Shown piece after piece: positions 1-64,000 of a DNA stretch of 64,000 nucleotides. The stretch lies in assembly GCF_009807095.1 (NCBI RefSeq), contig NZ_WUCC01000004.1:62001-126000 (forward strand). The letters are read 5' to 3'. The number at the start of each line of letters is the position of its first letter. The stretch's first letter is position 1. Origin of the DNA: Rathayibacter sp. VKM Ac-2754 (GTDB taxonomy: Bacteria > Actinomycetota > Actinomycetes > Actinomycetales > Microbacteriaceae). The notes below the pieces were generated by a model. It did no database searches. It saw only the letters and a program-made list of their open reading frames with translations, and was not told the DNA's origin. The translations under genes and the position numbers were made by a program.

Positions 1-419
1 GCCCCTCGCGGCTCGCATGGCTCGCCGACAGCCTGGCGACTCCGGCTCCCCTCGGCAGCGTCGTCGCCCTGCACCACCCGCCGCTCCCGTCGCCGCTGCC
101 GACGCTCGCGCAGCAGGGTCTGCGCGACGCGGAGGCGCTCCTCGACGTCCTGGCCGGGACCGACGTCCGCGTCCTCCTCGCCGGGCACTTCCACCATCCG
201 CTCGGCGCGGTGGTGCGCTCGATCCCCGTCTCGGTCGGCCCGTCGCTCGCCTACCACCAGGTGATGAACGCCGGGCCCGACCGCGTGAGCGGCCACGACT
301 CGGCGATGTTCTCGCTCGTGCAGCTCGGCGACGACTCCGTCACCGGCACGACGATGAGCCTGCGCAGCCCCGAGCCCCTCTTCACCTCGGTCGCGCGACG
401 CGCGTCCGTCTGCGCCTGA
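1..419 (+). CDS. Metallophosphoesterase, C-terminal part (cut by window edge)
   Basis: The open frame enters from the left edge (first full codon at position 3) and ends at TGA 417-419, so only the last 138 codons are present. Two signatures of the calcineurin-like phosphoesterase fold are visible: VALHHPP near residue 25 (the conserved histidine pair) and AGHFHHP near residue 66 (GH-x-H metal-ligand block). These are the last metal-binding motifs of CpdA-type 3',5'-cyclic-nucleotide phosphodiesterases and related cytoplasmic enzymes. The tail after GHFHHP resembles the C-terminal extension of actinobacterial CpdA-like proteins. Substrate cannot be told from this part. The gene lies 58 bases upstream of the ABC importer and may be in the same transcript. 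Confidence 0.8.
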   Translation, partial: PSRLAWLADSLATPAPLGSVVALHHPPLPSPLPTLAQQGLRDAEALLDVLAGTDVRVLLAGHFHHPLGAVVRSIPVSVGPSLAYHQVMNAGPDRVSGHDSAMFSLVQLGDDSVTGTTMSLRSPEPLFTSVARRASVCA

Positions 420-477
420 CCCGACAAGCGCCTGACCCGAGAAGCGCCCGACCCGACCGCAACCCGAAGGAACCCCC

Positions 478-1515
478 ATGCCCCGCCTCCTCCGCACGGC
501 CGCCGTCTCGGCGTTCGCCCTCTCGACCGCGCTCCTCGCCGGCTGCAGCGGCACCGCCCCCTCCGCCCCCGCCGCCGAGAGCGCCGACGCGCTCGAGCCC
601 GCCACGATCACCCTCTACACCTCCGAGCCGCAGGAGAAGGCCGACGCCCTCGTCGCGGCCTTCAACGAGGTGCACCCCGAGGTCACCGTCGAGGTCTTCC
701 GCGCCGGCACCGGCGACCTGACCGCCCGCATCGAGTCCGAGCGGACGGCCGGCGCCGTCCAGGCCGACGTGCTCCTCGCCGCCGACTCCGGCACCTTCGA
801 GGACTACGCCGCCGAGGACCTGCTGCTGCAGTACAGCCCCGCCGACGTCGACGCGCTGAACCCCGACGTCGTCGACCCCGAGGGCTACTACACCGGCACC
901 CGCATCATCCCGACGGTGATCGCCTACAACACGGGCATGATCGACGAGGCCGACGCCCCCACCTCGTGGCAGGACCTCACCGACTCCCAGTACGCCGACA
1001 AGCTCGTGATGCCCAACCCCGACGTCTCGGGTGCCGCCGCCTACAACGCGGCCGTCTGGCTCGACGAGCCGGCCCTGGGCGAGGAGTGGCTGACCGCCCT
1101 CGCCGCCAATCGCCCCGTGATCGCCGACAGCAACGGCCCCGTCTCGCAGGCCGTCGCCTCGGGGACCCAGCCGGTCGGCGTCGTCGTCGACTACCTGGTG
1201 CGCGAGCTCGCGGCGCAGGGCTCGCCGATCGCCGTCTCGTACCCGACCGAGGGCGTGCCCTACGTCTCGCAGCCGGCCGGCATCTTCGCCGACACCGACG
1301 CCCAGGAGGCGTCCGAGGCGTTCGTCGACTTCCTCGTGAGCGAGGCCGGGCAGACCCTCGCGGTCGAGCAGTCCTACCTCCCCGTCCGCTCCGACGTCGG
1401 CACCCCCGAGGGCGCGCCCTCGATGGACGAGATCACCGTGCTCTCGCCCGACCTGCAGACGATCCGCGACAGCCAGGACGCGGCCGTCGCGACCTTCACC
1501 GAGCTCTTCCAGTAG
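478..1515 (+). CDS. Fbp-type ABC transporter substrate-binding lipoprotein
   Basis: The 345-residue protein has a lipoprotein signal peptide with lipobox LLAGC (Cys23). The rest matches the type-2 periplasmic-binding fold of the extracellular solute-binding family 1 / FbpA group: TITLYTSEPQEKADALVAAF at the start, ADVLLAADSGTF in the middle, and a late SYLPVRSDV motif. Members carry iron(III) or other small ligands to a membrane permease. GAAGGA lies just ahead of the ATG. Its stop shares one base with the permease GTG (TAGTG), and the ATPase follows, so the three genes form one importer operon. Iron as substrate is inferred from family resemblance; 2-aminoethylphosphonate or another ligand is possible. 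Confidence 0.88.
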   Translation: MPRLLRTAAVSAFALSTALLAGCSGTAPSAPAAESADALEPATITLYTSEPQEKADALVAAFNEVHPEVTVEVFRAGTGDLTARIESERTAGAVQADVLLAADSGTFEDYAAEDLLLQYSPADVDALNPDVVDPEGYYTGTRIIPTVIAYNTGMIDEADAPTSWQDLTDSQYADKLVMPNPDVSGAAAYNAAVWLDEPALGEEWLTALAANRPVIADSNGPVSQAVASGTQPVGVVVDYLVRELAAQGSPIAVSYPTEGVPYVSQPAGIFADTDAQEASEAFVDFLVSEAGQTLAVEQSYLPVRSDVGTPEGAPSMDEITVLSPDLQTIRDSQDAAVATFTELFQ

Positions 1516-3158
1516 TGAGCGCGACCCCTCTGCCGACCCTCGCCGTCTCCCGACGGCGGGGGTCGCTGGGCGCGGTGCGGGTCGTCCTCTGGGCGCTCTG
1601 CGCCGCGCTCGTCCTCGTCCCGCTGGGCACCGTGCTCGTCCTGGCGGCCGGGGGCGACCACCTCGGGGTGCTGCTCGAGGGCGACGTGGTCGAGGCCGGA
1701 GTCAACAGCCTCGTCTCCTCCGCCGTGTCCGCGGTCCTCGCGGTCGCGGTCGGCACCCTGTTCGCGGTGCTGCTCGACCGCACAGATCTGCCGGGCCGCC
1801 GAGTCCTGCGGATGGTCGCCCTCAGCCCCCTTCTCGTGCCGCCGTTCGTCGGCGCCATCGCCTGGGTCGGGATCGCCGGCCCGACGAGTGCCGTCAACCT
1901 CTGGTGGCGCGGCCTCACCGGCGGCCCGCTCTGGAGCATCTACGGCGGTGACGGAGTGGTGTTCCTCCTCACCGTGCACAGCTATCCGATCGCGATGCTC
2001 ATCGTCTCGGCCGCCCTGCGCCGGATCCCCGGAGACCTCGAGCTCGCGGCGCGGATCGGCGGCGCCTCGGCGCTCCGGGCGGTCGCGACGATCACCCTCC
2101 CGCTGCTGCGGCCGGCGATCGCGTCGGCGCTGCTGCTGATCGGCGTCTCGAACCTCGCCGACTTCGGCATCCCCTCGATCATCGGCCTGCCCGAGCGCTA
2201 CGTCACCCTCTCGACGCTCGTCTACCGCTACATCCAGTCGGGCACGGTCGAGAACCCGCTCGAGGTCGTCGCCACCATCGGCGCGGTGCTGCTCGTGATC
2301 GCCGTCGCGGCCCTGGTCGTCGACGCTCTGCTCGCCCGGCGCCGGGTCGAGCTCGACTCCGCCGCGACGCCTCCGCAGCTGCTCGCCCTCGGCCCCGCCC
2401 GCGATGTCGCGGCGGCGGCCACCTGGACGATCGTGCTAGGGCTCACCCTCCTGCCGCTGCTCGCCCTGCTGTCGCAGGCGCTCCTGCCCGCGCCCGGCGT
2501 CCCGCTGACCCTCGAGAACCTGACCCTCGACAACATCACCCGCGCCGTGACCGCGAAGAACACGGCGACCGGCGCCCTCACCTCGGTGCTGCTGGCGCTC
2601 GGCGCGGGCGTGGTCTGCGGCGTCATCGGCCTGGCCGTCGGCACCGTGACCACCCGCACCAGGTCCCGCGACAACGCGGCACTCCGGGCCGTGGCCCTCC
2701 TCCCGCAGGCGATCCCCGGGCTCGTCATCGCCGTCGCCTGGCTGGTCCTCGCGCCGCGGATCGGGCTGTTCAACACGCCCTGGCTCATCCTCTGCGCCTA
2801 CATCACCTCGTTCGTCGCGCTCGTGGTGCAGTCGGTGGCGGCCCCGCTCGCGGCGACTCCCCTCACCGCGGAGGAGGCGGCCCGCATCTCGGGCGCGAGC
2901 CGGCTCCGCGCCCTGGTCGACATCTCATGCCGGATGGCCGTGCCCGCGGCGATCGCCGGCTCCGTCCTCGTGGTGCTCACCGCGGTCCGCGAGCTGACGC
3001 TCTCGGTGCTGCTGCTCTCGCCCGGTGCGCAGACGCTCGGCGTCGCCATCTTCAACCTGCAGCAGGCCGGCTCGTACAACACCGCCGCTGCGCTCTCCCT
3101 CCTCGTCACCGTCGTCGGACTCGCGGGCCTCGGCCTCGCCGCCCGCTCGCCCCGCTGA
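1515..3158 (+). CDS. Fbp-type ABC transporter permease, two fused permease domains
   Basis: A 547-residue integral membrane protein with about 12 predicted membrane segments and two binding-protein-dependent permease domains in tandem (roughly residues 60-260 and 340-540), as in FbpB/ThiP-type permeases. Each half carries an EAA-like loop: ELAARIGGASALRA in the first and EEAARISGASRLRA in the second, which dock on the ATPase. The GTG start at 1515 overlaps the previous stop codon by one base, indicating translational coupling. A longer upstream reading frame exists but would overlap the binding-protein gene out of frame and is not credible. It forms the membrane channel of the importer with its two neighbours. 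Confidence 0.9.
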   Translation: MSATPLPTLAVSRRRGSLGAVRVVLWALCAALVLVPLGTVLVLAAGGDHLGVLLEGDVVEAGVNSLVSSAVSAVLAVAVGTLFAVLLDRTDLPGRRVLRMVALSPLLVPPFVGAIAWVGIAGPTSAVNLWWRGLTGGPLWSIYGGDGVVFLLTVHSYPIAMLIVSAALRRIPGDLELAARIGGASALRAVATITLPLLRPAIASALLLIGVSNLADFGIPSIIGLPERYVTLSTLVYRYIQSGTVENPLEVVATIGAVLLVIAVAALVVDALLARRRVELDSAATPPQLLALGPARDVAAAATWTIVLGLTLLPLLALLSQALLPAPGVPLTLENLTLDNITRAVTAKNTATGALTSVLLALGAGVVCGVIGLAVGTVTTRTRSRDNAALRAVALLPQAIPGLVIAVAWLVLAPRIGLFNTPWLILCAYITSFVALVVQSVAAPLAATPLTAEEAARISGASRLRALVDISCRMAVPAAIAGSVLVVLTAVRELTLSVLLLSPGAQTLGVAIFNLQQAGSYNTAAALSLLVTVVGLAGLGLAARSPR

Positions 3159-3167
3159 AAGGTCACC

Positions 3168-4202
3168 GTGGCCTCCGTCACCCTCGACTCCCTCTCCCTC
3201 CGCTACCCCTCGGGGGCCATCGGCCTCGCCGACATCGACCTCCGGATCGCCGACGGCGAGTTCGTCGCGCTCGTGGGCCCGTCGGGCTCGGGCAAGACGA
3301 CGCTGCTGCGCGCGGTCGCGGGCTTCCTCGCGCCGACCGCGGGCACCGTCCGCCTGGACGACACGGTGGTCTCGGGAGGCGGTGCGTTCGTGCCGCCGGA
3401 GGGTCGCGGGCTCGGCATGGTCTTCCAGCAGCACGCCGTCTGGCCGCACTGGTCGGTCGGGCGCAACGTCGACTACCCGCTGCGCCGCGGAGGCGTCCCG
3501 CGGCGCGAGCGCGACCGCCGCGTCGCCGAGATGCTCGAGCTCGTGGGCCTCGACGGCGCCGCGCGTCGCGACCCGGCCACGCTCTCGGGAGGGCAGCGCC
3601 AGCGCGTGGCCATCGCCAGGGCCCTGATCGCGGAGCCCCGCGTGCTGCTGCTCGACGAGGCGCTCTCGGCGCTCGACGAGCCGCTGCGCGACCGCCTCCG
3701 GATCGAGCTGCAGTCGCTGACGCGGCGGATGGGGCTCACGGTGCTGCACGTGACGCACGACCGCGACGAGGCGCTCGCCCTGGCCGACCGCGTGGTCGTG
3801 CTCGACGGCGGCCGGATCCAGCAGGTCGCCCCGCCGGCCGAGGTCGTGGCCCGCCCCGCCTCCGCTCTCGTCGCCCGCTTCCTCTCGGACGCCACGACCG
3901 TGCGGGGCACCCTCGGCGTCGACGGCTTCACCGCGCACGAGCATCCGCTGCGCCTGGAGCGGTCGCGGATCGACGACGCGGTGCCCGGCGGGTGCGAGCT
4001 CGCGATCCTGCCCGACGACGTCGCGCTCGGCCCGGGGGAGGATGCGACGGTCGTCTCGTCCCTCTTCGGGCGCGCGGGCAACGACGTGGTCCTCGACTGG
4101 GCGGGGCTCCCGGTGCGCTGCCACAGCGAGTCACGGCCCGCGGTCGGGGCGCGGGTCGGCGTCACGGTCCGGCGGGCCCTCGCGTTCCCGGTCGCCGCGT
4201 GA
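3168..4202 (+). CDS. Fbp-type ABC transporter ATP-binding protein
   Basis: A 344-residue ATPase. Walker A GPSGSGKTT is at residues 37-45, the Q-loop in MVFQQHAVWP near 84, signature LSGGQ at 139-143, Walker B VLLLDEALSALD at 159-170 and the H-loop HVTHDRDE at 194-201. After residue about 240 there is a C-terminal regulatory extension of the TOBE/FbpC kind. This places it in the iron(III)/spermidine/sulfate subfamily. GTG start, with GAAAGG (3157-3162) overlapping the permease stop. It energises import through the fused permease. The last four bases (GTGA) overlap the start of the phosphatase gene. Confidence 0.92.
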   Translation: MASVTLDSLSLRYPSGAIGLADIDLRIADGEFVALVGPSGSGKTTLLRAVAGFLAPTAGTVRLDDTVVSGGGAFVPPEGRGLGMVFQQHAVWPHWSVGRNVDYPLRRGGVPRRERDRRVAEMLELVGLDGAARRDPATLSGGQRQRVAIARALIAEPRVLLLDEALSALDEPLRDRLRIELQSLTRRMGLTVLHVTHDRDEALALADRVVVLDGGRIQQVAPPAEVVARPASALVARFLSDATTVRGTLGVDGFTAHEHPLRLERSRIDDAVPGGCELAILPDDVALGPGEDATVVSSLFGRAGNDVVLDWAGLPVRCHSESRPAVGARVGVTVRRALAFPVAA

Positions 4203-4732
4203 GAGCCGCGTTCGTCCGCCACGGCCGGACGACCTGGAACGCCGAGCGGCGCCTGCAGGGCCGCAGCGACCTCCCGCTCGACGCCCGCGGCGTGCTGCAG
4301 GCCGAGGCCGCGGCCCGGGTGCTCGGCGGCTCGCGGCCCTGGAGCGGTGTCGTGAGCTCGCCGCTGCTGCGGGCACGGCAGACGGCGGCGGTGATCGCCC
4401 GCGCGCTCGAGCTGCCGGACGCAGCGGTCGACGACGGGCTCGTCGAGCGCGACTACGGCCTCGCCGAGGGGGTCGCTCTCGACGAGGCGCACCGGCGGTG
4501 GCCCGGCGGCGACTACCCGGAGGCGGAGTCGACCGAGGCGCTCGCCGCGCGCTCCGCCGCCGCCGTCCGCCGCCTCCTCGACGGCGACGGCGACGTGATC
4601 GTGGTCGGTCACGGTGCGTTCCTGCGCGCCGGGATCCGCGCGGTGACGGGGCGGGAGTTCCCACGCCTCCTGAACGGCGACGTCGTGCTGGCGAGCGGCT
4701 CGCCGCCGCGGTTCCAGGTGCACGCTCGATGA
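4199..4732 (+). CDS. Histidine phosphatase family protein (phosphoglycerate mutase-like)
   Basis: A 177-residue protein with the RHG catalytic motif at residues 7-9 (FVRHGRTTWN) and the second catalytic histidine in VVVGHGAFLR. The phosphohistidine is expected on His8; SSPLLRARQTA and the acidic VERDYGLAEG match the second arginine and acid/base region of the branch. Typical members dephosphorylate sugar phosphates or other small phosphates in the cytoplasm; the substrate here is unknown. GTG start within a GTGA overlap with the ABC ATPase, so it is translationally coupled to the importer operon. Why a phosphatase is attached to an Fbp-type importer is not obvious. Confidence 0.85.
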   Translation: MRAAFVRHGRTTWNAERRLQGRSDLPLDARGVLQAEAAARVLGGSRPWSGVVSSPLLRARQTAAVIARALELPDAAVDDGLVERDYGLAEGVALDEAHRRWPGGDYPEAESTEALAARSAAAVRRLLDGDGDVIVVGHGAFLRAGIRAVTGREFPRLLNGDVVLASGSPPRFQVHAR

Positions 4733-4744
4733 CCGGGTGGCTGC

Positions 4745-4763
4745 TTAGGTAAGGCTCAACGGG
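4745..4763. promoter_or_regulatory. Possible degenerate iron box (DtxR/IdeR-type)
   Basis: TTAGGTAAGGCTCAACGGG matches the left half of the actinobacterial iron box (TTAGGTTAGGCTAACCTAA) almost completely but only 13 of 19 positions overall. It starts 12 bases after the phosphatase stop and lies between convergent genes, not in front of the importer, so a regulatory role is doubtful. Confidence 0.25.
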
Positions 4764-4837
4764 CGGAATCGCCGAATTCTCGGCGGACAGTGGCGCTCAG
4801 CCTTCGTTGTGCGGGCGCACCTGCGGTCACGGACGCC

Positions 4838-5599
4838 TCAGCCCCCGGCTGCCGCCTCGCCGACCAGCTGGAATCCGCCCTCGATCGTCCCGTCGGGATT
4901 CAGCTGCACCCGCGTGAACACGGGCGAGTCCTCACCCCGCGCCGAGCCCGCCAGCCGCAGAGCGTTCCCGTCGAAGAAGTCGGCGAGCCCCGTGCACCCG
5001 ACCGAGAAGGTGCCGTCGGGCCGCTGCAGCCCGAGGCACAGCATCGTTCCGTTGGGCGCGCTGAGCAGCAGCCGGTCGTCCTGCACGGTCTCGAAACCCG
5101 GGGTGTAGACGGTCGCACCGGTGGCGACCAGGTCGAAGCCGTCGGGCAGATCCGTCGTCGGCTCCCAGCCCTCGACGAGGTCCTCGAAGCGGTCGATCGG
5201 CCGCGCGGTCGGGGTGGGCGTCGCGGTGGCCTCGGCGCTCGGCCTGTCGAGGGCGACGGAGGCGGCGGCCGCGCCCAGAGCGAGTCCGGCCGCGAGGGCT
5301 CCCGCGGTGATCAGGGCCGCTCGGCGTCGGGGCCGGCGGGGTTCCTCGGGCGGGGGAGTGTCCGGGGGGATCGGCGCGACGGGGCGCTCGGACAGGAGTT
5401 CGGGAGCGCTCCCGGTCTGCGGGTCGGCAGCCGCGATCTCCGACTCGCTCCGGAGGCGCCGTGCGGCCTCGCGCCGGCGGGTCTCGGTCTCGGCGCTCCC
5501 GTCGGGCCGCGCGTAGAGCGCTCGTTCGAGATCCCGGCGCTCGTCCCGGCGCTCGCCACCGCGCTCGTCGTCGTGGCGCTCGTCGTCCTCGGCCTGCAC
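4838..5599 (-). CDS. Membrane-anchored hypothetical protein with charged cytoplasmic N-terminus
   Basis: I do not recognise the family. The protein has a very hydrophilic, Glu/Arg-rich N-terminus of about 85 residues (repeated DDER/GGERRDERRD runs), one transmembrane helix (AALITAGALAAGLALGAAAA), a short Thr/Pro stretch and an extracytoplasmic C-terminal domain of about 100 residues with a Cys pair (LCLGLQ and VGCTGL), likely a disulfide. The start chosen is the GTG at 5599: it begins the charged segment, and a -10-like CATACT lies 6 bases upstream, which would give a leaderless mRNA. The frame stays open further upstream, so a longer product is possible. Confidence 0.6.
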   Translation of the reverse strand: MQAEDDERHDDERGGERRDERRDLERALYARPDGSAETETRRREAARRLRSESEIAAADPQTGSAPELLSERPVAPIPPDTPPPEEPRRPRRRAALITAGALAAGLALGAAAASVALDRPSAEATATPTPTARPIDRFEDLVEGWEPTTDLPDGFDLVATGATVYTPGFETVQDDRLLLSAPNGTMLCLGLQRPDGTFSVGCTGLADFFDGNALRLAGSARGEDSPVFTRVQLNPDGTIEGGFQLVGEAAAGG

Positions 5600-5901
5600 G
5601 TCGCCAGTATGACGGGCGCCTCCCGCACCCGCCTCCGGAGGCTGTGCTCGCTCACAGTCCATCGCACAGAAAATGACGCAGGTTGACTCCGTTCCGAAGT
5701 ATTGACGTCTTCTGAGCGTCTCCGCAGACTGGGAGCGCACACAGTTCAAAGGAGAACTCGCCACACCTCACCGGGGTGCGCCGCTCGCCGGCCCCCGCTC
5801 CGCGAGCGCCTCACGGCCTCGCCTCCGCCCCACCCGGGACCTCCTCCGCCGCACCCCCGTGCGCCGCGGCCGAGGCGGATCCGCTCCACGAAAGGACACC
5901 C
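5600..5901. promoter_or_regulatory. Divergent intergenic region upstream of the galactanase gene
   Basis: About 300 bases without a convincing gene. It should hold the galactanase promoter: TTGACT (5682) and TTGACG (5702) are -35-like, but I cannot assign a matching -10 box with confidence. AAAGGA at 5891-5896 is the ribosome-binding site of the galactanase. The segment is less GC-rich around 5660-5710, as expected for a promoter. Confidence 0.35.
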
Positions 5902-8355
5902 ATGTCTGCACGCACTCGGAGGAGAGGCGGCCTCGCGGCCGTCGCCGCCGTCTCGACGCTCCTCGGCTCGTTCGCCGGGGCGGCGACCGCCTCCGCCGCC
6001 TCCGGCGCTCCCCTCGACGGGCCGGTCGACGCCGGGATCTTCGTCGACCGCGTCGAGGGCCTCTCGCCCGACTTCATCAAGGGCGCCGACGTCTCGAGCC
6101 TCCTCTCGATCGAGGAGAGCGGAGTCGTCTTCCGCGACGCCGACGGACAGGTCGCCGACCTCTTCGACGTCCTCGCCGACGAGGGCGTCACCACGGTGCG
6201 CGTGCGGGTCTGGAACGACCCGTTCGACGCCGAGGGCGACGGCTACGGAGGCGGCGACGTCGACGTCGACCGCGCCGTCGAGATCGGCGAGCGCGCGACG
6301 GCCGCCGGGCTCGGCCTGCTCGTCGACTTCCACTACTCCGACTTCTGGGCCGATCCCGCCCGCCAGCTCTCGCCCAAGGCGTGGATCGGCCTGAGCGACG
6401 CCGACCGCACCACGGCCGTCCACGACTACACGGCCGAGTCGCTGCAGCGCTTCGAGGACGCCGGAGTCGACGTCGACATGGTGCAGATCGGCAACGAGAC
6501 CAACAACGGCATGGCCGGCTACGCCCGCGCCGCGACCGACATGGACGCGACGCTCGCCGGGCTGTTCTCGGCCGGCAGCAGCGCCGTGCGCGAGGTGCTG
6601 CCCGACGCCCAGGTGGCGGTGCACTTCACCAACCCCGAGACTCCCGGCCGCTACGCCGCGATCGCAGCCGGCCTCGACGCGTTCGACGTCGACTACGACG
6701 TGTTCGCGAGCTCGTACTACCCGTACTGGCACGGCACCGTCGAGAACCTCACCGGCGCCCTGTCGCAGATCGCCGGGACCTACGGCAAGAAGGTCATGGT
6801 CGCCGAGACCTCCTGGGCGCACACCCTCGAGGACGGCGACGGCTACCCCAACGTGATCGACGCCACGACGGCGACCGACGAGTACCCGATCAGCGTGCAG
6901 GGTCAGGCCACGGCGCTCCGCGACGTCATCGCGGCGGTGCACGCGGTCGGCGACGCCGGCATCGGCGTCTTCTACTGGGAGCCGGCGTGGCTCCCCGTCG
7001 GCCCGCCGAGCGCACTCGAGCAGAACCGCCTGCTCTGGGAGCGCGACGGCTCCGGCTGGGCCAGCAGCGCCGCCGGCGACTACGACCCGGTGCACGTCGG
7101 CGAGGCCTACGGAGGCTCCGCCTGGGACAACCAGGCGCTCTTCGCCGCCGACGGGTCGCCGCTCGAGTCGCTCAGCACGTTCCGCTACGTCGACACCGGA
7201 GCCGTCGCTCCGCGCGCCGTCACGGGCGTCGACGCCGTCGAGCTCACCGTCGTCGACGGGGGAGCCGTGGAGCTGCCCGAGACCGTCGCCGTGAACTTCA
7301 ACGACGGCTCCGTCGAGGACCGCCCCGTCACCTGGAGCGGCGCCGCCTCGTGGATCCGCGGCCCCGGCGAGTACACGGTCCCCGGCCGCACCGACTCGGG
7401 TCTCGAGGTGTCGGCGACGGTGACCGTGGTCGCGCCGAACCTCGTCGCGAACCCGGGCTTCGAGCTCGAGGACATGTCGGCCTGGACCCTCACGGGACCG
7501 GCCGCGCGGACCGAGACCGGTGACGCGTCCGAGGGCGGCTTCGCCGTCACCTTCTGGGGAGCCGACGCCTACTCGACCTCGGCGAGCCAGACCCTCACGG
7601 GGGTCGCGCCCGGCGCGTACACGCTCCAGGCGACGACGCAGGGCACCGGCGGCACCGCCTCCGACGTGCGCACTCTGAGTGCGACGACCTCCGCCGGCAC
7701 GACCGCCGCGCCGCTCGAGATGACCACCTGGAGCTCGTTCTCGACCACGACCGTTCCCGTCGTGGTCGGCGCTGACGGAGTCGTCGAGATCGCGGCCGAG
7801 TTCGCGCTGGCCGGAGGCGCCTGGGGCGTCCTCGACGACGTGCGCCTCGTCGCCGACGCGGCCGAGTCGACCGTCGACACCGCAGCGCTCGAGTCGGCCC
7901 TCGCTGAGGCCGATGCGGTCGATCGCTCGACCGGCAGTACCGAGTCGCTCGCGCGCCTCGACGAGAGCCGCGCGATCGCCGCGGTCGTGCTCGCCGGGTC
8001 GACCGCGACGCAGGAGGAGGTGGACGCCGCCGAGCGCGGCCTCCGCGAGTCGATCGCCGGAGTCGCGAGCGACCTCGGCGTGACCCTCTCTGCGACCGTG
8101 AGCTGCGTGAGCGGAAAAGCCGTCCTCGCGGTGAAGGCCGCTAACGCGGGGACCGAGCGGGTCGCCCTCTCGGTCCGCACGCCGTACGGCAGTGTGACGC
8201 TGCCGGCGCTCGCCGCGGGCGCCTCGACGTCGCTGAAGGTCCCGACCCCGCTGAGCTCGGTGCCGGCGGTCTCGGTCACGGTGGACGCTCGCGGGGCCGG
8301 TGGCGCCTCCACGGAGCTGCCTGCGGTGACGAGCCCGGCCACGCGCTGCCGCTGA
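5902..8355 (+). CDS. Secreted GH53 arabinogalactan endo-beta-1,4-galactanase, multidomain
   Basis: An 817-residue secreted enzyme with a signal peptide (about residues 1-33). The GH53 catalytic barrel spans about 45-400; MVQIGNE supplies the acid/base Glu199 and VMVAETSWA the nucleophile Glu302, both in family context. It would cleave beta-1,4-galactan side chains of plant pectin. Downstream come a bacterial Ig-like (Big_4-type) domain (about 430-515), a beta-sandwich module starting NLVANPGFELEDMSAW (about 515-650) that looks like a carbohydrate-binding domain, a helical FIVAR-like segment (about 655-725) and a final C-terminal beta domain. There is no sortase motif. ATG 5902 follows AAAGGA. 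A hairpin terminator follows, so it is probably monocistronic. Confidence 0.93.
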   Translation: MSARTRRRGGLAAVAAVSTLLGSFAGAATASAASGAPLDGPVDAGIFVDRVEGLSPDFIKGADVSSLLSIEESGVVFRDADGQVADLFDVLADEGVTTVRVRVWNDPFDAEGDGYGGGDVDVDRAVEIGERATAAGLGLLVDFHYSDFWADPARQLSPKAWIGLSDADRTTAVHDYTAESLQRFEDAGVDVDMVQIGNETNNGMAGYARAATDMDATLAGLFSAGSSAVREVLPDAQVAVHFTNPETPGRYAAIAAGLDAFDVDYDVFASSYYPYWHGTVENLTGALSQIAGTYGKKVMVAETSWAHTLEDGDGYPNVIDATTATDEYPISVQGQATALRDVIAAVHAVGDAGIGVFYWEPAWLPVGPPSALEQNRLLWERDGSGWASSAAGDYDPVHVGEAYGGSAWDNQALFAADGSPLESLSTFRYVDTGAVAPRAVTGVDAVELTVVDGGAVELPETVAVNFNDGSVEDRPVTWSGAASWIRGPGEYTVPGRTDSGLEVSATVTVVAPNLVANPGFELEDMSAWTLTGPAARTETGDASEGGFAVTFWGADAYSTSASQTLTGVAPGAYTLQATTQGTGGTASDVRTLSATTSAGTTAAPLEMTTWSSFSTTTVPVVVGADGVVEIAAEFALAGGAWGVLDDVRLVADAAESTVDTAALESALAEADAVDRSTGSTESLARLDESRAIAAVVLAGSTATQEEVDAAERGLRESIAGVASDLGVTLSATVSCVSGKAVLAVKAANAGTERVALSVRTPYGSVTLPALAAGASTSLKVPTPLSSVPAVSVTVDARGAGGASTELPAVTSPATRCR

Positions 8356-8372
8356 CGCAGCCCGTGATCGAA

Positions 8373-8403
8373 GGGGGTCGGTTCGCGCGCGGAACCGACC
8401 CCC
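8373..8403 (+). terminator. Intrinsic hairpin terminator after galactanase
   Basis: A perfect 12-base-pair stem, GGGGGTCGGTTC (8373-8384) and GAACCGACCCCC (8392-8403), with a short GC loop, 18 bases after the stop codon. No T tract follows, as is usual in high-GC Actinobacteria. Confidence 0.8.
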
Positions 8404-8602
8404 TCCCCCCGTCGGAGGGACCCGCCGTGACGCGGATCGTCGGGTAATGCGAGAGCGCGGCGCATCCTTAAGCCGAATAGCGAGTGGTTCTACTCAGTTC
8501 TGTCGCAGATCGACGGATGCGTGACCAGTTTGGGGTACTTTTCAGATCCACCCACCGTGGGTGTCCTGAGCCCGCGCATCCGTGGGCGGAAGCTGCGTCA
8601 CC
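8404..8602 (+). promoter_or_regulatory. Upstream region of the DUF3494 surface protein
   Basis: About 200 bases with no gene, containing a relatively AT-rich segment (8465-8545) that probably carries the promoter. GGCGGAAG at 8585-8592 is the likely ribosome-binding site for the ATG at 8603. I see no recognisable riboswitch. Confidence 0.3.
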
Positions 8603-10870
8603 ATGCTGCACAGCCCGACCTCCACTGCCCGATCCCGACGCTCGCGACGAAGGCGATTGGGGATCGGCGCCTCCGCCGGCGTCCTGATCCTCTCGGCGAG
8701 CTTCCTCTTCGCGAACTCCGCCCAGGCGGCGTCAGCGCCCGACCTCGGGCGCGCCGGCTCCTACTCGGTCCTCGGCGGCTCGACCGTCACCAACACCGGC
8801 GACACGATCCTGCCGGACGACCTCGGCGTCAGCCCCGGCACCGCGATCACCGGCTTCCCCCCGGGAGAGGTCCTCGGCACGATCCACGCCGCGGACGCCG
8901 AGGCGAACGGCGCCCAGTCCGACCTCGTGACGGCGTACGACCAGCTCGCGTCGCAGGCCGCGACGGCCACGGTCTCCGGCGACCTCGTCGGCCAGACCTT
9001 CCAGCCCGGCGTGTACAACTCCGCCGGCCCGATCGGCCTCACCGGCACGGTCACGCTCGACGCAGCGAACGACCCGGCGGCCGTCTTCGTCTTCCAGGCC
9101 GGCTCGACCCTGATCACCGGTTCGTCGAGCCGCGTCGACCTGATCAACGGCGCCCAGGCGTGCAACGTCTACTGGCAGGTCGGCAGCTCGGCCACGCTGG
9201 GCACCGACTCCTCCTTCGTCGGATCGATCCTCGCGCTCGCGTCGGTCACCGTCACGACCGACGTCGTCGTCGAGGGCCGTGCCCTCGCCCGCAACGGGGC
9301 CGTCACGCTCGACAGCAACCTCTTCACCACCCCGGACTGCACGCCGGTCCCGACCGAGGTGCCGACGGTGACTCCGACTGTGGAGCCGACCGTCGAGCCG
9401 ACCGTCGAGCCGACTGTGGAGCCCACGGTGGAGCCGACCGTCGAGCCGACTGTGGAGCCCACGGTGGAGCCGACCGTCGAGCCGACCGTCGAGCCGACCG
9501 TCGAGCCGACCGTCGAGCCGACCGTCGAGCCCACGGTGGAGCCGACCGTCGAGCCGACGGTCGAGCCCACGGTGGAGCCCACTGTCGAGCCCACGGTGGA
9601 GCCCACTGTCGAGCCCACGGTGGAGCCGACCGTGGAGCCCACGGTGGAGCCCACTGTCGAGCCGACCGTGGAGCCCACTGTCGAGCCGACCACGCCTCCG
9701 GTGATCCCGCCGGTGACTCCTCCGACCACGCCTCCGGTGATCCCGCCGGTCACGCCCCCGGTCATCCCGCCCGTGACGCCGCCCGTGATCCCGCCGGTCA
9801 TTCCTCCGGTGATCCCGCCTGTCACGCCCCCCGTGATCCCGCCCGTGATCCCGCCGGTCATTCCTCCGGTGATCCCGCCGGTGACGCCTCCGGTGATCCC
9901 GCCCGTGATCCCGCCGGTCACGCCCCCGGTGACCCCGCCCGTGATCCCGCCGGTCACGCCCCCGGTGACCCCGCCCGTGACGCCTCCTGTCACTCCTCCC
10001 GTGATCCCGCCGGTCACGCCGACCATGACGCCGACGCCGACGGTCACCCCGACGCCGACGGTCACCCCGACCATGACGCCGACGCCCACGGTCACCCCGA
10101 CCATGACGCCGACGCCGACCGTGACTCCCACGGTCACGCCGACGCCGACCGTGACGCCCACGCCCACGGTGAAGCCGACCGTGACGCCGACGCCGACCGT
10201 GAAGCCGACCGTGACGCCGACGCCGACCGTGACTCCGACCATGACGCCGACGCCCACGGTGAAGCCGACCGTGACGCCGACGCCGACCGTGAAGCCGACC
10301 GTGACGCCGACGCCGACCGTGAAGCCGACCGTGACGCCGACGCCCACGGTGAAGCCGACCGTGACGCCGACGCCGACCGTGAAGCCGACCGTGACGCCGA
10401 CGCCGACCGTGACTCCGACGGTCACGCCGACGCCGACCGTGAAGCCGACCGTGACGCCGACGCCGACCGTGAAGCCGACCGTGACGCCCACGCCGACCGT
10501 GACTCCCACGGTCACGCCGACGCCGACCGTGAAGCCGACCGTGACGCCCACGCCCACGGTGAAGCCGACCGTCACCCCGACGCCGACCGTGACGCCCACG
10601 GTCACGCCGACGCCCACCGTCACCCCCACCGTCACCCCGACGCCGACCGTGACGCCCACGCCGACCGCACCCGCGGTCGTCCCCACCACCAGCCCCTCGC
10701 CCTCGTCCACCGCCCCCGCGGTGCTGCCGGGATCGAACGGGCCCAGTAGCGGAGGCCTCGCCTCCACCGGAGTCGACGGCATCGCCGTGGCCCTCGCTGG
10801 AGCCTTCGCGCTCCTCGGCGGCGGACTGCTGATGCTGCTCCACCGTCGCACCAGGCGACTGCGGAGCTGA
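8603..10870 (+). CDS. DUF3494 (ice-binding-like) cell-surface protein with Thr/Pro repeat stalk and sortase-like tail
   Basis: A 755-residue protein in four parts. Residues 1-43 are an Arg-rich signal peptide. Residues about 48-245 are a DUF3494 beta-solenoid domain ([58 protein letters not shown]), the fold of type-I-like ice-binding proteins and many adhesins. Residues about 246-690 are three successive low-complexity repeat blocks. The tail has LASTG (719-723), a hydrophobic helix and RRTRRLRS, a sortase-type anchor in which Ala replaces Pro of LPXTG. It is probably a wall-anchored adhesin on a rigid stalk; ice binding is only a family-based possibility. ATG 8603 is chosen over an upstream GTG at 8582 because of the GGCGGAAG spacing. 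Confidence 0.88.
9340..10680 (+). repeat. In-gene Thr/Pro tandem repeats, three blocks
   Basis: Within the DUF3494 gene: a TVEP block (about 9358-9690), a PPVTPPVI-type block (about 9691-10020) and a [10 protein letters not shown] block (about 10020-10670). Units are short (12-24 bases and multiples) and imperfect at third codon positions, so selection seems to act on the peptide. The same DNA produces long artificial open frames in other frames and on the other strand. Confidence 0.9.
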
Positions 10871-10877
10871 CCCACCC

Positions 10878-10915
10878 GGGGCGAGTGACGCGTCGACCCC
10901 CGCGTCACTCGCCCC
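10878..10915 (+). terminator. Intrinsic hairpin terminator after DUF3494 gene
   Basis: A perfect 15-base-pair inverted repeat, GGGGCGAGTGACGCG (10878-10892) and CGCGTCACTCGCCCC (10901-10915), loop of 8, eight bases after the stop. Confidence 0.85.
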
Positions 10916-11189
10916 CCCACCTCCTCCACTCCCCCCGGTGGAGGAGCCGCTCCACCCCTCACCGAGACCCCGCGAGGAACTGCGCTCCTGCGCAGCCGTC
11001 CGCTCCGCGCATCATCGCGGCAGTGGGCGCCCTTCCCGCCCCCCGCTCCCGTCATCGCTCCCCGCGCCGACACCTCGACGACCGGTTCCCGACTCGGCCG
11101 CACCGCCCTCCTCCGAGGGCCCGCGCTCGACGGGTTCCCGCGTCACCGCGTCGACCTCGTCGACGACACCCCCTCGGTCAGGACAGCGG
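10916..11189. other. Intergenic stretch without a supported gene
   Basis: A C-rich stretch between the terminator and the next small gene. Open frames here have atypical composition and no ribosome-binding sites. It probably contains only the promoter of the following gene. Confidence 0.4.
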
Positions 11190-11492
11190 ATGAGCCACCA
11201 GCACGCCGGAGCACAGAGCGGCACCCCCACCACTCACGACAACGCCCTGCGGCAGGCGGCCAGGAAGCTCTGGTCCCAGCTCCTCGACCCGCGGCCCCGC
11301 TCGGGCGCGACGCAGGACCCCGAGGGCCGGGCCTCCGTCCGCGGCATCCTGTTCGCCGTCGCCTTCTCGGCGCTCTTCTACGTCGTCGCGGCCGTGCTCC
11401 TCGTCCTCCTCCTCTGGCTGGGACCCCTCGCGCCGTGCCCCGTCGACGTGCAGACGTCCGACGGGGGAGTCGCGACGCAGCAGTGCCCCTGA
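11190..11492 (+). CDS. Small membrane protein, unknown function
   Basis: A predicted 100-residue protein with a hydrophilic N-terminal half (about residues 1-52, basic and Gln/Arg-rich) and one strong transmembrane helix (FAVAFSALFYVVAAVLLVLL), then a short outer tail with two cysteines (APCPVD and TQQCP) that could form a disulfide. The ATG at 11190 is chosen because the protein becomes compositionally normal there; a weak AGGAC precedes it. An upstream in-frame ATG at 10938 would add a Pro/Arg-rich stretch that looks non-coding. No family recognised. Confidence 0.55.
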   Translation: MSHQHAGAQSGTPTTHDNALRQAARKLWSQLLDPRPRSGATQDPEGRASVRGILFAVAFSALFYVVAAVLLVLLLWLGPLAPCPVDVQTSDGGVATQQCP

Positions 11493-11717
11493 GTGTCCGC
11501 CCCGCGCCCCGAGCGCGTGCGGAACCGAGGCTCAGGCCCCGATCTCCGCGGCCTGAGCGCCGACGGAGCCTCTCGTCCTCGGTTGTGCACCGAGTCCAGC
11601 CGAGAGGGTCCGCACCTGCGTCCGGCACTTCTCGCCCGCACCGGAGGCGCCGAGCGGCGGATCCCGTCGAACGGAGAAGCCGCACCGGAACCCCGGCCGG
11701 CCCGGACCCGGCGCGCC

Positions 11718-12290
11718 TCAGCCCGAGTGCGTCGTCACCAGCAGGTACCGCGCCGCCCCCGGAGCCTCCGCCGGCACCGACCAGCGGTGCGGCCGCCGCG
11801 TGTCGATCGTGATCGACTCCCCGGCCGTCACCGTGCGCTGCTGCCCGTCGGCGTAGCTCAGCACCGCCGTCCCCTCGATCACGAAGACGAACTCCTCGCC
11901 CGGGTGCGCGAAGTCGACGTCGTCGGAGTCGCCGGGCCACGAGGTGAAGAGGTACGCCTCGGTCGTCCGGCCGGGCCCGCCGACGACGAGCCGCGCGCGC
12001 GGAGCGTTCGGCGCGTCGCTGGCGCGCAGGTGCGCCTCCGGTGTCGTGTCGTCGGAGGAGGCGACGGTCGGGACCAGCTCGGCCGGCGGCACCTCGAGCG
12101 CGGCCGCGAGGGCGTAGAGGGTCGACAGGCTGGGCAGCAGCTTGCCGTTCTCGAGCTTCGACAGGAACGGCTGCGACACCCCGGCGGTTCCGGCGAGTGC
12201 GCGCATCGAGAGTCCGCGCGCCGTCCGCAGCCCGTGCACGAGAGCGCCGATGTCGGCGGCGAGGGCCGGGGGCTCGTCGTCGTGCGTCAT
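11718..12290 (-). CDS. XRE-family transcriptional regulator with cupin sensor domain
   Basis: A 190-residue regulator. The helix-turn-helix is at about residues 13-68 (LRTARGLSMRALAGTAGVSQPFLSKLENGK) and a cupin_2 beta-barrel at about 110-185 (HPGEEFVFVIEGTAVLSYADGQ, then PHRWSV). This HTH-cupin layout is that of small-molecule-sensing repressors. GGGAGG directly precedes the ATG at 12290. It is divergent from the flavin monooxygenase gene at 12415; the gap contains three GTTATC/GATAAC half sites, so it probably controls itself and the monooxygenase. An upstream extension of the frame would cover those sites and is not credible. Confidence 0.9.
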   Translation of the reverse strand: MTHDDEPPALAADIGALVHGLRTARGLSMRALAGTAGVSQPFLSKLENGKLLPSLSTLYALAAALEVPPAELVPTVASSDDTTPEAHLRASDAPNAPRARLVVGGPGRTTEAYLFTSWPGDSDDVDFAHPGEEFVFVIEGTAVLSYADGQQRTVTAGESITIDTRRPHRWSVPAEAPGAARYLLVTTHSG

Positions 12291-12329
12291 CGCGCCTCCC
12301 GTGCCGCTTGCGGTCGCTGATTCCTGCTG

Positions 12330-12363
12330 GTTATCATCGTCGTGTTGATAACTCGAGGTTATC
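12330..12363. promoter_or_regulatory. Putative operator of the XRE-cupin regulator
   Basis: Three alternating half sites: GTTATC (12330-12335), GATAAC (12347-12352) and GTTATC (12358-12363). The last two form GATAAC-TCGAG-GTTATC, a perfect 17-base palindrome, in the middle of the divergent promoter region. Confidence 0.6.
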
Positions 12364-12414
12364 AGCCCTCCGATCGGGAGCGACCGATCGCTCAGTGCAG
12401 CGAAGGGCACCACC

Positions 12415-13788
12415 GTGACCAAGCAGATCTTCCTCGGCGCGTTCGAGGAGTTCACGCCGAACTTCATCAGCAACGCCTGGCACCACCCGCGCGGCGACAC
12501 GAGTGGCTTCGCCACGCTCGAGTACTGGCAGGACCTCTCGCGCAGGCTCGAGGACGCCGGCTTCGACTTCCTCTTCCTCGCCGAGGCGCTCGGCTACCCG
12601 ATGAGCGGCGACGACGTCCCCGAGGTCGTGATCCGCGAGGCCGTCCAGGTGCCCGTGCACGACCCGATGGCGCTCGTCAGCGGACTCGCCGCCACCGTCG
12701 ACCGCCTCGGATTCGTCGTGACCGCCTCGACCACCGCGCAGCAGCCCTACCTCAATGCGCGCACCTTCACGACGCTCGACCACCTCACCAAGGGCCGCAT
12801 CGCCTGGAACATCGTCACCTCCGACAACCAGGTCGCGCTCACCAAGCTGCTCGGACACGACGGAGTGACGCCCCACGACGAGCGCTACCGCCGCGCCGCC
12901 GAGTTCGTCGAGCTGTGCCTCACCCTCTGGGAGGGCGCGTGGGAGGACGACGCCGTCGTCTACGACAAGGCCACCCGCACCTTCGCGGACCCGGCGAAAG
13001 TGCACCGCATCACCCACCGCGGCGAGTACTTCTCGTACGACGGCTACTTCCCGGCCGTCCCCTCGGTGCAGCGCACGCCGCTCCTGCTGCAGGCGGGCGC
13101 CTCCTCGGCCGGCCGCGCCTTCGCCGGCCGCTACGCCGAGTGCGTCTTCATCCAGGACCGCGACCTCGACAAGGCGGCCGCCACCGTCGCCGATCTGCGC
13201 TCGAGAGCGGAGGCGAACGGCCGCGATCCCCGCGACATCACGGTGATCCCCTCCGTCGCGATCATCGTCGGCGAGACCGAGGAGGAGGCGCTGCGACTGC
13301 GCGCAGAGCTCGACGCGACTCCGTCCCGCGAGGCCGCAGCGGCCCTCTTCATGGGCTGGAGCGGTGTCGACCTGATGTCGTTCCCGCTCGACGCGACCCT
13401 CGCCGAGGTGACGACCGAGGTCGGCCAGACCATGCTCGCGATGTTCCAGCGGCCCGAGGGGAGCCCGACCGTCGCCGAGATCCTCGATGTGATCACCTCC
13501 TCCATCGGAGGCATGCGCGTCACCGGCACCGCCGAGTCGGTCGCCGACCAGCTGCAGGAGATCGTCGACCGCACCGACGTCGACGGCTTCCTGATCGAGT
13601 ACACCTACGGCGGTTACGAGACCTATCGCGACTTCGTCGAGCAGGTGATGCCGCTCCTGCGCGAGCGCGGGATGCTGCCCGCCGAGCCGCGCACCGGCAG
13701 CATGCGCGAGCGGATCCTCGGCCACGACGTGCCGACCCTGCCAGCCACGCACCCCGGCTCGGCGCACCGCGTCGGCACCCCGCGCTGA
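12415..13788 (+). CDS. FMN-dependent monooxygenase, NtaA/SnaA/DszA (bacterial luciferase-like) family
   Basis: A 457-residue protein over the full length of the class C flavin monooxygenase family: the N-terminal LGAFEEFTPNFISNAWHHP, YWQDLSRRLEDAGFDFLFLAE, GRIAWNIVTSDNQ (the NIVTS signature near residue 140) and SPLLLQAG-like TPLLLQAGASSAGRAFA. These enzymes use reduced flavin from a separate reductase and oxidise substrates such as nitrilotriacetate, sulfonates or dibenzothiophene sulfone; the substrate here is unknown. GTG start at 12415. The divergent XRE-cupin gene is its likely regulator. A long hairpin follows. No flavin reductase is adjacent. Confidence 0.92.
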   Translation: MTKQIFLGAFEEFTPNFISNAWHHPRGDTSGFATLEYWQDLSRRLEDAGFDFLFLAEALGYPMSGDDVPEVVIREAVQVPVHDPMALVSGLAATVDRLGFVVTASTTAQQPYLNARTFTTLDHLTKGRIAWNIVTSDNQVALTKLLGHDGVTPHDERYRRAAEFVELCLTLWEGAWEDDAVVYDKATRTFADPAKVHRITHRGEYFSYDGYFPAVPSVQRTPLLLQAGASSAGRAFAGRYAECVFIQDRDLDKAAATVADLRSRAEANGRDPRDITVIPSVAIIVGETEEEALRLRAELDATPSREAAAALFMGWSGVDLMSFPLDATLAEVTTEVGQTMLAMFQRPEGSPTVAEILDVITSSIGGMRVTGTAESVADQLQEIVDRTDVDGFLIEYTYGGYETYRDFVEQVMPLLRERGMLPAEPRTGSMRERILGHDVPTLPATHPGSAHRVGTPR

Positions 13789-13805
13789 CGGCGGCCGGGG
13801 GACGA

Positions 13806-13875
13806 CCGAGGGAACCGGCTCCCGTCCAGACGTCCCGCTGATTCGGGAGGTCTCGACGAGAGCCGGTTCCCTCGG
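13806..13875 (+). terminator. Long hairpin, probable (bidirectional) terminator
   Basis: CCGAGGGAACCGGCT (13806-13820) pairs perfectly with AGCCGGTTCCCTCGG (13861-13875); the 40-base loop itself can fold through AGAC..CCCG and CGGG..GTCT. It lies between the monooxygenase and the convergent small gene, so it may stop both. Confidence 0.7.
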
Positions 13876-13897
13876 TGCCGTGCGACGAGCTCGAGGC

Positions 13898-14014
13898 TCA
13901 GCCGGACGGGTTCTCCACGGGGTCGCCCTCGGGGTCGGTGGCGGTCTCGGGGTCGACGGTCTCGGGATCGACGGGCTGCGGATCGACGGTCTCGGGAGTG
14001 CTCTTCTCGGCCAT
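13898..14014 (-). CDS. Very small acidic Pro-rich protein
   Basis: A 38-residue product beginning MAEKSTPET followed by four imperfect VDPE/VDPQ-type repeats and an acidic tail. AAGGAGG sits 7 bases ahead of the ATG, one of the strongest ribosome-binding sites in the window, which is the main reason to accept so short a gene. No signal peptide or membrane segment; probably disordered and cytoplasmic. Function unknown. Confidence 0.6.
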   Translation of the reverse strand: MAEKSTPETVDPQPVDPETVDPETATDPEGDPVENPSG

Positions 14015-14218
14015 GTGATCCTCCTTCTCTGTCGTAGTGGATCGTGCGGTCGCCTGCCACGGTACGGGCCGCCGCCTCCCGTCCGCGCCCCGGTTGACGG
14101 GAGCGGGCGGAGGGTGGCAGCGCATCCCTGTGCCAGTCCCGGGCGGTGACCGCAAGGCCTGGGGCGGGTGTTGCCCGCTCCGTAGTCTGGACACTTCGAC
14201 CCGAGGAGTAGGCACCGC

Positions 14219-14482
14219 ATGATCCGCACCACCGTGACCATCGACGGAAAGACCTACGGGCTGTCGCAGGGGGAGGACATCGACGCGCTCAAGGAGTCGA
14301 GCTCCCACGCGGCGCAGGCCGGAGGAGGTCTCGTCGAGTTCGTCGTCGTCGGCAACCGCAGCGTCAGCGCCCTGGTCTCGCCCGGTGTCCCGGTGATCTT
14401 CGAGGAGATCGAGGTGCCCGACGACGATCGCGACACCGGCGACGTCCACGAGCCGTGGGACGATATCGAGTACCTCGACTGA
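14219..14482 (+). CDS. Small conserved-looking protein, unknown function
   Basis: An 87-residue protein beginning MIRTTVTIDGKTYGLSQGED; it alternates short beta strands and ends in a very acidic tail (PDDDRDTGD, DDIEYLD). GAGGAG precedes the ATG by about 10 bases. No cysteine, signal peptide or membrane segment; a small cytoplasmic beta-rich protein is likely. I do not recognise a characterised family. A compact palindrome right after the stop probably terminates transcription. Confidence 0.65.
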   Translation: MIRTTVTIDGKTYGLSQGEDIDALKESSSHAAQAGGGLVEFVVVGNRSVSALVSPGVPVIFEEIEVPDDDRDTGDVHEPWDDIEYLD

Positions 14483-14486
14483 TCTT

Positions 14487-14508
14487 CCCGCGGGAGTCCT
14501 CCCGCGGG
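14487..14508 (+). terminator. Compact palindromic terminator
   Basis: CCCGCGGGAG (14487-14496) and CTCCCGCGGG (14499-14508) form a 10-base inverted repeat with a two-base centre, just after the stop at 14482. Confidence 0.6.
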
Positions 14509-14575
14509 TACTGGACGCCTGAGGGGTGCCGCCGGCTCGACCCGGCGCCTCTCGGGCTCTTCTCAGGGCACCGGC

Positions 14576-15094
14576 CTACTCGGCCCCCTCCGCCTCCGTC
14601 AGCTCGCCCTCGACGAGGGTCGCGGCGGCGGAGGCGAGTGCCTCCCGCACCTGCTCCGGCTCGATCCGGAGGAGCGCGGCGATCGCATCGACGTCGTGGC
14701 GGCCCGTGTACCGGAGCAGCCAGCACTGGCGCTCGAGCGTCGGCAGCGCGTGCAGGCGCCGGTGGAAGCCGGTGCGGAGGAGGTCCTCCTCGCGCAGAGC
14801 CGAGGGGGCCGTCGTCACCGCCGGCTCCTGCCGCTCGACGCTGCGGCGTCCGATCTCGGTGCGGGCGACCTCGAGCGCCGACTGCTCGTCGAGCACGCGC
14901 GGCGCTCCGCTCCGGAGGGTGACGGCCGCGTGGCGCAGGGCTGCCGTGGCGGCGGCGTCCGACAGCGTGAGCCGGTAGGCGTAGGCGTACAGCCCGGCGC
15001 CGCGCGTCGAGAGCACGCGACCGGCGAGCAGCTCGCCCTGCTGCTGCGCCTGCGTCATTCCGACGGCCGCCACGGGCCCCTGGTACGCGTTCAC
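14576..15094 (-). CDS. Sigma-70-like protein (regions 2 and 4, divergent)
   Basis: A protein of about 173 residues whose C-terminal half resembles sigma region 4: HALPTLERQCWLLRYTGRHDVDAIAALLRIEPEQVREALASA, i.e. a helix-turn-helix after a typical 'L..LP..ER....LRY' lead-in. The N-terminal part (ELLAGRVLSTRGAGLYAYAYRLTLSDAAAT) could be a degraded region 2. It may be an atypical ECF-like sigma factor or a DNA-binding relative that lost core binding. The second GTG (15094) is preferred to the GTG at 15100 because GAGGAG would otherwise abut the start codon. A 14-base perfect palindrome lies about 65 bases upstream. Confidence 0.6.
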   Translation of the reverse strand: MNAYQGPVAAVGMTQAQQQGELLAGRVLSTRGAGLYAYAYRLTLSDAAATAALRHAAVTLRSGAPRVLDEQSALEVARTEIGRRSVERQEPAVTTAPSALREEDLLRTGFHRRLHALPTLERQCWLLRYTGRHDVDAIAALLRIEPEQVREALASAAATLVEGELTEAEGAE

Positions 15095-15156
15095 GGTCAC
15101 TCCTCGCTCCGGGCGATCCCGGCGGGGCTCGCGTCGCAGCCGATCGTAGGGGTGCG

Positions 15157-15170
15157 AGAACGATCGTTCT
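15157..15170. promoter_or_regulatory. Perfect 14-base palindrome upstream of sigma-like gene
   Basis: AGAACGATCGTTCT is self-complementary, and CGATCGT recurs at 15141-15147. On the minus strand TACGAT (about 15143-15148) could serve as a -10 box for the sigma-like gene. A regulator-binding site is possible but unproven. Confidence 0.4.
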
Positions 15171-15221
15171 ACCCTTGACTTCTCAGCTTTCTCTTCGATA
15201 CGTGCGCATCGACATCGCGGG

Positions 15222-15572
15222 TCAGTCGCGCGCCGAGAGGATGCAGAACTCGTTCCCCTCGGGGTCGGCGAGCACCACCCACGACTGCTCGCCCTGCCCG
15301 ACGTCGATGCGGGAGGCGCCCAGCTCGACGAGGCGCGAGACTTCCGCGTCCTGATCGTCGGGCACGAAGTCGAGATGGAGGCGGTTCTTCAGGGTCTTCC
15401 GCTCCGGCACGTCGAGGAACAGCAGGCTCGGCCCGCGCCCCGACGGTGCCAGCAGCTCGATCCCGTCGTCGTCCTCGTCGACGACGTCCCAGCCCAGCGC
15501 CTCCTGCCACCAGTGGCCGAGGGCGCGGAAGTCGGTGCAGTCGACGATGATCTCTTCGAGTCGGAGTGCCAT
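15222..15572 (-). CDS. VOC-family (glyoxalase-like) protein
   Basis: A 116-residue single-module vicinal-oxygen-chelate protein: starts MALRLEEIIVDCTDFRALGH, contains FWWQ-like HWWQEALGW, the strand LHLDFVPDDQDAEVSRLVELGA and ends VVLADPEGNEFCIL, the standard closing motif of glyoxalase/bleomycin-resistance-like proteins. Such proteins work as dimers on small molecules; no specific substrate can be assigned. The ATG at 15572 begins exactly at the first beta strand. A longer upstream frame is low in support. It is divergent from the methyltransferase at 15743. Confidence 0.85.
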   Translation of the reverse strand: MALRLEEIIVDCTDFRALGHWWQEALGWDVVDEDDDGIELLAPSGRGPSLLFLDVPERKTLKNRLHLDFVPDDQDAEVSRLVELGASRIDVGQGEQSWVVLADPEGNEFCILSARD

Positions 15573-15742
15573 GCCCCCGACGCTAATCGGCGCGCCCCGT
15601 GTCGCGGAAGGCCCTGCGACAGGCGCTCCCCTGTCGCAGCCCGTGCCGCCCCCCTCGACTCCGCATGCTGTTCCAGCACGACCGCTGGCGCCCGCCCGCC
15701 GCCGCCCGCCATCCTCGATCAGACCCGTTCGGAGGACGCACC

Positions 15743-16357
15743 ATGTCGACAGCACGTGAGCACTGGGAGGAGCGCTACGGCGACTCCGCCATCTGGTCGG
15801 GCCGCCCCAACGCGACCCTCGTCGACCTCGTCGGCGGCCTGCCGCCGGCCCGCGCGCTCGACCTCGGCGCGGGCGAGGGCGGCGACGCCCTCTGGCTCGC
15901 CTCCCTGGGCTGGAGTGTCACCGGCCTCGACCTCTCGGAGACCGCGCTCTCCCGCGCCCGCGCCGCGGCCGCCGAGCGCGGCCTCACCGTCGACCTCCGG
16001 CAGGCCGACCTCGCCGAGGAGTGGCCGGTCACCGGCCCCTTCGAGCTCGTCACCGCGTCGTTCCTGCACTCGATGGTCGAGTTCCCGCGGATCGAGGTTC
16101 TGCGCCGCGCCGCCGCACTCGTCACCGTCGGCGGACGCCTCGCCGTCGTCTCGCACGCCGCGCCGCCGCCGTGGTCGGGGCACCGCGGTCACCTCGCCGA
16201 CGAGCTGCCCACCGCCGAGCAGGAGCTCGCCGAGCTCGCCCTCGACCCCGACGCATGGTCGCCGCTCGTCGTCGGCACCCGCGAGCGCCTCGCGACAGGC
16301 CCCGACGGCCACGAGGCCCCGCTCATCGACAGTGTGCTCCTGCTGCAGCGCCGCTGA
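15743..16357 (+). CDS. Class I SAM-dependent methyltransferase
   Basis: A 204-residue protein with an intact SAM-binding core: RALDLGAGEGGDALWLA (motif I, near residue 38), VTGLDLSETAL (motif II), LRQADLAEEWP and FELVTASFLHS (motifs III-IV). It starts with EHWEERYGDSAIWSGRPNATL, the lead-in seen in the tellurite-resistance TehB-like/small-molecule methyltransferase group. Substrate unknown. GGAGGA is 6 bases before the ATG at 15743. The AAA of adjacent genes gives no metabolic clue: a VOC protein is divergent and a hydrolase follows after a palindromic repeat. Confidence 0.88.
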   Translation: MSTAREHWEERYGDSAIWSGRPNATLVDLVGGLPPARALDLGAGEGGDALWLASLGWSVTGLDLSETALSRARAAAAERGLTVDLRQADLAEEWPVTGPFELVTASFLHSMVEFPRIEVLRRAAALVTVGGRLAVVSHAAPPPWSGHRGHLADELPTAEQELAELALDPDAWSPLVVGTRERLATGPDGHEAPLIDSVLLLQRR

Positions 16358-16417
16358 CCGGAGGCGTCTCGCGCCCCCTCAGAGCGATGAGGGAGAAGTC
16401 GGCACCCGCTGCCCCCC

Positions 16418-16550
16418 ATGCTGGTCGAGTAGCCGCCGCAGGCGGCGTATCGAGACCCACCAGCGTCAGCAGATCGGGCTTGAGCCCTGCGCTTCTGACG
16501 GACGTGGATCTCGATACGCCCGCTCCGCGGGCTGCGGACTCGATCAGCGA
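16418..16550. repeat. Palindromic intergenic repeat, copy 1
   Basis: Starts CATGCTGGTCGAGTAGCC and ends CTCGATCAGCGA. Two hairpin arms, GGTCGAGTAGCC..GGCGTATCGAG and CTCGATACGCCC..GGGCT..CTCGATCA, are inverted with respect to one another. Between the arms is the sequence CTTCTGACGGACGTGGAT shared by the other full copies. This is the most diverged full copy (GCCGCCGCAGGCGGC in its first arm). Confidence 0.85.
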
Positions 16551-16666
16551 GGAAAAGGACCGCGCACAGGAGGTCATCCCTCCGAACAGACCCCCCCCGG
16601 TCGCCAGGTCTCCTCGCCACCCCGCCGGTAGCGTGGTCGCCGTCCCCACCCCGCCAGGAGGCGCCG

Positions 16667-17641
16667 ATGCCGCTCGACCCGTACCTCGCCGCCAGGCTCC
16701 CGCACCTCGACGGACTCGCCCACCCGCTCGACGCCGAGCAGGCAGCGCACCTGGCCGCCTTCGAGCAGGACCCGGCCCCCTGGTCGCTCCCCGCCGGCGT
16801 CCGCGTCTCCGACTCCTCGGCCGACGGCCCGCACGGCCCGATCCCCCTCCGCGTCTACGAATCCGCCCAGCAGACCGGACCCGCACTGCTCTGGGTGCAC
16901 GGCGGCGGGTTCCAGGCCGGCGACCTCGACATGCGGGAGTCGCACGTCGTCTCTGCCGAGCTCGCCGCCCGGGCGGGCGCCCGCGTCGTCTCGGTCGGCT
17001 ACCGCCTGGCGAGCGGGACCGTGCGCTACCCCGTCCCGATCGACGACGTCCACGCCGTCTGGCTGCAGCTGCGCGCCGAGACCCCGGAGGCGACTCCGGT
17101 CGCGATCGGCGGTGCCAGCGCGGGCGCCGCGCTCGCCCTCGCCGCGGCCCTCCGCCTGCGCGACACGGGTGCGCGGACGCCCGAGCACGTGCTGCTCGCC
17201 TACCCGTTCGCGCACTTCCCCAACCCGGCCGTCGGCGACGACGTGCTGCGCGAGCTGATGACCCTGCCCGCGATGCTCCGCTTCCCGCCCGCGAGCATCG
17301 AGGGGATGGTGCGCACCTACGTCGGCCGCCTCTCCGATCTGCCCGTCGACGCCCTCCCCGGCGCCGCGCCGCTCGCGGGGCTCCCTCCGGTCACCGTGAT
17401 GGTGAACGAGTTCGACGAGCTGCGCGGGTCGGCCGAGCTCCTGCTGCGTCAGCTGGCGGAGGCGGGCGTCGCCGCGACCGGGTACCTCGCCGCAGGCATG
17501 CCCCACGGCCACCTCAACCGCACGCCCTCGCTGCCCGAGGTCGACCGCTCGCTGGAGTTCTTCGCGGCGCAGCTGCGTGCGCTCGCTCAGGCGATGCCGC
17601 GCCGCTCCGGCGAGCGGAGCGGGAGGTCGATCGTCGACTGA
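16667..17641 (+). CDS. Alpha/beta hydrolase, hormone-sensitive-lipase (HSL) family
   Basis: A 324-residue hydrolase/esterase. LLWVHGGGFQAGD (near residues 73-85) is the oxyanion-hole HGGG of the HSL family; AIGGASAGAALAL carries the nucleophile Ser in G-A-S-A-G; NEFDELR supplies the catalytic Asp and MPHGHLN the catalytic His. Cytoplasmic carboxylesterases of this family hydrolyse short-chain acyl esters, or plant-derived esters in some cases; specificity cannot be seen. ATG at 16667 with AGGAGG immediately upstream. It lies between a repeat element and a gene-poor 270-base gap. Confidence 0.9.
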   Translation: MPLDPYLAARLPHLDGLAHPLDAEQAAHLAAFEQDPAPWSLPAGVRVSDSSADGPHGPIPLRVYESAQQTGPALLWVHGGGFQAGDLDMRESHVVSAELAARAGARVVSVGYRLASGTVRYPVPIDDVHAVWLQLRAETPEATPVAIGGASAGAALALAAALRLRDTGARTPEHVLLAYPFAHFPNPAVGDDVLRELMTLPAMLRFPPASIEGMVRTYVGRLSDLPVDALPGAAPLAGLPPVTVMVNEFDELRGSAELLLRQLAEAGVAATGYLAAGMPHGHLNRTPSLPEVDRSLEFFAAQLRALAQAMPRRSGERSGRSIVD

Positions 17642-17912
17642 TCGTCGTCGTCCGATCACGACAGGGCGAGCCTGAACGGGCTCGCCGTTCGGCGCGCTCT
17701 GCCGCGGTGAGGTCCCCGAACCCGCCCTCGGCGATCCGGCCAGCACGTGGTGATGAGGTGTCCTGTCTGCGCGATCACCGGTCGTCGGTGCTGGGCTGTG
17801 AGTGAGGGCCGAAGCCGGTACGCTGCCCGCCGCGTGACAGAGGGCCGGATTGACCGCCGGCCCGACGGTGTGTGCTCGCTCCGAGTCGCCTACCGACTCA
17901 CCGCTCCCGTCG
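17642..17912. other. Gap between convergent genes, nothing recognised
   Basis: The 271 bases between the hydrolase and the convergent DIP1984 gene show no strong hairpin, no gene with a ribosome-binding site and no repeat element. Confidence 0.4.
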
Positions 17913-18374
17913 TCAGCCCTGCAGATCGACCTCCCAGTTGGTGCGCTGGATCGAGGAGTCGAGCTCGCGGAGCTCGCGCGCCACCGCGTCGGCCTGCTCG
18001 CGCAGCTCCGTCACGGGCAGCGCCGAGAGGCGGCGCAGCTCGCTCCGCAGCTGGCGGTAGCCCCGCTCGCCCGAGGCGGCGTCGGCCGCGCGCACGAGGA
18101 TGCTGTGCCGTCCGCGCAGCGACTCGCGCCGGGCGAGCGCCGCGGTCAGGGGGACGCCCTCGGGCGTCGTCGCCGTCGTGTTCGTCAGGTTCACGGCGGT
18201 GACGAGGCGCTCGAGCGTCTCGTGCGCGCGGAGGCACTCGCGCAGCAGCTCGGCCGGGTCCTCCGCGGGCTCCTCGCCCTCCTGGTAGGAGGCGTTCGCG
18301 ACGATCCGGGACTGGAGGGCCTCGATCCGCTTCTGCAGATCGGCCCGCTCGAGCAGTGCTTCAGCGAGTCTCAT
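17913..18374 (-). CDS. DIP1984-family protein (septicolysin-like)
   Basis: A 153-residue, mostly helical protein: MRLAEALLERADLQKRIEAL at the start, VTAVNLTNTTATTPEGVPLT in the middle and a C-terminal ELRELDSSIQRTNWEVDL. These are hallmark stretches of the actinobacterial DIP1984 family, whose function is unknown and which is often annotated 'septicolysin'. Charged heptad-like helices suggest a coiled-coil dimer in the cytoplasm. It is divergent from the DUF1266 gene at 18445, sharing a 70-base promoter region. Confidence 0.88.
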   Translation of the reverse strand: MRLAEALLERADLQKRIEALQSRIVANASYQEGEEPAEDPAELLRECLRAHETLERLVTAVNLTNTTATTPEGVPLTAALARRESLRGRHSILVRAADAASGERGYRQLRSELRRLSALPVTELREQADAVARELRELDSSIQRTNWEVDLQG

Positions 18375-18444
18375 GGAGACATCCGAGCACAGACGGCCGA
18401 CAATCTCCTCCGGCGGGGCGTCGGGCCCCGTCTAGGCTGCGAGC

Positions 18445-19461
18445 GTGCCGCTGCAGAATCACCCCGGAGACGTCGAGTTCCCCGTGCGTCCCCGTCTGCG
18501 CTACGCGCGGATCGCCGACGCCCGGCGTCGCGGCCCCGGCGGGAGGATCGCGCGGCGGGCACTCCTGGTCACCGCGGTCGCCGCTCCGTTCGGGCTGGCA
18601 GGCTTCGCGATCGGGCTGAGCCGGGGGTCCGGCGTCATCGGTCTGCCGTTCTTCTATGCCGCGTTCGGCCTCGCGCTCGGGCTCCTCGTCGCCTCGATCG
18701 TCTTCCAGCAGTGGGATGCGCGGGCACCCCGCCGCGAGCAGCTGGCCTACCTCGCGGCCGCGGCGACGCCTCCGACGACACTGCGTCAGCAGCAGATGCT
18801 CGCGCTCGACGCCGTGAGCGACTTCTCGTTCGGCGGCTGGAACTCGTCGCTCGCGTTCCAGCCCACCTGGGCCGAGCTGCCGGAGTCGCTGCGCATCCGG
18901 TTCGCCGACGGCGCGAAGGGCTCGCCCTGGGAGCAGCTGCCGCTGTCGATGCTGAGCGAGCACCGGGTGGCGCTCGACCGCGACTTCAGGATCGCGGCGC
19001 GCGACGACGTCGAACTGCTGGTCGCCGACGCCCTCGCGCAGGGGCCGCTGTCGGCCCGGTTCGCCGAGGTGTCCGCGTCGGAGGAGGCGGAGCGGATGCG
19101 CGCCCGCGTCGCGGCGCTGACCGGCGGCAGCGAGTTCCACCTCCTCGAGCTCGCGCAGGCCCTCGACGGCCGGCCCCCGATCCTGCTGCTCGCGGGAGAC
19201 GCCGAGCGCACGATCGGTGCGATCCGCTACTCGTACGTCGCGGGCTACCTGCCGGCGGAGCGGGCCTGGGAGCTGATCGCGGCCGTCGGCGACCGGGTCT
19301 TCGCCCGCTACTCCGGGTGGGACGCCTACTGGGCCGATGCCGCGACGGCGATCGCCTTCCGCACCGACTCCCTCGGCGCGGTGCAGCACCATCACCGCCT
19401 GCGCGCCGAGCTCGCCGCCTCGGGCTGGCCGGCCGCCTCCGTGGCGTATCCCGCCTCCTGA
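18445..19461 (+). CDS. DUF1266-domain membrane protein
   Basis: A 338-residue protein with two close transmembrane helices (about residues 36-85: LLVTAVAAPFGLAGFAIGL and FFYAAFGLALGLLVASIVF) followed by a large soluble domain ending in the DUF1266 signature WELIAAVGDRVFARYSGWDAYWADA. DUF1266 proteins are widespread and uncharacterised. The soluble domain probably faces the cytoplasm. GTG start at 18445. It shares a short divergent region with the DIP1984 gene. Confidence 0.8.
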   Translation: MPLQNHPGDVEFPVRPRLRYARIADARRRGPGGRIARRALLVTAVAAPFGLAGFAIGLSRGSGVIGLPFFYAAFGLALGLLVASIVFQQWDARAPRREQLAYLAAAATPPTTLRQQQMLALDAVSDFSFGGWNSSLAFQPTWAELPESLRIRFADGAKGSPWEQLPLSMLSEHRVALDRDFRIAARDDVELLVADALAQGPLSARFAEVSASEEAERMRARVAALTGGSEFHLLELAQALDGRPPILLLAGDAERTIGAIRYSYVAGYLPAERAWELIAAVGDRVFARYSGWDAYWADAATAIAFRTDSLGAVQHHHRLRAELAASGWPAASVAYPAS

Positions 19462-19495
19462 ATCGCACCCGGGGCTGCGCCGCCGCCGCGTCGCG

Positions 19496-20407
19496 TCAGG
19501 CGCTGCGGCTGCGCTCGTCCGACCCCGTCCGCGACGAGTCGAGGTGCCGCAGGTCGCGCTGCAGCCGCTGCGAGCGGACGTAGCCGCTCAGCGCGTGGTC
19601 GGGGGCGGGCGGCGTGTCGGTGCTGCCGAGCAGGGCGCGGGCCGTCGTGAGCCGGGCGCGCCGGATCTCGTTGAACACCGTCGTCCCGTTCGTCGCGAAG
19701 ACCCGCTGCAGCGTCCGCTTGGGCACGCCCAGCCGGAGGCAGATCTCGTGCACCGAGAGCCTCGGGTCGGCCGCCATTCCCGCGATCAGCGCGATCGCGC
19801 GCGTGAAGACGGTCTCGTTCGACTCGCGGGGGAGCGAGGCCGCGAGAAGTGCGTTGGCCAGCTGCTCGACGGCCGACCTGACCAGGGGGAAGGCCGCGGA
19901 GTCGGCGTCGAGCGACGCCCCGAAGAAGGCGTTGACCGTCGAGAGGAGGATTCCGCGGCTCGCCGCGTCGGCGGGGGTGACGAGGGGGCCCGTCTCCTGC
20001 GCGCCGGCCAGGCCCAGGAGGGGCCGCCCGAGCATGATCTCGAGCCTCGCGGACGGGGCGTCGGTGACGATCGTCGCTCCCCCCGAGCAGCGGAGGAAGG
20101 CCACGTCGCCCGGGCCCAGGGTCACCTCGTCGTCGGCGGGGTCGTCGGGCTGCACGACCAGCACGCCCTCGAGCGGCACCAGCAGGCGGAGACCCGCGCC
20201 CGGCCGACCGCTCCGCCGCAGCCGGGCGGCGGTGTGCCAGAGGCGGATCACCTCGAAGTCGTCGCCGCGGAACGCGTCCGCGACGACCCGGAACGCACCG
20301 CTGGGCCTCGCGTCGACGCCCACCCCGGCGAGCCAGGCGGCGGCGCCGGCCTCCCGCCGCGACACTCCGCGCTCGATCGTCGGACTCATTCCTGCTGCTG
20401 TGCTCAC
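19496..20407 (-). CDS. AraC-family transcriptional regulator
   Basis: A regulator of about 303 residues. The N-terminal part has the layout of an AraC-binding-like sensor (FRVVADAFRGDDFEVIRLWHT, then LLVPLEGVLVVQPDD and LGPGDVAFL, a cupin-like barrel). The C-terminal HTH_18 domain reads LSVHEICLRLGVPKRTLQRVFATNG. The start is the GTG at 20407, which has GGAG six bases upstream; a later ATG at 20389 has no site. Its C-terminal tail (SGYVRSQRLQRDLRHLD) is short. The target is unknown; no metabolic operon is adjacent. Confidence 0.85.
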   Translation of the reverse strand: MSTAAGMSPTIERGVSRREAGAAAWLAGVGVDARPSGAFRVVADAFRGDDFEVIRLWHTAARLRRSGRPGAGLRLLVPLEGVLVVQPDDPADDEVTLGPGDVAFLRCSGGATIVTDAPSARLEIMLGRPLLGLAGAQETGPLVTPADAASRGILLSTVNAFFGASLDADSAAFPLVRSAVEQLANALLAASLPRESNETVFTRAIALIAGMAADPRLSVHEICLRLGVPKRTLQRVFATNGTTVFNEIRRARLTTARALLGSTDTPPAPDHALSGYVRSQRLQRDLRHLDSSRTGSDERSRSA

Positions 20408-20559
20408 CACGAACTCCACATCCCCTCGGAACCCCTGCCCCGCCCTTCGGGAGGCGCGACAGCACAAGAGTGACGGATTCTCGGGTTACCGAGGGCGCTT
20501 TCACCCGAACTGGGCGCAGAAATCACCCCTCACCGAGGTGGGGAGGAGACCTGTGCGTC

Positions 20560-21087
20560 TCAGAGGGCCTGCGGGGCTCCGTCCTCGACGCGATCGGCAG
20601 CGGCGGAGGCGGCGCGCCTCCGCGGTCGAGTCGCTCCGAGCTGCAGGAGGCTGCAGACCGCGAGCACGCCGACGAGGGCGGCGGCCCAGCTGAGGTCGCG
20701 CAGCTCGAAGCGGGCCAGGTGCTCCGCGATGCCGCCGACTCCGAGCAGACCCTCGATCGCGGTGACGACGGCGACGGTGAGGAGGGCGGCGGCGCCCGCG
20801 AGGCGAGCGGCTCCGAGGTCGGAGTCGCGACCGAACGCGTCGAGCGCCGCCACGAGAGCCGCGACGCACAGGGCCACGGCGCCGAGCGCGGCGATCGTGA
20901 AGACCGCTCCGCTCGACACGAGCAGGACGACGCCCGTCGCGACCCGCAGCCACGGCAGCGCGGCGGCGGTCGCGCGGCCGTGCGCTCCGAGCGAGGCGGC
21001 ACCACCGATGGTCAGCACCAGGCCGACCAGGAGCGGGAGGACGAGGGCGGTGACCGGGACGATCGTCTCCGTCGCGGCAGGGGACAC
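20560..21087 (-). CDS. Hypothetical membrane protein, about five transmembrane helices
   Basis: A 175-residue, Ala/Leu/Val-rich integral membrane protein with helices at about residues 10-28, 40-60, 65-85, 95-115 and 130-152, ending in a basic cytoplasmic tail (RPRRRAASAAADRVED). The GTG at 21087 is chosen for its GAGGAG eight bases upstream; the frame continues to a GTG at 21135 that would add a polar stretch. No family recognised. Confidence 0.6.
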   Translation of the reverse strand: MSPAATETIVPVTALVLPLLVGLVLTIGGAASLGAHGRATAAALPWLRVATGVVLLVSSGAVFTIAALGAVALCVAALVAALDAFGRDSDLGAARLAGAAALLTVAVVTAIEGLLGVGGIAEHLARFELRDLSWAAALVGVLAVCSLLQLGATRPRRRAASAAADRVEDGAPQAL

Positions 21088-21462
21088 GGCGATGCTCCTC
21101 TCGTCGGCACTCCGCTTCGGGCGGGCTCGGGCCACGTCGATGATCGCCTCCGGAGAGGGCGGCCGGGCGGCTGGGCGCGAATGTCGGGGCGGCGGGCGCG
21201 ACCGGATCGTCGCGCGCCAGGCGGCGGCGGATTCCGTGCCAGCCCTCGCGCCGATCGGCGGGTGTCTCCAAAATGACAGAACCTCAGCTCATCGCTCGTC
21301 CTGCCGTACCCGAAACGGCGAGACCGTCGGAGCGCTCCTGGGGTCGACACCTTCGCGCCGACCCGACCGGCGGTGACCCTGGAATCGAAGGCGAGCGACA
21401 CCATGAGGACCCGTGTGCCCACGTCCCCTGGGCCCCTGAACGCCGAACGCTGGAGAGACCGC

Positions 21463-21906
21463 GTGGCCACGACGAGCTCCGCTCTGATGACGACGAGCCC
21501 CCGATCGTGCGATCTCGGCGACCGGATCGACCACTCGCTCCGGCACCTGCACACGCTCCCCGGGCTGAACGCCCGCGTGATCGGGCGGGCCATCGGCGTC
21601 CCGCCCGCCCGCGTCGCGGTGACGCACTGGCTGCTCCGGCACACCACCGTGCGGGCCTCGGTCGCGCGCCTCCGGCTCGAGGCGGCGGAGCGGATCCTCC
21701 GGGAGCAGTCGCCGACGCTCCCGAAGGTCGTGATGCTCGAGCGCGCCGCCGAGTCGGCGGGCTTCCGCTCGACCGATGAGATGAACCGCGCCTTCCTCCG
21801 CTACCGCCACCGCTCGGGGATCGAGGTGCTGCTCTCGGGGCGCGTCGGCTCCTCGCGAACCGCGGCCCGGCGCCTCCACTCCTACGCTCGAGGTCATGAC
21901 CGATGA
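21463..21906 (+). CDS. AraC-type helix-turn-helix protein
   Basis: A protein of about 147 residues containing a partial AraC-type DNA-binding domain: TTVRASVARLRLEAAERILREQSPTLPKVVMLERAAESAGFRSTDEMNRAFLRYRHRSG, where the second helix-turn-helix (SAGFRSTDEMNRAFLRYRHRSG) has the standard 'GF....F.R.FR...G' pattern. No separate sensor domain. The start is uncertain: GTG 21463 has GGAGAG six bases upstream, ATG 21403 and GTG 21373 are alternatives. The last 11 bases overlap the methyltransferase gene, suggesting co-transcription. Confidence 0.6.
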   Translation: MATTSSALMTTSPRSCDLGDRIDHSLRHLHTLPGLNARVIGRAIGVPPARVAVTHWLLRHTTVRASVARLRLEAAERILREQSPTLPKVVMLERAAESAGFRSTDEMNRAFLRYRHRSGIEVLLSGRVGSSRTAARRLHSYARGHDR

Positions 21907-22495
21907 GCGGGTGGCGGAGGCGTACGGCGCCCGGGCGGCCGCGTACGCGGCACTGCTCGGCTCGGTCGAGGAGATGGACGGCCGCGATCGCGCGCTGATC
22001 GCCTCCTGGGCCGCCTCGCTCGACGGCCCGGTCGTCGACGCCGGCTGCGGCCCCGGGCACTGGACGGCACTCCTGCACGAACTCGGCGTCGATGTGGTCG
22101 GTGTCGACTTCGTCCCCGAGTTCCTCGAGCACGCGCGCGCGGCGTTCCCGGGGGTGCCGTTCCGACGAGGGTCCCTGCGTGATCCGGAGGCGCGCGACGC
22201 GTCGCTCGGCGGGATCCTGGCCTGGTACTCGCTGATCCACCTGCCCCCGGAGGAGCTGCCCGCGGTGCTCGAGGGCTTCGCCGCCCGCCTCGCTCCCGGA
22301 GGACGGCTGCTGGTCGGCTTCTTCGAGGGGCCGACCGTCGAGGCGTTCGACCACGCCGTGACGACGGCCTGGTTCCACCCGCTCGACGAGCTGGCGACGG
22401 CGGTCGAGGCCGCCGGCCTCGACGTCGTGCACCGCGCCCGCCGCAGCACGCCCGGGCTCCGCGATCACGGCGAGCTGCTCGCCGTGCGGCGCTGA
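21896..22495 (+). CDS. Class I SAM-dependent methyltransferase
   Basis: A 199-residue methyltransferase. Motif I is PVVDAGCGPGHWTALLHELG (near residue 43), motif II VVGVDFVPEFLEHAR, and GGILAWYSLIHLPPEELP is the motif IV/post-motif region seen in the UbiE/Methyltransf_11/25 group. Substrate unknown. Its ATG lies inside the end of the preceding helix-turn-helix gene (11-base overlap), so that protein may regulate it. It is not related in sequence detail to the methyltransferase at 15743 beyond the common fold. Confidence 0.85.
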   Translation: MTDERVAEAYGARAAAYAALLGSVEEMDGRDRALIASWAASLDGPVVDAGCGPGHWTALLHELGVDVVGVDFVPEFLEHARAAFPGVPFRRGSLRDPEARDASLGGILAWYSLIHLPPEELPAVLEGFAARLAPGGRLLVGFFEGPTVEAFDHAVTTAWFHPLDELATAVEAAGLDVVHRARRSTPGLRDHGELLAVRR

Positions 22496-22504
22496 CCCGG
22501 CGGG

Positions 22505-22696
22505 CTACTCCCGGGCGCGCGCGCGGCGGCGAAGGAGGCGCGCGACGGCGACGCTCGCCAGCATCACGACCACGATCACGATGCCCCAGCGCGGGAGCAT
22601 CGGCAGCCCGAGCACCCGGTCGAGGACCAGGTTCAGGGTGATCGCGAGCACCGCGAACGCGACCGACAGGCCGATGCCCGTCGCGCCGCTCCTCAT
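22505..22696 (-). CDS. Small two-helix membrane protein
   Basis: A 63-residue protein: MRSGATGIGLSVAFAVLAIT begins the first membrane helix; the second is WGIVIVVVMLASVAVARLL, followed by a basic tail RRRARARE. Its ATG overlaps the stop of the acyl-CoA synthetase gene (ATGA), so the two are translationally coupled. Function unknown; too short for a track of large genes but well supported by the overlap. Confidence 0.6.
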   Translation of the reverse strand: MRSGATGIGLSVAFAVLAITLNLVLDRVLGLPMLPRWGIVIVVVMLASVAVARLLRRRARARE

Positions 22697-24399
22697 GCCG
22701 GGTCTCCCGTCGGGACACGATCGCTGCGCCACTCCGTCGCGATCTCCTCGCCGCGGGCGAACGCCGCCTCCTCGCGCTCGCGCAGCTCGACGCGGCGGAT
22801 CTTGCCCGAGATCGTCTTGGGCAGCGGGTGGAACTCGAGTCGCCGCACCCGCTCGAAGGCCGACAGCAGGGTGCGGGTGTGCGCGAAGATCGCGGCCGCG
22901 GTCTCCTCGGTGGGCTCCCAGCCCTCCGCGAGCTCGACGTAGGCCTTGACGACGCTGTGCCGGGTCGCGTCGGGGGCCGGCACGACGGCCGACTCGGCGA
23001 CGGCGGGGTGCTGGAGCAGCACGCTCTCGACCTCGAACGGCGAGATCTTGAAGTCGGACGACTTGAAGATGTCGTCGGTGCGGCCGACGAAGGTGATGGT
23101 GCCGTCGACGGCCCGCACGGCGACGTCTCCGGTGTGGAAGTAGCCGTCGGCGCGGGCGCGATCGGTGCGCTCGTCGTCGCCGAGGTAGCCCGACATCAGG
23201 TTGACGGGCTCGACCGACAGGTCGAGGCAGATCTCGCCGGTCGAGGCCTGCTCGCCGGTGACGGGGTCGACCAGCGCGATCGCGACGCCGGGAAGCGGGC
23301 GCCCCATCGCTCCGGGCACGATCTCGGCGCCGGGCGGGTTCGCGATGATCGCCGTGGTCTCGGTCTGGCCGTAGCCGTCGCGGATGGTGAGGCCCCACTC
23401 GCGCTCGATGGTGGCGATCACCTCGGGGTTCAGCGGCTCGCCCGCCGAGAGGATCTCGGTGAGGCCGCGCGGCTTCGTTCCGAGCTCCGACTGGATGAGC
23501 ATCCGCCAGACCGTCGGCGGCGCGCAGAACGTGGTGACGCCGGCCCGGTCGAGCTGGTGACGGAGCGCCGCGGGAGCGAACCGGCTGTAGTTGTAGACGA
23601 AGACCGTCGCCTCGGCGTTCCACGGAGCGAAGAAGCAGCTCCAGGCGTGCTTGCCCCAGCCGGGCGAGCTGATCGCCATGTGCACGTCGTCGGGGCGCAC
23701 GCCGAGCCAGTACATGGTGCTGAGGTGGCCGACCGGGTACGACTCCTGGGTGTGCACGACCATCTTGGGCTTCGAGGTGGTGCCCGAGGTGAAGTAGATG
23801 AGGCAGGGGTCGTCGGTGTCGACGACGACGGTCGGGCTGATCCCGACGGCCTCGACCGAGTCGGCCCAGTCGAGCCAGCCGTCGACCGCCCCGCCGACCG
23901 CGATGCGGCCGAAGTCGCCGGTCAGTCCGTCGAACTTGGCGGTCTCGGAGGCGTCAGCGATCACGTGCGCGACCTCGCCGCGCTCGAGGCGATCGGCCAG
24001 GTCGGCGCTCGAGAGGAGCGTGGTGGTGGGCAGGATGACCGCACCCAGCTTCATGATCGCGAGCATCGCCTCCCACAGCTCGAGCCGGTTGCCGAGCATG
24101 AGCATCACGTGATCGCCCTGCTGGACTCCCGTGGAGTGCAGCCAGGCGGCGACCTCGTCGGAGCGCCAGCGCATCCGGTCGAACGAGACCTTCTGCTCCG
24201 AGCCGTCCTCCTCGACGATCCAGAGCGCCGTCTTCTCGTTGCCGATGGCGATCTCGTCGAACCAGTCGACGGCCCAGTTGAAGTGCGCGCCGACGTCGGG
24301 CCACTCGAAGGCGGCGGTGGCGGCCGTCGCGTCGTCGCGGTGCTGGAGCAGGGTGTCGCGGGCGGCGCGGAAGCTGCCGGTGGGGTTCATGTCCCCCAT
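22693..24399 (-). CDS. AMP-binding acyl-CoA synthetase (medium-chain/acetyl-CoA synthetase-like)
   Basis: A 568-residue ANL-superfamily ligase. The phosphate-binding loop is YFTSGTTSKPKMVVH (about residues 210-224), the adenylate motif GYGQTE (about 335), FHTGDVA and the hinge GRTDDIFKSSDFKISPFEVE, and the C-terminal catalytic lysine in PKTISGKIRR. It activates a carboxylic acid through an acyl-adenylate and transfers it to CoA; motifs resemble the ACSM medium-chain group. ATG 24399 and 24390 are both possible; neither has a clean site. A short-chain dehydrogenase lies just upstream on the same strand and a small membrane protein overlaps its end, so it may serve catabolism of a small acid or alcohol. 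Confidence 0.92.
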   Translation of the reverse strand: MGDMNPTGSFRAARDTLLQHRDDATAATAAFEWPDVGAHFNWAVDWFDEIAIGNEKTALWIVEEDGSEQKVSFDRMRWRSDEVAAWLHSTGVQQGDHVMLMLGNRLELWEAMLAIMKLGAVILPTTTLLSSADLADRLERGEVAHVIADASETAKFDGLTGDFGRIAVGGAVDGWLDWADSVEAVGISPTVVVDTDDPCLIYFTSGTTSKPKMVVHTQESYPVGHLSTMYWLGVRPDDVHMAISSPGWGKHAWSCFFAPWNAEATVFVYNYSRFAPAALRHQLDRAGVTTFCAPPTVWRMLIQSELGTKPRGLTEILSAGEPLNPEVIATIEREWGLTIRDGYGQTETTAIIANPPGAEIVPGAMGRPLPGVAIALVDPVTGEQASTGEICLDLSVEPVNLMSGYLGDDERTDRARADGYFHTGDVAVRAVDGTITFVGRTDDIFKSSDFKISPFEVESVLLQHPAVAESAVVPAPDATRHSVVKAYVELAEGWEPTEETAAAIFAHTRTLLSAFERVRRLEFHPLPKTISGKIRRVELREREEAAFARGEEIATEWRSDRVPTGDPA

Positions 24400-24433
24400 T
24401 CTCCCGCCCTTCCGCGCCGAGACGCCCCGCGGC

Positions 24434-25228
24434 TCAGTACTGGATCGACTGGCCGCCGTCGATCGGGAGGACGACCGCGTTGATGTAGGACGCGTCGTCG
24501 GACAGCAGGAACGCGACGACCGAGGCGATCTCGGCGGCCTCTCCGTAGCGCTTGGTCGGGTTGACCTGGATGAACTCCTCCGCCGCCCTGCGCGGGTTCT
24601 CAGCGTCGAGCTGCTTCATCGAGTTCTCGACCATCGGCGTCCAGATCGCCCCGGGAGCGATGGCGTTGATGCGGATGCCGTACCGGCCGTACTCGATTCC
24701 GGAGTTGCGGGTCAGGCCGACGACGCCGTGCTTCGCGGCCGCGTAGCCCGACTGGTTGCCGATGCCGGTGATGCCGCCGACGCTCGCGGTGTTGACGACC
24801 ATGCCCGAGCCCTGCTCGCGCATCACCTCGAGCACCTTCTCGAGGCCGAGGAACACTCCGCGCAGGTTGATGGCGACGACCTTGTCGAACTCCTCGGCGG
24901 TGAAGTCCTCGGTGCGGTTCTGGCGGCCCTCGATGCCGGCGTTGTTGAAGAAGCCGTCGATGCGGCCGAAGCGCTCGAGGGTCTGCGCGACGTAGGAGTC
25001 GACGTCGGCCTCCTTCGAGACGTCGGCGATCACCGTGATCGCCTCGGTGCCCTCGGGCAGGGCCTCCACGGTCGCGGCGAGTCCCGTCTCCGAGACGTCG
25101 ACGAGGGCGAGCCTGGCGCCCTCCTCGGCGAGGCGGACGGCGCTGGCGCGGCCGAGTCCGGAGCCGCCTCCGGTGATGAGGACGACGCGGTCGTCGAAGC
25201 GACTGTTCGTTCGGGTGCTGGTGCTCAT
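24434..25228 (-). CDS. Short-chain dehydrogenase/reductase (SDR)
   Basis: A 264-residue classical SDR. GGGSGLG (residues 20-26) binds NAD(P); NNAG is at 95-98, the catalytic Ser149 in VNTASVGG, and Tyr162/Lys166 in SGYAAAKHG, followed by PGAIWTPM. D44 after the second strand (LVDV) suggests NAD rather than NADP. The ATG at 25228 follows AGGAGG by 6 bases. The acyl-CoA synthetase begins 35 bases downstream, so the two probably form an operon that oxidises an alcohol and activates the acid, though the aldehyde step is missing (inference). Confidence 0.9.
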   Translation of the reverse strand: MSTSTRTNSRFDDRVVLITGGGSGLGRASAVRLAEEGARLALVDVSETGLAATVEALPEGTEAITVIADVSKEADVDSYVAQTLERFGRIDGFFNNAGIEGRQNRTEDFTAEEFDKVVAINLRGVFLGLEKVLEVMREQGSGMVVNTASVGGITGIGNQSGYAAAKHGVVGLTRNSGIEYGRYGIRINAIAPGAIWTPMVENSMKQLDAENPRRAAEEFIQVNPTKRYGEAAEIASVVAFLLSDDASYINAVVLPIDGGQSIQY

Positions 25229-25450
25229 GGTGAACCTCCTGCTCGTGACGGAAGGGCTCGGGGGCCGTGTGCTCGGCGAGTCCGCGTCCATGTGATCGCA
25301 TGAACTCCGTCCACCGTATACCTAGTGATAGTCGGTTTTCTGGGTGCGCGGTCAGGGTGTCGCCGACCCTGGCAACCGCCGCAGAGTGCACGTCGCGGCG
25401 CCCGCGGGTCGGGTAGACCGGAGGGACCGAAGCGAAACGGGGGACCCGGG

Positions 25451-25960
25451 ATGCGCACGAGACGACTGCTGACGACCGGCGCTGCGGCGCTGCTGGCGGG
25501 ACTGGCCCTGAGCGGGTGCACGGCGCCGCAGGAGGGCGCGGCGGAGGCGACTCCCACTGCTCTGCCGACGACGACTCCGACCGCCTCGCCGACTCCGGCC
25601 GAGCGACCGCTCGGACCCGTCACGGTGCCCGAGGGCGCCACCGCGGCTGTGCGATGGACCGACCAGATCGGCGCGCCGGAGCCGCAGACCGTGCGGCTGA
25701 CCGGCGAGCCGCTGACCCTCACGATCTCGGTCGCGTGCGACACGGCCGACGCCGCGGTCACGGTCGAGATCGACGGACTGATGACCAGCGGATCGACGTG
25801 CTACTACAGCCCGAGCACGACGCGGGGCAGTGGTGGCGGCGGCAACGGAGCCAGCATGGACGTCGCCGTCGATCAGGACGCGCTGATCACGGTGACGACC
25901 GAGCCGGCGGACGCCCGCTGGTCGGGCGCGGTGTCGACCGGTCCGGCGGCGGCGGGCTGA
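25451..25960 (+). CDS. Small secreted lipoprotein, unknown function
   Basis: A 169-residue lipoprotein with signal peptide and lipobox LSGC (Cys near residue 22), a Thr/Pro linker (TALPTTTPTASPTPAE) and a C-terminal beta domain of about 110 residues with a Cys pair (ISVACDT and GSTCYYS). It would be anchored to the outer face of the membrane. No family recognised. It is convergent with the M23 peptidase gene, with only 10 bases between stops. Confidence 0.75.
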   Translation: MRTRRLLTTGAAALLAGLALSGCTAPQEGAAEATPTALPTTTPTASPTPAERPLGPVTVPEGATAAVRWTDQIGAPEPQTVRLTGEPLTLTISVACDTADAAVTVEIDGLMTSGSTCYYSPSTTRGSGGGGNGASMDVAVDQDALITVTTEPADARWSGAVSTGPAAAG

Positions 25961-25970
25961 GCTCGGAGCG

Positions 25971-26786
25971 TCAGCCCAGCGGCACCCCGAGCGCCTCCAT
26001 GAACGGCACGGCGTCGACCGCCTCGCCGTCGACGCGGGTCTCGAAGTGCAGGTGGCAGCCGGTGGAGGCGCCGGTCGAGCCGCGGGTCGCGATCTGCTGG
26101 CCCGCGGTCACGTAGTCGCCCACGTCGACGAGCAGGTCGGTGTTGTGCGCGTAGCCGGTCTCGATGCCGCCGCCGTTGTCGAGCAGGATCCAGTTGCCGT
26201 AGCTGCCGGAGTACATCGACTCCTCGACCGTGCCGCTCGCCGCGGCGAGCACGGGAGTGCCGCACGCGCCGGCGAGGTCGGTGCCCTTGTGGAAGAGGTT
26301 CACGCCGGCGACGGGAGCGTCGGGTCGTGGGCCGTAGCCGCTGCTGATGTGCCCCGAGATCGGGAGGACCCAGGTGCCCGAGACGCCCGCGGCGGCGTCG
26401 GTCGACTCGCCGGCGGTCGCGGTGATCGAGTCGAGGGACGCGGTGGGCACGAGGACCTCGGGCTTCGCCTCCGCCGCGAAGGCGTCGCGGGTGACGCTCT
26501 GCTGCACGACTCCGGCGGCGACGAAGCTCTGCGGGCGGGCGGCGGCCACGGCGTTCGCGGAGTCGCGCTCGAGCGCGGAGTCGGCCGTGCCGCCCACCGC
26601 GAAGGCAGGCGTCGAGGTGATCGCGAGGCCGACCACGAGGCCCATCGCGGCGATGGCGGAGGCGCGGGGACGCGACGGTCGTCTGGCGGCGGCGGTGCGC
26701 TGGGCGCGCAGGGACCGGCGGGTCGGGAGGGCGGTCTGCTCGATTCCCTCGGGGGCGGGAGTCGACGCGCGAACGGCATGGTGCAT
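25971..26786 (-). CDS. Secreted M23-family metallopeptidase (LytM/endopeptidase-like)
   Basis: A 271-residue protein. A long Arg-rich N-terminus leads to a signal/anchor helix (about 43-64), then a linker, then the M23 domain (about 138-262). Zinc ligands are visible: His166 and Asp170 in FHKGTDL and His247 in CHLHF, with His245 catalytic. SGHISSGYGPR and GNWILLDNGGGIETGYAH match the family. It should cut peptidoglycan cross-bridges or peptides during cell-wall growth. The start ATG at 26786 is followed by a polar stretch; a shorter start at Met48 would give a normal signal peptide. Repeat elements lie upstream. Confidence 0.9.
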   Translation of the reverse strand: MHHAVRASTPAPEGIEQTALPTRRSLRAQRTAAARRPSRPRASAIAAMGLVVGLAITSTPAFAVGGTADSALERDSANAVAAARPQSFVAAGVVQQSVTRDAFAAEAKPEVLVPTASLDSITATAGESTDAAAGVSGTWVLPISGHISSGYGPRPDAPVAGVNLFHKGTDLAGACGTPVLAAASGTVEESMYSGSYGNWILLDNGGGIETGYAHNTDLLVDVGDYVTAGQQIATRGSTGASTGCHLHFETRVDGEAVDAVPFMEALGVPLG

Positions 26787-26982
26787 GGGGTGAGGCGTTT
26801 TCCGGATCGTCCGCCGCCCGTGGGGGCGGGTGGCGGGGTGGGGCTGTGGGGCGGGGGTCTCGTCCTCGGGCGGACTCGACCCTCCAACCTACCCGCGATC
26901 CTCGGAATCGCACCTGAGAAGATGCTCCGCAGTCAAGGGGGTGACGGTCACGGATCCGCGACGATCCGGGTCGGCGGCCCTT

Positions 26983-27025
26983 CACCTGCTGGTCGAGCCT
27001 GCAGCCCCGCAGGGGCGTATCGAGG
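26983..27025. repeat. Palindromic intergenic repeat, half copy
   Basis: CACCTGCTGGTCGAGCCTGCAGCCCCGCAGGGGCGTATCGAGG is one arm only, with a 4-5 base insertion after GGTCGAG. The second arm is missing. It stands 54 bases before a full copy. Confidence 0.75.
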
Positions 27026-27078
27026 GGCGAAGGCGCTTCGCGTCTCGATGGTGGGGGAAAAAGGGAGCCCGGCCCCAG

Positions 27079-27207
27079 CCTGCTGGTCGAGTAGCCCCGC
27101 AGGGGCGTATCGAGATCCACCAGCTTCAGCGGAGCGGGCTACGGACCGGGCCTTCCGACGGACGTGGATCTCGATACGCCCGTTGCGCGGGCCACTCGAT
27201 CAACGAG
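27079..27207. repeat. Palindromic intergenic repeat, full copy 2
   Basis: Begins CCTGCTGGTCGAGTAGCC, ends CACTCGATCAACGAGG. GGCGTATCGAGATCCAC (27104-27120) and GTGGATCTCGATACGCC (27164-27180) are perfect inverted repeats joining the two arms, so the element can fold into a cruciform-like structure. Confidence 0.85.
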
Positions 27208-27273
27208 GGGCGGGGCCACATGCGTGAGGCGACTTCCCCTGAGAGGCACCGCACCGTGGGAGCGGCCTTCGAG

Positions 27274-27438
27274 TCAGCGGTTCGCGGTGAAGACCAGGAG
27301 GGCGACGAGGCCCGCGACGGTCGCCGCGACTCCGGAGCCGAGTCGCCACCACATCCAGCGGTCGCGCCGAGGGCCGCGCATCGGCCGGCGCTGCGCGGCC
27401 TTGCCGAGGAAGCCGTTGGTCGGGGGGATCAGGGCCAT
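27274..27438 (-). CDS. Small membrane protein, C-terminal single helix
   Basis: A 54-residue product from the ATG at 27438 (MALIPPTNGFLGKAAQRRP) with a basic Arg-rich middle (MRGPRRDRWMWW) and one C-terminal transmembrane helix (LGSGVAATVAGLVALLVFT). A GTG at 27486 would add 16 residues. The ribosome-binding site (GGAAGG) is very close to the ATG, so the start is uncertain. Function unknown. Confidence 0.5.
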   Translation of the reverse strand: MALIPPTNGFLGKAAQRRPMRGPRRDRWMWWRLGSGVAATVAGLVALLVFTANR

Positions 27439-27520
27439 GCCTTCCAGCGTGCCGAGGATCCGACCGCGGCGCGACCTCTCGCCCACGATTCCCAGACCGG
27501 CGCGCGGTCGCGGAGGGGGC

Positions 27521-28183
27521 TCAGGCGCTCCACTCGCTGTCGTCGCGCCAGGGCGCCAGGTCGAGCTCGTTGCCCTCGGGGTCGGCGATCGTCCACCACT
27601 CCGGCGCGTTGTCGTCGTTCACGAGGCGTCCGCCGGCGGCCAGTGCGGCGTCGAGGCGGGCCTCGACCTGATCACGGGGGAGGTAGAGGTCGAGGTGGAT
27701 GGTGTTGCGCTCGGTCCTCGACTCGTCGATCCGCTGGATCCAGATGTTCGGGCCGAGGCCGCGGGGGTCGGCCAGATCGGCGTCCTCGACGGGGGAGCAG
27801 TCGAGCGCCGCCTGCCAGAAGCGGCGGACGGCGGCGACATCGACGGCGTCGATCGCGATCTGCAGGCTCTGCACGCGCGAGGGATCAGCGGCGATCCCGA
27901 GCGCGCGGGCCGCGGCCGAGATGCGCAGGGCGAGTGCCACGTCGCGCTCGCTGATGTCGCCGACGTCGTGGCTGATCAGGCGGACACCGACCCCGCCGTA
28001 GCGGAGGTCGACGTCGGGATGGTGGCCCGCCTTCTCGGCGACGGAGGCGATGGCCGCCACGAGCGCGGCGCCGACGTCGAACGAGCCGGTCGCGAACCAG
28101 GCGCGGGCGCCGTCGCCGACGACCCGCCAGTCCTCGGTGCCGGCGATCGCGCGGAAGGCGCGGGGGGAGATCGAATCGGTCAT
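27521..28183 (-). CDS. Fusion of pterin-4a-carbinolamine dehydratase-like and VOC domains
   Basis: A 220-residue protein with two domains. Residues about 5-95 match the PCD/DCoH dehydratase family: a helix, then AEKAGHHPDVDLRYGGVGVRLISHDVGDISERDVALA, holding the His-His-Pro-Asp and the later His of the active site. Residues about 105-217 form a VOC (glyoxalase-like) module ending ADPEGNELDL. PCD normally dehydrates 4a-hydroxytetrahydrobiopterin after aromatic-amino-acid hydroxylation; no such hydroxylase is near. The VOC part may bind a small ligand. The architecture is found in Actinobacteria but its role is not known to me. No operon partner. Confidence 0.88.
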   Translation of the reverse strand: MTDSISPRAFRAIAGTEDWRVVGDGARAWFATGSFDVGAALVAAIASVAEKAGHHPDVDLRYGGVGVRLISHDVGDISERDVALALRISAAARALGIAADPSRVQSLQIAIDAVDVAAVRRFWQAALDCSPVEDADLADPRGLGPNIWIQRIDESRTERNTIHLDLYLPRDQVEARLDAALAAGGRLVNDDNAPEWWTIADPEGNELDLAPWRDDSEWSA

Positions 28184-28287
28184 GACGCAGTTCTACGCCC
28201 CTGGGCGCGCCCCCACCACTTAGGCCGTTGTCGGTGGCCGTCGATACGGTGGGGGCGGCCGACCAGGCCGACGAGCGGAGGATCCCC

Positions 28288-28635
28288 ATGGCATCGAAGA
28301 ACGACGGCAAGGCAGCGCAGAAGCGCGCGAAGAAGGCGCTCGCGAAGGCCGAGAAGTCGGTCCGCGCGGCGCACGAGGCCGTGCGCGACTCGAGCAAGAA
28401 GCTGCGCAAGAAGGCCAGGAAGCTCGCCGAGCGCACCGAGAAGCTGAAGGCGAAGCAGGCGAAGGCCGCTCGCCGTCTCGGAGTCGCCGAGGCGACCGCG
28501 AGCGTCGGCCGTCACGTGACGCCCGATCTCACCCCGCCGCTGCCCGGCGTCGCGCCGACTCCCGAGCCCGTGGTCGACGCCGACCCGGAGCACGTGCCCG
28601 ACCTGACGCCCCCGCTGCCGCACGCCGAGCGCTGA
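28288..28635 (+). CDS. Lysine-rich coiled-coil protein with Pro-rich repeat tail
   Basis: A 115-residue protein. Residues about 5-65 are a highly charged Lys/Ala helix (KRAKKALAKAEKSVRAAHEA, KKLRKKARKLAERTEKLKAK) with heptad spacing, reminiscent of histone-H1-like nucleoid proteins. The tail contains a duplicated VPDLTPPLP / TPDLTPPLP motif. GGAGGA lies 6 bases before the ATG at 28288. DNA binding is plausible from the charge alone but unproven. The phosphate-transport operon begins 123 bases downstream on the same strand. Confidence 0.7.
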   Translation: MASKNDGKAAQKRAKKALAKAEKSVRAAHEAVRDSSKKLRKKARKLAERTEKLKAKQAKAARRLGVAEATASVGRHVTPDLTPPLPGVAPTPEPVVDADPEHVPDLTPPLPHAER

Positions 28636-28757
28636 GACGGCCGCTCGCCTGAGAAACCCCACAGGGTAGTCGAGGGCGAGCGAGGGCAAGATGAATAGTC
28701 GGTGAATGCGTCTCGCGACCGTCCCACGGAGCGGCTCGAGGGCGGAGTATCTCCTCC

Positions 28758-29978
28758 GTGGATCCCTTCATCCTTCTCGTCCTCGTGATCGTCACCGCTC
28801 TGGCGTTCGACTTCACCAACGGCTTCCATGACACGGCCAACGCCATGGCGACCTCGATCGCGACCGGGGCCCTCAAGCCCAAGGTCGCCGTCGCACTGTC
28901 CGCGTCACTCAACCTCGTGGGTGCGTTCCTCAGCATCGAGGTCGCCCTGACCGTGACCAACGCGGTCGTCAAGATCCAGGACTCGTCCGGCGCACCCGAT
29001 CCGGCGCTGCTCGAGGGCGGGGGATCCGCTCTGCTGCTGATCGTGCTCGCCGGCCTCATCGGCGGCATCATCTGGAACCTGCTCACCTGGCTGCTCGGCC
29101 TGCCCTCGAGCTCGTCGCACGCGCTCTTCGGCGGCCTGATCGGGTCGGCGCTCGCCGGACTCGGTGTCAACGGCGTCAACTGGGCGGGCGACGGATCCAA
29201 GCTCGACGGCGTGGTCGGCAAGGTGATCCTGCCGGCGCTGATGTCGCCGGTGCTCGCCGGCGCCGTCGCCGCGATCGGCACCTGGCTCGTCTTCCGCGTG
29301 ATCGGCAACATCGCCGAGAAGAAGCTGCACCACGGGTTCCGGATCGGCCAGATCGGCAGCGCGTCCCTGGTCTCGCTCGCCCACGGCACCAACGACGCGC
29401 AGAAGACGATGGGCGTCATCACGCTCGCCCTGATCGCCGCGGGCGGCTGGGACGACACCGAGTCGGTGCCGTTCTGGGTCAAGCTCGCCTGCGCGCTCGC
29501 CATCTCGCTCGGCACCTACATCGGCGGCTGGCGGATCATCCGCACCGTCGGCAAGGGCCTCGTCGAGATCAACACGCCCCAGGGGATGGCGGCCGAGAGC
29601 TCGTCCGCTGCCGTGATCCTCGCCTCCAGCCACCTCGGCTTCGCCCTCTCGACCACCCACGTCGCGACAGGCTCGATCCTCGGCTCGGGCGTCGGACGCC
29701 CCGGCGCCCAGGTGCGCTGGCGCGTCGCCCTGCGGATGGTGATCGCCTGGGTCATCACCCTCCCGGCCGCCGCGCTCGTCGGCGCCGTCATGTGGTGGCT
29801 CGGCAACCTCGTCGGGGGCGCCGGGGGCGGCCTGCTCATGGCCGCGATCCTCGTCGCGGTCGCCGTGTACATCTACCTCCGCTCGCGCCGCGACAGCATC
29901 GGCGCCCACAACGTCAACGACGAGTGGGAGGACGCGAAGGCGCCCGCCCGCTCGACCGCCGACTCCCGCACCTCGTAG
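28758..29978 (+). CDS. PiT-family inorganic phosphate transporter
   Basis: A 406-residue integral membrane protein with about 10-11 helices and both PiT signature repeats: FDFTNGFHDTANAMAT near the N-terminus and SLAHGTNDAQKTMG near residue 213. LLGLPSSSSHALFGGLIGSA and ALSTTHVATGSILGSG are the matching inner motifs. It imports phosphate with a cation (H+ in bacteria). GTG start at 28758. It is the first of three same-strand genes (14-base and 2-base gaps), apparently one operon. A 123-base upstream region holds the promoter; I do not see a certain PhoP box. Confidence 0.93.
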   Translation: MDPFILLVLVIVTALAFDFTNGFHDTANAMATSIATGALKPKVAVALSASLNLVGAFLSIEVALTVTNAVVKIQDSSGAPDPALLEGGGSALLLIVLAGLIGGIIWNLLTWLLGLPSSSSHALFGGLIGSALAGLGVNGVNWAGDGSKLDGVVGKVILPALMSPVLAGAVAAIGTWLVFRVIGNIAEKKLHHGFRIGQIGSASLVSLAHGTNDAQKTMGVITLALIAAGGWDDTESVPFWVKLACALAISLGTYIGGWRIIRTVGKGLVEINTPQGMAAESSSAAVILASSHLGFALSTTHVATGSILGSGVGRPGAQVRWRVALRMVIAWVITLPAAALVGAVMWWLGNLVGGAGGGLLMAAILVAVAVYIYLRSRRDSIGAHNVNDEWEDAKAPARSTADSRTS

Positions 29979-29992
29979 ACAGGATCGCCGCC

Positions 29993-30283
29993 GTGTTCTC
30001 ACTCTTCCTCGCCGCAGCCGGTCAGGTGGCGCTCGTCGCCGTGATCCTCGGAGCCGGCCTGCCCGCGCTCTTCGCCGTCGGTGTCCGCTCGTTCGCCGTC
30101 GCCGGCGACTCCGCCCTCGCAGAACGCTCGCTCCCGGCGCCGCTGCTGCGCGTCATCGGAGTCGTCTGCTTCGTCCTCGTGATCGCGGCGGTCGCCATCG
30201 GCCTCAGCATCATCATCGCCACCGGGCTCGGGCAGACCGTCAGCTTCGAGAACGTCTTCCCGACCTTCCAGCCCAAGGACTGA
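29993..30283 (+). CDS. Small membrane protein in the phosphate-transport operon
   Basis: A 96-residue protein with two transmembrane helices (FSLFLAAAGQVALVAVILGAG... and VIGVVCFVLVIAAVAIGLSI) and a soluble loop between. AGGATC precedes the GTG at 29993, 14 bases after the transporter stop; the next gene starts 2 bases after its stop. Such two-helix proteins accompany PiT genes in Actinobacteria and could be a transporter subunit, but that is inferred from context only. Confidence 0.75.
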   Translation: MFSLFLAAAGQVALVAVILGAGLPALFAVGVRSFAVAGDSALAERSLPAPLLRVIGVVCFVLVIAAVAIGLSIIIATGLGQTVSFENVFPTFQPKD

Positions 30284-30285
30284 GC

Positions 30286-30921
30286 GTGGCCGCCCTCGAG
30301 CCCGGCACGACCGACGGACTGGTCGCGCGCGTGGTCGCCTGGCTCCGCGCCGGCTACCCGACGGGAGTGCCTGAGCAGGACTACGTGCCGCTGCTCGGCA
30401 TCCTGCGGCGCAGTCTCACCGCCGACGAGCTGGAGCAGGTCGTCGGGCAGCTGCTCTCCGAGGCCGCTCGGGCGGACGCGGCGGGGCAGGAGCTCGACCC
30501 CGAGCGGCTGCGCGAGCGCGTCGAGCAGATGCTGCTCGGGCCCGCGATGCCGGACGACCTCCTGCGCGTCTCGGCGCGTCTGGCCAGCGCGGGCTGGCCG
30601 CTCGGCGACCCGAAGGAGCTCGCCGAGCCGGCTTCCGAGGAGCGCGACGGCCTCGTGACCCGCGTGGTCCGCTGGCTGCGCGCCGGCTACCCGACCGGGC
30701 TCCCCGAGCAGGACTTCGTCCCGCTCGTCGCGCTGCTCCGCCGCCGCCTGACCGACGCGGAGGTGACGGAGGTGGGATCGCGCCTCTCGACGGACGCGAG
30801 CCGCGTCGACGTGGGCGCCGCGATCGCCCGCGTGACCTCGGAGCTCCCCTCCGACGAGGACATCGAGCGCGTGCGCCGCTACCTCGCCGCGCACGGCTGG
30901 CCGGAGGACTTCGCGGTCTGA
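30286..30921 (+). CDS. Tandem DUF3349 protein
   Basis: A 211-residue protein made of two DUF3349 units: residues about 10-105 and 120-208. The repeats are clear: ARVVAWLRAGYPTGVPEQDYVPLLGILRR versus TRVVRWLRAGYPTGLPEQDFVPLVALLRR, each closing with RVSARLASAGWP / RVRRYLAAHGWP. DUF3349 is a small helical actinobacterial domain (for example mycobacterial Rv0543c) without known function; most relatives have one copy. GTG start at 30286, two bases after the previous stop, so it belongs to the phosphate-transport operon. Confidence 0.88.
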   Translation: MAALEPGTTDGLVARVVAWLRAGYPTGVPEQDYVPLLGILRRSLTADELEQVVGQLLSEAARADAAGQELDPERLRERVEQMLLGPAMPDDLLRVSARLASAGWPLGDPKELAEPASEERDGLVTRVVRWLRAGYPTGLPEQDFVPLVALLRRRLTDAEVTEVGSRLSTDASRVDVGAAIARVTSELPSDEDIERVRRYLAAHGWPEDFAV

Positions 30922-30940
30922 CGCTCCGGCGAGCCATCAC

Positions 30941-31067
30941 CTGCTGGTCGAGTAGCCCCGCAGGGGCGTATCGAGACCGACCCGCTTCAGCAGACGAGGC
31001 TTCTGCCCTCGGCTTCTGACGGACGTGGATCTCGATACGCCCGCTGCGCGGGCTACTCGATCAGCAT
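30941..31067. repeat. Palindromic intergenic repeat, full copy 3
   Basis: Begins CTGCTGGTCGAGTAGCCCC and ends GGCTACTCGATCAGCATG, right after the phosphate operon. The spacer CTTCTGACGGACGTGGAT is present. Confidence 0.85.
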
Positions 31068-31157
31068 GCTCTGCCGCGACCGCGGGCGGCGGCAGCATGC
31101 TCGGGCTCGATTGCAGGCGGTGGCTGCGAGGCGAGCAGACGGGGCCGCGGCAATTCC

Positions 31158-31286
31158 ATGCTGGTCGAGTAGCCCCGTAGGGGCGTATCGAGACCGACCA
31201 GCTTCAGCAGACAAGGCTTCTGCCCTCGGCTTCTGACGGACGTGGATCTCGATACGCCCGCTCCGCGTGCTACTCGATCAGCATGC
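31158..31286. repeat. Palindromic intergenic repeat, full copy 4
   Basis: Begins CATGCTGGTCGAGTAGCCCC, contains GACCAGCTTCAGCAGACAAGG, ends TGCTACTCGATCAGCATGC. Part of the local array at 30941-31610. Confidence 0.85.
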
Positions 31287-31405
31287 TCTGCGGCGACTGC
31301 AGGCAGCGTCAGCATGCTCTGCGCCGACCGCGGGCGGCGGCAGCATGCTCGGGCTCGATTGCAGGCGGTGGCTGCGAGGCGAGCAGACGGGGCCGCGGCA
31401 ATTCC

Positions 31406-31531
31406 ATGCTGGTCGAGTAGCCCCGCAGGGGCGTATCGAGACCGACCGGCTTCAGCAGACGAGGCTTCTGCCCTCGGCTTCTGGCGGACGTGGATCTCGA
31501 TACGCCCGCTGCGCGGGCTGCTCGATCAGCA
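31406..31531. repeat. Palindromic intergenic repeat, full copy 5
   Basis: Begins ATGCTGGTCGAGTAGCCCCG, ends GGGCTGCTCGATCAGCA; 248 bases after copy 4 in register. Confidence 0.85.
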
Positions 31532-31616
31532 GGGGGCGGCGGCGACTGCGGGCGTGGGCAGCATGCTCGGGCTCGACTGCAGGCGGCGGCAGCGTGCTCG
31601 GCGCGGCCCGCGGCCC

Positions 31617-32411
31617 TCAGGGCAGCAGCACGCGCGACGGGTAGACGTCGTGGCTGAAGCAGAGGGTGAGGCCGGCGGCCTCGAGGCGCTCGAGCGACGC
31701 GGCGGTGGCGTGGTGCGCCTCCGGGTCGTCGCTGATCAGGCGGGGCAGGGGGCGGAGGCGGTCGGACCACGTCAGCACGTCGCGACCCCAGGCGGCGTCG
31801 CCGGCGAGCAGCAGGCGGCCCTCGACGAGCGCGCCGAGGTGCCCGAGAGCGTGGCCGGGGAGGGGCGTGACCACGAAGCGGCCGTCGCCGAAGACGTCGA
31901 AGCCCGTCACTCCCGCCACCGTCACCGACGGCTGCTCGTCGACCACCAGCGTCGGCGCCGACGCGACCCACGGCGGGAGGAGCGCGTCGAAGATCCCGTC
32001 GGTGATGCCGTGGCGACGCATCCGTCTCTGCTGGCCCGCCGAGAGCACCAGGGTCGCGTCAGGGAAGTAGCGCAGCCCGCCGATGTGGTCGGGGTGCAGG
32101 TGCGACAGCACGACGAGGTCGATGTCGCCCGGCGTGAGGCCCTCGCGCCGCAGCTGGGCGTCGATCGTCTCGCCGGCAGTGATGCGCGGGGGCAGGATGC
32201 GGCGGTACAGCGCCCCGATCGGTCCCGCGCCGCGCAGGGTCGGCGGGTAGCCCGTGTCGAAGAGCACGCGTCGCCCGCTCGGGTGCGTGTAGAGGAACAC
32301 GTTCGAGGGGAACGTGCGGCTCGGCAGCCGCTTGCCGCGGAACACCTGCGACAGCGGGAAGGTCGTGTCGCCGCACGCGAAGACCAGCAGCGAGCCCGCC
32401 CGCTCAGCCAC
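31617..32411 (-). CDS. MBL-fold metallo-hydrolase, N-acyl-homoserine-lactonase-like
   Basis: A 264-residue metallo-beta-lactamase-fold hydrolase. The zinc motif is VVLSHLHPDHIGG (HxHxDH), followed by the third histidine in PLPGHALGHLGA, the bridging Asp in LLAGDAAWG and the last His in LCFSHDVYP. NVFLYTHPSGRRVLFDTGYP at the start resembles AiiA/AttM-type lactonases. It probably hydrolyses an ester, lactone or thioester. Its GTG overlaps the end of the epimerase gene by 8 bases; with the glycosyltransferase these three genes form a coupled operon (34192 down to 31617). Confidence 0.88.
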   Translation of the reverse strand: MAERAGSLLVFACGDTTFPLSQVFRGKRLPSRTFPSNVFLYTHPSGRRVLFDTGYPPTLRGAGPIGALYRRILPPRITAGETIDAQLRREGLTPGDIDLVVLSHLHPDHIGGLRYFPDATLVLSAGQQRRMRRHGITDGIFDALLPPWVASAPTLVVDEQPSVTVAGVTGFDVFGDGRFVVTPLPGHALGHLGALVEGRLLLAGDAAWGRDVLTWSDRLRPLPRLISDDPEAHHATAASLERLEAAGLTLCFSHDVYPSRVLLP

Positions 32412-33405
32412 GGGTGTCCCGGTAGTGCTCGCCGACGCGGCGGATCCCCTCGGCCAGCGGCACCGTCGGCTCGTAGCCGAGCTCGGCGCGCGCCCGCGAG
32501 ATGTCGAGGGTCTGGGCGTAGGCGAGGGTCGCGACGGTGTACCGCGTGAACGGAGGCTCGGTGCCGCGCGGCAGCAGCGCGTAGACCTTCTCGAGCACCA
32601 CGGCGAGGGCGCTCAGGATGCGGAGGTCGACGGTGAGGTAGCGCGGCGTCTCGCCCATCGCGTCGAAGAACCGGTCGAGCAGGACGCCGAAGGGCTGCGG
32701 CTCGCCGTTGGTGATGTTGTAGACGCTCCCGGGGGCGACCGGCGCGGAGGCGGCCAGCAGCAGGGCGTGCGCCGCGTTCTCGACGCAGGTGACGTCGACG
32801 ATGTTGCGTCCGCCGTCGAAGAGCGGGATGCCGCGTCGCCGCGAGGCCGCGACGAAGCGCGGGATGAGGCTCGGGTCGCCCACTCCGATCAGCCCGCGCG
32901 GGCGGAGGATCACCAGCTCCTCGAGGCGGCCCGACGCGAGCGCCGCCTGCAGCAGGCGCTCGGCCTCGATCTTGCTGCGGATGTAGAGGCTCATCCGGCT
33001 GTCGGGGTCGAAGTCGTCCTCCCGCACCGCGAACTGGTGCCGCCGGGCCGAGTAGATGCTGGGCGACGAGACGAACACCAGGCGGCGGATCCGCGAGCTC
33101 TGCGCGAGGTCGATCATCGCCTCCGTGCCCGCCACGTTGGCCTCGTGGAACTCGCTCCAGCGGCCCCACGGGCTCGAGAGGGCTGCGGAGTGGACCAGCA
33201 CGTCGGCGCGCACCGGCATCGCGGCGAGCTGCGCGAGGTCGGCCTCGATCGTCTCGGCGCCCTCGGAGCGGAGCCTCTCGAGGGCGGCGGGGTTGCGGCC
33301 GGCCGCGATCACCTCGTCGCCCGCCGCCAGGAACTCCCGGACCGCGTAGCCGCCGAGGAACCCGGTCGCGCCGGTGATCAGCACGCGCCGTCGCTCAGCG
33401 GACAT
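32404..33405 (-). CDS. NAD(P)-dependent epimerase/3-beta-HSD-like extended SDR
   Basis: A 333-residue extended SDR. VLITGATGFLGGYAVREFL (near residue 8) is the Rossmann GxxGxxG; SVVFVSSPSIYS-like LVFVSSPSIYS precedes YIRSKIEAE, the YxxxK catalytic pair (about residues 140-144). Family resemblance is to NAD-dependent 3-beta-hydroxysteroid dehydrogenase/OleD-type reductases, which act on hydrophobic beta-keto or hydroxy substrates. It overlaps the glycosyltransferase by 11 bases at its start and the MBL hydrolase by 8 at its end. The KAS III gene on the other strand could provide its beta-keto substrate (inference). Confidence 0.88.
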   Translation of the reverse strand: MSAERRRVLITGATGFLGGYAVREFLAAGDEVIAAGRNPAALERLRSEGAETIEADLAQLAAMPVRADVLVHSAALSSPWGRWSEFHEANVAGTEAMIDLAQSSRIRRLVFVSSPSIYSARRHQFAVREDDFDPDSRMSLYIRSKIEAERLLQAALASGRLEELVILRPRGLIGVGDPSLIPRFVAASRRRGIPLFDGGRNIVDVTCVENAAHALLLAASAPVAPGSVYNITNGEPQPFGVLLDRFFDAMGETPRYLTVDLRILSALAVVLEKVYALLPRGTEPPFTRYTVATLAYAQTLDISRARAELGYEPTVPLAEGIRRVGEHYRDTRG

Positions 33406-34192
33406 CGATGACCGCCGTGGTCTTCTTGCGGTCCCAGTACCAGAGCAGGATCCCCAGGTAGCCGAGCGCCTTGCCCTTGCGGATCGACATGCGGACCACG
33501 GCGTGACGGTCCAGCCGCGCCTGCTCCCGCGGGATCACCTGGCACACCTTGAGGTGCAGCTCGAGATCCTCGTCGGTGTCGTCGATGCTCGAGCGGGGGA
33601 ACCCGTCGACCTCGAGGTACAGCGCGGCGTCGATCGCCATGTTCGAGCCGGCGGCCATGAAGAGCGGGTAGCGCTGCCCCGGTCGCCGGTAGAAGACGGC
33701 GGGCGCCCGCTCCAGCAGCCGGATCATCGCGGTGCCGATGACGCCGTCGTACCAGCGGTAGATCGGCTCGTCGGTGCGCGGATTCAGGCGCCCGCCGACG
33801 AATCGCGCTCCGCTCGCGACGTCGGCCTTCAGCCGCGCGACCCACTCGGCTCCGGGGAGGCAGTCGGCGTCCGTCCGCGCGATGACCGCGGCACCGTGCT
33901 CGATCGCGTAGCGGAACCCGGTGTCGGAGGCGGCTCCCGTGCCCTTCTGCCCCTCGGTGATCGTCATCACCTGCCGCCCCGGATGCCGGGCCGCGAAGGC
34001 GTCGATCACCGCGCGGGAGCCGTCGGTGCTCGCGTTGTCGACGAGGAGGAGGGTGAAGTCGGGATCGGTCTGGGCGGCGAGCGCCTCGAGGGCCCCGTCG
34101 AGCAGCTTCTCCTCGTTGTACAGCGGCACCACGACCCAGAAGGGGGTGGTGGCGCCCGAGGGCGTGCTGGGACCGGAGTGCTGCTCGCTCAT
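33395..34192 (-). CDS. Family 2 glycosyltransferase (GT-A)
   Basis: A 265-residue GT2 enzyme: WVVVPLYNEEKLLDGALEAL, LLLVDNASTDGSRAVIDAF (nucleotide-binding), ARTDADCLPGAEWV with the DxD metal site (DAD), and IDDTDEDLELHLKV containing the E/D-D catalytic-base block. No clear transmembrane helix besides a weak one near residues 235-250, so it probably works at the inner membrane face or on a soluble acceptor. GGGGGAG precedes the ATG at 34192. It is the first gene of the three-gene operon with the epimerase and MBL hydrolase, divergent from KAS III. Confidence 0.87.
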   Translation of the reverse strand: MSEQHSGPSTPSGATTPFWVVVPLYNEEKLLDGALEALAAQTDPDFTLLLVDNASTDGSRAVIDAFAARHPGRQVMTITEGQKGTGAASDTGFRYAIEHGAAVIARTDADCLPGAEWVARLKADVASGARFVGGRLNPRTDEPIYRWYDGVIGTAMIRLLERAPAVFYRRPGQRYPLFMAAGSNMAIDAALYLEVDGFPRSSIDDTDEDLELHLKVCQVIPREQARLDRHAVVRMSIRKGKALGYLGILLWYWDRKKTTAVIDVR

Positions 34193-34392
34193 CCGCTCCC
34201 CCTCCGCCGCTCGACCCGGCGACCCGCACCGGGTCACCGCCGCCGAACGCGGGGAGGCCCCGTCCATAGTGTCCGCGGAGCAGGGGGCCGTCAATCCGCG
34301 CCCGGCCTCGCCGCGCCGACATCGAGCTCGCATCGGCGGTATACAGAGAACGCTCGGATCGACCGTCGATCCGGAGCAGGAGGAACGCCACA
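34193..34392. promoter_or_regulatory. Divergent promoter region of the KAS III cluster
   Basis: The 200 bases between the glycosyltransferase and the KAS III gene must hold both promoters. TATACA at about 34338 is a plausible -10-like element for the KAS III gene, and GGAGCAGGAGGAAC is its ribosome-binding site. No obvious palindromic operator. Confidence 0.4.
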
Positions 34393-35367
34393 GTGCCCGA
34401 CACTCTGCCCATCCGCATCCTCGGCACCGGGGAGGCGCTTCCGGAGCGGGTCGTCGGCACCGCCGAGGTCGCCGCGCTCTGCGGCATCGACCCCGAGGAG
34501 GCGGCGCGGCGCAGCGGAGTGCTCACGCGGCACTGGCTCGCCGATGACGAAGACCCGCTCGAGCTCGGGCTGACGGCGGCGCGGCGCGCCCTGGACGCGG
34601 CCGGGATCGACGCGAGCGACGTGGACGTCGTGCTGAACGCCTCCGGGACGCAGCTGCAGGCCATCCCGGACGGCGGAGCCCTGCTGGCCGCCGGCCTCGG
34701 CCTCGACGACGTCTCGGCCTACAGCCTCAACGCGACCTGCCTGTCGTTCCTCTTCGCGCTGCAGGAGGCGGGGTTCCTGATCGCGACGGGCCGCGCCGAG
34801 CGGGTGCTCATCGTCTCGACCGAGGGCGGCAGCCGCGGCATCGACCTCGCCCAGCCCGAGAGCGCCCTCCTCTTCGGCGACGCCGCGGCGGCCGTCGTGG
34901 TCGGGCGCGCGGTGACTCCGGAGCAGGGCATCGTGGCCTCGAAGTTCCTGACCCGGCCCAGCGGAGTGCGGCACGCCGAGATCCGCGGGTTCGGCTCGCG
35001 GATCCGCATCGAGGAGGCGGCCGACCGGCTCTCCGACTTCCGCTTCGACATGCACGGAGGCGCGCTGCTGGTCGACGCGCTGCGGCACTTCCCGGCGTTC
35101 CTCGACACCGTCCGGCTCGGGCTCTCGAGCGGCACGCCCGGCATCGACCGCATCGTCCCGCACCAGACGAGCAAGGCCGGGCTCGAGGGCATGGCGCGTC
35201 TCTGGGGCCGGCAGAAGATGGTCGTGACGCTGGCCGACGTGGGCAACACGATCGGCGCGGCGATCCCGCTGGCCCTGCACCGGGCGCGGATCGAGCCGGC
35301 GGAGTCGGTGCTGCTCGTCGGGACGGGCGCGGGGACGCACTACGGGGCCGTGATCCTGCAGGCGTGA
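34393..35367 (+). CDS. Ketoacyl synthase III (KAS III/FabH)-like condensing enzyme
   Basis: A 324-residue thiolase-fold condensing enzyme with the KAS III triad intact: Cys116 in LNATCLSFLFAL, His257 in IVPHQTSKAG, Asn285 in GNTIGAAIP. ALPERVVGTAEVAALCGID and the ending LLVGTGAGTHYGAVIL match the family. FabH-type enzymes start fatty-acid chains from acyl-CoA; OleA- and other stand-alone relatives join two acyl groups. This gene is not in a fatty-acid operon but divergent from a glycosyltransferase/epimerase/MBL-hydrolase operon, so a specialised lipid or signal-molecule pathway is likely. AGGAGGA precedes the GTG. A terminator follows. Confidence 0.9.
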   Translation: MPDTLPIRILGTGEALPERVVGTAEVAALCGIDPEEAARRSGVLTRHWLADDEDPLELGLTAARRALDAAGIDASDVDVVLNASGTQLQAIPDGGALLAAGLGLDDVSAYSLNATCLSFLFALQEAGFLIATGRAERVLIVSTEGGSRGIDLAQPESALLFGDAAAAVVVGRAVTPEQGIVASKFLTRPSGVRHAEIRGFGSRIRIEEAADRLSDFRFDMHGGALLVDALRHFPAFLDTVRLGLSSGTPGIDRIVPHQTSKAGLEGMARLWGRQKMVVTLADVGNTIGAAIPLALHRARIEPAESVLLVGTGAGTHYGAVILQA

Positions 35368-35404
35368 CGGCCGCTGCGCCCTGAACGGCGCCTGGCAATG
35401 CAGA

Positions 35405-35440
35405 ACGGGCCGGCACCTCCGGAGTGGAGGGCCGGCCCGT
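35405..35440. terminator. Bidirectional terminator between convergent genes
   Basis: ACGGGCCGGC (35405-35414) pairs with GCCGGCCCGT (35431-35440), with further CTCC/GGAG pairing in the loop. It lies between the KAS III stop (35367) and the beta-helix gene stop (35456). Confidence 0.75.
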
Positions 35441-35455
35441 CGGCGGAGGGAGGCG

Positions 35456-37216
35456 CTACCTCAGCGTCACCGACACGGGCGAGCTCACGCGGATGTTCCC
35501 CGCTGCATCGGTCGCTCGGGCGGTGAGCGGGAAGGTCCCGCGCATGCCCGTCGTGCTCGTGGTCAGCGACCACGTGGACGCGCCGGTCTGGGTCGCGTCG
35601 CCGACCTTGAGGCTGCCGAGGTAGAAGGCGACGCCGGTCACAGCGGTGTCGTCAGTGGCCGTGACGGTGGCAGTCGTCGTGCCGCTGAGCACGGCACCGG
35701 GGAGCGGCGAGGTGATCGCGACCGACGGGGCGGTGGTGTCGGCGACCGGCACCTGGGGCTCGCTCGGCGCCTCGGAGTCCGGCGCGGTCGGCGGCGCGGT
35801 CGGCGTGGCGGTCGGCGTCGAGGTCGGGGTCGGAGTGGCGGTGGGGGTCGCGGTCGGCGTCGGCGTCGCGGTGGGCGTCGCCGTCGGAGTGGCCGTGGCG
35901 GTCGGGGTGGGCGTCGGCGTGGGTTCCGGCGTGCTCGGGATGGTCACCTCGTCCCAGCTGGCGACGAGGTGGGCGGTGGTCGGCCGCGTGCTCATCTCGT
36001 CGAGGTCGGCGGACGTCATCGAGGTCAGCGTGTTGTCGACCGTGAAGCCGCCGGTCCTCGCCGTCCGGTTGGTGAGGTTGGTGCGGGTGTTGTAGACGGC
36101 GTCCCAGGTCGGCTGGAGGGAGCCGATGAGGATCGAGTCGGACGCGTCGATGTTGCCGCCTCCGTTGCCCTGGATGGCGCTGAGGCTGCCCGCGCCGTTG
36201 ATGGCTCCGGGGTAGCCGGCGCCGCCGGCGAGGAACGGGTAGCGCTTGGCGGTGACGGTGCCGCCCACGATCAGCGACTGCTCGAACGCGACGTTCTTGA
36301 CGCCTCCGACGATGACGGCGCTGTTGTTCGAGCCGAACACGACGGTGTCCCTGACGGTGATCTGGCCGGTGACTCCCGAGCCCTCGATCTGGAGGCTGTC
36401 GGTGTGCGGCCGTGCCGGGTTGGAGCCGCCGTAGACCGCGTCGAGGTAGTACGACGGGGCGATGTAGCCGCCCTCGACCAGCACGTCGCTCATCACGTTC
36501 GGCGCGAACGCCTTGATCTGAGCCGAGTCGGCGCTCCTCAGGCGCGAGTCGGGCTCGACGACCTCGATGAGCTCCACGTCGCGCACCGGGGCGCCGGCCG
36601 AGGCGGCGAGGCCGACCCAGTTCTCGTTGACCCGGAGCCAGGCGAACGACGAGTGCGTCGCGCCCTTCACGTCGATCGAGTCGATGTCGAAGCGCATCAG
36701 GGTGATGCCCGTCACCGACTTCAGCGCCCAGTCGCCGCCGGTCACCGACCGGAAGCCGTCGCGCGCCGTGATCAGCACCTTGGTGCTTCCCGCGTTCTTG
36801 TAGCCGTTGAGGGCCGACAGGTCGGCGATGTAGCCGGGTGCCACCGCGATGACGGCCCCCGCCGCGATCTGGGCCTTCGTCAGGGCGTCGAGCGCCTTGC
36901 GGATCGCCGAGCCCGACGCCGCGACCTCCACGACCGTGTAGTCGGAGCCGGCGGAGCGGATGTCGGGGGTGTCCGACGGGTAGTGCGTGCCGTCGGGTCC
37001 GTAGGTCGACTCGGCGGCCGAGGCGGTCGGCGCGTCCAGGATCGAGACCGTCGACACGGCGATCCCCACCGCGGCCGTGATCGCGAGGATCCGGAGGAGG
37101 TCCTTCCTCGGTCGCCGGACCGCTCCGCCCAGTCCCTGTAGCTGCCGCGGACGCGACTCGGCTGCGGCGCCCGCAGGCAGGGGCGGTGAGGTGGGGGAGG
37201 GGGTGGCTCGTGCCAT
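35456..37216 (-). CDS. Secreted right-handed beta-helix protein with Thr/Pro linker and Ig-like domain
   Basis: A 586-residue exported protein. Residues 1-70 are a long basic N-terminus and signal segment (LLRILAITAAVGIAVSTVSIL..ASA). Residues about 75-405 are a parallel beta-helix with many short strands (LIVGGTVTAKRYPFLAGG; GGVKNVAFEQSLIVGG; GGNIDASDSILIGS), the fold of pectate lyases and other polysaccharide-active or -binding proteins; I cannot see a catalytic triad of a named lyase family. Residues about 410-480 are a PTPTATPTAT linker. The last 95 residues are a Big_9/Ig-like domain (TAPSVAITSPLPGAVLSGTT). GGAAGA precedes the ATG at 37216. No cell-wall sorting motif. Confidence 0.8.
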   Translation of the reverse strand: MARATPSPTSPPLPAGAAAESRPRQLQGLGGAVRRPRKDLLRILAITAAVGIAVSTVSILDAPTASAAESTYGPDGTHYPSDTPDIRSAGSDYTVVEVAASGSAIRKALDALTKAQIAAGAVIAVAPGYIADLSALNGYKNAGSTKVLITARDGFRSVTGGDWALKSVTGITLMRFDIDSIDVKGATHSSFAWLRVNENWVGLAASAGAPVRDVELIEVVEPDSRLRSADSAQIKAFAPNVMSDVLVEGGYIAPSYYLDAVYGGSNPARPHTDSLQIEGSGVTGQITVRDTVVFGSNNSAVIVGGVKNVAFEQSLIVGGTVTAKRYPFLAGGAGYPGAINGAGSLSAIQGNGGGNIDASDSILIGSLQPTWDAVYNTRTNLTNRTARTGGFTVDNTLTSMTSADLDEMSTRPTTAHLVASWDEVTIPSTPEPTPTPTPTATATPTATPTATPTPTATPTATPTPTSTPTATPTAPPTAPDSEAPSEPQVPVADTTAPSVAITSPLPGAVLSGTTTATVTATDDTAVTGVAFYLGSLKVGDATQTGASTWSLTTSTTGMRGTFPLTARATDAAGNIRVSSPVSVTLR

Positions 37217-37637
37217 GGGGTGTCTTCCGATCGTCTCGTGCTGGGGGAGGGTAACGACCGGAACACGTCGTGGCGGAAGCCTCGAGGCGCTCGTAGGGCC
37301 GGGACTCCTCCGACGGGGGAGGAGCCGGCTGCACGCGTCACTGCGTTCCGGGCGGATGGTGCGGGGAAGGGCCGCCGAACGGTGCCTGGTGCGCTGCTGC
37401 GTGGTGGAGCGGCAGTGCGGCGGGCGGTCGGGCGGTCGGCTCGTGACGGTCAGGGGGAGCTGGGGCGCCGATTCCGGCGCACCGGAGGGGTGGAACGGTC
37501 TGCGCCGTTCTTCAGAGTAGGCACAGCTACAGGTCGTTAATGTGCCTCGCACGGGGGCCAGTGCGAGGAGAAAGACTCAGGTCACGAAGGATTGATAGCA
37601 CGAGGCCGAGGGAACTCCTGTGCGTAGGTAGAAACGC
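37217..37637. other. Gene-poor upstream region
   Basis: About 420 bases before the beta-helix gene without a supported gene; open frames here read antisense or Gly/Arg-rich. A less GC-rich segment (37505-37625) probably holds the beta-helix promoter on the minus strand. Confidence 0.4.
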
Positions 37638-38258
37638 TCAGTCCGGCCGTCCGCGGAAGGTGGCGAGGGGGGAGACCTCCGACCAGCCGAGGCTGTCGTA
37701 GAGTCTCCGACCGCTGACGCTGGCCATCAGGATCCCCGTCGTCGCACCGTGGTCCGCAGCCCAGGCGCTGAGACCCGTCACGACGAGGCGTCCGAGGCCG
37801 CGGCGACAGAACTCGGTAGTCGTCTCGACGCGGTCGAACACGCAATCCCCGGCGCGCACCGCCGCCTGTCCGCGGGCCGCGAGCTCGCCGTCCACCTCGA
37901 TGCGGGCGTGGGCGACCGGGCCGTCCGCCTCGAGGAGCACCCGCTCCGGTGCGGGGGTGGGCAGGAGGGCCGCCGTCATCATGCTCTCGTCGCTGGTGAC
38001 GCGGTCGAGCGGAGCCAGCGCCTCGAGGCTCCGCGCATCGAGGTCTCCGACGAGTGTCAGCCACGCGTCCGGCCCGCTCGTCGCGGCCACGAGTCGGTCG
38101 AGCTCGGCGAGCGACGGCGTCGCGCTGATGCGCTCCCGCGCCCGGGTGTCGGCGTCGACCTCGACGAGCCAGCCCTCGCCGTCGGGCCGGCCGACCATCC
38201 GGCGGGAGAGCATCCACCCCTGGACCCAGTGGTCGAGGAGGGCGCTGATCTCGGTCAT
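37638..38258 (-). CDS. GNAT-family N-acetyltransferase
   Basis: A 206-residue protein whose C-terminal half is a GNAT domain: ARGQAAVRAGDCVFDRVETTTEFCRRGLGRLVVTGLSAWAADHGA contains the acetyl-CoA-binding RRGLGR (Q/RxxGxG/A) loop, and RRLYDSLGWSEVSPL is the closing motif. The N-terminal half is less conserved and may select the acceptor. The acceptor is unknown. ATG 38258 is preferred to a GTG at 38264. It lies 70 bases downstream of the TetR gene on the same strand and might be co-transcribed. Confidence 0.85.
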   Translation of the reverse strand: MTEISALLDHWVQGWMLSRRMVGRPDGEGWLVEVDADTRARERISATPSLAELDRLVAATSGPDAWLTLVGDLDARSLEALAPLDRVTSDESMMTAALLPTPAPERVLLEADGPVAHARIEVDGELAARGQAAVRAGDCVFDRVETTTEFCRRGLGRLVVTGLSAWAADHGATTGILMASVSGRRLYDSLGWSEVSPLATFRGRPD

Positions 38259-38329
38259 CGGCACACGGTAGCCGGACGCGCCCGTCGTGGATGGAGGCTG
38301 GCCCTGGGACCGGTCCCTCGCGGAGGGTC

Positions 38330-39046
38330 CTACTGCGAGAGCTCCAGGTCGAGCCGGTCCAGGAGTGCTTCCAGAGAGATCTCGAACTCCTCGTCACTCC
38401 GGTCCTCGCTGAGCAGGTCGCGCAGGCGCAGGACCTCCGGCGCGACGTCGAGCGACATCGTGCCGTCGCCCTGCGGCAGAGCAGCGTCTCCCTCGTCGAG
38501 CGGCTCTTCGACGGGTGACGTCTCGGCTCCGTGGATCGTGGCCTGCAGCAGCAGCTGACCGAGCAGGAAGCTGCTGAACGCGCGGTAGGCGCCGACGGCC
38601 CGCTCGTCCGAGAACCCGTGCGACGTCAGCGCACTGAGGAACGTGTTGACGACCTCGACGCTCCGCAGCGGCGGTCGCAGCCAGGGGGCGGCGGGGTGTC
38701 GCGTCGCGACCAGGGGGAATGCTCGTGGGTGGTCTGTCGCGATTCGACGGACCTCGTGGGCCACGACCTGCAGGAATCCCTGCCAGTGCTCCGCCTCCGA
38801 CTCGTCGAGATGGGAGTTGAGATCTCGCATCAGCAGCGAGATGACGCCCTCGAGCAGGTCCTCCTTGCCATGCACGTACCGGTAGAGCGACATCGCCTCG
38901 ACGCCCAGTTCCTGCGCGAGGGAGCGCATCGACAGGCTCTGGCTCCCCGATCTGTCGATCTGCGTCAGGGCGGTCGTGACGATCAGCTCCCTGCTGAGCC
39001 TCGGCGCAGTCGATCCGCCCCTGTTCGTCTTCGTGTTCCCAGTGAT
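38330..39046 (-). CDS. TetR-family repressor with apparent ATC start codon
   Basis: Coding similarity to TetR regulators runs for 238 codons. The N-terminal DNA-binding domain needs residues 1-64: PRLSRELIVTTALTQIDRSG, then LSMRSLAQELGVEAMSLYRYV (recognition helix). The only ATG in frame (38929) would delete the first helix. Upstream in frame there is no ATG, GTG or TTG back to a stop at about 39125. Instead GGGAGG (39053-39058) stands 6 bases before an ATC at 39046, exactly where a start should be. So either ATC starts translation poorly, or a G-to-C change disabled the gene. It faces the DUF2382 gene across a region with two CTTACnnnGTAAG sites. Confidence 0.8.
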   Translation of the reverse strand: MTGNTKTNRGGSTAPRLSRELIVTTALTQIDRSGSQSLSMRSLAQELGVEAMSLYRYVHGKEDLLEGVISLLMRDLNSHLDESEAEHWQGFLQVVAHEVRRIATDHPRAFPLVATRHPAAPWLRPPLRSVEVVNTFLSALTSHGFSDERAVGAYRAFSSFLLGQLLLQATIHGAETSPVEEPLDEGDAALPQGDGTMSLDVAPEVLRLRDLLSEDRSDEEFEISLEALLDRLDLELSQ

Positions 39047-39132
39047 GGCGGGCCTCCCGTAGCGATCCTCACACCCCGCTACCAGCGTCGCGCGTGAAAA
39101 ACAACCGGGTGGAGCTCCCCACCCTAATCAGA

Positions 39133-39169
39133 CTTACTTTGTAAGCTCCACTTTGGCTTACACCGTAAG
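39133..39169. promoter_or_regulatory. Twin operators CTTACnnnGTAAG between TetR and DUF2382 genes
   Basis: CTTAC-TTT-GTAAG (39133-39145) and CTTAC-ACC-GTAAG (39157-39169) are 24 bases apart centre to centre, about two helical turns and a bit. They lie in the divergent promoter region, the usual place for TetR-family autoregulatory operators. Confidence 0.7.
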
Positions 39170-39279
39170 TGTCCCGCTTCCTGTGCGAGGACCACCGCGA
39201 TGCGAGCAGTGGCTGCTCCCCCCCGAGACCACCCATCACCGAGCTCCGGAGCCATCGCTCCGGAGGAAGAGAGTGCACT

Positions 39280-40110
39280 GTGATCGACAGCACCACCATC
39301 GACAACCTCATCGGCGCCGACGTGCGCGGCAGCGACGACGCCAAGATCGGCACCGTCGGCCAGGTCTACGTCGCCGACGACTCGCAGACCCCCACCTGGG
39401 TCACCATCCGCACCGGACTGTTCGGCTCCTCCGAGTCGTTCGCACCCCTGCAGGACGCGACCTACGAGGGCGGCGTCCTGCGCGTGCCCTACGAGAAGTC
39501 CTTCGTCAAGGACGCCCCGCGCGTCGACGACGACGGCGCCCTCAACGCCGACGAGGAGCAGACGCTCTACTCCTACTACGGCCGGGGCGACAGCTACTCC
39601 GCACCGACCGAGGCGCCCCTCTACGACCAGGACGCCGACCGCACCGCCGGCAACACTGCCGGCACCGAGGGCTACGACACCTCCGGCCCCACGACCGATG
39701 ACGCGATGACCCGCTCCGAGGAGCGCCTCCGCGTCGGCACCGAGAAGGTCGAGGCGGGCCGCGCGCGCCTCCGCAAGCACGTGGTCACCGAGCAGGTCAC
39801 GAAGACCGTCCCCGTCAGCCACGAGGAGGTCCGCGTCACCCGCGAGCCGATCACTGACGCGAACGCCGACAACGCCCTCTCCGGTCCGGAGCTCAGCGAG
39901 GAGGAGCACGAAGTGATCCTCACCGGCGAGCGTGTCGTCACCGCGAAGGAGACGGTCCCCGTCGAGCGTGTGTCGCTCGGCACCGAGACCGTCACCGAGC
40001 AGCAGACGGTGACCGAGGACGTCGCCCACGAGGAGATCGAGGTCCTCGAGCCCACCACCCGCTCCACCGCGACCGACGACACCGTCGTCGACCGCGGCAA
40101 CCGCTCCTAA
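39280..40110 (+). CDS. PRC-barrel plus DUF2382 (YsnF/AvaK-type) protein
   Basis: A 276-residue acidic soluble protein. Residues about 5-75 form a PRC-barrel (LIGADVRGSDDAKIGTVGQV, TWVTIRTGLFG, VPYEKSFVKDAP), residues about 80-140 a flexible linker, and residues about 150-255 a DUF2382 domain (RSEERLRVGTEKVEAGRARL, TVPVSHEEVRVTREPI, GERVVTAKETVPVERVSLGT). DUF2382 proteins are stress-linked in several bacteria (B. subtilis YsnF, cyanobacterial AvaK); their molecular role is unknown. GTG start after GGAGGA. Twin operator sites lie upstream, and a membrane channel and a second DUF2382 gene follow. Confidence 0.88.
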   Translation: MIDSTTIDNLIGADVRGSDDAKIGTVGQVYVADDSQTPTWVTIRTGLFGSSESFAPLQDATYEGGVLRVPYEKSFVKDAPRVDDDGALNADEEQTLYSYYGRGDSYSAPTEAPLYDQDADRTAGNTAGTEGYDTSGPTTDDAMTRSEERLRVGTEKVEAGRARLRKHVVTEQVTKTVPVSHEEVRVTREPITDANADNALSGPELSEEEHEVILTGERVVTAKETVPVERVSLGTETVTEQQTVTEDVAHEEIEVLEPTTRSTATDDTVVDRGNRS

Positions 40111-40225
40111 GCGGCACCGGCGGCGGCCGCCCCGGCACCCTCCGGTCGGCCGCCGCCACCCGGCACCACCTCCCGCACCACCCGAAACCGTCCCCCCGGG
40201 GACCCATGCCTGGAAGGCACACCCC

Positions 40226-40990
40226 ATGGATTTCCCCGCCGCACTTCAGAACGGACTCGCCGCGGTCATCGCGTTCGTCCCGCTCGCACTGCTGTTCCTG
40301 CTCATCCTCATCGTCGGCCTCATCGTCGCGAAGCTCATCGAGAAGGGCCTCTCCCGGCTCCTCACGAAGGTCGGCTTCGACCGCGCCGTCGAGCGCGGCG
40401 GTATCAAGAAGGCCCTCGCGAACTCGAAGCTCGACGCCTCCGACATCGTGTCGAAGATCATCTACTACACGCTGGTGCTGTTCGTTCTCCAGTTCGCCTT
40501 CGGTGTCTTCGGGCAGAACCCGGTCAGCGACCTGCTCCAGGGCATCATCGGGTTCCTCCCGAAGATCATCGTGGCGATCATCATCATCGTCATCGCCGCG
40601 GCGATCGCCGCCGGCGCCAAGGGGCTCATTCAGAACACGCTCGGCGGTCTCTCCTACGGCAAGGTCCTCGGGAACATCGTCGCCGTCTTCATCCTGTTCC
40701 TCGGAGCGACCGCTGCGCTGAACCAGATCGAGGTCGCCACGACCGTCACCACGCCGATCCTCATCGCGGTCCTCGCCATCATCGCCGGCGTCATCATCGT
40801 GGGTGCGGGCGGCGGGCTCATCAAGCCGATGCAGCAGCGCTGGGAGACGATCCTCACCAAGGCCGAGGACGAGGCTCCGAAGATCCAGCAGCACGCTCAG
40901 AACGCGCCGAGCGTGAAGGAGCAGGCCGAGCAGGCCGCGCGCAAGGCGCAGCAGGCCGCGCCGACGACGACCACTCGCCGTTCGAGCTGA
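40226..40990 (+). CDS. CmpX-like membrane protein (TM-helix repeat, mechanosensitive-channel related)
   Basis: A 254-residue membrane protein. Helices at about residues 12-36, 80-97, 108-135, 148-165 and 175-200 include the conserved TM_helix repeats (FLPKIIVAIIIIVIAAAIAAG, VIAFVPLALLFLLILIVGLI) of CmpX/MscS-like proteins, without the MscS beta domain. The C-terminal 55 residues are a soluble charged helix. CmpX in Pseudomonas affects membrane tension and cell-surface state. GGAAGG precedes the ATG. It lies 115 bases after the PRC/DUF2382 gene, same strand, and ends in a very strong terminator. Confidence 0.85.
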   Translation: MDFPAALQNGLAAVIAFVPLALLFLLILIVGLIVAKLIEKGLSRLLTKVGFDRAVERGGIKKALANSKLDASDIVSKIIYYTLVLFVLQFAFGVFGQNPVSDLLQGIIGFLPKIIVAIIIIVIAAAIAAGAKGLIQNTLGGLSYGKVLGNIVAVFILFLGATAALNQIEVATTVTTPILIAVLAIIAGVIIVGAGGGLIKPMQQRWETILTKAEDEAPKIQQHAQNAPSVKEQAEQAARKAQQAAPTTTTRRSS

Positions 40991-40998
40991 CGCGCCCG

Positions 40999-41040
40999 AC
41001 AGGACCGGCCCCGCTCCTCTCTGAGCGGGGCCGGTCCTGT
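40999..41040 (+). terminator. Strong intrinsic terminator after CmpX-like gene
   Basis: A perfect 18-base-pair stem: ACAGGACCGGCCCCGCTC (40999-41016) and GAGCGGGGCCGGTCCTGT (41023-41040), loop CTCTCT. The second DUF2382 gene after it needs its own promoter or read-through. Confidence 0.92.
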
Positions 41041-41086
41041 TCCCACCCCCCGCACCAGCGTTCGCGCTCGCCTGATCGGAGATCCC

Positions 41087-41482
41087 ATGACTGCTCGACC
41101 CACCTCTCGGATCTCGACACCGGACGACCCGGCCGTCGAGATGATCCGGCACGAGGAGCAGCTGAGCGTCACCACGCGGCGATACGCGACCGAGCGAGTC
41201 CGGCTCGAGCGCGTCATCGTCACCGAGCAGCGCACCCTCACCGTCGACGTCCGGCGCGAGGAGATCCGCCTCACCCGCGAATCCCTTCCCGAAGGAGGCC
41301 CGCTTCCTCGCGACCTCGACGCGCGCACTCCTCAGCCTGTCGTCGTCATCCTGCACGAGGAGCGGATCGGCATCGTCAAGACCGTCGTCCCCACCGAGCG
41401 CGTCACCCTGAGCACGCACTCCGTCACCGAGGAGCGACTGCTCTCCGAGGCGCTCGGTCGAGAAGTACTCGACGTGAGCTGA
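41087..41482 (+). CDS. Stand-alone DUF2382 protein
   Basis: A 131-residue protein that is essentially one DUF2382 domain: MIRHEEQLSVTTRRYATERV, RLERVIVTEQRTLTVDVRRE and VPTERVTLSTHSVTEERLLS. It is a shorter paralogue of the C-terminal domain of the protein at 39280-40110 (compare TVPVERVSLGTETVTEQQTV). GGAGA lies 7 bases before the ATG. Although separated by a strong terminator, context makes it part of the same functional module. No PRC-barrel, signal peptide or membrane segment. Confidence 0.87.
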   Translation: MTARPTSRISTPDDPAVEMIRHEEQLSVTTRRYATERVRLERVIVTEQRTLTVDVRREEIRLTRESLPEGGPLPRDLDARTPQPVVVILHEERIGIVKTVVPTERVTLSTHSVTEERLLSEALGREVLDVS

Positions 41483-41603
41483 GCAGAGCCGCAGAGGAGT
41501 CGCCGTCGGGAGCGGAGACCGCGGGCGTCTTCGGCAGCGAGGGCGAGTCGGGCGGAACGCCGCTGCCCTGTCGTCTCGACGGCACTTCGCGGTCGGGCGC
41601 GAC

Positions 41604-42056
41604 TCAGCTGTGCGTCGTGTTCTCCCGGATCTCCTCGAGGCTGATCTCCGGCGCGCCGCCGGCCGCCGCCTCGGGGTCCATCCAGACGAAGTCCCAGTGG
41701 TGGCCGTCGAGGTCGTCGAAGCTCTTCGAGTACATGAAGCCGTGGTCCTGGGTGCCGGCGTCCGCCGCGCCCGCTGCGAGTGCCTTCTCGTGGACGGTGT
41801 CGACCTCCTCCTTGCTCTCGGCGCTGAGGGCGAGCTGCACCTCGGTCGAGGTGGTGGCGTCGATGATCGGCTTGCTGGTGAACTCGGCGAAGAACTCCCG
41901 CGTGAGCAGCATCGCGGTGATCGTGTCGCTGATCACCACGCTGACGGCGTGCTCGTCGCTGAAGCCCTCGTTGATGGAGTAGCCGAGCGACTCGAAGAAC
42001 GCACGGGATCGTGCGAGATCGCTGACGGCCAGGTTGACGAAGATCGTGGTGGGCAT
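41604..42056 (-). CDS. VOC-family protein (lactoylglutathione-lyase-like)
   Basis: A 150-residue single-module VOC protein: MPTTIFVNLAVSDLARSRAF, FFESLGYSINEGFSDEHAVS, then a helix with KEEVDTVHEKALAAGAADAG and the closing DLDGHHWDFVWMDP. This is the 'glyoxalase/bleomycin resistance' group with the late DGHHW histidine as a possible metal ligand. Substrate unknown. GGAAGGAA precedes the ATG by about 12 bases. It converges on the DUF2382 gene and is divergent from the MmcQ/YjbR gene. Confidence 0.87.
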   Translation of the reverse strand: MPTTIFVNLAVSDLARSRAFFESLGYSINEGFSDEHAVSVVISDTITAMLLTREFFAEFTSKPIIDATTSTEVQLALSAESKEEVDTVHEKALAAGAADAGTQDHGFMYSKSFDDLDGHHWDFVWMDPEAAAGGAPEISLEEIRENTTHS

Positions 42057-42201
42057 CGGTGCGCCGTTCCTTCCGAGGTGCCGGTGGCCCGCCGCCTCCG
42101 GTCGTCCCTGCCGATGATGGTGAGCGCTCGGTGACGGTGTCAAGCGATCGGGAGCGGGCCGGCGGTTGTGCTCGTCCGCCGCTCGCTTGCACACTGTCGG
42201 C

Positions 42202-42543
42202 ATGAGCAGCGACAGCGACGTGCGCCGCCTCGCCCTCGAGCTGCCAGGGGTCGAGGAGCGCTCCGCCTACGGCACCCCGGCCTTCTACGCCGGGTCGAGG
42301 ATGTTCGCCCGATTGCACGAGCAGCCCGGAGTGCTCGTCTGCTGGCGAGCGGATCTCGGCGAGCGGGAGGCGCTGCTGCAGGACGACCCCGACACGTACT
42401 TCACCACCGATCACTACGACGGCCACCCGAGCGTGCTCGTGCGTCTCGCGAGAGTCCCACCCGCCCGCCTCGGCGAGCTGCTGCGCGAGGCGTGGGAGGC
42501 GCGGGCCCCGAAGCGGCTGCGCGACGCCGCGCCCCCGGAGTGA
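42202..42543 (+). CDS. MmcQ/YjbR-family protein
   Basis: A 113-residue protein of the MmcQ/YjbR family: VRRLALELPGVEERSAYGTPAFYAGSRMFARLHE, ALLQDDPDTYFTTDHYDGHP and VPPARLGELLREAWEARAPKRL are the standard blocks. The fold is a cyanophage-like DNA-binding-type alpha/beta domain; biological role unknown. ATG at 42202 is chosen because the conserved domain begins at once. No good ribosome-binding site is visible. Monocistronic. Confidence 0.88.
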   Translation: MSSDSDVRRLALELPGVEERSAYGTPAFYAGSRMFARLHEQPGVLVCWRADLGEREALLQDDPDTYFTTDHYDGHPSVLVRLARVPPARLGELLREAWEARAPKRLRDAAPPE

Positions 42544-42636
42544 GCGGCGGCACTCCGGTCGCGCGCGCTGGGCTCTTCATCGCCTGCGGAGCATGGACGT
42601 CGTGACGAGCGGGGCGGTCCGTCCGACGGGACGAGG

Positions 42637-43302
42637 TCAGCGCTGACCGCCGGAGGCGACCCTGTCGATGATCAGGTCGATCCGATGCCGCCGGTCGTCG
42701 GCATCGCGCACGGGCCAGGCGGGAGAGTCGCCCTCGGTGACGCCCCAGGGCACGAGCACGTCGAAGTCGAGGTCTCGGATCAGCCTCAGGCTGTCGAGAT
42801 AGTCGGCGCGGAGCGCGGGGTCGAGGACGACGGCCTTCCACTCGCCGTTCTCGATCCAGAGGAAGTCGCCGGTGAAGAGGAAGCGGGTCGTGCCGTTGTC
42901 CCACAGGTATGAGCAGGTTCCGGGCGTGTGGCCGGGCGTCGGGATGACCTCGAGGTCGTGGTCGATCCACTCGCGCCGATCGAAGGTTCCCGCGATCTCG
43001 AGCGAGGCGCCGACCTCGGAGCGATCGGCGTGATGCATCCAGACCGCGACGTCCAGCTCGGGCTGCCCGTACATCGCCTCGTGCGCGTGGTTCACGAGCA
43101 GCCGCGAGGGCGGACCGAGCTGCCGGATCGCCGTCGCCGCTTCGCTCACACCGGGGGAGTTGTAGACGACGACGGTGCCTTCGGGGCGTTGCAGCACGAA
43201 GGAGCGGAGCTGGACGTCGTGCTGGTACGGGAGGCGCGAGGAGGGCGTCGCGAGGAGGCCCTCGAAGGGCGAGTGGAGGAGATCGTCCGTGCTCGGTGCC
43301 AT
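42637..43302 (-). CDS. MBL-fold hydrolase with altered metal motif
   Basis: A 221-residue MBL-fold protein. The strand LRSFVLQRPEGTVVVYNSPG and the late motifs IPTPGHTPGTCSYLW and FLFTGDFLWIE are normal, but the HxHxDH block reads VNHAHEAMYG: the Asp and the third His, ligands of the second metal, are missing. It may bind one metal ion or be a non-hydrolytic member. ATG at 43302. The gene is alone on its strand. Confidence 0.82.
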   Translation of the reverse strand: MAPSTDDLLHSPFEGLLATPSSRLPYQHDVQLRSFVLQRPEGTVVVYNSPGVSEAATAIRQLGPPSRLLVNHAHEAMYGQPELDVAVWMHHADRSEVGASLEIAGTFDRREWIDHDLEVIPTPGHTPGTCSYLWDNGTTRFLFTGDFLWIENGEWKAVVLDPALRADYLDSLRLIRDLDFDVLVPWGVTEGDSPAWPVRDADDRRHRIDLIIDRVASGGQR

Positions 43303-43630
43303 GGTCAGGACCTTTCGCGATGCGGATCGCGGTCGATGTTCCGTGAGGTGGCGATCACCCGGCGTCGGTCGAGGGCGACCGGCGGGCGGGCAGCGCGACC
43401 GGGGAGCACGGGTCGCACCGTCGTGACGACGCTATCGGGGTGGCCTCTCTGCGGGGTGTGAGTCGATGGGCCCGATCAGCCGGGGAGTGGGCGAGCGCGC
43501 GATCCGCTCCTCCGATCGGCGTCTGTCAACCGCGTGGTGCACCGTGCGGTGCGGAGCCTAGGTTCGACGGAACGTGTCCCTGACCCCGATGCGCCTCACC
43601 GGCACCGCTCCATCAGCAGAGGACGTTCCC
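43303..43630. other. Intergenic region, no gene recognised
   Basis: About 330 bases between divergent genes. GAGGACG near 43619 is the ribosome-binding site of the next gene. No repeat element or clear operator. Confidence 0.4.
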
Positions 43631-43978
43631 ATGAAGACCCTGTTCCACACCGGCGGCTTCGTCGATCTCGAGGACGAGACCGCGGCGGCGGTCCTCCGCT
43701 ACTCCCTGACGCTCGCGCGGCACCGCGAGATGGGCACGGTCACGCTCGACGATGCCAGCAGGCCGGAGACGCGCTCGCAGGTGCTGATCGTCGTCGGTCT
43801 CGGTGTGCCGCTGTCGGTCCACGGGATCCGCAGTCCGGACGAGACGCAGCAGGTCGGCGACACGGTCGCCGAGATCGACACTCGCACCGAGAGACTCGAC
43901 ACCCCTCAGCTCGTCGCCTTCGAGAACGACCCCGAGGACACCTCGTACGAGGTCGACTTCGATTTCGACCTGCTCTGA
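43631..43978 (+). CDS. Small acidic protein, unknown function
   Basis: A 115-residue acidic protein: MKTLFHTGGFVDLEDETAAA, a helix LRYSLTLARHREMGTVTLDD, a strand VLIVVGLGVPLSVHGIRSPD and a very acidic C-terminus (ENDPEDTSYEVDFDFDLL). No signal peptide, Cys or membrane helix. AGAGGACG lies 7 bases before the ATG. Product not recognised. Confidence 0.65.
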   Translation: MKTLFHTGGFVDLEDETAAAVLRYSLTLARHREMGTVTLDDASRPETRSQVLIVVGLGVPLSVHGIRSPDETQQVGDTVAEIDTRTERLDTPQLVAFENDPEDTSYEVDFDFDLL

Positions 43979-44323
43979 CACTCCGGGCCGACTCGGAGCG
44001 GCACCCTCGACGCCCGTCAGCGGTCCGGAGGCGAGTCCAGGGGGCTGCCGGTCGTCCCGGGTCACGGCGCGAGGGCTCTCCCGGACAGGTGGTGGCAGGG
44101 ATCGCTGTTCTCGGGTTTCACAGCTGACCGGAGTACGTCCGAGCTCGCGAGGGAGCTCACTGACGCGGCCCCCGGAGGTCCTGCTTGAGGGCGGCCCCCT
44201 GGGGTTGCAGGAGGGAGACCGGTCGGCTGCGGTCGAGGTGGTCTCGCAGACCACTGTTCATCCCGTCCTTCCTCCACGACCGGTCAGCGGCTTGACTCGA
44301 TCCGACGAAGGAAAGAGGTCGAC
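43979..44323. other. Intergenic region, no gene recognised
   Basis: About 345 bases before the aldo/keto reductase operon. Open frames have no supporting features. AAAGAGG at about 44311-44317 is the ribosome-binding site of the reductase gene; the promoter must lie here. Confidence 0.4.
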
Positions 44324-45211
44324 ATGACATCAGCGACGTTCACCCTGAACAACGGAGTCGAGATCCCGGCGCTCGGCCTCGGGGTCCTCCAGAGCGAGGG
44401 TGACGAGGCGGCCTCGGCCGTCGAGAACGCGCTGCGCTCGGGATACCGCCTGATCGACACCGCCGCCGCGTACTTCAACGAGCGCGAGGTCGGCCTCGGC
44501 ATTCGCGAGTCCGGAGTGCCCCGCGAGGACGTCTTCCTCACGACCAAGCTCTGGATGACCGACTACGGCTTCGACAGCGCCCTGCGCGGCTTCGACACCA
44601 GCGCCGCCAAGCTCGGCGTCGACCACGTCGACCTCTTTTTGCTGCACTGGCCGTGGGCGGCTGACCGTGATCGCACGATCGCTGCGTACAAGGCCGCCGA
44701 GCGCCTCCTGAGCGAGGGGCGCGTGCGCGCTATCGGAGTCGCGAACTTCTCGGCCGACGACCTCCAGGCGCTCGCGCGCGCGACCGACGTCGTCCCGGCG
44801 GTGAATCAGATCGAGGTGCACCCCAACTTCCAGCAGCCCGAGCTGGTCGCGGTGAACCGCGGTCTCGGGATCCTCACCCAGGCCTGGTCGCCGATCGGCG
44901 GCGTGTACGGCTGGGCGGGCGAGAACGGCGCTGTGCCGCCGCTGCAGAACGACGCGATCCGCGCGATCGCCGAGGCGCACGCGAAGTCGCCGGCGCAGGT
45001 GATCCTCCGCTGGCAATTGCAGGAGGGTCGCAGCGCGATCCCCAAGTCGGTGACCCCGGCACGCATCGCCGAGAACCTCGACGTGTTCGACTTCGAGCTC
45101 TCCGCCGATGAGATGCAGACGATCCGCTCGCTCGACACCGGCGTGCGCGGAGCGGTCGACCCTGCGGTCGTCACCCCCGAGGTCATCGACCTCACGATCG
45201 ACGCGGCCTGA
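44324..45211 (+). CDS. Aldo/keto reductase (first of paralogous pair)
   Basis: A 295-residue AKR with the full catalytic tetrad: Asp45 and Tyr50 in IDTAAAYFNE, Lys75 in LTTKLW, His108 in LLHWP. SIPIPKS-like AIPKSVTPARIAENLDVFDF binds the NADPH phosphate. It is closest to the 2,5-diketo-D-gluconate reductase/prostaglandin-F-synthase-like group that reduces sugar-derived and small aliphatic ketones and aldehydes. AAAGAGG precedes the ATG. Its stop is one base before the MmyB-type regulator ATG, and a paralogue lies beyond it. Confidence 0.92.
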   Translation: MTSATFTLNNGVEIPALGLGVLQSEGDEAASAVENALRSGYRLIDTAAAYFNEREVGLGIRESGVPREDVFLTTKLWMTDYGFDSALRGFDTSAAKLGVDHVDLFLLHWPWAADRDRTIAAYKAAERLLSEGRVRAIGVANFSADDLQALARATDVVPAVNQIEVHPNFQQPELVAVNRGLGILTQAWSPIGGVYGWAGENGAVPPLQNDAIRAIAEAHAKSPAQVILRWQLQEGRSAIPKSVTPARIAENLDVFDFELSADEMQTIRSLDTGVRGAVDPAVVTPEVIDLTIDAA

Positions 45212-45212
45212 G

Positions 45213-46079
45213 ATGACCGATCGCGAGGAGATCACGGGCTTCCTGACGTCCCGGCGCGCCCGCATCACTCCTGAGCAGGCGGGACTGCCGCACTACGGGG
45301 GGCGGCGGCGGGTGCCCGGGCTCCGGCGCGAGGAGGTGGCTCAGCTCGCGGGGGTCAGCACCGACTACTACGCGAAGCTGGAGCGCGGGAACACGCCGGG
45401 CGCCTCGCGGGAGGTCCTCGAGGCGATCGGCAGGGCCCTGCAGCTCGACGAGACCGAGCTGCAGCACCTGATGGATCTCGTCCAGGTGACCGCAGCACCG
45501 CTGCGACGTCGAGCGCGTCCGCGCGGCCGAGGAGTCGCCGCCGGGACTCAGGCGGTGCTCGACGCCCTCACTGTCCCGGCGATCGTGCAGAACCCGCGGC
45601 TCGACGTGGTCGCGACGAACGCTCTCGGCGCGGCCCTGTACGGGCTGGCGCCCGCAGACATCGGCGAGTTCAACGGAGCCCGGTTCCCATTCCTCGATGC
45701 TCGCGCCGACGACTTCTACGTCGACTCCGCGCAGGTCAAGCGGAACGTCGTCGCACTGCTGCATCAGGCGGCGGGGCGCGACCCGTTCGACGAGGACCTC
45801 GTCCGGCTCGTCGGTCTGCTCTCGACCCGGAGCGCGGAGTTCCGTGCGCTCTGGGCGTCCCACGACGTGATCCGCTTCCAGCGAGGTGCGAAGCACTACC
45901 GGCATCCGCTCGTCGGCGACCTCGAGTTCGGCTACGAGTCGTTCGAGCTGACCACGGATCCCGGACTCACCCTGCTCGTCTACACGATCGAACCGCTGTC
46001 GGCCACCGCCGAGCGCGTCACACTGCTCGCCTCCTGGCAGAGCACCCCCGCCGCGCGCTCGTCGCGCGCGACGTCCTGA
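45213..46079 (+). CDS. MmyB-type helix-turn-helix regulator
   Basis: A 288-residue regulator. Residues about 8-80 form an XRE helix-turn-helix (VPGLRREEVAQLAGVSTDYYAKLERGN) and residues about 110-270 the MmyB-like ligand-binding (PAS-fold) domain (PAIVQNPRLDVVATNALGAALYG; WASHDVIRF; GAKHYRHPLVGDLEFGYESF). Actinobacterial members usually control adjacent oxidoreductase genes, and the domain can bind fatty acids. ATG at 45213 right after the reductase stop. It sits between two paralogous reductases, so it probably autoregulates the operon. Confidence 0.92.
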   Translation: MTDREEITGFLTSRRARITPEQAGLPHYGGRRRVPGLRREEVAQLAGVSTDYYAKLERGNTPGASREVLEAIGRALQLDETELQHLMDLVQVTAAPLRRRARPRGRGVAAGTQAVLDALTVPAIVQNPRLDVVATNALGAALYGLAPADIGEFNGARFPFLDARADDFYVDSAQVKRNVVALLHQAAGRDPFDEDLVRLVGLLSTRSAEFRALWASHDVIRFQRGAKHYRHPLVGDLEFGYESFELTTDPGLTLLVYTIEPLSATAERVTLLASWQSTPAARSSRATS

Positions 46080-46103
46080 TCCACGACCCCCTCTGAAGGA
46101 CCG

Positions 46104-46991
46104 ATGAACGACTTCCTCACCCTCAACAACGGTGTCCACCTGCCTTCCATCGGCTTCGGCGTGTTCCAGAGCGCGCCGGAGGAGACCACCGCGGCCGTCG
46201 AGTCCGCTCTCGCCGCCGGCTACCGCCACATCGACACCGCGGCGGGTTACGGCAACGAGCGCGAGGTCGACGACGCCGTCCGCCGCTCCGGCCTCGACCG
46301 CGACGACGTGGTGCTCGAGACCAAGGTGTGGGTCAGCGACTACGGCTACGACCAGACGCTGCACCCCTTCGAGAAGAGTGCCGCGAAGCTCGGCGTCGAT
46401 CGGATCGACGTGCTGATCCTGCACCAGCCGATGCCGCAGCACTTCGAGCGCACGGTCCAGGCCTACCGCGCCCTCGAGACCCTCCTCGCGGACGGCCGCG
46501 TCCGGGCGATCGGCGTGAGCAACTTCCTGCCGCATCACATCACGGCTCTGCGCGAGCAGACCGAGATCGTCCCCGCCGTCAACCAGGTCGAGCTGCACCC
46601 CTACTTCACTCAGCCGGCGGTGCAGGAGGCGAACGCCGAGCTCGGGATCCTCACGCAGGCCTGGTCGCCCATCGGCGGCATCACCTTCTACCCCGGCTAC
46701 GGCGAGGACCGCCGCAGTGTCCTCGAGGACGATCTGCTGGGCCGCCTCGCCAGCGAGCACGGCGTCACCCCCGCGCAGGTCATGCTGCGCTGGCACGTCC
46801 AGGAGGGACGCTCGGCTATCCCCAAGTCGACGAGTCCCGAGCGCATCGCGCAGAATCTCGCGGTATCGGGCTTCGCGCTCAGCGACGACGAGCTGCGCGA
46901 GATCGCCGCGCTCGACCGCGGCGTCCGCGGTGGCCCGGATCCCGACCAGGTCGACCCGTCGACCTGGGGGCTCGAGATCCCTGAAGCGTGA
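46104..46991 (+). CDS. Aldo/keto reductase (second of paralogous pair)
   Basis: A 295-residue AKR with tetrad Asp44 and Tyr49 (IDTAAGYGNE), Lys74 (LETKVW), His107 (LILHQP), and cofactor motif AIPKSTSPERIAQNL. It is clearly paralogous to the reductase at 44324-45211 over the full length but differs in the substrate-pocket loop (TFYPGYGEDRRSVLEDD against VYGWAGENGAVPPLQND), suggesting a different substrate. GAAGGA precedes the ATG, 25 bases after the regulator stop. Last gene of the operon. Confidence 0.92.
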   Translation: MNDFLTLNNGVHLPSIGFGVFQSAPEETTAAVESALAAGYRHIDTAAGYGNEREVDDAVRRSGLDRDDVVLETKVWVSDYGYDQTLHPFEKSAAKLGVDRIDVLILHQPMPQHFERTVQAYRALETLLADGRVRAIGVSNFLPHHITALREQTEIVPAVNQVELHPYFTQPAVQEANAELGILTQAWSPIGGITFYPGYGEDRRSVLEDDLLGRLASEHGVTPAQVMLRWHVQEGRSAIPKSTSPERIAQNLAVSGFALSDDELREIAALDRGVRGGPDPDQVDPSTWGLEIPEA

Positions 46992-47252
46992 CGCTGCGGC
47001 ACTCGGGAGCAGGACGACCACTGTGAAGAGCTCCGGACGGCCGGCGGTGCGGAGTGAGCGGGGGCCTCGCGCCGGCCGCGAGGAGGACGCCCCCTCCGGG
47101 ATGACGGATGCCTCGGGCGGGCGCACTCGACGGTAGCGCCGCTCGCCGAGCACGGACGCGTGACGAGGGAGTGCCGCAAGGGCCGGACGCCCCTCCTGCT
47201 ACGGTCGCCCCGGTGCGCATCGCATCACGCGGGGGCGGCGGAGGGAAGCGCG

Positions 47253-48395
47253 ATGGCGGACACGAACAGGGGCGCGGGAGCGGCCGCCGTGACGGCCGCC
47301 GTGCTGTGGCTCGGCACCGGCGCGATCGCGGCCGCACTGCAGTGGAACTCGCTCAGCATCGGCGGGCAGGAGGCGGTGCTGCCGCTCACGGTCCCCGGCT
47401 ACGTCTGGGCGCAGCCGATGCCCTGGTCGCTGCTCGTGGGGCTGGTCGGTGCGATCGTCGTGGCCGTCGTGCACCTGCTGGTGAGCCGGCTCGTCGGCGG
47501 ATCAGGTCGGGCGGCCTTCGTGGCCGTCTGGTTCGCGGCCGTGGTCGCAGGAGGCGTCGCGGGCCTCGCTCAGGACGCGGCCGTCGTCGCGGGCGCGCTC
47601 CCGCCGATGCGGCTCCGGATGCTCTTCTCGGGGCTGGGCGCGCAGGCCGCGGTCGGCGCCTACTGGGGGCTCGTGCAGGGCTGGCTGCCCGCGCTGCTGG
47701 TCGTGCTGCTGGGTCGTCGCGCGAGCGCGGCTCCCGCGCGCCCGTCGCGTCTCGGACCCGTCGCACTGGCGGGCGTCTCCGTGGTCGTCGCGGCCGCCCT
47801 CGTGGTCGCGGGAGTCGCCGGGCAGCGGGAGGCCCAGCGCAGCGCCGCAGCCGCGGAGGCGATCGCGAACGGCTATGACGAGGAGACGGGAGCGCTCCCC
47901 GATCCGTACGCCGAGGGCACGCCTCCGCCGACGAGTGCGCCCGCCGAGGGCCCCCTCGCCGCAGACGCCTGCACCCCCGAGGTCGCGACACCCCTGCTCG
48001 GCGGCACCGACGCGGCCACCGGGCACCGGATGCTCACGATCGAGCTGCTCAACTTCTCGGAGGAGCCGTGCGTAGTCGAGGGCTACCCCGATCTGGCCTT
48101 CGCCGACCAGAACGGCAACGCGCTCGACGTCGACCTCGTGCGCGGAGGCTCGTTCATGACCGAGGACGCGGGTCCGGTGCGCCTCGAGATCCCCGCCGGC
48201 GGCTCCGCGGTCGCACGCCTCGGCTGGGACGCGGGCGCCACCCAGGGCGCCCTCGTGGCGAGCACTCTCTTCTGCGCGCAGATCGCGGGCGGTGTGCGCG
48301 GATCCTGGCCCGTGCAGACCGACATCGTGGCGGGCGCCGAGGTGGCGGTGACCGCCTGGGCGCTGCGCTCGGCGGCGGAGAGCACGACTCCCTGA
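47253..48395 (+). CDS. Membrane protein with extracytoplasmic DUF4232-like domain
   Basis: A 380-residue protein. The N-terminal 200 residues contain about five transmembrane helices (AAVTAAVLWLGTGAIAAAL; MPWSLLVGLVGAIVVAVVHLL; AFVAVWFAAVVAGGVAGLA; LPALLVVLLG; VALAGVSVVVAAALVVAGVAG). After a Pro-rich linker, residues about 245-375 are a beta domain of the DUF4232 type (MLTIELLNFSEEPCVVEGYPDLAFADQNG) with two Cys pairs. The role is unknown; DUF4232 is common in actinobacterial exported proteins. GGAGGGAAG precedes the ATG at 47253. A longer frame upstream is not supported. Confidence 0.82.
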   Translation: MADTNRGAGAAAVTAAVLWLGTGAIAAALQWNSLSIGGQEAVLPLTVPGYVWAQPMPWSLLVGLVGAIVVAVVHLLVSRLVGGSGRAAFVAVWFAAVVAGGVAGLAQDAAVVAGALPPMRLRMLFSGLGAQAAVGAYWGLVQGWLPALLVVLLGRRASAAPARPSRLGPVALAGVSVVVAAALVVAGVAGQREAQRSAAAAEAIANGYDEETGALPDPYAEGTPPPTSAPAEGPLAADACTPEVATPLLGGTDAATGHRMLTIELLNFSEEPCVVEGYPDLAFADQNGNALDVDLVRGGSFMTEDAGPVRLEIPAGGSAVARLGWDAGATQGALVASTLFCAQIAGGVRGSWPVQTDIVAGAEVAVTAWALRSAAESTTP

Positions 48396-48412
48396 TCCCG
48401 CTCCGCAGCGGT

Positions 48413-49630
48413 TCAGAACAGACGGACCGTATCGGCCGGCTCCTCCAGGTGGCGCACGAGCGCCGGGATCCGCTTCTTGAAGGGGAAGAAGCCGCGCGAT
48501 GCCGAGGGCCACGCGGTGCTGTCCCACCGGCGGCGCACGGTGACGAGCGCGACGCCTTCGTCGGCGAGGGCGGAGCGGAGTCGGTCCAGCCGCTCGCGGA
48601 CGGGGCCGACCGGCGCGTAGGGGACCACCACGGTGTCGAGCCGCTCGGACGTCGCCCAGTCGACGACGGTCGCGGGTCGCGCGTCGGCCAGCACTCGCGC
48701 CGGCCCGCCCGGCGCGCGTTCCGCGGCGTCGGCGAGGGCTGCTGCCGTGAAGGCGTGCACCGCATCGGAGACAGGGAAGGGGGAGCGCTCGCCGGCGTCG
48801 GCGGAGGCGGCGCTCGCAACGAGCCGGTCCGCCAGACCGGGCTGCTCGGCGAGGAGGCTCACCGGGTCGAGATCCTCCTCGTGCAGCAGGAGGCCGGCGC
48901 GCGCACCGATGGTCCCGACGACGTCGTCCGGCTCGAGGGAGTCCCGGGGCGGGAAGGGCTCCTCGCTGAGCGCGGGGGCCGAGGTGGCGAGGCCGTTCGG
49001 AGAGAAGCGCCCCTCGGTGTACTTGGCGATGTTGGAGGCGGAGGCCAGGTAGGTCTTCCCCGCGGTCTGCAGGCCGGCGACCCACCGCCAGGACAGGGTG
49101 TTGGACGCGGCGTCGCCGTCGAGCAGGTGCCGGTAGAAGAAGTCGGCGCCGAGCTGCCAGGGCAGGCCGAGGGTGAAGATCCAGATGCTCGCGAACCACA
49201 TGCGCGTGTGATTGTGGAGGTAGCCGGTCTCGACGAGCTCGCGCACCCACGCGTCCATCGCCTCGATGCCGCTGCGCCCGCCGATCGCGTCGTGGAATCC
49301 CGACGGGAGATCGCCAGCGGCGGAGGCGTCCACCTCGCGACGGTAGCGGCGCCACACCTCCGGGTTCTGCTCGAGCCAGCCCTTCCAGTAGGTGCGCCAG
49401 AACACTTCCTGCACGAATTTCTCCGACGCGGAGAGGGAGTGACGTGCGAGGACCGCGGCGACGACCTCCCGCTCGGTCACGAGTCGATGGCGGAGGTACG
49501 GGGAGAGCCCCGACACGTTGTCGCGGGAAGGTCCGAGGTCGTGATTGCGGTTGCGCGCGTAGGCGGAGCCGGCGCGGGCGACGAAGTCGTCGAGCGCCTC
49601 GAGACCGGCGGCTCTGGTCGGGATGAACAT
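48413..49630 (-). CDS. Photolyase/cryptochrome-like flavoprotein with FAD domain first
   Basis: A 405-residue protein. Residues about 1-215 match the FAD-binding domain of photolyases and cryptochromes: DNVSGLSPYLRHRLVTE (37-53), EKFVQEVFWRTYWKGWLE (70-87), LHNHTRMWFASIWIFTLGLP (138-157) and LSWRWVAGLQTAGKTYLA (179-196), all normal FAD and DNA contacts. The usual N-terminal alpha/beta domain is absent. Instead a Rossmann-like segment follows (about 235-405), ending RGFFPFKKRIPALVRHL, which resembles the end of the missing antenna domain (FTPFKKAW). The order is thus swapped. It may repair DNA or sense light. ATG 49630 fits the start MFIPTRAAGL. A decayed partial copy is at 57728-57964. Confidence 0.85.
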   Translation of the reverse strand: MFIPTRAAGLEALDDFVARAGSAYARNRNHDLGPSRDNVSGLSPYLRHRLVTEREVVAAVLARHSLSASEKFVQEVFWRTYWKGWLEQNPEVWRRYRREVDASAAGDLPSGFHDAIGGRSGIEAMDAWVRELVETGYLHNHTRMWFASIWIFTLGLPWQLGADFFYRHLLDGDAASNTLSWRWVAGLQTAGKTYLASASNIAKYTEGRFSPNGLATSAPALSEEPFPPRDSLEPDDVVGTIGARAGLLLHEEDLDPVSLLAEQPGLADRLVASAASADAGERSPFPVSDAVHAFTAAALADAAERAPGGPARVLADARPATVVDWATSERLDTVVVPYAPVGPVRERLDRLRSALADEGVALVTVRRRWDSTAWPSASRGFFPFKKRIPALVRHLEEPADTVRLF

Positions 49631-49774
49631 CGACCCATCATCCGTCTCGAGGCGGTGCGAACACTGACAGCGTGCGACTGCGGAGGGGGACACGTTGGGC
49701 TCGTCGGAACGCGTTCGGCTCGCCGAAATCGCCTGATTGGACGAGCCGAACCGGATCTCACGAGCCGAACGTCT

Positions 49775-49810
49775 CGCCGGCCGGCACCCCCGAGAGGGTG
49801 CCGGCCGGCG
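49775..49810 (-). terminator. Terminator of the DUF4394 gene
   Basis: CGCCGGCCGGCACCC (49775-49789) pairs perfectly with GGGTGCCGGCCGGCG (49796-49810), loop CCGAGA. It lies directly after the DUF4394 stop at 49832. Confidence 0.85.
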
Positions 49811-49831
49811 GTGGTGCGATGACCGGGAGGG

Positions 49832-50758
49832 TCAGCGCTGTGCGAGCGGGATCGCGATATCGGTGACGCCGGCGCCGACCCTGCCGAGCGCGGTGGCCGT
49901 GCCGTCGAGCAGGCCGATCTCGTAGAGCGACCCGTTGACGACGGCGAGGCCGATCGATCCGACGGAGCTGCCGTTGCGGAGGAGCGAGAAGACGTCGAAG
50001 CCGGTGGCGCCCGCGGCGTCGATGCCGAGCTTCCCGGTCGGCGCCAGCGAGCCCGCGTTGGCGGGGGACTGGATGGCGACCTGGTCGAGAGCCGTGTCGA
50101 GGACGAAGAGAGTGGTCGCCGTGTCCGCGTCGAGATCGTTGTTGGTGTACGCCGCGCCGTTGACTCCGGTGGCCGTGGCGGGCGCCGCATAGCTCAGCGC
50201 GCCGTCGGACACCGTCGCCGCACCCGGGGTGGCGAACGGCTGACGGAGGTTCTGGCCGGCGTCGCTGACCACGCGGAGTGCGTTGGCGGCGGGGTTGAAG
50301 TCGACGCCGAAGGTGGTGCCGCTCAGCGCGACGGTGAGCCGGGTGACCTGGGTGGCCACTCCGGTGCTCGCGTCGATGGAGTAGACGCCGGCGCTCGCCG
50401 CGTTGTCGCCGACGCCGTAGAGGTTGCCGTCCTGGACCCGGTAGTCGATGCCGATCAGCTTGGTGTCGCCGCCGGTCAGGCCGCTCACGGCGACGCTGCC
50501 CGTGATCGTGCCGGGCTTGACGGGGTTGAACTGCACGAGCTTCGCGCCACCGTCGGCCAGGCCGACGACGCGCAGGTTGCCCGCCACCGAGCGGGCGGCG
50601 CTGATCAGCTTCGCGGCGGCGGCGTTGACGGAGGCGTTGCCGGAAGCGCTGGTCGCCGCGGCGGGAGCAACGCTGCTCGCACCGGCCACCACGGGTGCCA
50701 CGGCCATGACACCGGCTACGGCAACAGCGGCGATACCGAGTCTGAAGGTCCTGCTCAT
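49832..50758 (-). CDS. Secreted DUF4394-domain protein
   Basis: A 308-residue exported protein. Signal peptide about residues 1-29 (LGIAAVAVAGVMAVAPVVAGASS). Residues about 65-305 are a DUF4394 beta-propeller-like domain: NLRVVGLADGGAKLVQFNPV, LIGIDYRVQDGNLYGVGDNA, GTTFGVDFNPAANALRVVSDAG, GVNGAAYTNNDLDADTATTLFVLDT. The family is widespread in secreted proteins of unknown role. AGGAGTT precedes the ATG at 50758. Upstream frame extension has no signal peptide and is rejected. Monocistronic with a strong terminator. Confidence 0.9.
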   Translation of the reverse strand: MSRTFRLGIAAVAVAGVMAVAPVVAGASSVAPAAATSASGNASVNAAAAKLISAARSVAGNLRVVGLADGGAKLVQFNPVKPGTITGSVAVSGLTGGDTKLIGIDYRVQDGNLYGVGDNAASAGVYSIDASTGVATQVTRLTVALSGTTFGVDFNPAANALRVVSDAGQNLRQPFATPGAATVSDGALSYAAPATATGVNGAAYTNNDLDADTATTLFVLDTALDQVAIQSPANAGSLAPTGKLGIDAAGATGFDVFSLLRNGSSVGSIGLAVVNGSLYEIGLLDGTATALGRVGAGVTDIAIPLAQR

Positions 50759-50901
50759 CGTGAACTCCTTGGAACTGTCGGTCGCCGGAGGTCGGCGACT
50801 CGAAGGGTGTACGCCCGGGCAGGGGCGGGCGTTCATTCGGGAGGCGGGATTCTTCGGGACGATCTGCGACCGGGCTCGGTGACCAGGTCTCGCGCGACGG
50901 A

Positions 50902-51672
50902 TCAGGCTTTGCCGCGCATCATCTTCTCCGCCGTGCGCAGCCCGAACCGCTTCGTCAATATCCGCGTCGACAGGAAGGCGAGGACGCCGTTCATCCGACC
51001 GTCCACCACCGACGGCACCCGGGTGGGCATGGCCCTCCACGCGGTGTCGACGACGTCGCGGGCCCGGCGCTTGTTCTTCCCCGGTCCGGGGTTCATCGGG
51101 GTGTCGGTGTCGCCGGGCGCGACGGAGAAGATCCGCAGCCCGTGCGGGCGGTGCTCCTCCGACAGCGCTTCGGTGAGGCTGAGGACGTAGGCCTTCGATG
51201 CGGCGTACGCCGAGAAGTGCGGAAGCGGCTGGTACCCGGCGCCACTGGCGATGTTGATGATCGTGCCGCGTCCGGCCTCGCGCATCCGGATGACGGCAGC
51301 CCTGGTCAGGAGCGTCAGTGCGGTCACGTTGATGTCGACCATCCGGCGGAGCTCGTCCGGATCCATCCGATCGAGGTCCCCCTCCGGAGCCGTGCCGGCG
51401 CTGTTGACGACGTGGTCGAGGCGCGGCAGCAGGCTCGTGACGACCTCGACCAGCTGCGAGACGTGAGTCGGGTTCGAGAGATCGGCGGGATGAACGGATG
51501 CGGTGATGCCGTGCCGGTCGGAGAGCTCGTCGGCCAGGGCGTGCAGCGCGCCCTCCGATCGGGCGACGAGGAGGAGGTCGAAGCCCTCGCGGGCGTAGCG
51601 GCGGGCGAACTCGGCGCCGATGCCGGAGCTGGCTCCGGTGACGAGGGCGAGGGGGCGGTCCAGGGTGGCCAT
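50902..51672 (-). CDS. Short-chain dehydrogenase/reductase (SDR)
   Basis: A 256-residue classical SDR: TGASSGIG at 12-19, NSAG at 90-93, Ser143 in INIASGAG, Tyr156 and Lys160 in SAYAASKAY. ARSE after the second strand suggests NADP(H). The C-terminal extension (KNKRRARDVVDTAWRAMPTR) resembles the SDR group that includes diacyl/steroid-type reductases; substrate unknown. It is divergent from a TetR regulator at 51764; a palindromic operator lies between, so it is probably the regulator's target. Confidence 0.92.
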   Translation of the reverse strand: MATLDRPLALVTGASSGIGAEFARRYAREGFDLLLVARSEGALHALADELSDRHGITASVHPADLSNPTHVSQLVEVVTSLLPRLDHVVNSAGTAPEGDLDRMDPDELRRMVDINVTALTLLTRAAVIRMREAGRGTIINIASGAGYQPLPHFSAYAASKAYVLSLTEALSEEHRPHGLRIFSVAPGDTDTPMNPGPGKNKRRARDVVDTAWRAMPTRVPSVVDGRMNGVLAFLSTRILTKRFGLRTAEKMMRGKA

Positions 51673-51699
51673 GATGTCCTTTCGGTTGCCCCGAGTGTA

Positions 51700-51718
51700 A
51701 ACGGATTATCTATCCGTT
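51700..51718. promoter_or_regulatory. Putative TetR operator between SDR and TetR genes
   Basis: AACGGAT-TATCT-ATCCGTT is a perfect inverted repeat (7-base arms) 27 bases upstream of the SDR start and 45 bases upstream of the TetR start. It overlaps a -10-like TATC region. Confidence 0.7.
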
Positions 51719-51763
51719 CGGAACACTCATCCGATCGGACACTCGTTCCGGTACGGTGGGGGA

Positions 51764-52327
51764 ATGGATGGACTCCGCCGCGACGCTGCACGCAACCGCG
51801 ATCGCATCCTCGCCGCCGCTCGCAAGGCGGCCGGGCGGGGGGAGGCCCTGACGATGAACGCCGTCGCCCGTGCCGCCGACGTCGGAGTGGGCACCGTGTA
51901 CCGGCACTTCGCCGGCGTCGAGGAGCTCGAAGAGGCCGTGGTCTGGAATCGCTTCGACGAGCTGGATCAGGTGCTCAGCGGCGAAGGTCCGGATCGGTTC
52001 GAGCGGACGCTCTCCGCACACGTCGCGCTCCTGGTCGAGGATCCGCTCTTCGAGGCGGTCACCGCGCGTCCGCACCCCGTGCTGCCCGAGACGGCATCGA
52101 AGCGCGATGCGCTGATCGCACGCCTCGCCTCGGTGCTCGACGAGGCCCGCGCCGAGGGAAGCGTGCGGGCGGGTGTCGACGCCGCGGCGGTGCTGCTGCT
52201 CGCATGCGGGGTGGCGCACTCGATCCGCAGCGCCGGTCTGACGGCGGACAGCGATCGTGCGCAGGTGCTGCTCGAGGTCGTCCTCCGCGGATTCCGTCCT
52301 GACGTCGCAGCACCGGCGGCCCGGTAG
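51764..52327 (+). CDS. TetR-family transcriptional regulator
   Basis: A 187-residue regulator with a TetR helix-turn-helix (about residues 10-55: RNRDRILAAARKAAGRGEAL, MNAVARAADVGVGTVYRHFAG) and a divergent ligand domain. It is divergent from the SDR gene with a 7-5-7 palindrome between the two, the usual arrangement of a local repressor. ATG at 51764; GGTGGGGGA precedes it. Confidence 0.92.
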   Translation: MDGLRRDAARNRDRILAAARKAAGRGEALTMNAVARAADVGVGTVYRHFAGVEELEEAVVWNRFDELDQVLSGEGPDRFERTLSAHVALLVEDPLFEAVTARPHPVLPETASKRDALIARLASVLDEARAEGSVRAGVDAAAVLLLACGVAHSIRSAGLTADSDRAQVLLEVVLRGFRPDVAAPAAR

Positions 52328-52368
52328 CGGCGACGGCGCACCGAATCGCCTTGCTAGGGTCGCGGCCT

Positions 52369-52764
52369 ATGGACGAGCCCCGAGAGCGCGGACGCCTCTT
52401 CTCGATCGCAGGAGTGACGATCGTGGCGGTGACCGTGCTGTTCGCGCTCGTGTACTACTTCAGCTCGGCGGTGTTCGCGACGGAGGGGGACGTGCCGGCG
52501 GCCTCGGCCATCTCTCTTCCCGAGGGGAGCGAAGTAGTCGATGAGAGTGTCGAGTGTGCTTCCGGTGGTTGCTGGGCACTGCTCTCGGTGCGTCCGCCCG
52601 AGGTGATGACCCCCGAGGAGTTGTCGAGCGAGCTGGGGACGACGCCGCAAGCGCGCATCCCGGGAACGCTCTGGGACCCGCGAACCATCACGGTGAGTTC
52701 GAGAGTCGATGGACCTCTGTTGATCGTCCGCGCCGACTTCTGGTCGCGAGAAGTGACTCCTTAG
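52369..52764 (+). CDS. Small membrane-anchored extracytoplasmic protein
   Basis: A 131-residue protein: short cytoplasmic N-terminus, one transmembrane helix (SIAGVTIVAVTVLFALVYYF), then an outer domain of about 95 residues with a Cys pair (VECASGGCWALLSV). No family recognised. The ATG at 52369 is preferred to ATG 52351, which would add six residues. No clear operon partner; the sigma-factor gene is on the other strand. Confidence 0.65.
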   Translation: MDEPRERGRLFSIAGVTIVAVTVLFALVYYFSSAVFATEGDVPAASAISLPEGSEVVDESVECASGGCWALLSVRPPEVMTPEELSSELGTTPQARIPGTLWDPRTITVSSRVDGPLLIVRADFWSREVTP

Positions 52765-52881
52765 GCCTGCATGCGAAGCCGCCCCGGCGTTCGCCGGCGG
52801 CGGCACCTCCGCTGCGTCGCTCAGGGGAAGAGCGACAGTCGGGTCAGGAGGGGCCACCTCGTCCCTGTCTCCTGCTTCACG

Positions 52882-53403
52882 TCACGGCGTCGTCCTCTGT
52901 CGCGGCCCGAGGAGAGTCCGGAGTCGAGTGCGCGCTCGCTGATGGCGGCCGCGGGCAGTCGTCTCGCTGATCCCGAGGATCCTCGCGGCTTCGGGGAGAG
53001 TGAAGCCGTCCCAGGAGATGAGCCGGACGAGCTCGGCCTGGTCTGCCGGAAGGGCATCGAGCGCGGCGCGGACGTCGAGCGTGTCCGTGTCGACGGGCTC
53101 GGCCGACTGAGTGTCCAGGTGCTGCCGGAGTTTGCGGGCCAGGTCGTGGTGGCGGATCGTTCCTCGCGCGTTGTTCGCGAGAACTCGGCGCGCGACTCCG
53201 AACAGCCACATGCGTGCCTGCTCCGGGTCGTCCGGCAGCTGCCCGATCCTCCGCCAGGCGACGATGAAGGTCTCGCTGAGCAGATCGGCTGCGTCGGCCG
53301 GCACGGGAACCCTCCGGCCGAAGTAGCTGAGGAGGTCGGCGGCATTGGCGTCGTGGAGTCTCTCGAGGGTCGTCTCCTGCTCGGAGCGGCGCCTCCGCGT
53401 CAT
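52882..53403 (-). CDS. ECF-type RNA polymerase sigma factor
   Basis: A 173-residue sigma-70 family protein. Region 2: LLSYFGRRVPVPADAADLLSETFIVAWRRIGQLPDDPEQARMWLFGVAR (about residues 22-73). Region 4: ALDALPADQAELVRLISWDGFTLPEAARILGISETTARGRHQRAR (about 110-158). It redirects RNA polymerase to a small set of stress or envelope promoters. Its ATG (53403) overlaps the stop of the upstream membrane-protein gene by one base (TGATG), so the two are translationally coupled, the membrane protein being the likely anti-sigma factor. The usual order (sigma first) is reversed. Confidence 0.9.
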   Translation of the reverse strand: MTRRRRSEQETTLERLHDANAADLLSYFGRRVPVPADAADLLSETFIVAWRRIGQLPDDPEQARMWLFGVARRVLANNARGTIRHHDLARKLRQHLDTQSAEPVDTDTLDVRAALDALPADQAELVRLISWDGFTLPEAARILGISETTARGRHQRARTRLRTLLGPRQRTTP

Positions 53404-54065
53404 CACTGGGCTGCTCCGGGGGACTCGGCTTCGCACTGACCGGCCATCTCGATCGAGGTGCTGGTGGTGAGGTAGCCGGCCTCATCGAAGACGCGGGAGA
53501 TCTCATCCCCCATGAGGGAGCTCGCGACCACGCCTCGGGTCGCATCAGGAATGTCCGCCGGGCGACCCGCGGCGGCCGCCGCCGCGTTCGCCTCATCCCT
53601 TCCCGCCTGTTCCGCGGTCAGAGCCGCCTCGATGTCGTCGGCGGTGACGCGTGCGATCACCGGACCCCAGTCGTGCTCCGCGAGGAAGTCGCGCGCCCGC
53701 TCGGTCAGATCGTCGGTCTCCTCATCGGAGAGCCCGCCTCCGTAGACCGGCAGGACGCGGGCGACGACGGAGCACCGCCCGACGTCGTTGCCGCCACTGA
53801 GCTCGAACGTGCGCTGCACTGACGCGTCCGGCGCCCAGCCCACCCAGCTCAGCAGGGCCGGTCCCGCAACAGCGGCCGTTGTCCCGAACCCCACCAGCGC
53901 GATCCCGATGACTGCTGCTCCCATCCCGGAGCGCAACAGGAAGCGCCGCGGACGGCGGCTCGTCACCACTGCCTGCGCGATTGCTCGCGCCTCCGCGGCA
54001 CTCGTCGCATCTGCACCCAGCGGGAGTGGCGCCGCGCGTCGCACCACGTCATCCAGATCGTCCAT
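53403..54065 (-). CDS. Single-pass membrane protein, putative anti-sigma factor
   Basis: A 220-residue protein: a charged cytoplasmic N-terminus of about 40 residues (MDDLDDVVRRAAPLPLGADA), one transmembrane helix (GMGAAVIGIALVGFGTTAAVAGPALL) and an extracytoplasmic Ala/Glu-rich domain. No zinc-binding anti-sigma HxxxCxxC motif, but coupling to the ECF sigma gene (one-base overlap) and topology fit an anti-sigma or sigma-regulated envelope protein. GGGGGA precedes the ATG at 54065, and GTTCACTGTGAAC lies 22 bases upstream. Confidence 0.7.
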   Translation of the reverse strand: MDDLDDVVRRAAPLPLGADATSAAEARAIAQAVVTSRRPRRFLLRSGMGAAVIGIALVGFGTTAAVAGPALLSWVGWAPDASVQRTFELSGGNDVGRCSVVARVLPVYGGGLSDEETDDLTERARDFLAEHDWGPVIARVTADDIEAALTAEQAGRDEANAAAAAAGRPADIPDATRGVVASSLMGDEISRVFDEAGYLTTSTSIEMAGQCEAESPGAAQ

Positions 54066-54087
54066 GTCGTCCCCCTCAGCGATCGTC

Positions 54088-54100
54088 GTTCACTGTGAAC
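54088..54100. promoter_or_regulatory. Palindrome upstream of the anti-sigma/sigma operon
   Basis: GTTCAC-T-GTGAAC is a perfect 13-base palindrome between the likely promoter and the ribosome-binding site of the 54065 gene. A regulator site is plausible; it also resembles direct-repeat PhoP-type GTGAAC half sites. Confidence 0.4.
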
Positions 54101-54311
54101 ATGTCCGGACGGGTCTCATTCTTAACGCGAGACGAGCGCACTCTCGAGCTGTCTGTGCGGCGTACCCGGCGACGCCGAGGGCAATGGCGTTCAACGGGCC
54201 ATGGCCGGGGAGCGCCGAGACCTCATCTGGCGAGTGGCCGCGGGCCGCAGGGGGTCTGCCTCCTCGATATTGAGAGGCCGCGCATCCAGCCGCCGTGCTA
54301 GCGAGCGCCGG

Positions 54312-54710
54312 TCAGCGGAGGGCGGTGTCCTCGTCGTCGGCGGGCTCCACTCGGACGAGAGCGGGTGCGGGCTTTCGCGTCCTGGCCGTCGCGAGCGTGA
54401 CGACTCCCAGCAGTGCGACTGCGGCCGAAGCGGTGAAGGCGACCGTCGCGTCGGAGTTGTAGTGGTTCACCGTCACGCTCCGGGAGCCGTCCTCGTACGT
54501 GCACGAGAGCCCGAGCGGATACCAGATCCGTTCGCCCGACACGTTGACGCCCTCGAGAGGCATTCCCGGCGGGTGATCGCTGCGCTGGCACTGCACCACG
54601 GGGACCTCCCAGCCCTCCTGGATCCAGCCGATTCCGAAGGTCACGAGGGCGATCGGCGAGCCGAGGATCACTGCGACGGCTCCGAGAGTCCTCCTCGTGA
54701 ATGCGTCCAT
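54312..54710 (-). CDS. Two-helix membrane protein, unknown function
   Basis: A 132-residue protein: helix 1 (LGAVAVILGSPIALVTFGIGWI), an extracytoplasmic loop of about 60 residues with Cys pair (VVQCQRSDH and GLSCTYEDG, likely a disulfide), helix 2 (ATVAFTASAAVALLGVVTLA) and a short cytoplasmic tail. No family recognised. Monocistronic. Confidence 0.7.
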   Translation of the reverse strand: MDAFTRRTLGAVAVILGSPIALVTFGIGWIQEGWEVPVVQCQRSDHPPGMPLEGVNVSGERIWYPLGLSCTYEDGSRSVTVNHYNSDATVAFTASAAVALLGVVTLATARTRKPAPALVRVEPADDEDTALR

Positions 54711-55088
54711 CTCGTCAGGTTAGAGGCGAGCGGTCACGGGGGGAGGCTGTCGAGGCAGAGGGAGTGGACCGTGCAGATCCACATCGACGAGGCCGCGCCG
54801 GGGGAGGCCACCGGCAACGGTTGGACCTAGCTCGACAAGAACCTGTCGGTACTCGGGGGCCGACCGCCGGACTCCCTGCGAGCTTCGAACTGCAGGGTGC
54901 GACGTGACCGGAGTGCCCGGGCCGCCGAATCTCTCGAGCGGTGCTCCGCCCTGTTTCGCGGTCGGACGTCGACCCCTGCGAATCGCAGTACCAGGAACGG
55001 TTCGCCGGCGTTCCTGAGTCCTCGAAGGTCCTGGACACCGACGAGGACGACTCCCCGCTGTTCACCGAGCGCTTCTACCGTTGTCCTC
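54711..55088. other. Gap without a supported gene
   Basis: The 378 bases before the next membrane-protein gene have open frames with Arg/Ser-rich, non-coding-like composition and no ribosome-binding site. It should hold the two divergent promoters. Confidence 0.4.
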
Positions 55089-55559
55089 ATGGGACTCACC
55101 GGGCGGAAGGCGTCGATCCTCCTCACCGTGCTCTCGGTGGTGGCCGGGCTCCTGCTGCTGGGGCACGCGGCGGTGCAGGGGATCGGGGCGGCGACGTTCT
55201 GGCGGCCCTGCTGGTCGGAGGGGTACGAGAGCGCTGCCTGCTCCATCCTGCAGTACGAGGCGCCGTCGCCCGCGTGGCTCGCTCCTCTGTGGGTCTGGTT
55301 CGCGGAGGTGCTGCTCGCCCTGGTCGTCATCGGCGCTTCGGTCGCGGCGGGGAGACGCCTCGGTACCGCCGGTCTCGCGCTCGTCGCGGTGCTGGCGTCG
55401 AGCATCCTGATCGACCTCGTCTTCACTCCGGCGATCAACGGCGGCTACACCTCGGCCGACAACCCACCGGGGCTCGGCCTGATCGGCGCGGTGTTCCTGG
55501 CGATCGGAGGAGTGCTGATGCTGCGGGTCGCGGCGCCGTACCGCCGCGCCGCAGGCTGA
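55089..55559 (+). CDS. Four-helix membrane protein, unknown function
   Basis: A 156-residue protein with about four transmembrane helices (SILLTVLSVVAGLLLLGHAA; VWFAEVLLALVVIGASVAAG; LGTAGLALVAVLASSILIDL; GLGLIGAVFLAIGGVLMLRV) and an outer loop with two Cys (RPCWSEGYESAACSI). ATG 55089 begins just before helix 1; an upstream in-frame extension is not credible. No family recognised. Confidence 0.75.
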   Translation: MGLTGRKASILLTVLSVVAGLLLLGHAAVQGIGAATFWRPCWSEGYESAACSILQYEAPSPAWLAPLWVWFAEVLLALVVIGASVAAGRRLGTAGLALVAVLASSILIDLVFTPAINGGYTSADNPPGLGLIGAVFLAIGGVLMLRVAAPYRRAAG

Positions 55560-55645
55560 GCCGACGAGCTCCCGCGCGGATCTTCGCTCAGCAGCACCAG
55601 AACGGGGTGGAGTCCGAGCGCGTCCAGGGGCACCGAGCTCGGCGA

Positions 55646-57547
55646 TCAGGTCGCGCTCAGCGCCTCCTCCTCTGCCGCGACGTTCTTCTGCACGGCGAAC
55701 TGCGTCCGGTGCAGCTCCTCGTACCGACCGGCCGCCGCCAGCAGCTCGTCGTGCGTGCCGCGCTCCACGATCGAGCCGTCCTCGACCACGAGGATCAGGT
55801 CGGCGCTGCGGATGGTGGAGAGGCGGTGCGCGATCACCATCGCCGTCCGCCCCTCGAGCGCCTCGCTCAGCGCCGCCTGCACGGCGGCCTCCGACGTCGA
55901 GTCCAGCGCCGCCGTCGCCTCGTCGAGGATGACGACGCGCGGCTGGGCGAGCAGGAGCCGCGCGATGGTCATCCGCTGGCGCTCGCCGCCGGACAGCCGG
56001 TAGCCGCGCTCGCCCACCATCGTGTCCAGCTGGTCGGGCAGGGACCGGATGAGCGGCTCGAGCCGCGCACGGCGGACGGCGTCCCACACCTCGTCGTCGG
56101 TCGCCTCCGGCCTCGCGAGGCGCAGGTTGCTGAGGATGGTCTCGTGGAAGAGGTGGCCGTCCTGCGTCACCATGCCCAGGGTGTCCCGCAGGGAGGCGAA
56201 CGTCACATCGCGGACGTCCGTGCCCGCGAGGCGCACGGCCCCGCTGTCGACGTCGTACAGACGCGAGAGCAGCTGCGCGATCGTGGACTTGCCCGCTCCG
56301 GACGTCCCGACGAGGGCGACGGTCTGCCCCGGCTCGATCCTGAAGGACACGCCGTGCAGCACCTCCTCGCCGCCGCGGGTGTCGAGCGTCGAGACCTCCT
56401 CGAGGGAGGCGAGCGACACCTTGTCGGCGGACGGGTACGCGAAGCGGACGTCGTCGAACTCGACGGACACCGGGCCGTCGGGGACGGTGACGGCGTCGGG
56501 CTTCTCCTGGATGAGCGGTTCGAGGTCGAGCACCTCGAAGACGCGCTCGAAGCTGACGACCGCGCTCATGATCTCGACGCGGGCGTTCGCGAGGCTGGTC
56601 AGCGGTGCGTAGAGGCGGGTGAGGAGCAGCGCCAGGGTGACCACCTCACCGGTGTCCAGCTGGCCGCCGAGCGCGAGGGAGCCGCCGAGCCCGTACACGA
56701 GCGCGAGGGCGAGAGCGGAGACGAGCATCAGCGCGGTGAAGAAGACGAACTGCAGCATCGTGCTCCGGACCCCGATGTCGCGGACGCGGGCGGCGCGGAC
56801 GCGGAACTCCTCGGCCTCCTCATCGGGTCGGCCGAACAGCTTGACGAGGGTGGCGCCGGGTGCCGAGAAGCGCTCGGTCATCTGCGTGCTCATGGCGGAG
56901 TTGTGGTCGGCGGCCTCGCGACGCAGCGCAGCGAGGCGGCCGCCCATCCGACGCGCGGGCACCAGGAAGACGGGGAGCATGATCACGGCGAGGACCGTGA
57001 CGAGCCAGGACGTGCTGAGCATCACGATCAGGGTGAGGATCAGCGCGACGAGGTTCGTGACCACGCCGGACAGCGTGCCGCTGAAGGCCTGCTGAGCGCC
57101 GATCACGTCGTTGTTGAGGCGGCTCACGAGGGCGCCGGTCCGGGTGCGGGTGAAGAACGCGATCGGCATCTTCTGCACGTGGTTGAAGACGGCGGTGCGG
57201 AGGTCGAGGATCACGCCCTCGCCGATCCGCGCCGAATACCAGCGCGTCACGAGTGACACGGCGGCGTCGGCCACGGCCACGAGCGCGATGACGACGGCGA
57301 GCCACACGATCGTGGAGACAGCGCCCCGGGCGACGATCACGTCGACGACCTGGCCGGCGAGCACCGGCGTCGCGACCGCGAGGAATGCTCCCACGATGGA
57401 GAGGGTGATGAAGATCAGCAGCATGGAGCGGTAGGGGACCGCGAACGTCAGGATCCGGCGCACGGATGCGCGGGAGATCCTGTGCTTGCCGTCCTGGGCG
57501 GTCGAGATCTTGTAGAGCGAGCTCCAGGCGACGCCTTCCATGCTCAT
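55646..57547 (-). CDS. ABC exporter, fused membrane and ATPase domains (type IV, MsbA/LmrA-like)
   Basis: A 633-residue half-transporter. Six transmembrane helices (about 45-330) precede the ATPase domain (about 365-620): Walker A GTSGAGKST, Q-loop VTQDGHLF, signature LSGGERQRMTIARLLL, Walker B VVILDEATAALD, H-loop IAHRLSTI. It forms a homo- or heterodimer that exports lipids, peptides or drugs using ATP; no cargo can be deduced. An insert (SLASLEEVSTLDTRGGEEVL) just before Walker A is longer than usual. GGAAGGAAG precedes the ATG at 57547. No partner half-transporter nearby, so a homodimer is likely. Confidence 0.93.
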   Translation of the reverse strand: MSMEGVAWSSLYKISTAQDGKHRISRASVRRILTFAVPYRSMLLIFITLSIVGAFLAVATPVLAGQVVDVIVARGAVSTIVWLAVVIALVAVADAAVSLVTRWYSARIGEGVILDLRTAVFNHVQKMPIAFFTRTRTGALVSRLNNDVIGAQQAFSGTLSGVVTNLVALILTLIVMLSTSWLVTVLAVIMLPVFLVPARRMGGRLAALRREAADHNSAMSTQMTERFSAPGATLVKLFGRPDEEAEEFRVRAARVRDIGVRSTMLQFVFFTALMLVSALALALVYGLGGSLALGGQLDTGEVVTLALLLTRLYAPLTSLANARVEIMSAVVSFERVFEVLDLEPLIQEKPDAVTVPDGPVSVEFDDVRFAYPSADKVSLASLEEVSTLDTRGGEEVLHGVSFRIEPGQTVALVGTSGAGKSTIAQLLSRLYDVDSGAVRLAGTDVRDVTFASLRDTLGMVTQDGHLFHETILSNLRLARPEATDDEVWDAVRRARLEPLIRSLPDQLDTMVGERGYRLSGGERQRMTIARLLLAQPRVVILDEATAALDSTSEAAVQAALSEALEGRTAMVIAHRLSTIRSADLILVVEDGSIVERGTHDELLAAAGRYEELHRTQFAVQKNVAAEEEALSAT

Positions 57548-57660
57548 TGCGCTTCCTTCCGTGGAGACCCGTCCCAACTTAGGGGGGCGTCACTCCGCGG
57601 TGAGCCGCTACCGGAATCCCGAGGTCTGTGCAGGGCCTCGGCGCGGGACCCCACGAGAAA

Positions 57661-57694
57661 GCCGACCGGCACTTTCGTGGGAGCGCCGGTCGGC
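57661..57694 (-). terminator. Hairpin near the decayed photolyase copy
   Basis: GCCGACCGGC (57661-57670) pairs with GCCGGTCGGC (57685-57694), loop of 14. It resembles the structure at 49775-49810 downstream of the intact locus region and could be a leftover terminator. Confidence 0.45.
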
Positions 57695-57727
57695 GGTGGT
57701 GCGTCGTGCCGAGGGCGACCTGTACCG

Positions 57728-57964
57728 GGCGATGGTGGACGCGGCGTCGCCGTCGAGCAGGTGCCGGTGGAAGTAGTCGGCGCCGAGCTGCCGGGGCAGG
57801 CCGAGGGTGAGGATCCAGATGCTCGCGAACCACATGCGCGGGTGAGCACCCGCGGCGAAGTCGCTCACGTCGCGGCGGTAGCGTCGCCACGCCCTCGGGG
57901 TTCTGCTCGAGCCAGCCCGTCCAGTAGGTGCGCGCCTCGAGACCGGCGGCTCTGGTCGGGATGA
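57728..57964 (-). pseudogene. Internally deleted, frame-shifted copy of the photolyase-like gene
   Basis: Three blocks match the gene at 48413-49630 in the same order. About 57930-57975 matches 49596-49640 (start codon, MFIPTRAAGLEA). About 57860-57930 matches about 49318-49397 (TYWxGWLEQNPE and following). About 57728-57845 matches about 49099-49210 (LHNHTRMW to DGDAAS), at roughly 90% identity. About 200 and 100 bases are missing between blocks and the frame is broken after the second one. Downstream blocks are absent. It cannot encode a functional enzyme; it is a degraded partial duplication. Confidence 0.85.
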
Positions 57965-58062
57965 ACATCGCCCCATCCCTCTCGCTGCGGCGCGGAGGCT
58001 GACAGCGCTCGACCGAGCCCGCCGCAGCGTGCGACGAGCCGGCCGACTCCTCCGCCTCCCGC

Positions 58063-58716
58063 TCAGGCGGCTCGCCGCAGACCGGCGAGCGTCCGCCCGT
58101 GCTGGGTCGCGCGGCTCTCGGCGAGTCGCTTCAACTCGTCGGCGATCTCCGTGAACTGATCGAGCGCGGGGTTCACTCCGACGAGCGTGAACTCGCGCGT
58201 CACGATCTCGAGGTCGAGCTGCCAGACGTCCTCGAGGATGCGCCGCATCCACGCGCTGGCGTGGTCCCAGCCCTCCCTCGGGGTGCCGGCGGCGTAGTTG
58301 CCCCCCTGCACCGTCACCAGCACGGCGGGCTTTCCGGTGGTCACCGGTGCCGCACCGGGGGCCATCCGCGGGTCCGTCACCACGAGGTCGACGTAGGACT
58401 TGAAGTGCTGCGAGACGCCGAAGTTGTACAGCGGAACGGCGAACAGCAGCGCGTCGGCCGCGGCGAGCTCGTCGGTCAGCGCGGCGGCCAGCGCGACGGC
58501 GGCTCTCTGGCCGGGTGTGCGCTCGGGCTCGGGCGTCATCGACGCCGTCACGGCGTCGGACCAGGCAGTCGCCGGCATCGGTTCGACGCCGATGTGCCGT
58601 CTGACGATCGTGGAGTCGGGGTGGGTAGCGCTCCACTCGGCCTCGACGAGGTCGCCCAGGGCGCGACTCGTGGAGCCTTCGGTGCGGATGCTGGCATCCA
58701 GGCGGAACAGGGACAT
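58063..58716 (-). CDS. azoR: FMN-dependent NADH:quinone reductase / azoreductase
   Basis: A 217-residue flavodoxin-fold protein of the AzoR family: LFRLDASIRTEGSTSRALGD (FMN phosphate loop), FAVPLYNFGVSQHFKSYVDLV and VTVQGGNYAAGTPREGWDHA match family blocks. It reduces quinones and azo or nitro compounds with NAD(P)H, protecting from electrophiles. GAAGGAG precedes the ATG. It is divergent from an HxlR regulator; the pair resembles the electrophile-sensing azoreductase/YodB systems of Gram-positive bacteria, although the conserved Cys of YodB cannot be assumed here. Confidence 0.92.
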   Translation of the reverse strand: MSLFRLDASIRTEGSTSRALGDLVEAEWSATHPDSTIVRRHIGVEPMPATAWSDAVTASMTPEPERTPGQRAAVALAAALTDELAAADALLFAVPLYNFGVSQHFKSYVDLVVTDPRMAPGAAPVTTGKPAVLVTVQGGNYAAGTPREGWDHASAWMRRILEDVWQLDLEIVTREFTLVGVNPALDQFTEIADELKRLAESRATQHGRTLAGLRRAA

Positions 58717-58758
58717 GGCGCTCCTTCGATCGGGCTCGACCAGGTCGGTCGGGCTATG

Positions 58759-58827
58759 GTTACGATCGGTAACTCTCCACGGCGGGTCCCCGTTACCGCA
58801 AACGAGGTCTCGTTACCCGGCGGTAAC
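58759..58827. promoter_or_regulatory. Repeated GTTAC/GTAAC operator half sites (azoR/HxlR region)
   Basis: GTTAC-gatcg-GTAAC (58759-58773) and GTTAC-ccggcg-GTAAC (58812-58827), plus a third GTTAC at 58792, lie in the 120-base gap between the divergent genes. CGTTACC repeats exactly 20 bases apart (58791 and 58811), two helical turns. Confidence 0.7.
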
Positions 58828-58839
58828 CGAAGGAGTCGC

Positions 58840-59286
58840 ATGGCCCAGCACGAGATCGACCTCGACCTGCACGACCGGCTCAGCCAGTCGATGCCGACGA
58901 TGGCCGAGCTCTGCACCAGCGATGATCCGGACCTGTTCCGGTCGCTTCTCTCCCGCATCGGCGACAAGTGGACCCTGCTGGTGATCGGGGTCCTCGGGGA
59001 GGATCGGCGGAGGTTCACCGAGCTCTCGCAGATCATCCCCGGCATCTCGCGTCGGATGCTCACCGTCACCCTGCGTGCGCTCGAGCGGGACGGCCTCGTC
59101 TCCCGGACCGTCTACGCCGAGGTGCCGCCGCGGGTGGAGTACGAGCTCACCCCTCTCGGCGGATCGCTGAAGCAGGTGGCGCTCACCCTCGGCGACTGGG
59201 TGAGTGAGCATCAGCGCACCATCCTCGGCAACCGGCACGCCTTCGACGCTTCCGCGTCGGGCGGGACCGGTCCCGACCTCGACTAG
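58840..59286 (+). CDS. HxlR-family transcriptional regulator
   Basis: A 148-residue winged-helix regulator: RIGDKWTLLVIGVLGEDRRRFTELSQIIPGISRRMLTVTLRALERDGLVSRTVYAEVPPRVEYELTPLG is the complete HxlR domain. One cysteine (ELCTSDD, Cys27) lies N-terminal of the domain, in a position reminiscent of thiol-sensing members (YodB, HypR); redox sensing is therefore a possibility. AAGGAG precedes the ATG. Divergent from azoR with repeated operator half sites between. Confidence 0.92.
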   Translation: MAQHEIDLDLHDRLSQSMPTMAELCTSDDPDLFRSLLSRIGDKWTLLVIGVLGEDRRRFTELSQIIPGISRRMLTVTLRALERDGLVSRTVYAEVPPRVEYELTPLGGSLKQVALTLGDWVSEHQRTILGNRHAFDASASGGTGPDLD

Positions 59287-59321
59287 ACGCCGCGTCCGGT
59301 CGTGACGACCGTGCGGCGGGC

Positions 59322-60578
59322 TCAGGGGGCGGAGACGAGCGCGCGCCGCATGCTGCGGGCCGCGACTGCCGTGCACAGAGCACACGCGGCCGCGGTCACC
59401 CCGAGGAGGACCCACATCGGCGCGAACGAGGCCAGAGCCGCGAGGATCGCAGGCAGGAGGAACCCCACGTACGTCAGCGAGTAGTACACCGCTGTGATCC
59501 CCGCGAGATCCTGAGGCGTCGCCAGCCCCTGAGCCGTGGTGAGTCCGGAGACCATCGCGAGCCCGTAGCCGGCTCCGAAGACCGGAGCGGCGACGAGCAC
59601 GATCCACACCTGGTGCGTGGCGGCGGCGGGGATCAGCAGAAGCGCCCCCGCGGCGATGAGCGATCCGCCCACCAGCCCCATGCGCCCGCGCAGGTACTTC
59701 GCGAGGTGGCCCGAGAAGAACTGCGTGGCCCAGCCGACGCCGAGGGTGATGACCGTCACGAGGGTGGCGAAGCCGATGGTGAACCCGGGGATGCGGTCGC
59801 TCACCAGGCTCGGACCCACGGCGAACGAGAGGGCCGGTGCCGCGAACACCCAGGGCGCGAGCGGGAGGATGACCCGGAGGAAGGTCGGCCTGGCGCGTCG
59901 CGGAACGCGGAGATCGCCGAGCAGCCTCGCGTCGACCTCCGCCGGCGGAGGTCGACGCTCGGTCGCGTCAGCGATCGGCACGCCGGGGTCGGATCGCCGG
60001 GTCTCGGATGCCCGCAGCAGGACGATCAGGGCGACAACGCACGCGGCGATCTGCACGAGGTACGGCAGCACCGCGGGCCACGGAGCCCACTGGGCCAGGG
60101 CTCCGCCCACGCCGGCGCCGCCTCCGAAGCCGATCGTGAGCATGCCCGCCGCGCGCCGGGCGCCGGCCGTGGAGCGTCCCTCCGCGATCGACAGCTCCTT
60201 GATCCAGGAGGTGCCGACGACCATCCCGGCCGCGACACTGAGGCCGCAGACGAACCGTCCGACGCAGAGCCCGGCGAAGCTCGAGCTCGAACTCGCGAGC
60301 ACGATGCTCCCGAGGATGCCGAGGACGAGACCCGCCATCAGCACCGGTCGCCGTCCGTACCGGTCCGACCACGCCCCCGACAGAGCGAATCCGGGAACGA
60401 TCCCGACGACGTAGGCCCCAAGCAGGATGTTCACCTGCACCTGCGAGAAGCCCTCCACCAACCGGTAGTACTGCATCAGCGGCAGGAAGTGGTTGCCACC
60501 CCAGCCGAGGACGATGAGCGAGGGGGCGACGAGGAGCCAGGAGCGGGTGCGCGTGGCGGTCGACGGGGAACTACTCAT
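59322..60578 (-). CDS. Major facilitator superfamily (MFS) transporter
   Basis: A 418-residue 12-helix transporter. The MFS signature between helices 2 and 3 reads GAWSDRYGRRPVLMAGL (motif A), and a symmetrical FSGHLAKYLRGRMGL occurs after helix 8. Helix 1 starts at LLVAPSLIVLGWGG. The central loop is long and charged. Such proteins export drugs or move small molecules; no substrate can be given. It overlaps the end of the SnoaL-like gene by 8 bases, so the two are co-translated. Confidence 0.9.
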   Translation of the reverse strand: MSSSPSTATRTRSWLLVAPSLIVLGWGGNHFLPLMQYYRLVEGFSQVQVNILLGAYVVGIVPGFALSGAWSDRYGRRPVLMAGLVLGILGSIVLASSSSSFAGLCVGRFVCGLSVAAGMVVGTSWIKELSIAEGRSTAGARRAAGMLTIGFGGGAGVGGALAQWAPWPAVLPYLVQIAACVVALIVLLRASETRRSDPGVPIADATERRPPPAEVDARLLGDLRVPRRARPTFLRVILPLAPWVFAAPALSFAVGPSLVSDRIPGFTIGFATLVTVITLGVGWATQFFSGHLAKYLRGRMGLVGGSLIAAGALLLIPAAATHQVWIVLVAAPVFGAGYGLAMVSGLTTAQGLATPQDLAGITAVYYSLTYVGFLLPAILAALASFAPMWVLLGVTAAACALCTAVAARSMRRALVSAP

Positions 60579-60987
60579 TCACGTCGGGCTGGTAGACCTT
60601 CCGGAAAGCGTCCTTGCGAGCGATCTTCCCTCCGCGGAACTCGTAGATGTCGCAGCCTCGCGTGACCAGGACCGTTCCGTCGGGTCCGGTGCCCGTGAAG
60701 GACCAGGTGCCCGCACCGCGGGACCCGGCGATGAGGGGCCCCTCGTCCTCGTGCCGCTCCTGACCCGTGTCGAAGGCGAGCATGAGCGCGAAGCCCTCGC
60801 GGACCTGCTCCTTCCCGGTCCAGGTCCGGCCGGGCTCGGGGCCGACGGACGCGCTGTAGACGCAGTCGTCGGTGACGTGGCTCATCAGCGCCTCGAGGTC
60901 GTGGCGGCTCCAGGCGTCGCTGAACGCGGCCAGCACTTCGGGCGTCATCTCGCTCGTGTCGTGCTCGGTCGAAGAGGAATCATTCAT
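60571..60987 (-). CDS. SnoaL-like (NTF2-fold) protein
   Basis: A 138-residue SnoaL/NTF2-fold protein: TPEVLAAFSDAWSRHDLEALMSHVTDDCVYSASVG, TWTGKEQVREGFALML, GPLIAGSRGAGTWSFTGTGP and GGKIARKDAFRKV are the family blocks. Members bind or isomerise small hydrophobic compounds; no catalytic residue can be identified. It is the first gene of a two-gene operon with the MFS transporter, which may export or import its ligand. Confidence 0.88.
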   Translation of the reverse strand: MNDSSSTEHDTSEMTPEVLAAFSDAWSRHDLEALMSHVTDDCVYSASVGPEPGRTWTGKEQVREGFALMLAFDTGQERHEDEGPLIAGSRGAGTWSFTGTGPDGTVLVTRGCDIYEFRGGKIARKDAFRKVYQPDVNE

Positions 60988-61156
60988 CAGTGAACCGCGG
61001 TCCTTCGAGTCGGCGGACCGTCGTCGGTCGCTCTGCGACCGTGGCAGGTGTCCGGTCGCGGTCGCAAGAGCCTGTAGCGGTCATGTCCGGAAGCGGCCGA
61101 TCGGTGGTCGGGATCGCGGTACGGACGGCAGCGCTCGCTGTCGCAGCTCGGCCTCC
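60988..61156. other. Short gap without a gene
   Basis: The 169 bases upstream of the SnoaL gene and downstream of the MerR gene; probably contains the SnoaL/MFS promoter. Confidence 0.3.
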
Positions 61157-62056
61157 TCAGGTCGCCGCCGCCGCCTCCGCCGCGCCGAGTCGCACGGCCA
61201 GCTCCATCGCGCGCCGGCGGGCCGGGGAGAAGTCGTAGGGCATGCTCCGGATGATCTCCGCCGCGCTCCTCGCCCGGGAGCCCTGCGTGTCGGGGTCGGG
61301 CGCCGGGGCGGCGTCCCCGGGCGGGTGCGCCTCGTCCCAGGCGTCGAAGAGAGCGTCGTCCTCCTCCTGCTGACCGGACGCCTCGATGACGCGCATCAGC
61401 GCCGTCTCGAAGGCGTGCCTCTCGGCCGCCACCTGCGCCACCCGGGGGTCGTCGACGGCGACCGTGTCGTCGAGCGCCTCCTCGGCGGCATCGACGCGGT
61501 CGGACTCCGCTCGCAGTGCCGGATCGGCGGCCAGGGCGACGAAGCGCCCAGCCTGGACGGCGGCGCCGAGCGGACCGAAGATCCGCTCGGTCACCAGCAG
61601 GACGTCCAGGTCGTCCTGGCGCAGCGAGCCCTCGGGCGCGCCCTCGAGGCGGCCCGAGACGAGATCGTCGAGCAGTCCCAGCCGGCTGCCGAGGGCCAGC
61701 ATGCGCTGCACCGAGGCCCGCTTCCGCTGCAGTTCCTCCTCCTGAGCGGCGAGGGTGTCCTCCAGTCGTGCGAGGACGCCTGCGATCTCCTCCTCGCCGT
61801 CGGCGCCGCCCGGTGCGGCTCCGTCGAAGGCGTCGCGGATGTCGTCGAGGGCGATCCCGGCGTCGGCCATCCGCCGGATCCAGAGCAGCCGGATGATCTC
61901 CGGATAGCCGTACCGGCGGCGGCCGTCGCTGCCCCGCTCGCGCTCGGGGAGCAGGCCGACCTGGTGGTAGTGGCGGATCGCTCGAGGAGTGACGCCGACG
62001 AACGCCGCGGCGTCGCCGATCGGGACCTGACGGGGCGGGGTCGGGAACGGGTGCAT
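61157..62056 (-). CDS. MerR-family transcriptional regulator
   Basis: A 299-residue MerR-family protein: VPIGDAAAFVGVTPRAIRHYHQVGLLPERERGSDGRRRYGYPEIIRLLWIRRMADAGIALDDIRDAF is the complete DNA-binding domain (residues about 9-75), followed by a coiled-coil dimer helix and a long C-terminal effector region (about 110-299), longer than metal-sensing members and without a Cys cluster. GAGAGGTC precedes the ATG at 62056. On the same strand as SnoaL/MFS downstream, so may regulate them. Confidence 0.9.
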   Translation of the reverse strand: MHPFPTPPRQVPIGDAAAFVGVTPRAIRHYHQVGLLPERERGSDGRRRYGYPEIIRLLWIRRMADAGIALDDIRDAFDGAAPGGADGEEEIAGVLARLEDTLAAQEEELQRKRASVQRMLALGSRLGLLDDLVSGRLEGAPEGSLRQDDLDVLLVTERIFGPLGAAVQAGRFVALAADPALRAESDRVDAAEEALDDTVAVDDPRVAQVAAERHAFETALMRVIEASGQQEEDDALFDAWDEAHPPGDAAPAPDPDTQGSRARSAAEIIRSMPYDFSPARRRAMELAVRLGAAEAAAAT

Positions 62057-62142
62057 GGCGGACCTCTCGGAGCGGGACGGGACGTGCTTCGAGCAGACCA
62101 CATGACGCTGCGGCAGGTGCAAGCTGCTGGTTCGATGACTCC

Positions 62143-62613
62143 ATGACCGAGACCACCGAGCAGAAGTGGGCGAACCCCGAGCCGGAGATCCACCGAGCGC
62201 TCGCGCGGTGGGCCGCCGACTGTGCAGAACGAGCCCTTCCCGTGTTCGAGGAGTGGGATCCGATCGACACCCGCCCACGACACGCGCTCGATGTCCTCCG
62301 AGCCTGGGAGCGGGGAGAGGTGCCCATGACGGAGTGCCGTTCCGCTGCGTTCGCGGCTCATGCCGCCGCACGGTCCGCCACTCAGGCCGGCGCCACCGCA
62401 GCGACCGCCGCCGCGAGAGCAGCCGGGCAGGCCGCGGCCGTCGCCCACATGGCCGATCACGCGCCTCATGCCGCGACGTACGCGGCGAAGGCGATCGCGC
62501 TGCACGGATCGGGCGACGGCGACCGGGAAGCCGAACGGCGACGCCAGTGGGAGATGCTCGACCCCGACCTCCGTCCGATCAGCTTCTCGAAGGGGCTCCC
62601 GACCGTCTCGTAG
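62143..62613 (+). CDS. Putative immunity protein, Imm-5-like
   Basis: A 156-residue Ala-rich helical protein that follows the Imm-5 pattern: RWAADCAERALPVFEEWDPIDTRPRHALDVLRAWERGEV, SAAFAAHAAARSATQAGATA and AAARAAGQAAAVAHMADHAPHAATYA. Imm-5 proteins are predicted immunity proteins of polymorphic toxin systems; no toxin gene is visible in the window. ATG at 62143. It is divergent from the MerR gene. Confidence 0.78.
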   Translation: MTETTEQKWANPEPEIHRALARWAADCAERALPVFEEWDPIDTRPRHALDVLRAWERGEVPMTECRSAAFAAHAAARSATQAGATAATAAARAAGQAAAVAHMADHAPHAATYAAKAIALHGSGDGDREAERRRQWEMLDPDLRPISFSKGLPTVS

Positions 62614-62666
62614 GGGGATGGATCGGCGGTCGCGTCTCACGTCGCCATGCCTGCCCTGAAGAGGGA

Positions 62667-63321
62667 TCAGCGCGCCCGTCTCGGCCAGGCCTCCCACACT
62701 CGGCTCCACGGCGGGGACAGCTGCCGGCCGTCGTGGTCGCTCACCGGGTGCCGGCCCTCGGTAGTGCTGTATCCGCTCGTCAGGCCGAGCTCGTCGGAGC
62801 CGCCGATGCGGTAGCCGACGGTGAGACTGTCGTCACCGGCGGTGATGCTCTCCTCGTAGCGGCCCGCGACGACGTCGAGGATCGCGCGCTCGAGGTCGTC
62901 CGCGAGGGCGGTCCAGCCGTCGTCGCAGGCGTCGCATCCGCAGACGGGGTACTCGAACCGATGCAGTCCTCCGGCGTGCAGGAGGATGCCGGGGAAGACG
63001 GTGTAGACGATCGTCAGCGGTGCGGCCCCGGCGGTCGCGGGGGTCAGACGGACGGCGCGGGTGGCCCAGGAGATCTCGGCCTCGTCCCTGGACGCCAGGG
63101 CCGGGTCGTCCTCGATCGTGACGTCGCAGGTTCGCACGAGGTGCTCGATCAGAGCGTCAGCGATCGTGTGGAGGGGGCGGAAGCGCTCGGTGTCGCTCGT
63201 GACGGAGTAGCTCTCGTCGGGAGGTGATCCTCCTCCCCACCGAGTGCCGTAGGGGGATGGGCCGACCGTCCTCGTCGGTGAAGACGCGGTCCTCGACAGC
63301 GGGTCGGGCGTAGTCCGTCAT
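62667..63321 (-). pseudogene. DUF6226-family protein, disrupted by one extra C
   Basis: A complete DUF6226 protein (217 residues) is encoded apart from a one-base frameshift. The first segment runs from the ATG at 63321 (MTDYARPAVEDRVFTDEDGR); at the run of five C (63252-63256 on the plus strand as G) the frame must shift by one to continue PYGTRWGGGSPPDESYSVTS, RFRPLHTIADALIEHLVR and the C-terminal part with CGCDACDDGWTALADDLE and WEAWPRRAR. Removing one C would restore the gene. A -10-like TACTCT just upstream suggests leaderless transcription. A sequencing error is also possible. Confidence 0.8.
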
Positions 63322-63355
63322 GGAGGAGAGAGTACGAGTCGTCGCCTCGTCCGGC

Positions 63356-63565
63356 CGGCAGCGTTTCGTCGAGGGACGGGCGGGTGGGCGATCCGGCGTC
63401 GAAAGGCGGGTGCGGGTCGTACTCCACGGTGAGCTGGACGGCTCGTGCTGTCGCCTCGTCGTAGACCTCGGCGGCCACCGTCAGCGCGAAGTCGATGCCG
63501 CTCGTGACCCCTCCGCCGGTGATGAGGCTGCCGTCGCGACGGACCTTCAAGGCGGACGACACGAG
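63356..63565 (-). pseudogene. DJ-1/PfpI-family fragment
   Basis: SLITGGGVTSGIDFALTVAA, VQLTVEYDPHPPFDAGSP is the C-terminal third of a DJ-1/PfpI (isonitrile-hydratase-like) protein. The upstream two thirds, including the nucleophilic Cys, are absent, and the frame continues past the expected end of the protein into the DUF6226 gene. No start codon in a credible place. Confidence 0.7.
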
Positions 63566-63636
63566 CCCGTTCTGCCGATCGGAGGTGTCGTCGCTCGCGT
63601 TGTCCCGCTCGACTGCGTCGTCCCGTCCGGGATCGA

Positions 63637-63795
63637 TCAGCGGATGCCGAGGTCGTCGCCCGGTTCGACGTCCGCCGGACGGAACCGGCCGGCGTGGAGC
63701 GGGCCGGTGCTCCACGGGGCGATGGTCGCCCGGCCGAGGCCGGCGTGCGCGACGGAGCCCGGGCCGTCGACGACGAAGCGGCCACCGGCGAGGTG
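63637..63795 (-). pseudogene. Remnant open frame without a start codon
   Basis: A 53-codon coding-like segment (AGGRFVVDGPGSVAHAGLGR, ATIAPWSTGPLHAGRFRPAD) ends at TGA 63637-63639, with no ATG, GTG or TTG in frame upstream. I do not recognise the family. It appears to be the C-terminal remnant of a lost gene. Confidence 0.4.
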
Positions 63796-63824
63796 CCGGC
63801 GGCCGCTTCTCGGGTGAGTCGTGC

Positions 63825-64000
63825 TCAGGCGCAGCGGGCGAGGTACTGCGTCACGTCGGCTCGGGTGAGGGTCTTCAGTGCGTCGAGGTCGTGGCTCCGG
63901 AGGTATGCGCGGGCGGCGGCGGTGGCCTTCGCGAGGGTCGGCTTCGAGCGGTCGAGGCAGGGGGCGGAGTCGAGCGGGTCGGTGCTCGGAGTGCGCAGGT
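63825..64000 (-). CDS. C-terminal end of an unidentified gene (cut by window edge)
   Basis: The last 58 codons of a gene entering from the right edge on the minus strand and stopping at TGA 63825-63827. The visible part contains an Ala-rich helix, ATAAARAYLRSHDLDALKTL, and ends QYLARCA. A Cys near the end (LDSAPCLDRSKP) may pair with one in the missing part. Too little is present to name a family. Confidence 0.55.
   Translation of the reverse strand, partial: LRTPSTDPLDSAPCLDRSKPTLAKATAAARAYLRSHDLDALKTLTRADVTQYLARCA

What the first reader, a model, noticed from the sequence alone, without database searches (positions are those of the whole stretch)
38330..39046. TetR repressor gene with a strong Shine-Dalgarno site but only ATC at the start position
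Seen directly: GGGAGG is 6 bases upstream of ATC, and the reading frame after it encodes a standard TetR N-terminus (PRLSRELIVTTAL..). No ATG, GTG or TTG occurs in frame back to the upstream stop. The internal ATG (codon 40) would remove the first helix of the DNA-binding domain. Known: ATC/ATT starts are rare but real (for example E. coli infC uses ATT) and can give very low, self-regulated expression. Inference: either a natural non-canonical start that keeps the repressor scarce, or a recent G-to-C mutation that derepresses the DUF2382 genes opposite.
Basis: partly seen in the sequence, partly recalled or inferred. Interest (0 to 1): 0.75.

Follow-up and report, generated by a model that had tools for sequence, protein, structure and literature searches.

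The report
TetR repressor starting at ATC codon
A bacterial repressor gene next to a stress-gene cluster lacks any normal start codon and most likely starts, weakly, at ATC, the codon with which the same bacterium seems to start its own start-codon proofreading factor; some distant relatives of the repressor show the same feature.

Summary
In detail: the minus-strand TetR gene (38330-39046) has GGGAGG six bases before ATC and no in-frame ATG/GTG/TTG back to a stop 27 codons upstream. The next start-like codon is codon 40, a Met in 64 of 64 aligned orthologues, inside the DNA-binding domain. The genome is a Rathayibacter. Of 17 close orthologues, 13 carry a standard start (11 GTG, 2 ATG) at exactly this position and 4 nearby. 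Of 108 distinct homologues, four lack a standard start within 50 codons of the DNA-binding domain: this gene and three of a distant Terrabacter-type clade. All four have ATC after a Shine-Dalgarno site. The three remain under purifying selection (dN/dS 0.20-0.27). infC has ATC in start position in 15 of 15 Rathayibacter genomes. The gene shows no sign of decay, and its twin operators, the only exact copies in the 3.97-Mb genome, are intact. ATC is therefore probably a working, weak, IF3-sensitive start, as for Streptomyces sigR (GTC) and Staphylococcus ccpN (AUA). Translation was not shown. A base error or a recent start loss is not excluded for this strain. The 'derepressing mutation' reading is less likely, and the Shine-Dalgarno site is of ordinary strength.

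The parts
38330..39046 (-). TetR-family repressor gene, 238 codons plus stop, ATC in start position
   Evidence: PF00440 residues 22-66 and PF02909 residues 84-230
39044..39046 (-). ATC codon at the position of the start codon of 13 of 17 close orthologues
39053..39058 (-). Shine-Dalgarno GGGAGG, 6 nt before ATC
   Evidence: energy rank 54 of 90
39128..39130 (-). in-frame stop TGA upstream; no ATG/GTG/TTG between it and codon 40
38927..38929 (-). internal ATG, codon 40: Met in 64 of 64 aligned orthologues, inside the HTH domain
39121..39126 (-). TAGGGT, -10-like box 6 nt after the gene-proximal operator; a TAnnGT box stands there in 16 of 18 loci, by eye
   Evidence: sequences; the consensus scan found no promoter
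39133..39145 (.). operator-like palindrome CTTACTTTGTAAG (gene-proximal)
   Evidence: 0 expected by chance; conserved; only two exact sites of the motif in the genome
39157..39169 (.). operator-like palindrome CTTACACCGTAAG
39280..40110 (+). divergent PRC-barrel/DUF2382 gene (GTG start)
   Evidence: PF05239 and PF09557
40226..40990 (+). mechanosensitive-channel TM-helix family gene
   Evidence: PF05552
41087..41482 (+). second DUF2382 gene
   Evidence: PF09557; stretch 38329-41409 matches one relative in a single place

Best explanation
The TetR gene is intact and is translated from ATC (AUC in the mRNA), guided by its Shine-Dalgarno site. Shown: the sequence; the standard start codon of close orthologues at this position; ATC in start position in a distant clade of the same regulator; the conserved ATC of infC in the same genome; the constraint on the gene and its operators. 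Inferred: AUC initiates poorly and is discriminated against by IF3, so the repressor is kept scarce; the repressor binds the twin CTTACnnnGTAAG sites and represses the divergent DUF2382/MS-channel operon and itself. When IF3 discrimination is relaxed, more repressor is made; when it is strong, less.
For: Of 108 distinct homologues (137 loci that passed, of 176 given), 86 have a standard start with a Shine-Dalgarno site, 17 a standard codon without one, 5 none within 50 codons; one of the five (L222) has an ATG 54 codons up. The remaining four, the window gene and L082, L084, L086, all have ATC 6-7 nt after a Shine-Dalgarno site. The last three form, with L085 (ATG), a clade supported 100/99, far from Rathayibacter; dN/dS among the three is 0.20-0.27. 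infC has ATC after a Shine-Dalgarno site in 15 of 15 Rathayibacter genomes and in 19 of 21 other loci of the order (one ATT, one not located). Window gene: 0 departures at 52 invariant and 89 nearly invariant columns of 64 orthologues, and dN/dS 0.11-0.32 against relatives, like relatives among themselves. Twin operators intact, with no other exact copy in the genome.
Against: No translation data. In its own clade only the window genome has ATC: the other six Rathayibacter orthologues and the Curtobacterium-group ones examined have a standard start. An intact coding sequence is also expected after a very recent start loss, and the column test discriminates little: all 30 rows printed had 0 departures at invariant columns and 23 of 30 had 0 at nearly invariant ones. 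The Shine-Dalgarno site is ordinary; of the other three ATC cases two rank high (9th, 15th of 90) and one low (75th). L084 has a TTG 58 codons before the HTH without a Shine-Dalgarno site; L086 is from a metagenome-assembled genome. Some infC frames, this genome's included, hold a GTG further up.
Confidence: 0.68

Rival explanations
1. Recent start-loss mutation in this strain: little or no repressor is made, and the DUF2382/MS-channel operon is derepressed.
For: 13 of 17 close orthologues have GTG or ATG at this position; the other six genus orthologues have a standard start; an intact coding sequence would persist for a while.
Against: In a distant clade the three start-less orthologues all have ATC, none another near-cognate codon, and stay constrained; infC suggests that this genome uses ATC; operators intact.
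Confidence: 0.17
2. Base-calling or assembly error at the start codon.
For: Only one genome of the species was available and no reads; an isolated anomaly.
Against: Assembly 99.99% complete in 24 contigs; no comparable case with a Shine-Dalgarno site in 269 compared frames; 11 of 13 orthologues with a start at this position have GTG, two bases from ATC; ATC cases in three other assemblies.
Confidence: 0.08
3. Translation starts elsewhere: at an upstream in-frame near-cognate such as CTG 13 codons before ATC, or at the internal ATG.
For: The frame is open for 27 codons upstream; N-terminal extensions exist in L044 and L010.
Against: By eye no purine-rich site precedes the CTG; starts of 13 of 17 close orthologues align at the ATC position; codon 40 is an invariant Met inside the HTH.
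Confidence: 0.07

Closest known systems
sigR of Streptomyces (GTC start repressed by IF3; PMC5472188, start of abstract and passages seen)
   Same: actinobacterial stress regulator with a start codon other than ATG/GTG/TTG; infC of the same organisms starts with ATC; the scarcity of the regulator matters
   Different: a sigma factor with GTC, not a TetR repressor with ATC; tested experimentally there, only inferred here
infC, encoding IF3 (ATC in this genome and genus)
   Same: same codon in start position after a Shine-Dalgarno site, same genome
   Different: essential translation factor with autocontrol (PMC5472188, passage); ATC conserved in 19 of 21 further loci of the order, whereas ATC in tetR is patchy
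ccpN of Staphylococcus aureus (AUA start; PMC13009471, start of abstract and passages seen)
   Same: transcriptional repressor with a non-canonical start; about 10-30% of AUG reporter output
   Different: other repressor (family membership not compared here), other codon, Firmicutes; start conserved between S. aureus and B. subtilis
TetR (PF00440/PF02909) local repressors with divergent target operon
   Same: HTH and C-terminal domains, palindromic operators in the divergent region
   Different: no standard start codon; target is a DUF2382/MS-channel cassette; ligand unknown

Membership tests
TetR-family repressor | TetR_N HTH domain | tested here: met
   PF00440 25.8 bits, cut-off 24
TetR-family repressor | TetR-type C-terminal domain | tested here: met
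   PF02909 34.4 bits, cut-off 21
TetR-family repressor | palindromic operator near a divergent target | tested here: met
   two CTTACnnnGTAAG sites, conserved in relatives, no other exact copy in the genome; binding not shown
TetR-family repressor | DNA binding and ligand release | not testable with these tools
   needs biochemistry
IF3-controlled gene with non-canonical start | no ATG/GTG/TTG at the start | tested here: met
IF3-controlled gene with non-canonical start | near-cognate codon placed after a Shine-Dalgarno site | tested here: met
   GGGAGG, 6 nt, ATC
IF3-controlled gene with non-canonical start | start codon conserved among orthologues | tested here: not met
   in the window's own clade relatives have GTG or ATG; in the Terrabacter-type clade ATC is in 3 of 4
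IF3-controlled gene with non-canonical start | translation observed and changed by IF3 level or fidelity | not testable with these tools
   no expression data

The most novel reading that the evidence does not exclude
AUC is a recurrently evolved control element of this TetR family: it couples repressor synthesis to IF3 and 30S initiation fidelity, the same handle that sets infC, so that a stress or cold state with high IF3 discrimination lowers the repressor and opens the DUF2382/MS-channel cassette.
Probability: 0.25. Interest if true: 0.72.

Novelty: new member of a known kind. Interest (0 to 1): 0.5.

Why it matters
Gene prediction leans on ATG, GTG and TTG (stated in PMC5472188, passage), so such regulators would be called broken or given a false start. 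If true, AUC starts in one repressor family in at least two lineages suggest that weak start codons are a reusable way to hold regulators scarce and tie them to the translation machinery in Actinobacteria, testable with the IF3 fidelity strains of that paper.

Tried and rejected
Internal start at codon 40: rejected, Met in 64 of 64 aligned orthologues and inside the HTH. Decay of the gene: no signal; the first 23 HTH codons of the window give dN/dS 0.17-0.67 against 11 relatives, within the wide range of 21 control pairs (0.07-1.14), so this short test says little. Special leader structure: none, z 0.54. The terminator-like stem at 39124-39107 overlaps the -10-like box and would be only partly transcribed; set aside. 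Unusually strong Shine-Dalgarno site: not so. A first, looser count of missing starts gave 62 noisy candidates of 176 and was replaced. L222, first counted as lacking a start, has an ATG 54 codons upstream and was removed. One search read 22 loci, L222 and 21 new ones from the class search; all hold a standard codon, though one (L275) has only a GTG and a TTG without a Shine-Dalgarno site, and an ATC with one; left open.

Coverage and rows dropped: one search kept 79 loci (best 80 of 232 relatives). One search listed 62 matches, of which 30 became loci; the other 32 were not read. In one search, homologues under 200 bits and 5 duplicates were dropped. In one search, L001, L005, L007, L008, L009, L093 and weak or partial matches were dropped (93 of 112 loci kept). 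In one search, 137 of 176 loci passed the E-value and HTH-cover test; the 17 with a standard codon but no Shine-Dalgarno site were counted as standard.

Literature: the phrases 'ATC/AUC start codon' and 'ATC/AUC initiation codon' gave 32 papers, 30 listed, mostly mitochondrial genomes by title; a few concern bacteria or archaea (PMC10210955, PMC10303841, PMC2678158) and were not opened. infC with 'ATC start codon' gave none; DUF2382 with TetR, and noncanonical start codon with TetR and IF3, one each; some searches gave further listings. Apart from the passages cited (and passages of PMC9845219), papers were seen in listings only. I saw no report of an ATC-started tetR in these listings and passages.

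Full report
WHAT IS THERE. The gene is on the minus strand, 39046 down to 38330: GGGAGG, six bases, ATC, 238 codons in all, stop. Upstream the frame is open for 27 codons to TGA (39130-39128) with no ATG, GTG or TTG; the next start-like codon is ATG at codon 40 (38929). The product is a TetR-family protein (PF00440 residues 22-66, PF02909 residues 84-230). The window lies in G000, contig 19 of a 3.97-Mb genome in 24 contigs, 99.99% complete. Its genus is Rathayibacter: same-genus genome G001 carries the same coding sequence as the record of Rathayibacter iranicus.

SURROUNDINGS. Divergently lie a PRC/DUF2382 gene, a mechanosensitive-channel TM-helix gene and a second DUF2382 gene. The block 38329-41409 matches one relative (G010) in one place at 77%, and others in part; G007, which has the longest flanking match (85% over 33000-37431), and G003 lack the tetR. 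Seven of 15 genus genomes, the window's included, have the tetR at E <= 1e-40. Between the divergent genes stand two palindromes CTTACnnnGTAAG, 24 bp apart. Both are present in 16 of the 18 loci printed; R. iranicus (L034) and L061 show one exact copy each. They are the only exact copies in the genome, and the reversed control pattern has none; inexact copies were not sought. By eye a TAnnGT box follows the gene-proximal palindrome by six bases in 16 of the 18 loci, so I infer that the tetR promoter lies next to its own operator. This local regulator thus probably controls itself and the DUF2382 cassette.

THE START CODON IN RELATIVES. Of the 17 orthologues printed beside the window gene (Rathayibacter, Curtobacterium, Frondihabitans, Frigoribacterium and one unnamed Microbacteriaceae), 13 have a standard codon exactly at the ATC position in ungapped alignment, 11 GTG and 2 ATG; the other four (L039, L042, L044, L010) have one elsewhere. 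Over 93 loci the window gene was the only one with no standard codon before the HTH. Looking closer, three orthologues of Terrabacter type had no standard start served by a Shine-Dalgarno site: L082 (AGAAGGAGG, 6 nt, ATC), L086 (GGAGAGGAG, 6 nt, ATC) and L084 (AAGGAG, 7 nt, ATC). L082 and L086 have only a TTG at or just before the first conserved HTH residue; L084 has a TTG 58 codons before it without a Shine-Dalgarno site. Their relative L085 (Terrabacter tumescens) has ATG. By eye a shared TAGACAGGA box precedes the start in all four, 22-25 bases before ATC in the three and 35 before ATG in L085. Wider searches covered 186 genomes of that family, 398 of Microbacteriaceae and 396 of the order (in one search only 30 of 62 listed matches became loci). 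Of 176 loci given, 137 passed, 108 of them distinct: 86 standard with Shine-Dalgarno, 17 standard without, 5 none within 50 codons, of which one was later removed. All four remaining cases have ATC. A search of 394 genomes of the class gave no further clear case.

INDEPENDENCE AND CONSTRAINT. In a maximum-likelihood tree the Terrabacter-type four form a clade with 100/99 support, far from the Rathayibacter/Curtobacterium clade. Most simply, ATC starts arose at least twice. Among the three ATC genes dN/dS is 0.20-0.27 at synonymous p-distances of 0.41-0.45, over 224 codons from the HTH on, so I infer that they have been translated and useful over a long time; if ATC is ancestral there (one change to ATG in L085, against three gains; inner fork 81/84), it has been the working start for that time. 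The window protein has 0 departures at 52 invariant and at 89 nearly invariant columns of 64 sequences, but so have most relatives: of 30 rows printed, all have 0 at the former and 23 have 0 at the latter. Its dN/dS with relatives is 0.11-0.32; relatives among themselves give 0.12-0.41. These tests cannot see a very recent loss.

THE ORGANISM PROBABLY USES ATC. infC has ATC after AGAGGAG at its conserved start position in 15 of 15 Rathayibacter genomes, this one included. Of 21 further loci from 22 genomes of the order, 19 have ATC, one ATT, one was not located by my motif; one genome gave no match. Some of these frames hold a standard codon further up (in this genome a GTG 34 codons before the ATC), so the reading rests on conservation and on print: infC starts with ATC in Streptomyces (PMC5472188, passage). 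As a base rate, 253 of 269 coding-like frames shared by 400 kb of G000 and 400 kb of G007 have an aligned standard start; none of the other 16 has a Shine-Dalgarno site before the G007 codon, though one of them is ATG there and ATC here.

MECHANISM. From PMC5472188 (start of abstract and passages): IF3 represses initiation at codons other than ATG, GTG, TTG; Streptomyces sigR uses GTC, and its scarcity is needed for the switch to work. From PMC13009471 (passages): the repressor ccpN of S. aureus starts at AUA with about 10-30% of AUG reporter output, depending on medium. PMC12350097 (passages) reports that AUC is among the seven strongest initiation codons in an E. coli survey, which I could not read itself. 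By analogy the AUC start here should hold the repressor low and make it sensitive to IF3. That step is inference. The Shine-Dalgarno site is of middling strength for the family (54th of 90; the three other ATC cases rank 9th, 15th and 75th), and the leader has no unusual fold.

VERDICT. It is a new member of a known kind, weakly started regulators under IF3 discrimination, with the added point that ATC recurs in this TetR family. A base error or a recent loss in this single genome remains possible, at about 0.25 together.

Noticed in passing
L126-L140 and L244-L264 (infC loci): infC has ATC in start position after a Shine-Dalgarno site in 15 of 15 Rathayibacter and 19 of 21 further loci of the order; one has ATT (L254), one was not located.
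   Followed up: yes
L082 (as L181), L084, L085, L086, upstream of tetR: The Terrabacter-type tetR is divergent from an MS-channel gene (likeness to window 40226-40990 by eye), with one TTACGTTGTAA site just before that gene, 232-357 nt from the tetR HTH, so target repression without autorepression is possible.
   Followed up: partly
L044 and L010, tetR N-terminus: Two Rathayibacter orthologues start at an ATG further up and carry a charged N-terminal extension, about 25 and 18 residues longer than usual.
   Followed up: no
39107-39124 (-): A terminator-like stem (7 pairs, loop of 4, then a T-rich tail) overlaps the -10-like box of tetR (0.1 expected).
   Followed up: partly
35456-37552 (-): Long frame with a Pro-Thr repeat linker near its C-terminus; many partial DNA matches at several places in genus genomes.
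   Followed up: no
G000:C21:284722-285552: A second stretch like the PRC/DUF2382 gene (75% DNA identity) elsewhere in the genome, with no exact operator copy there.
   Followed up: no
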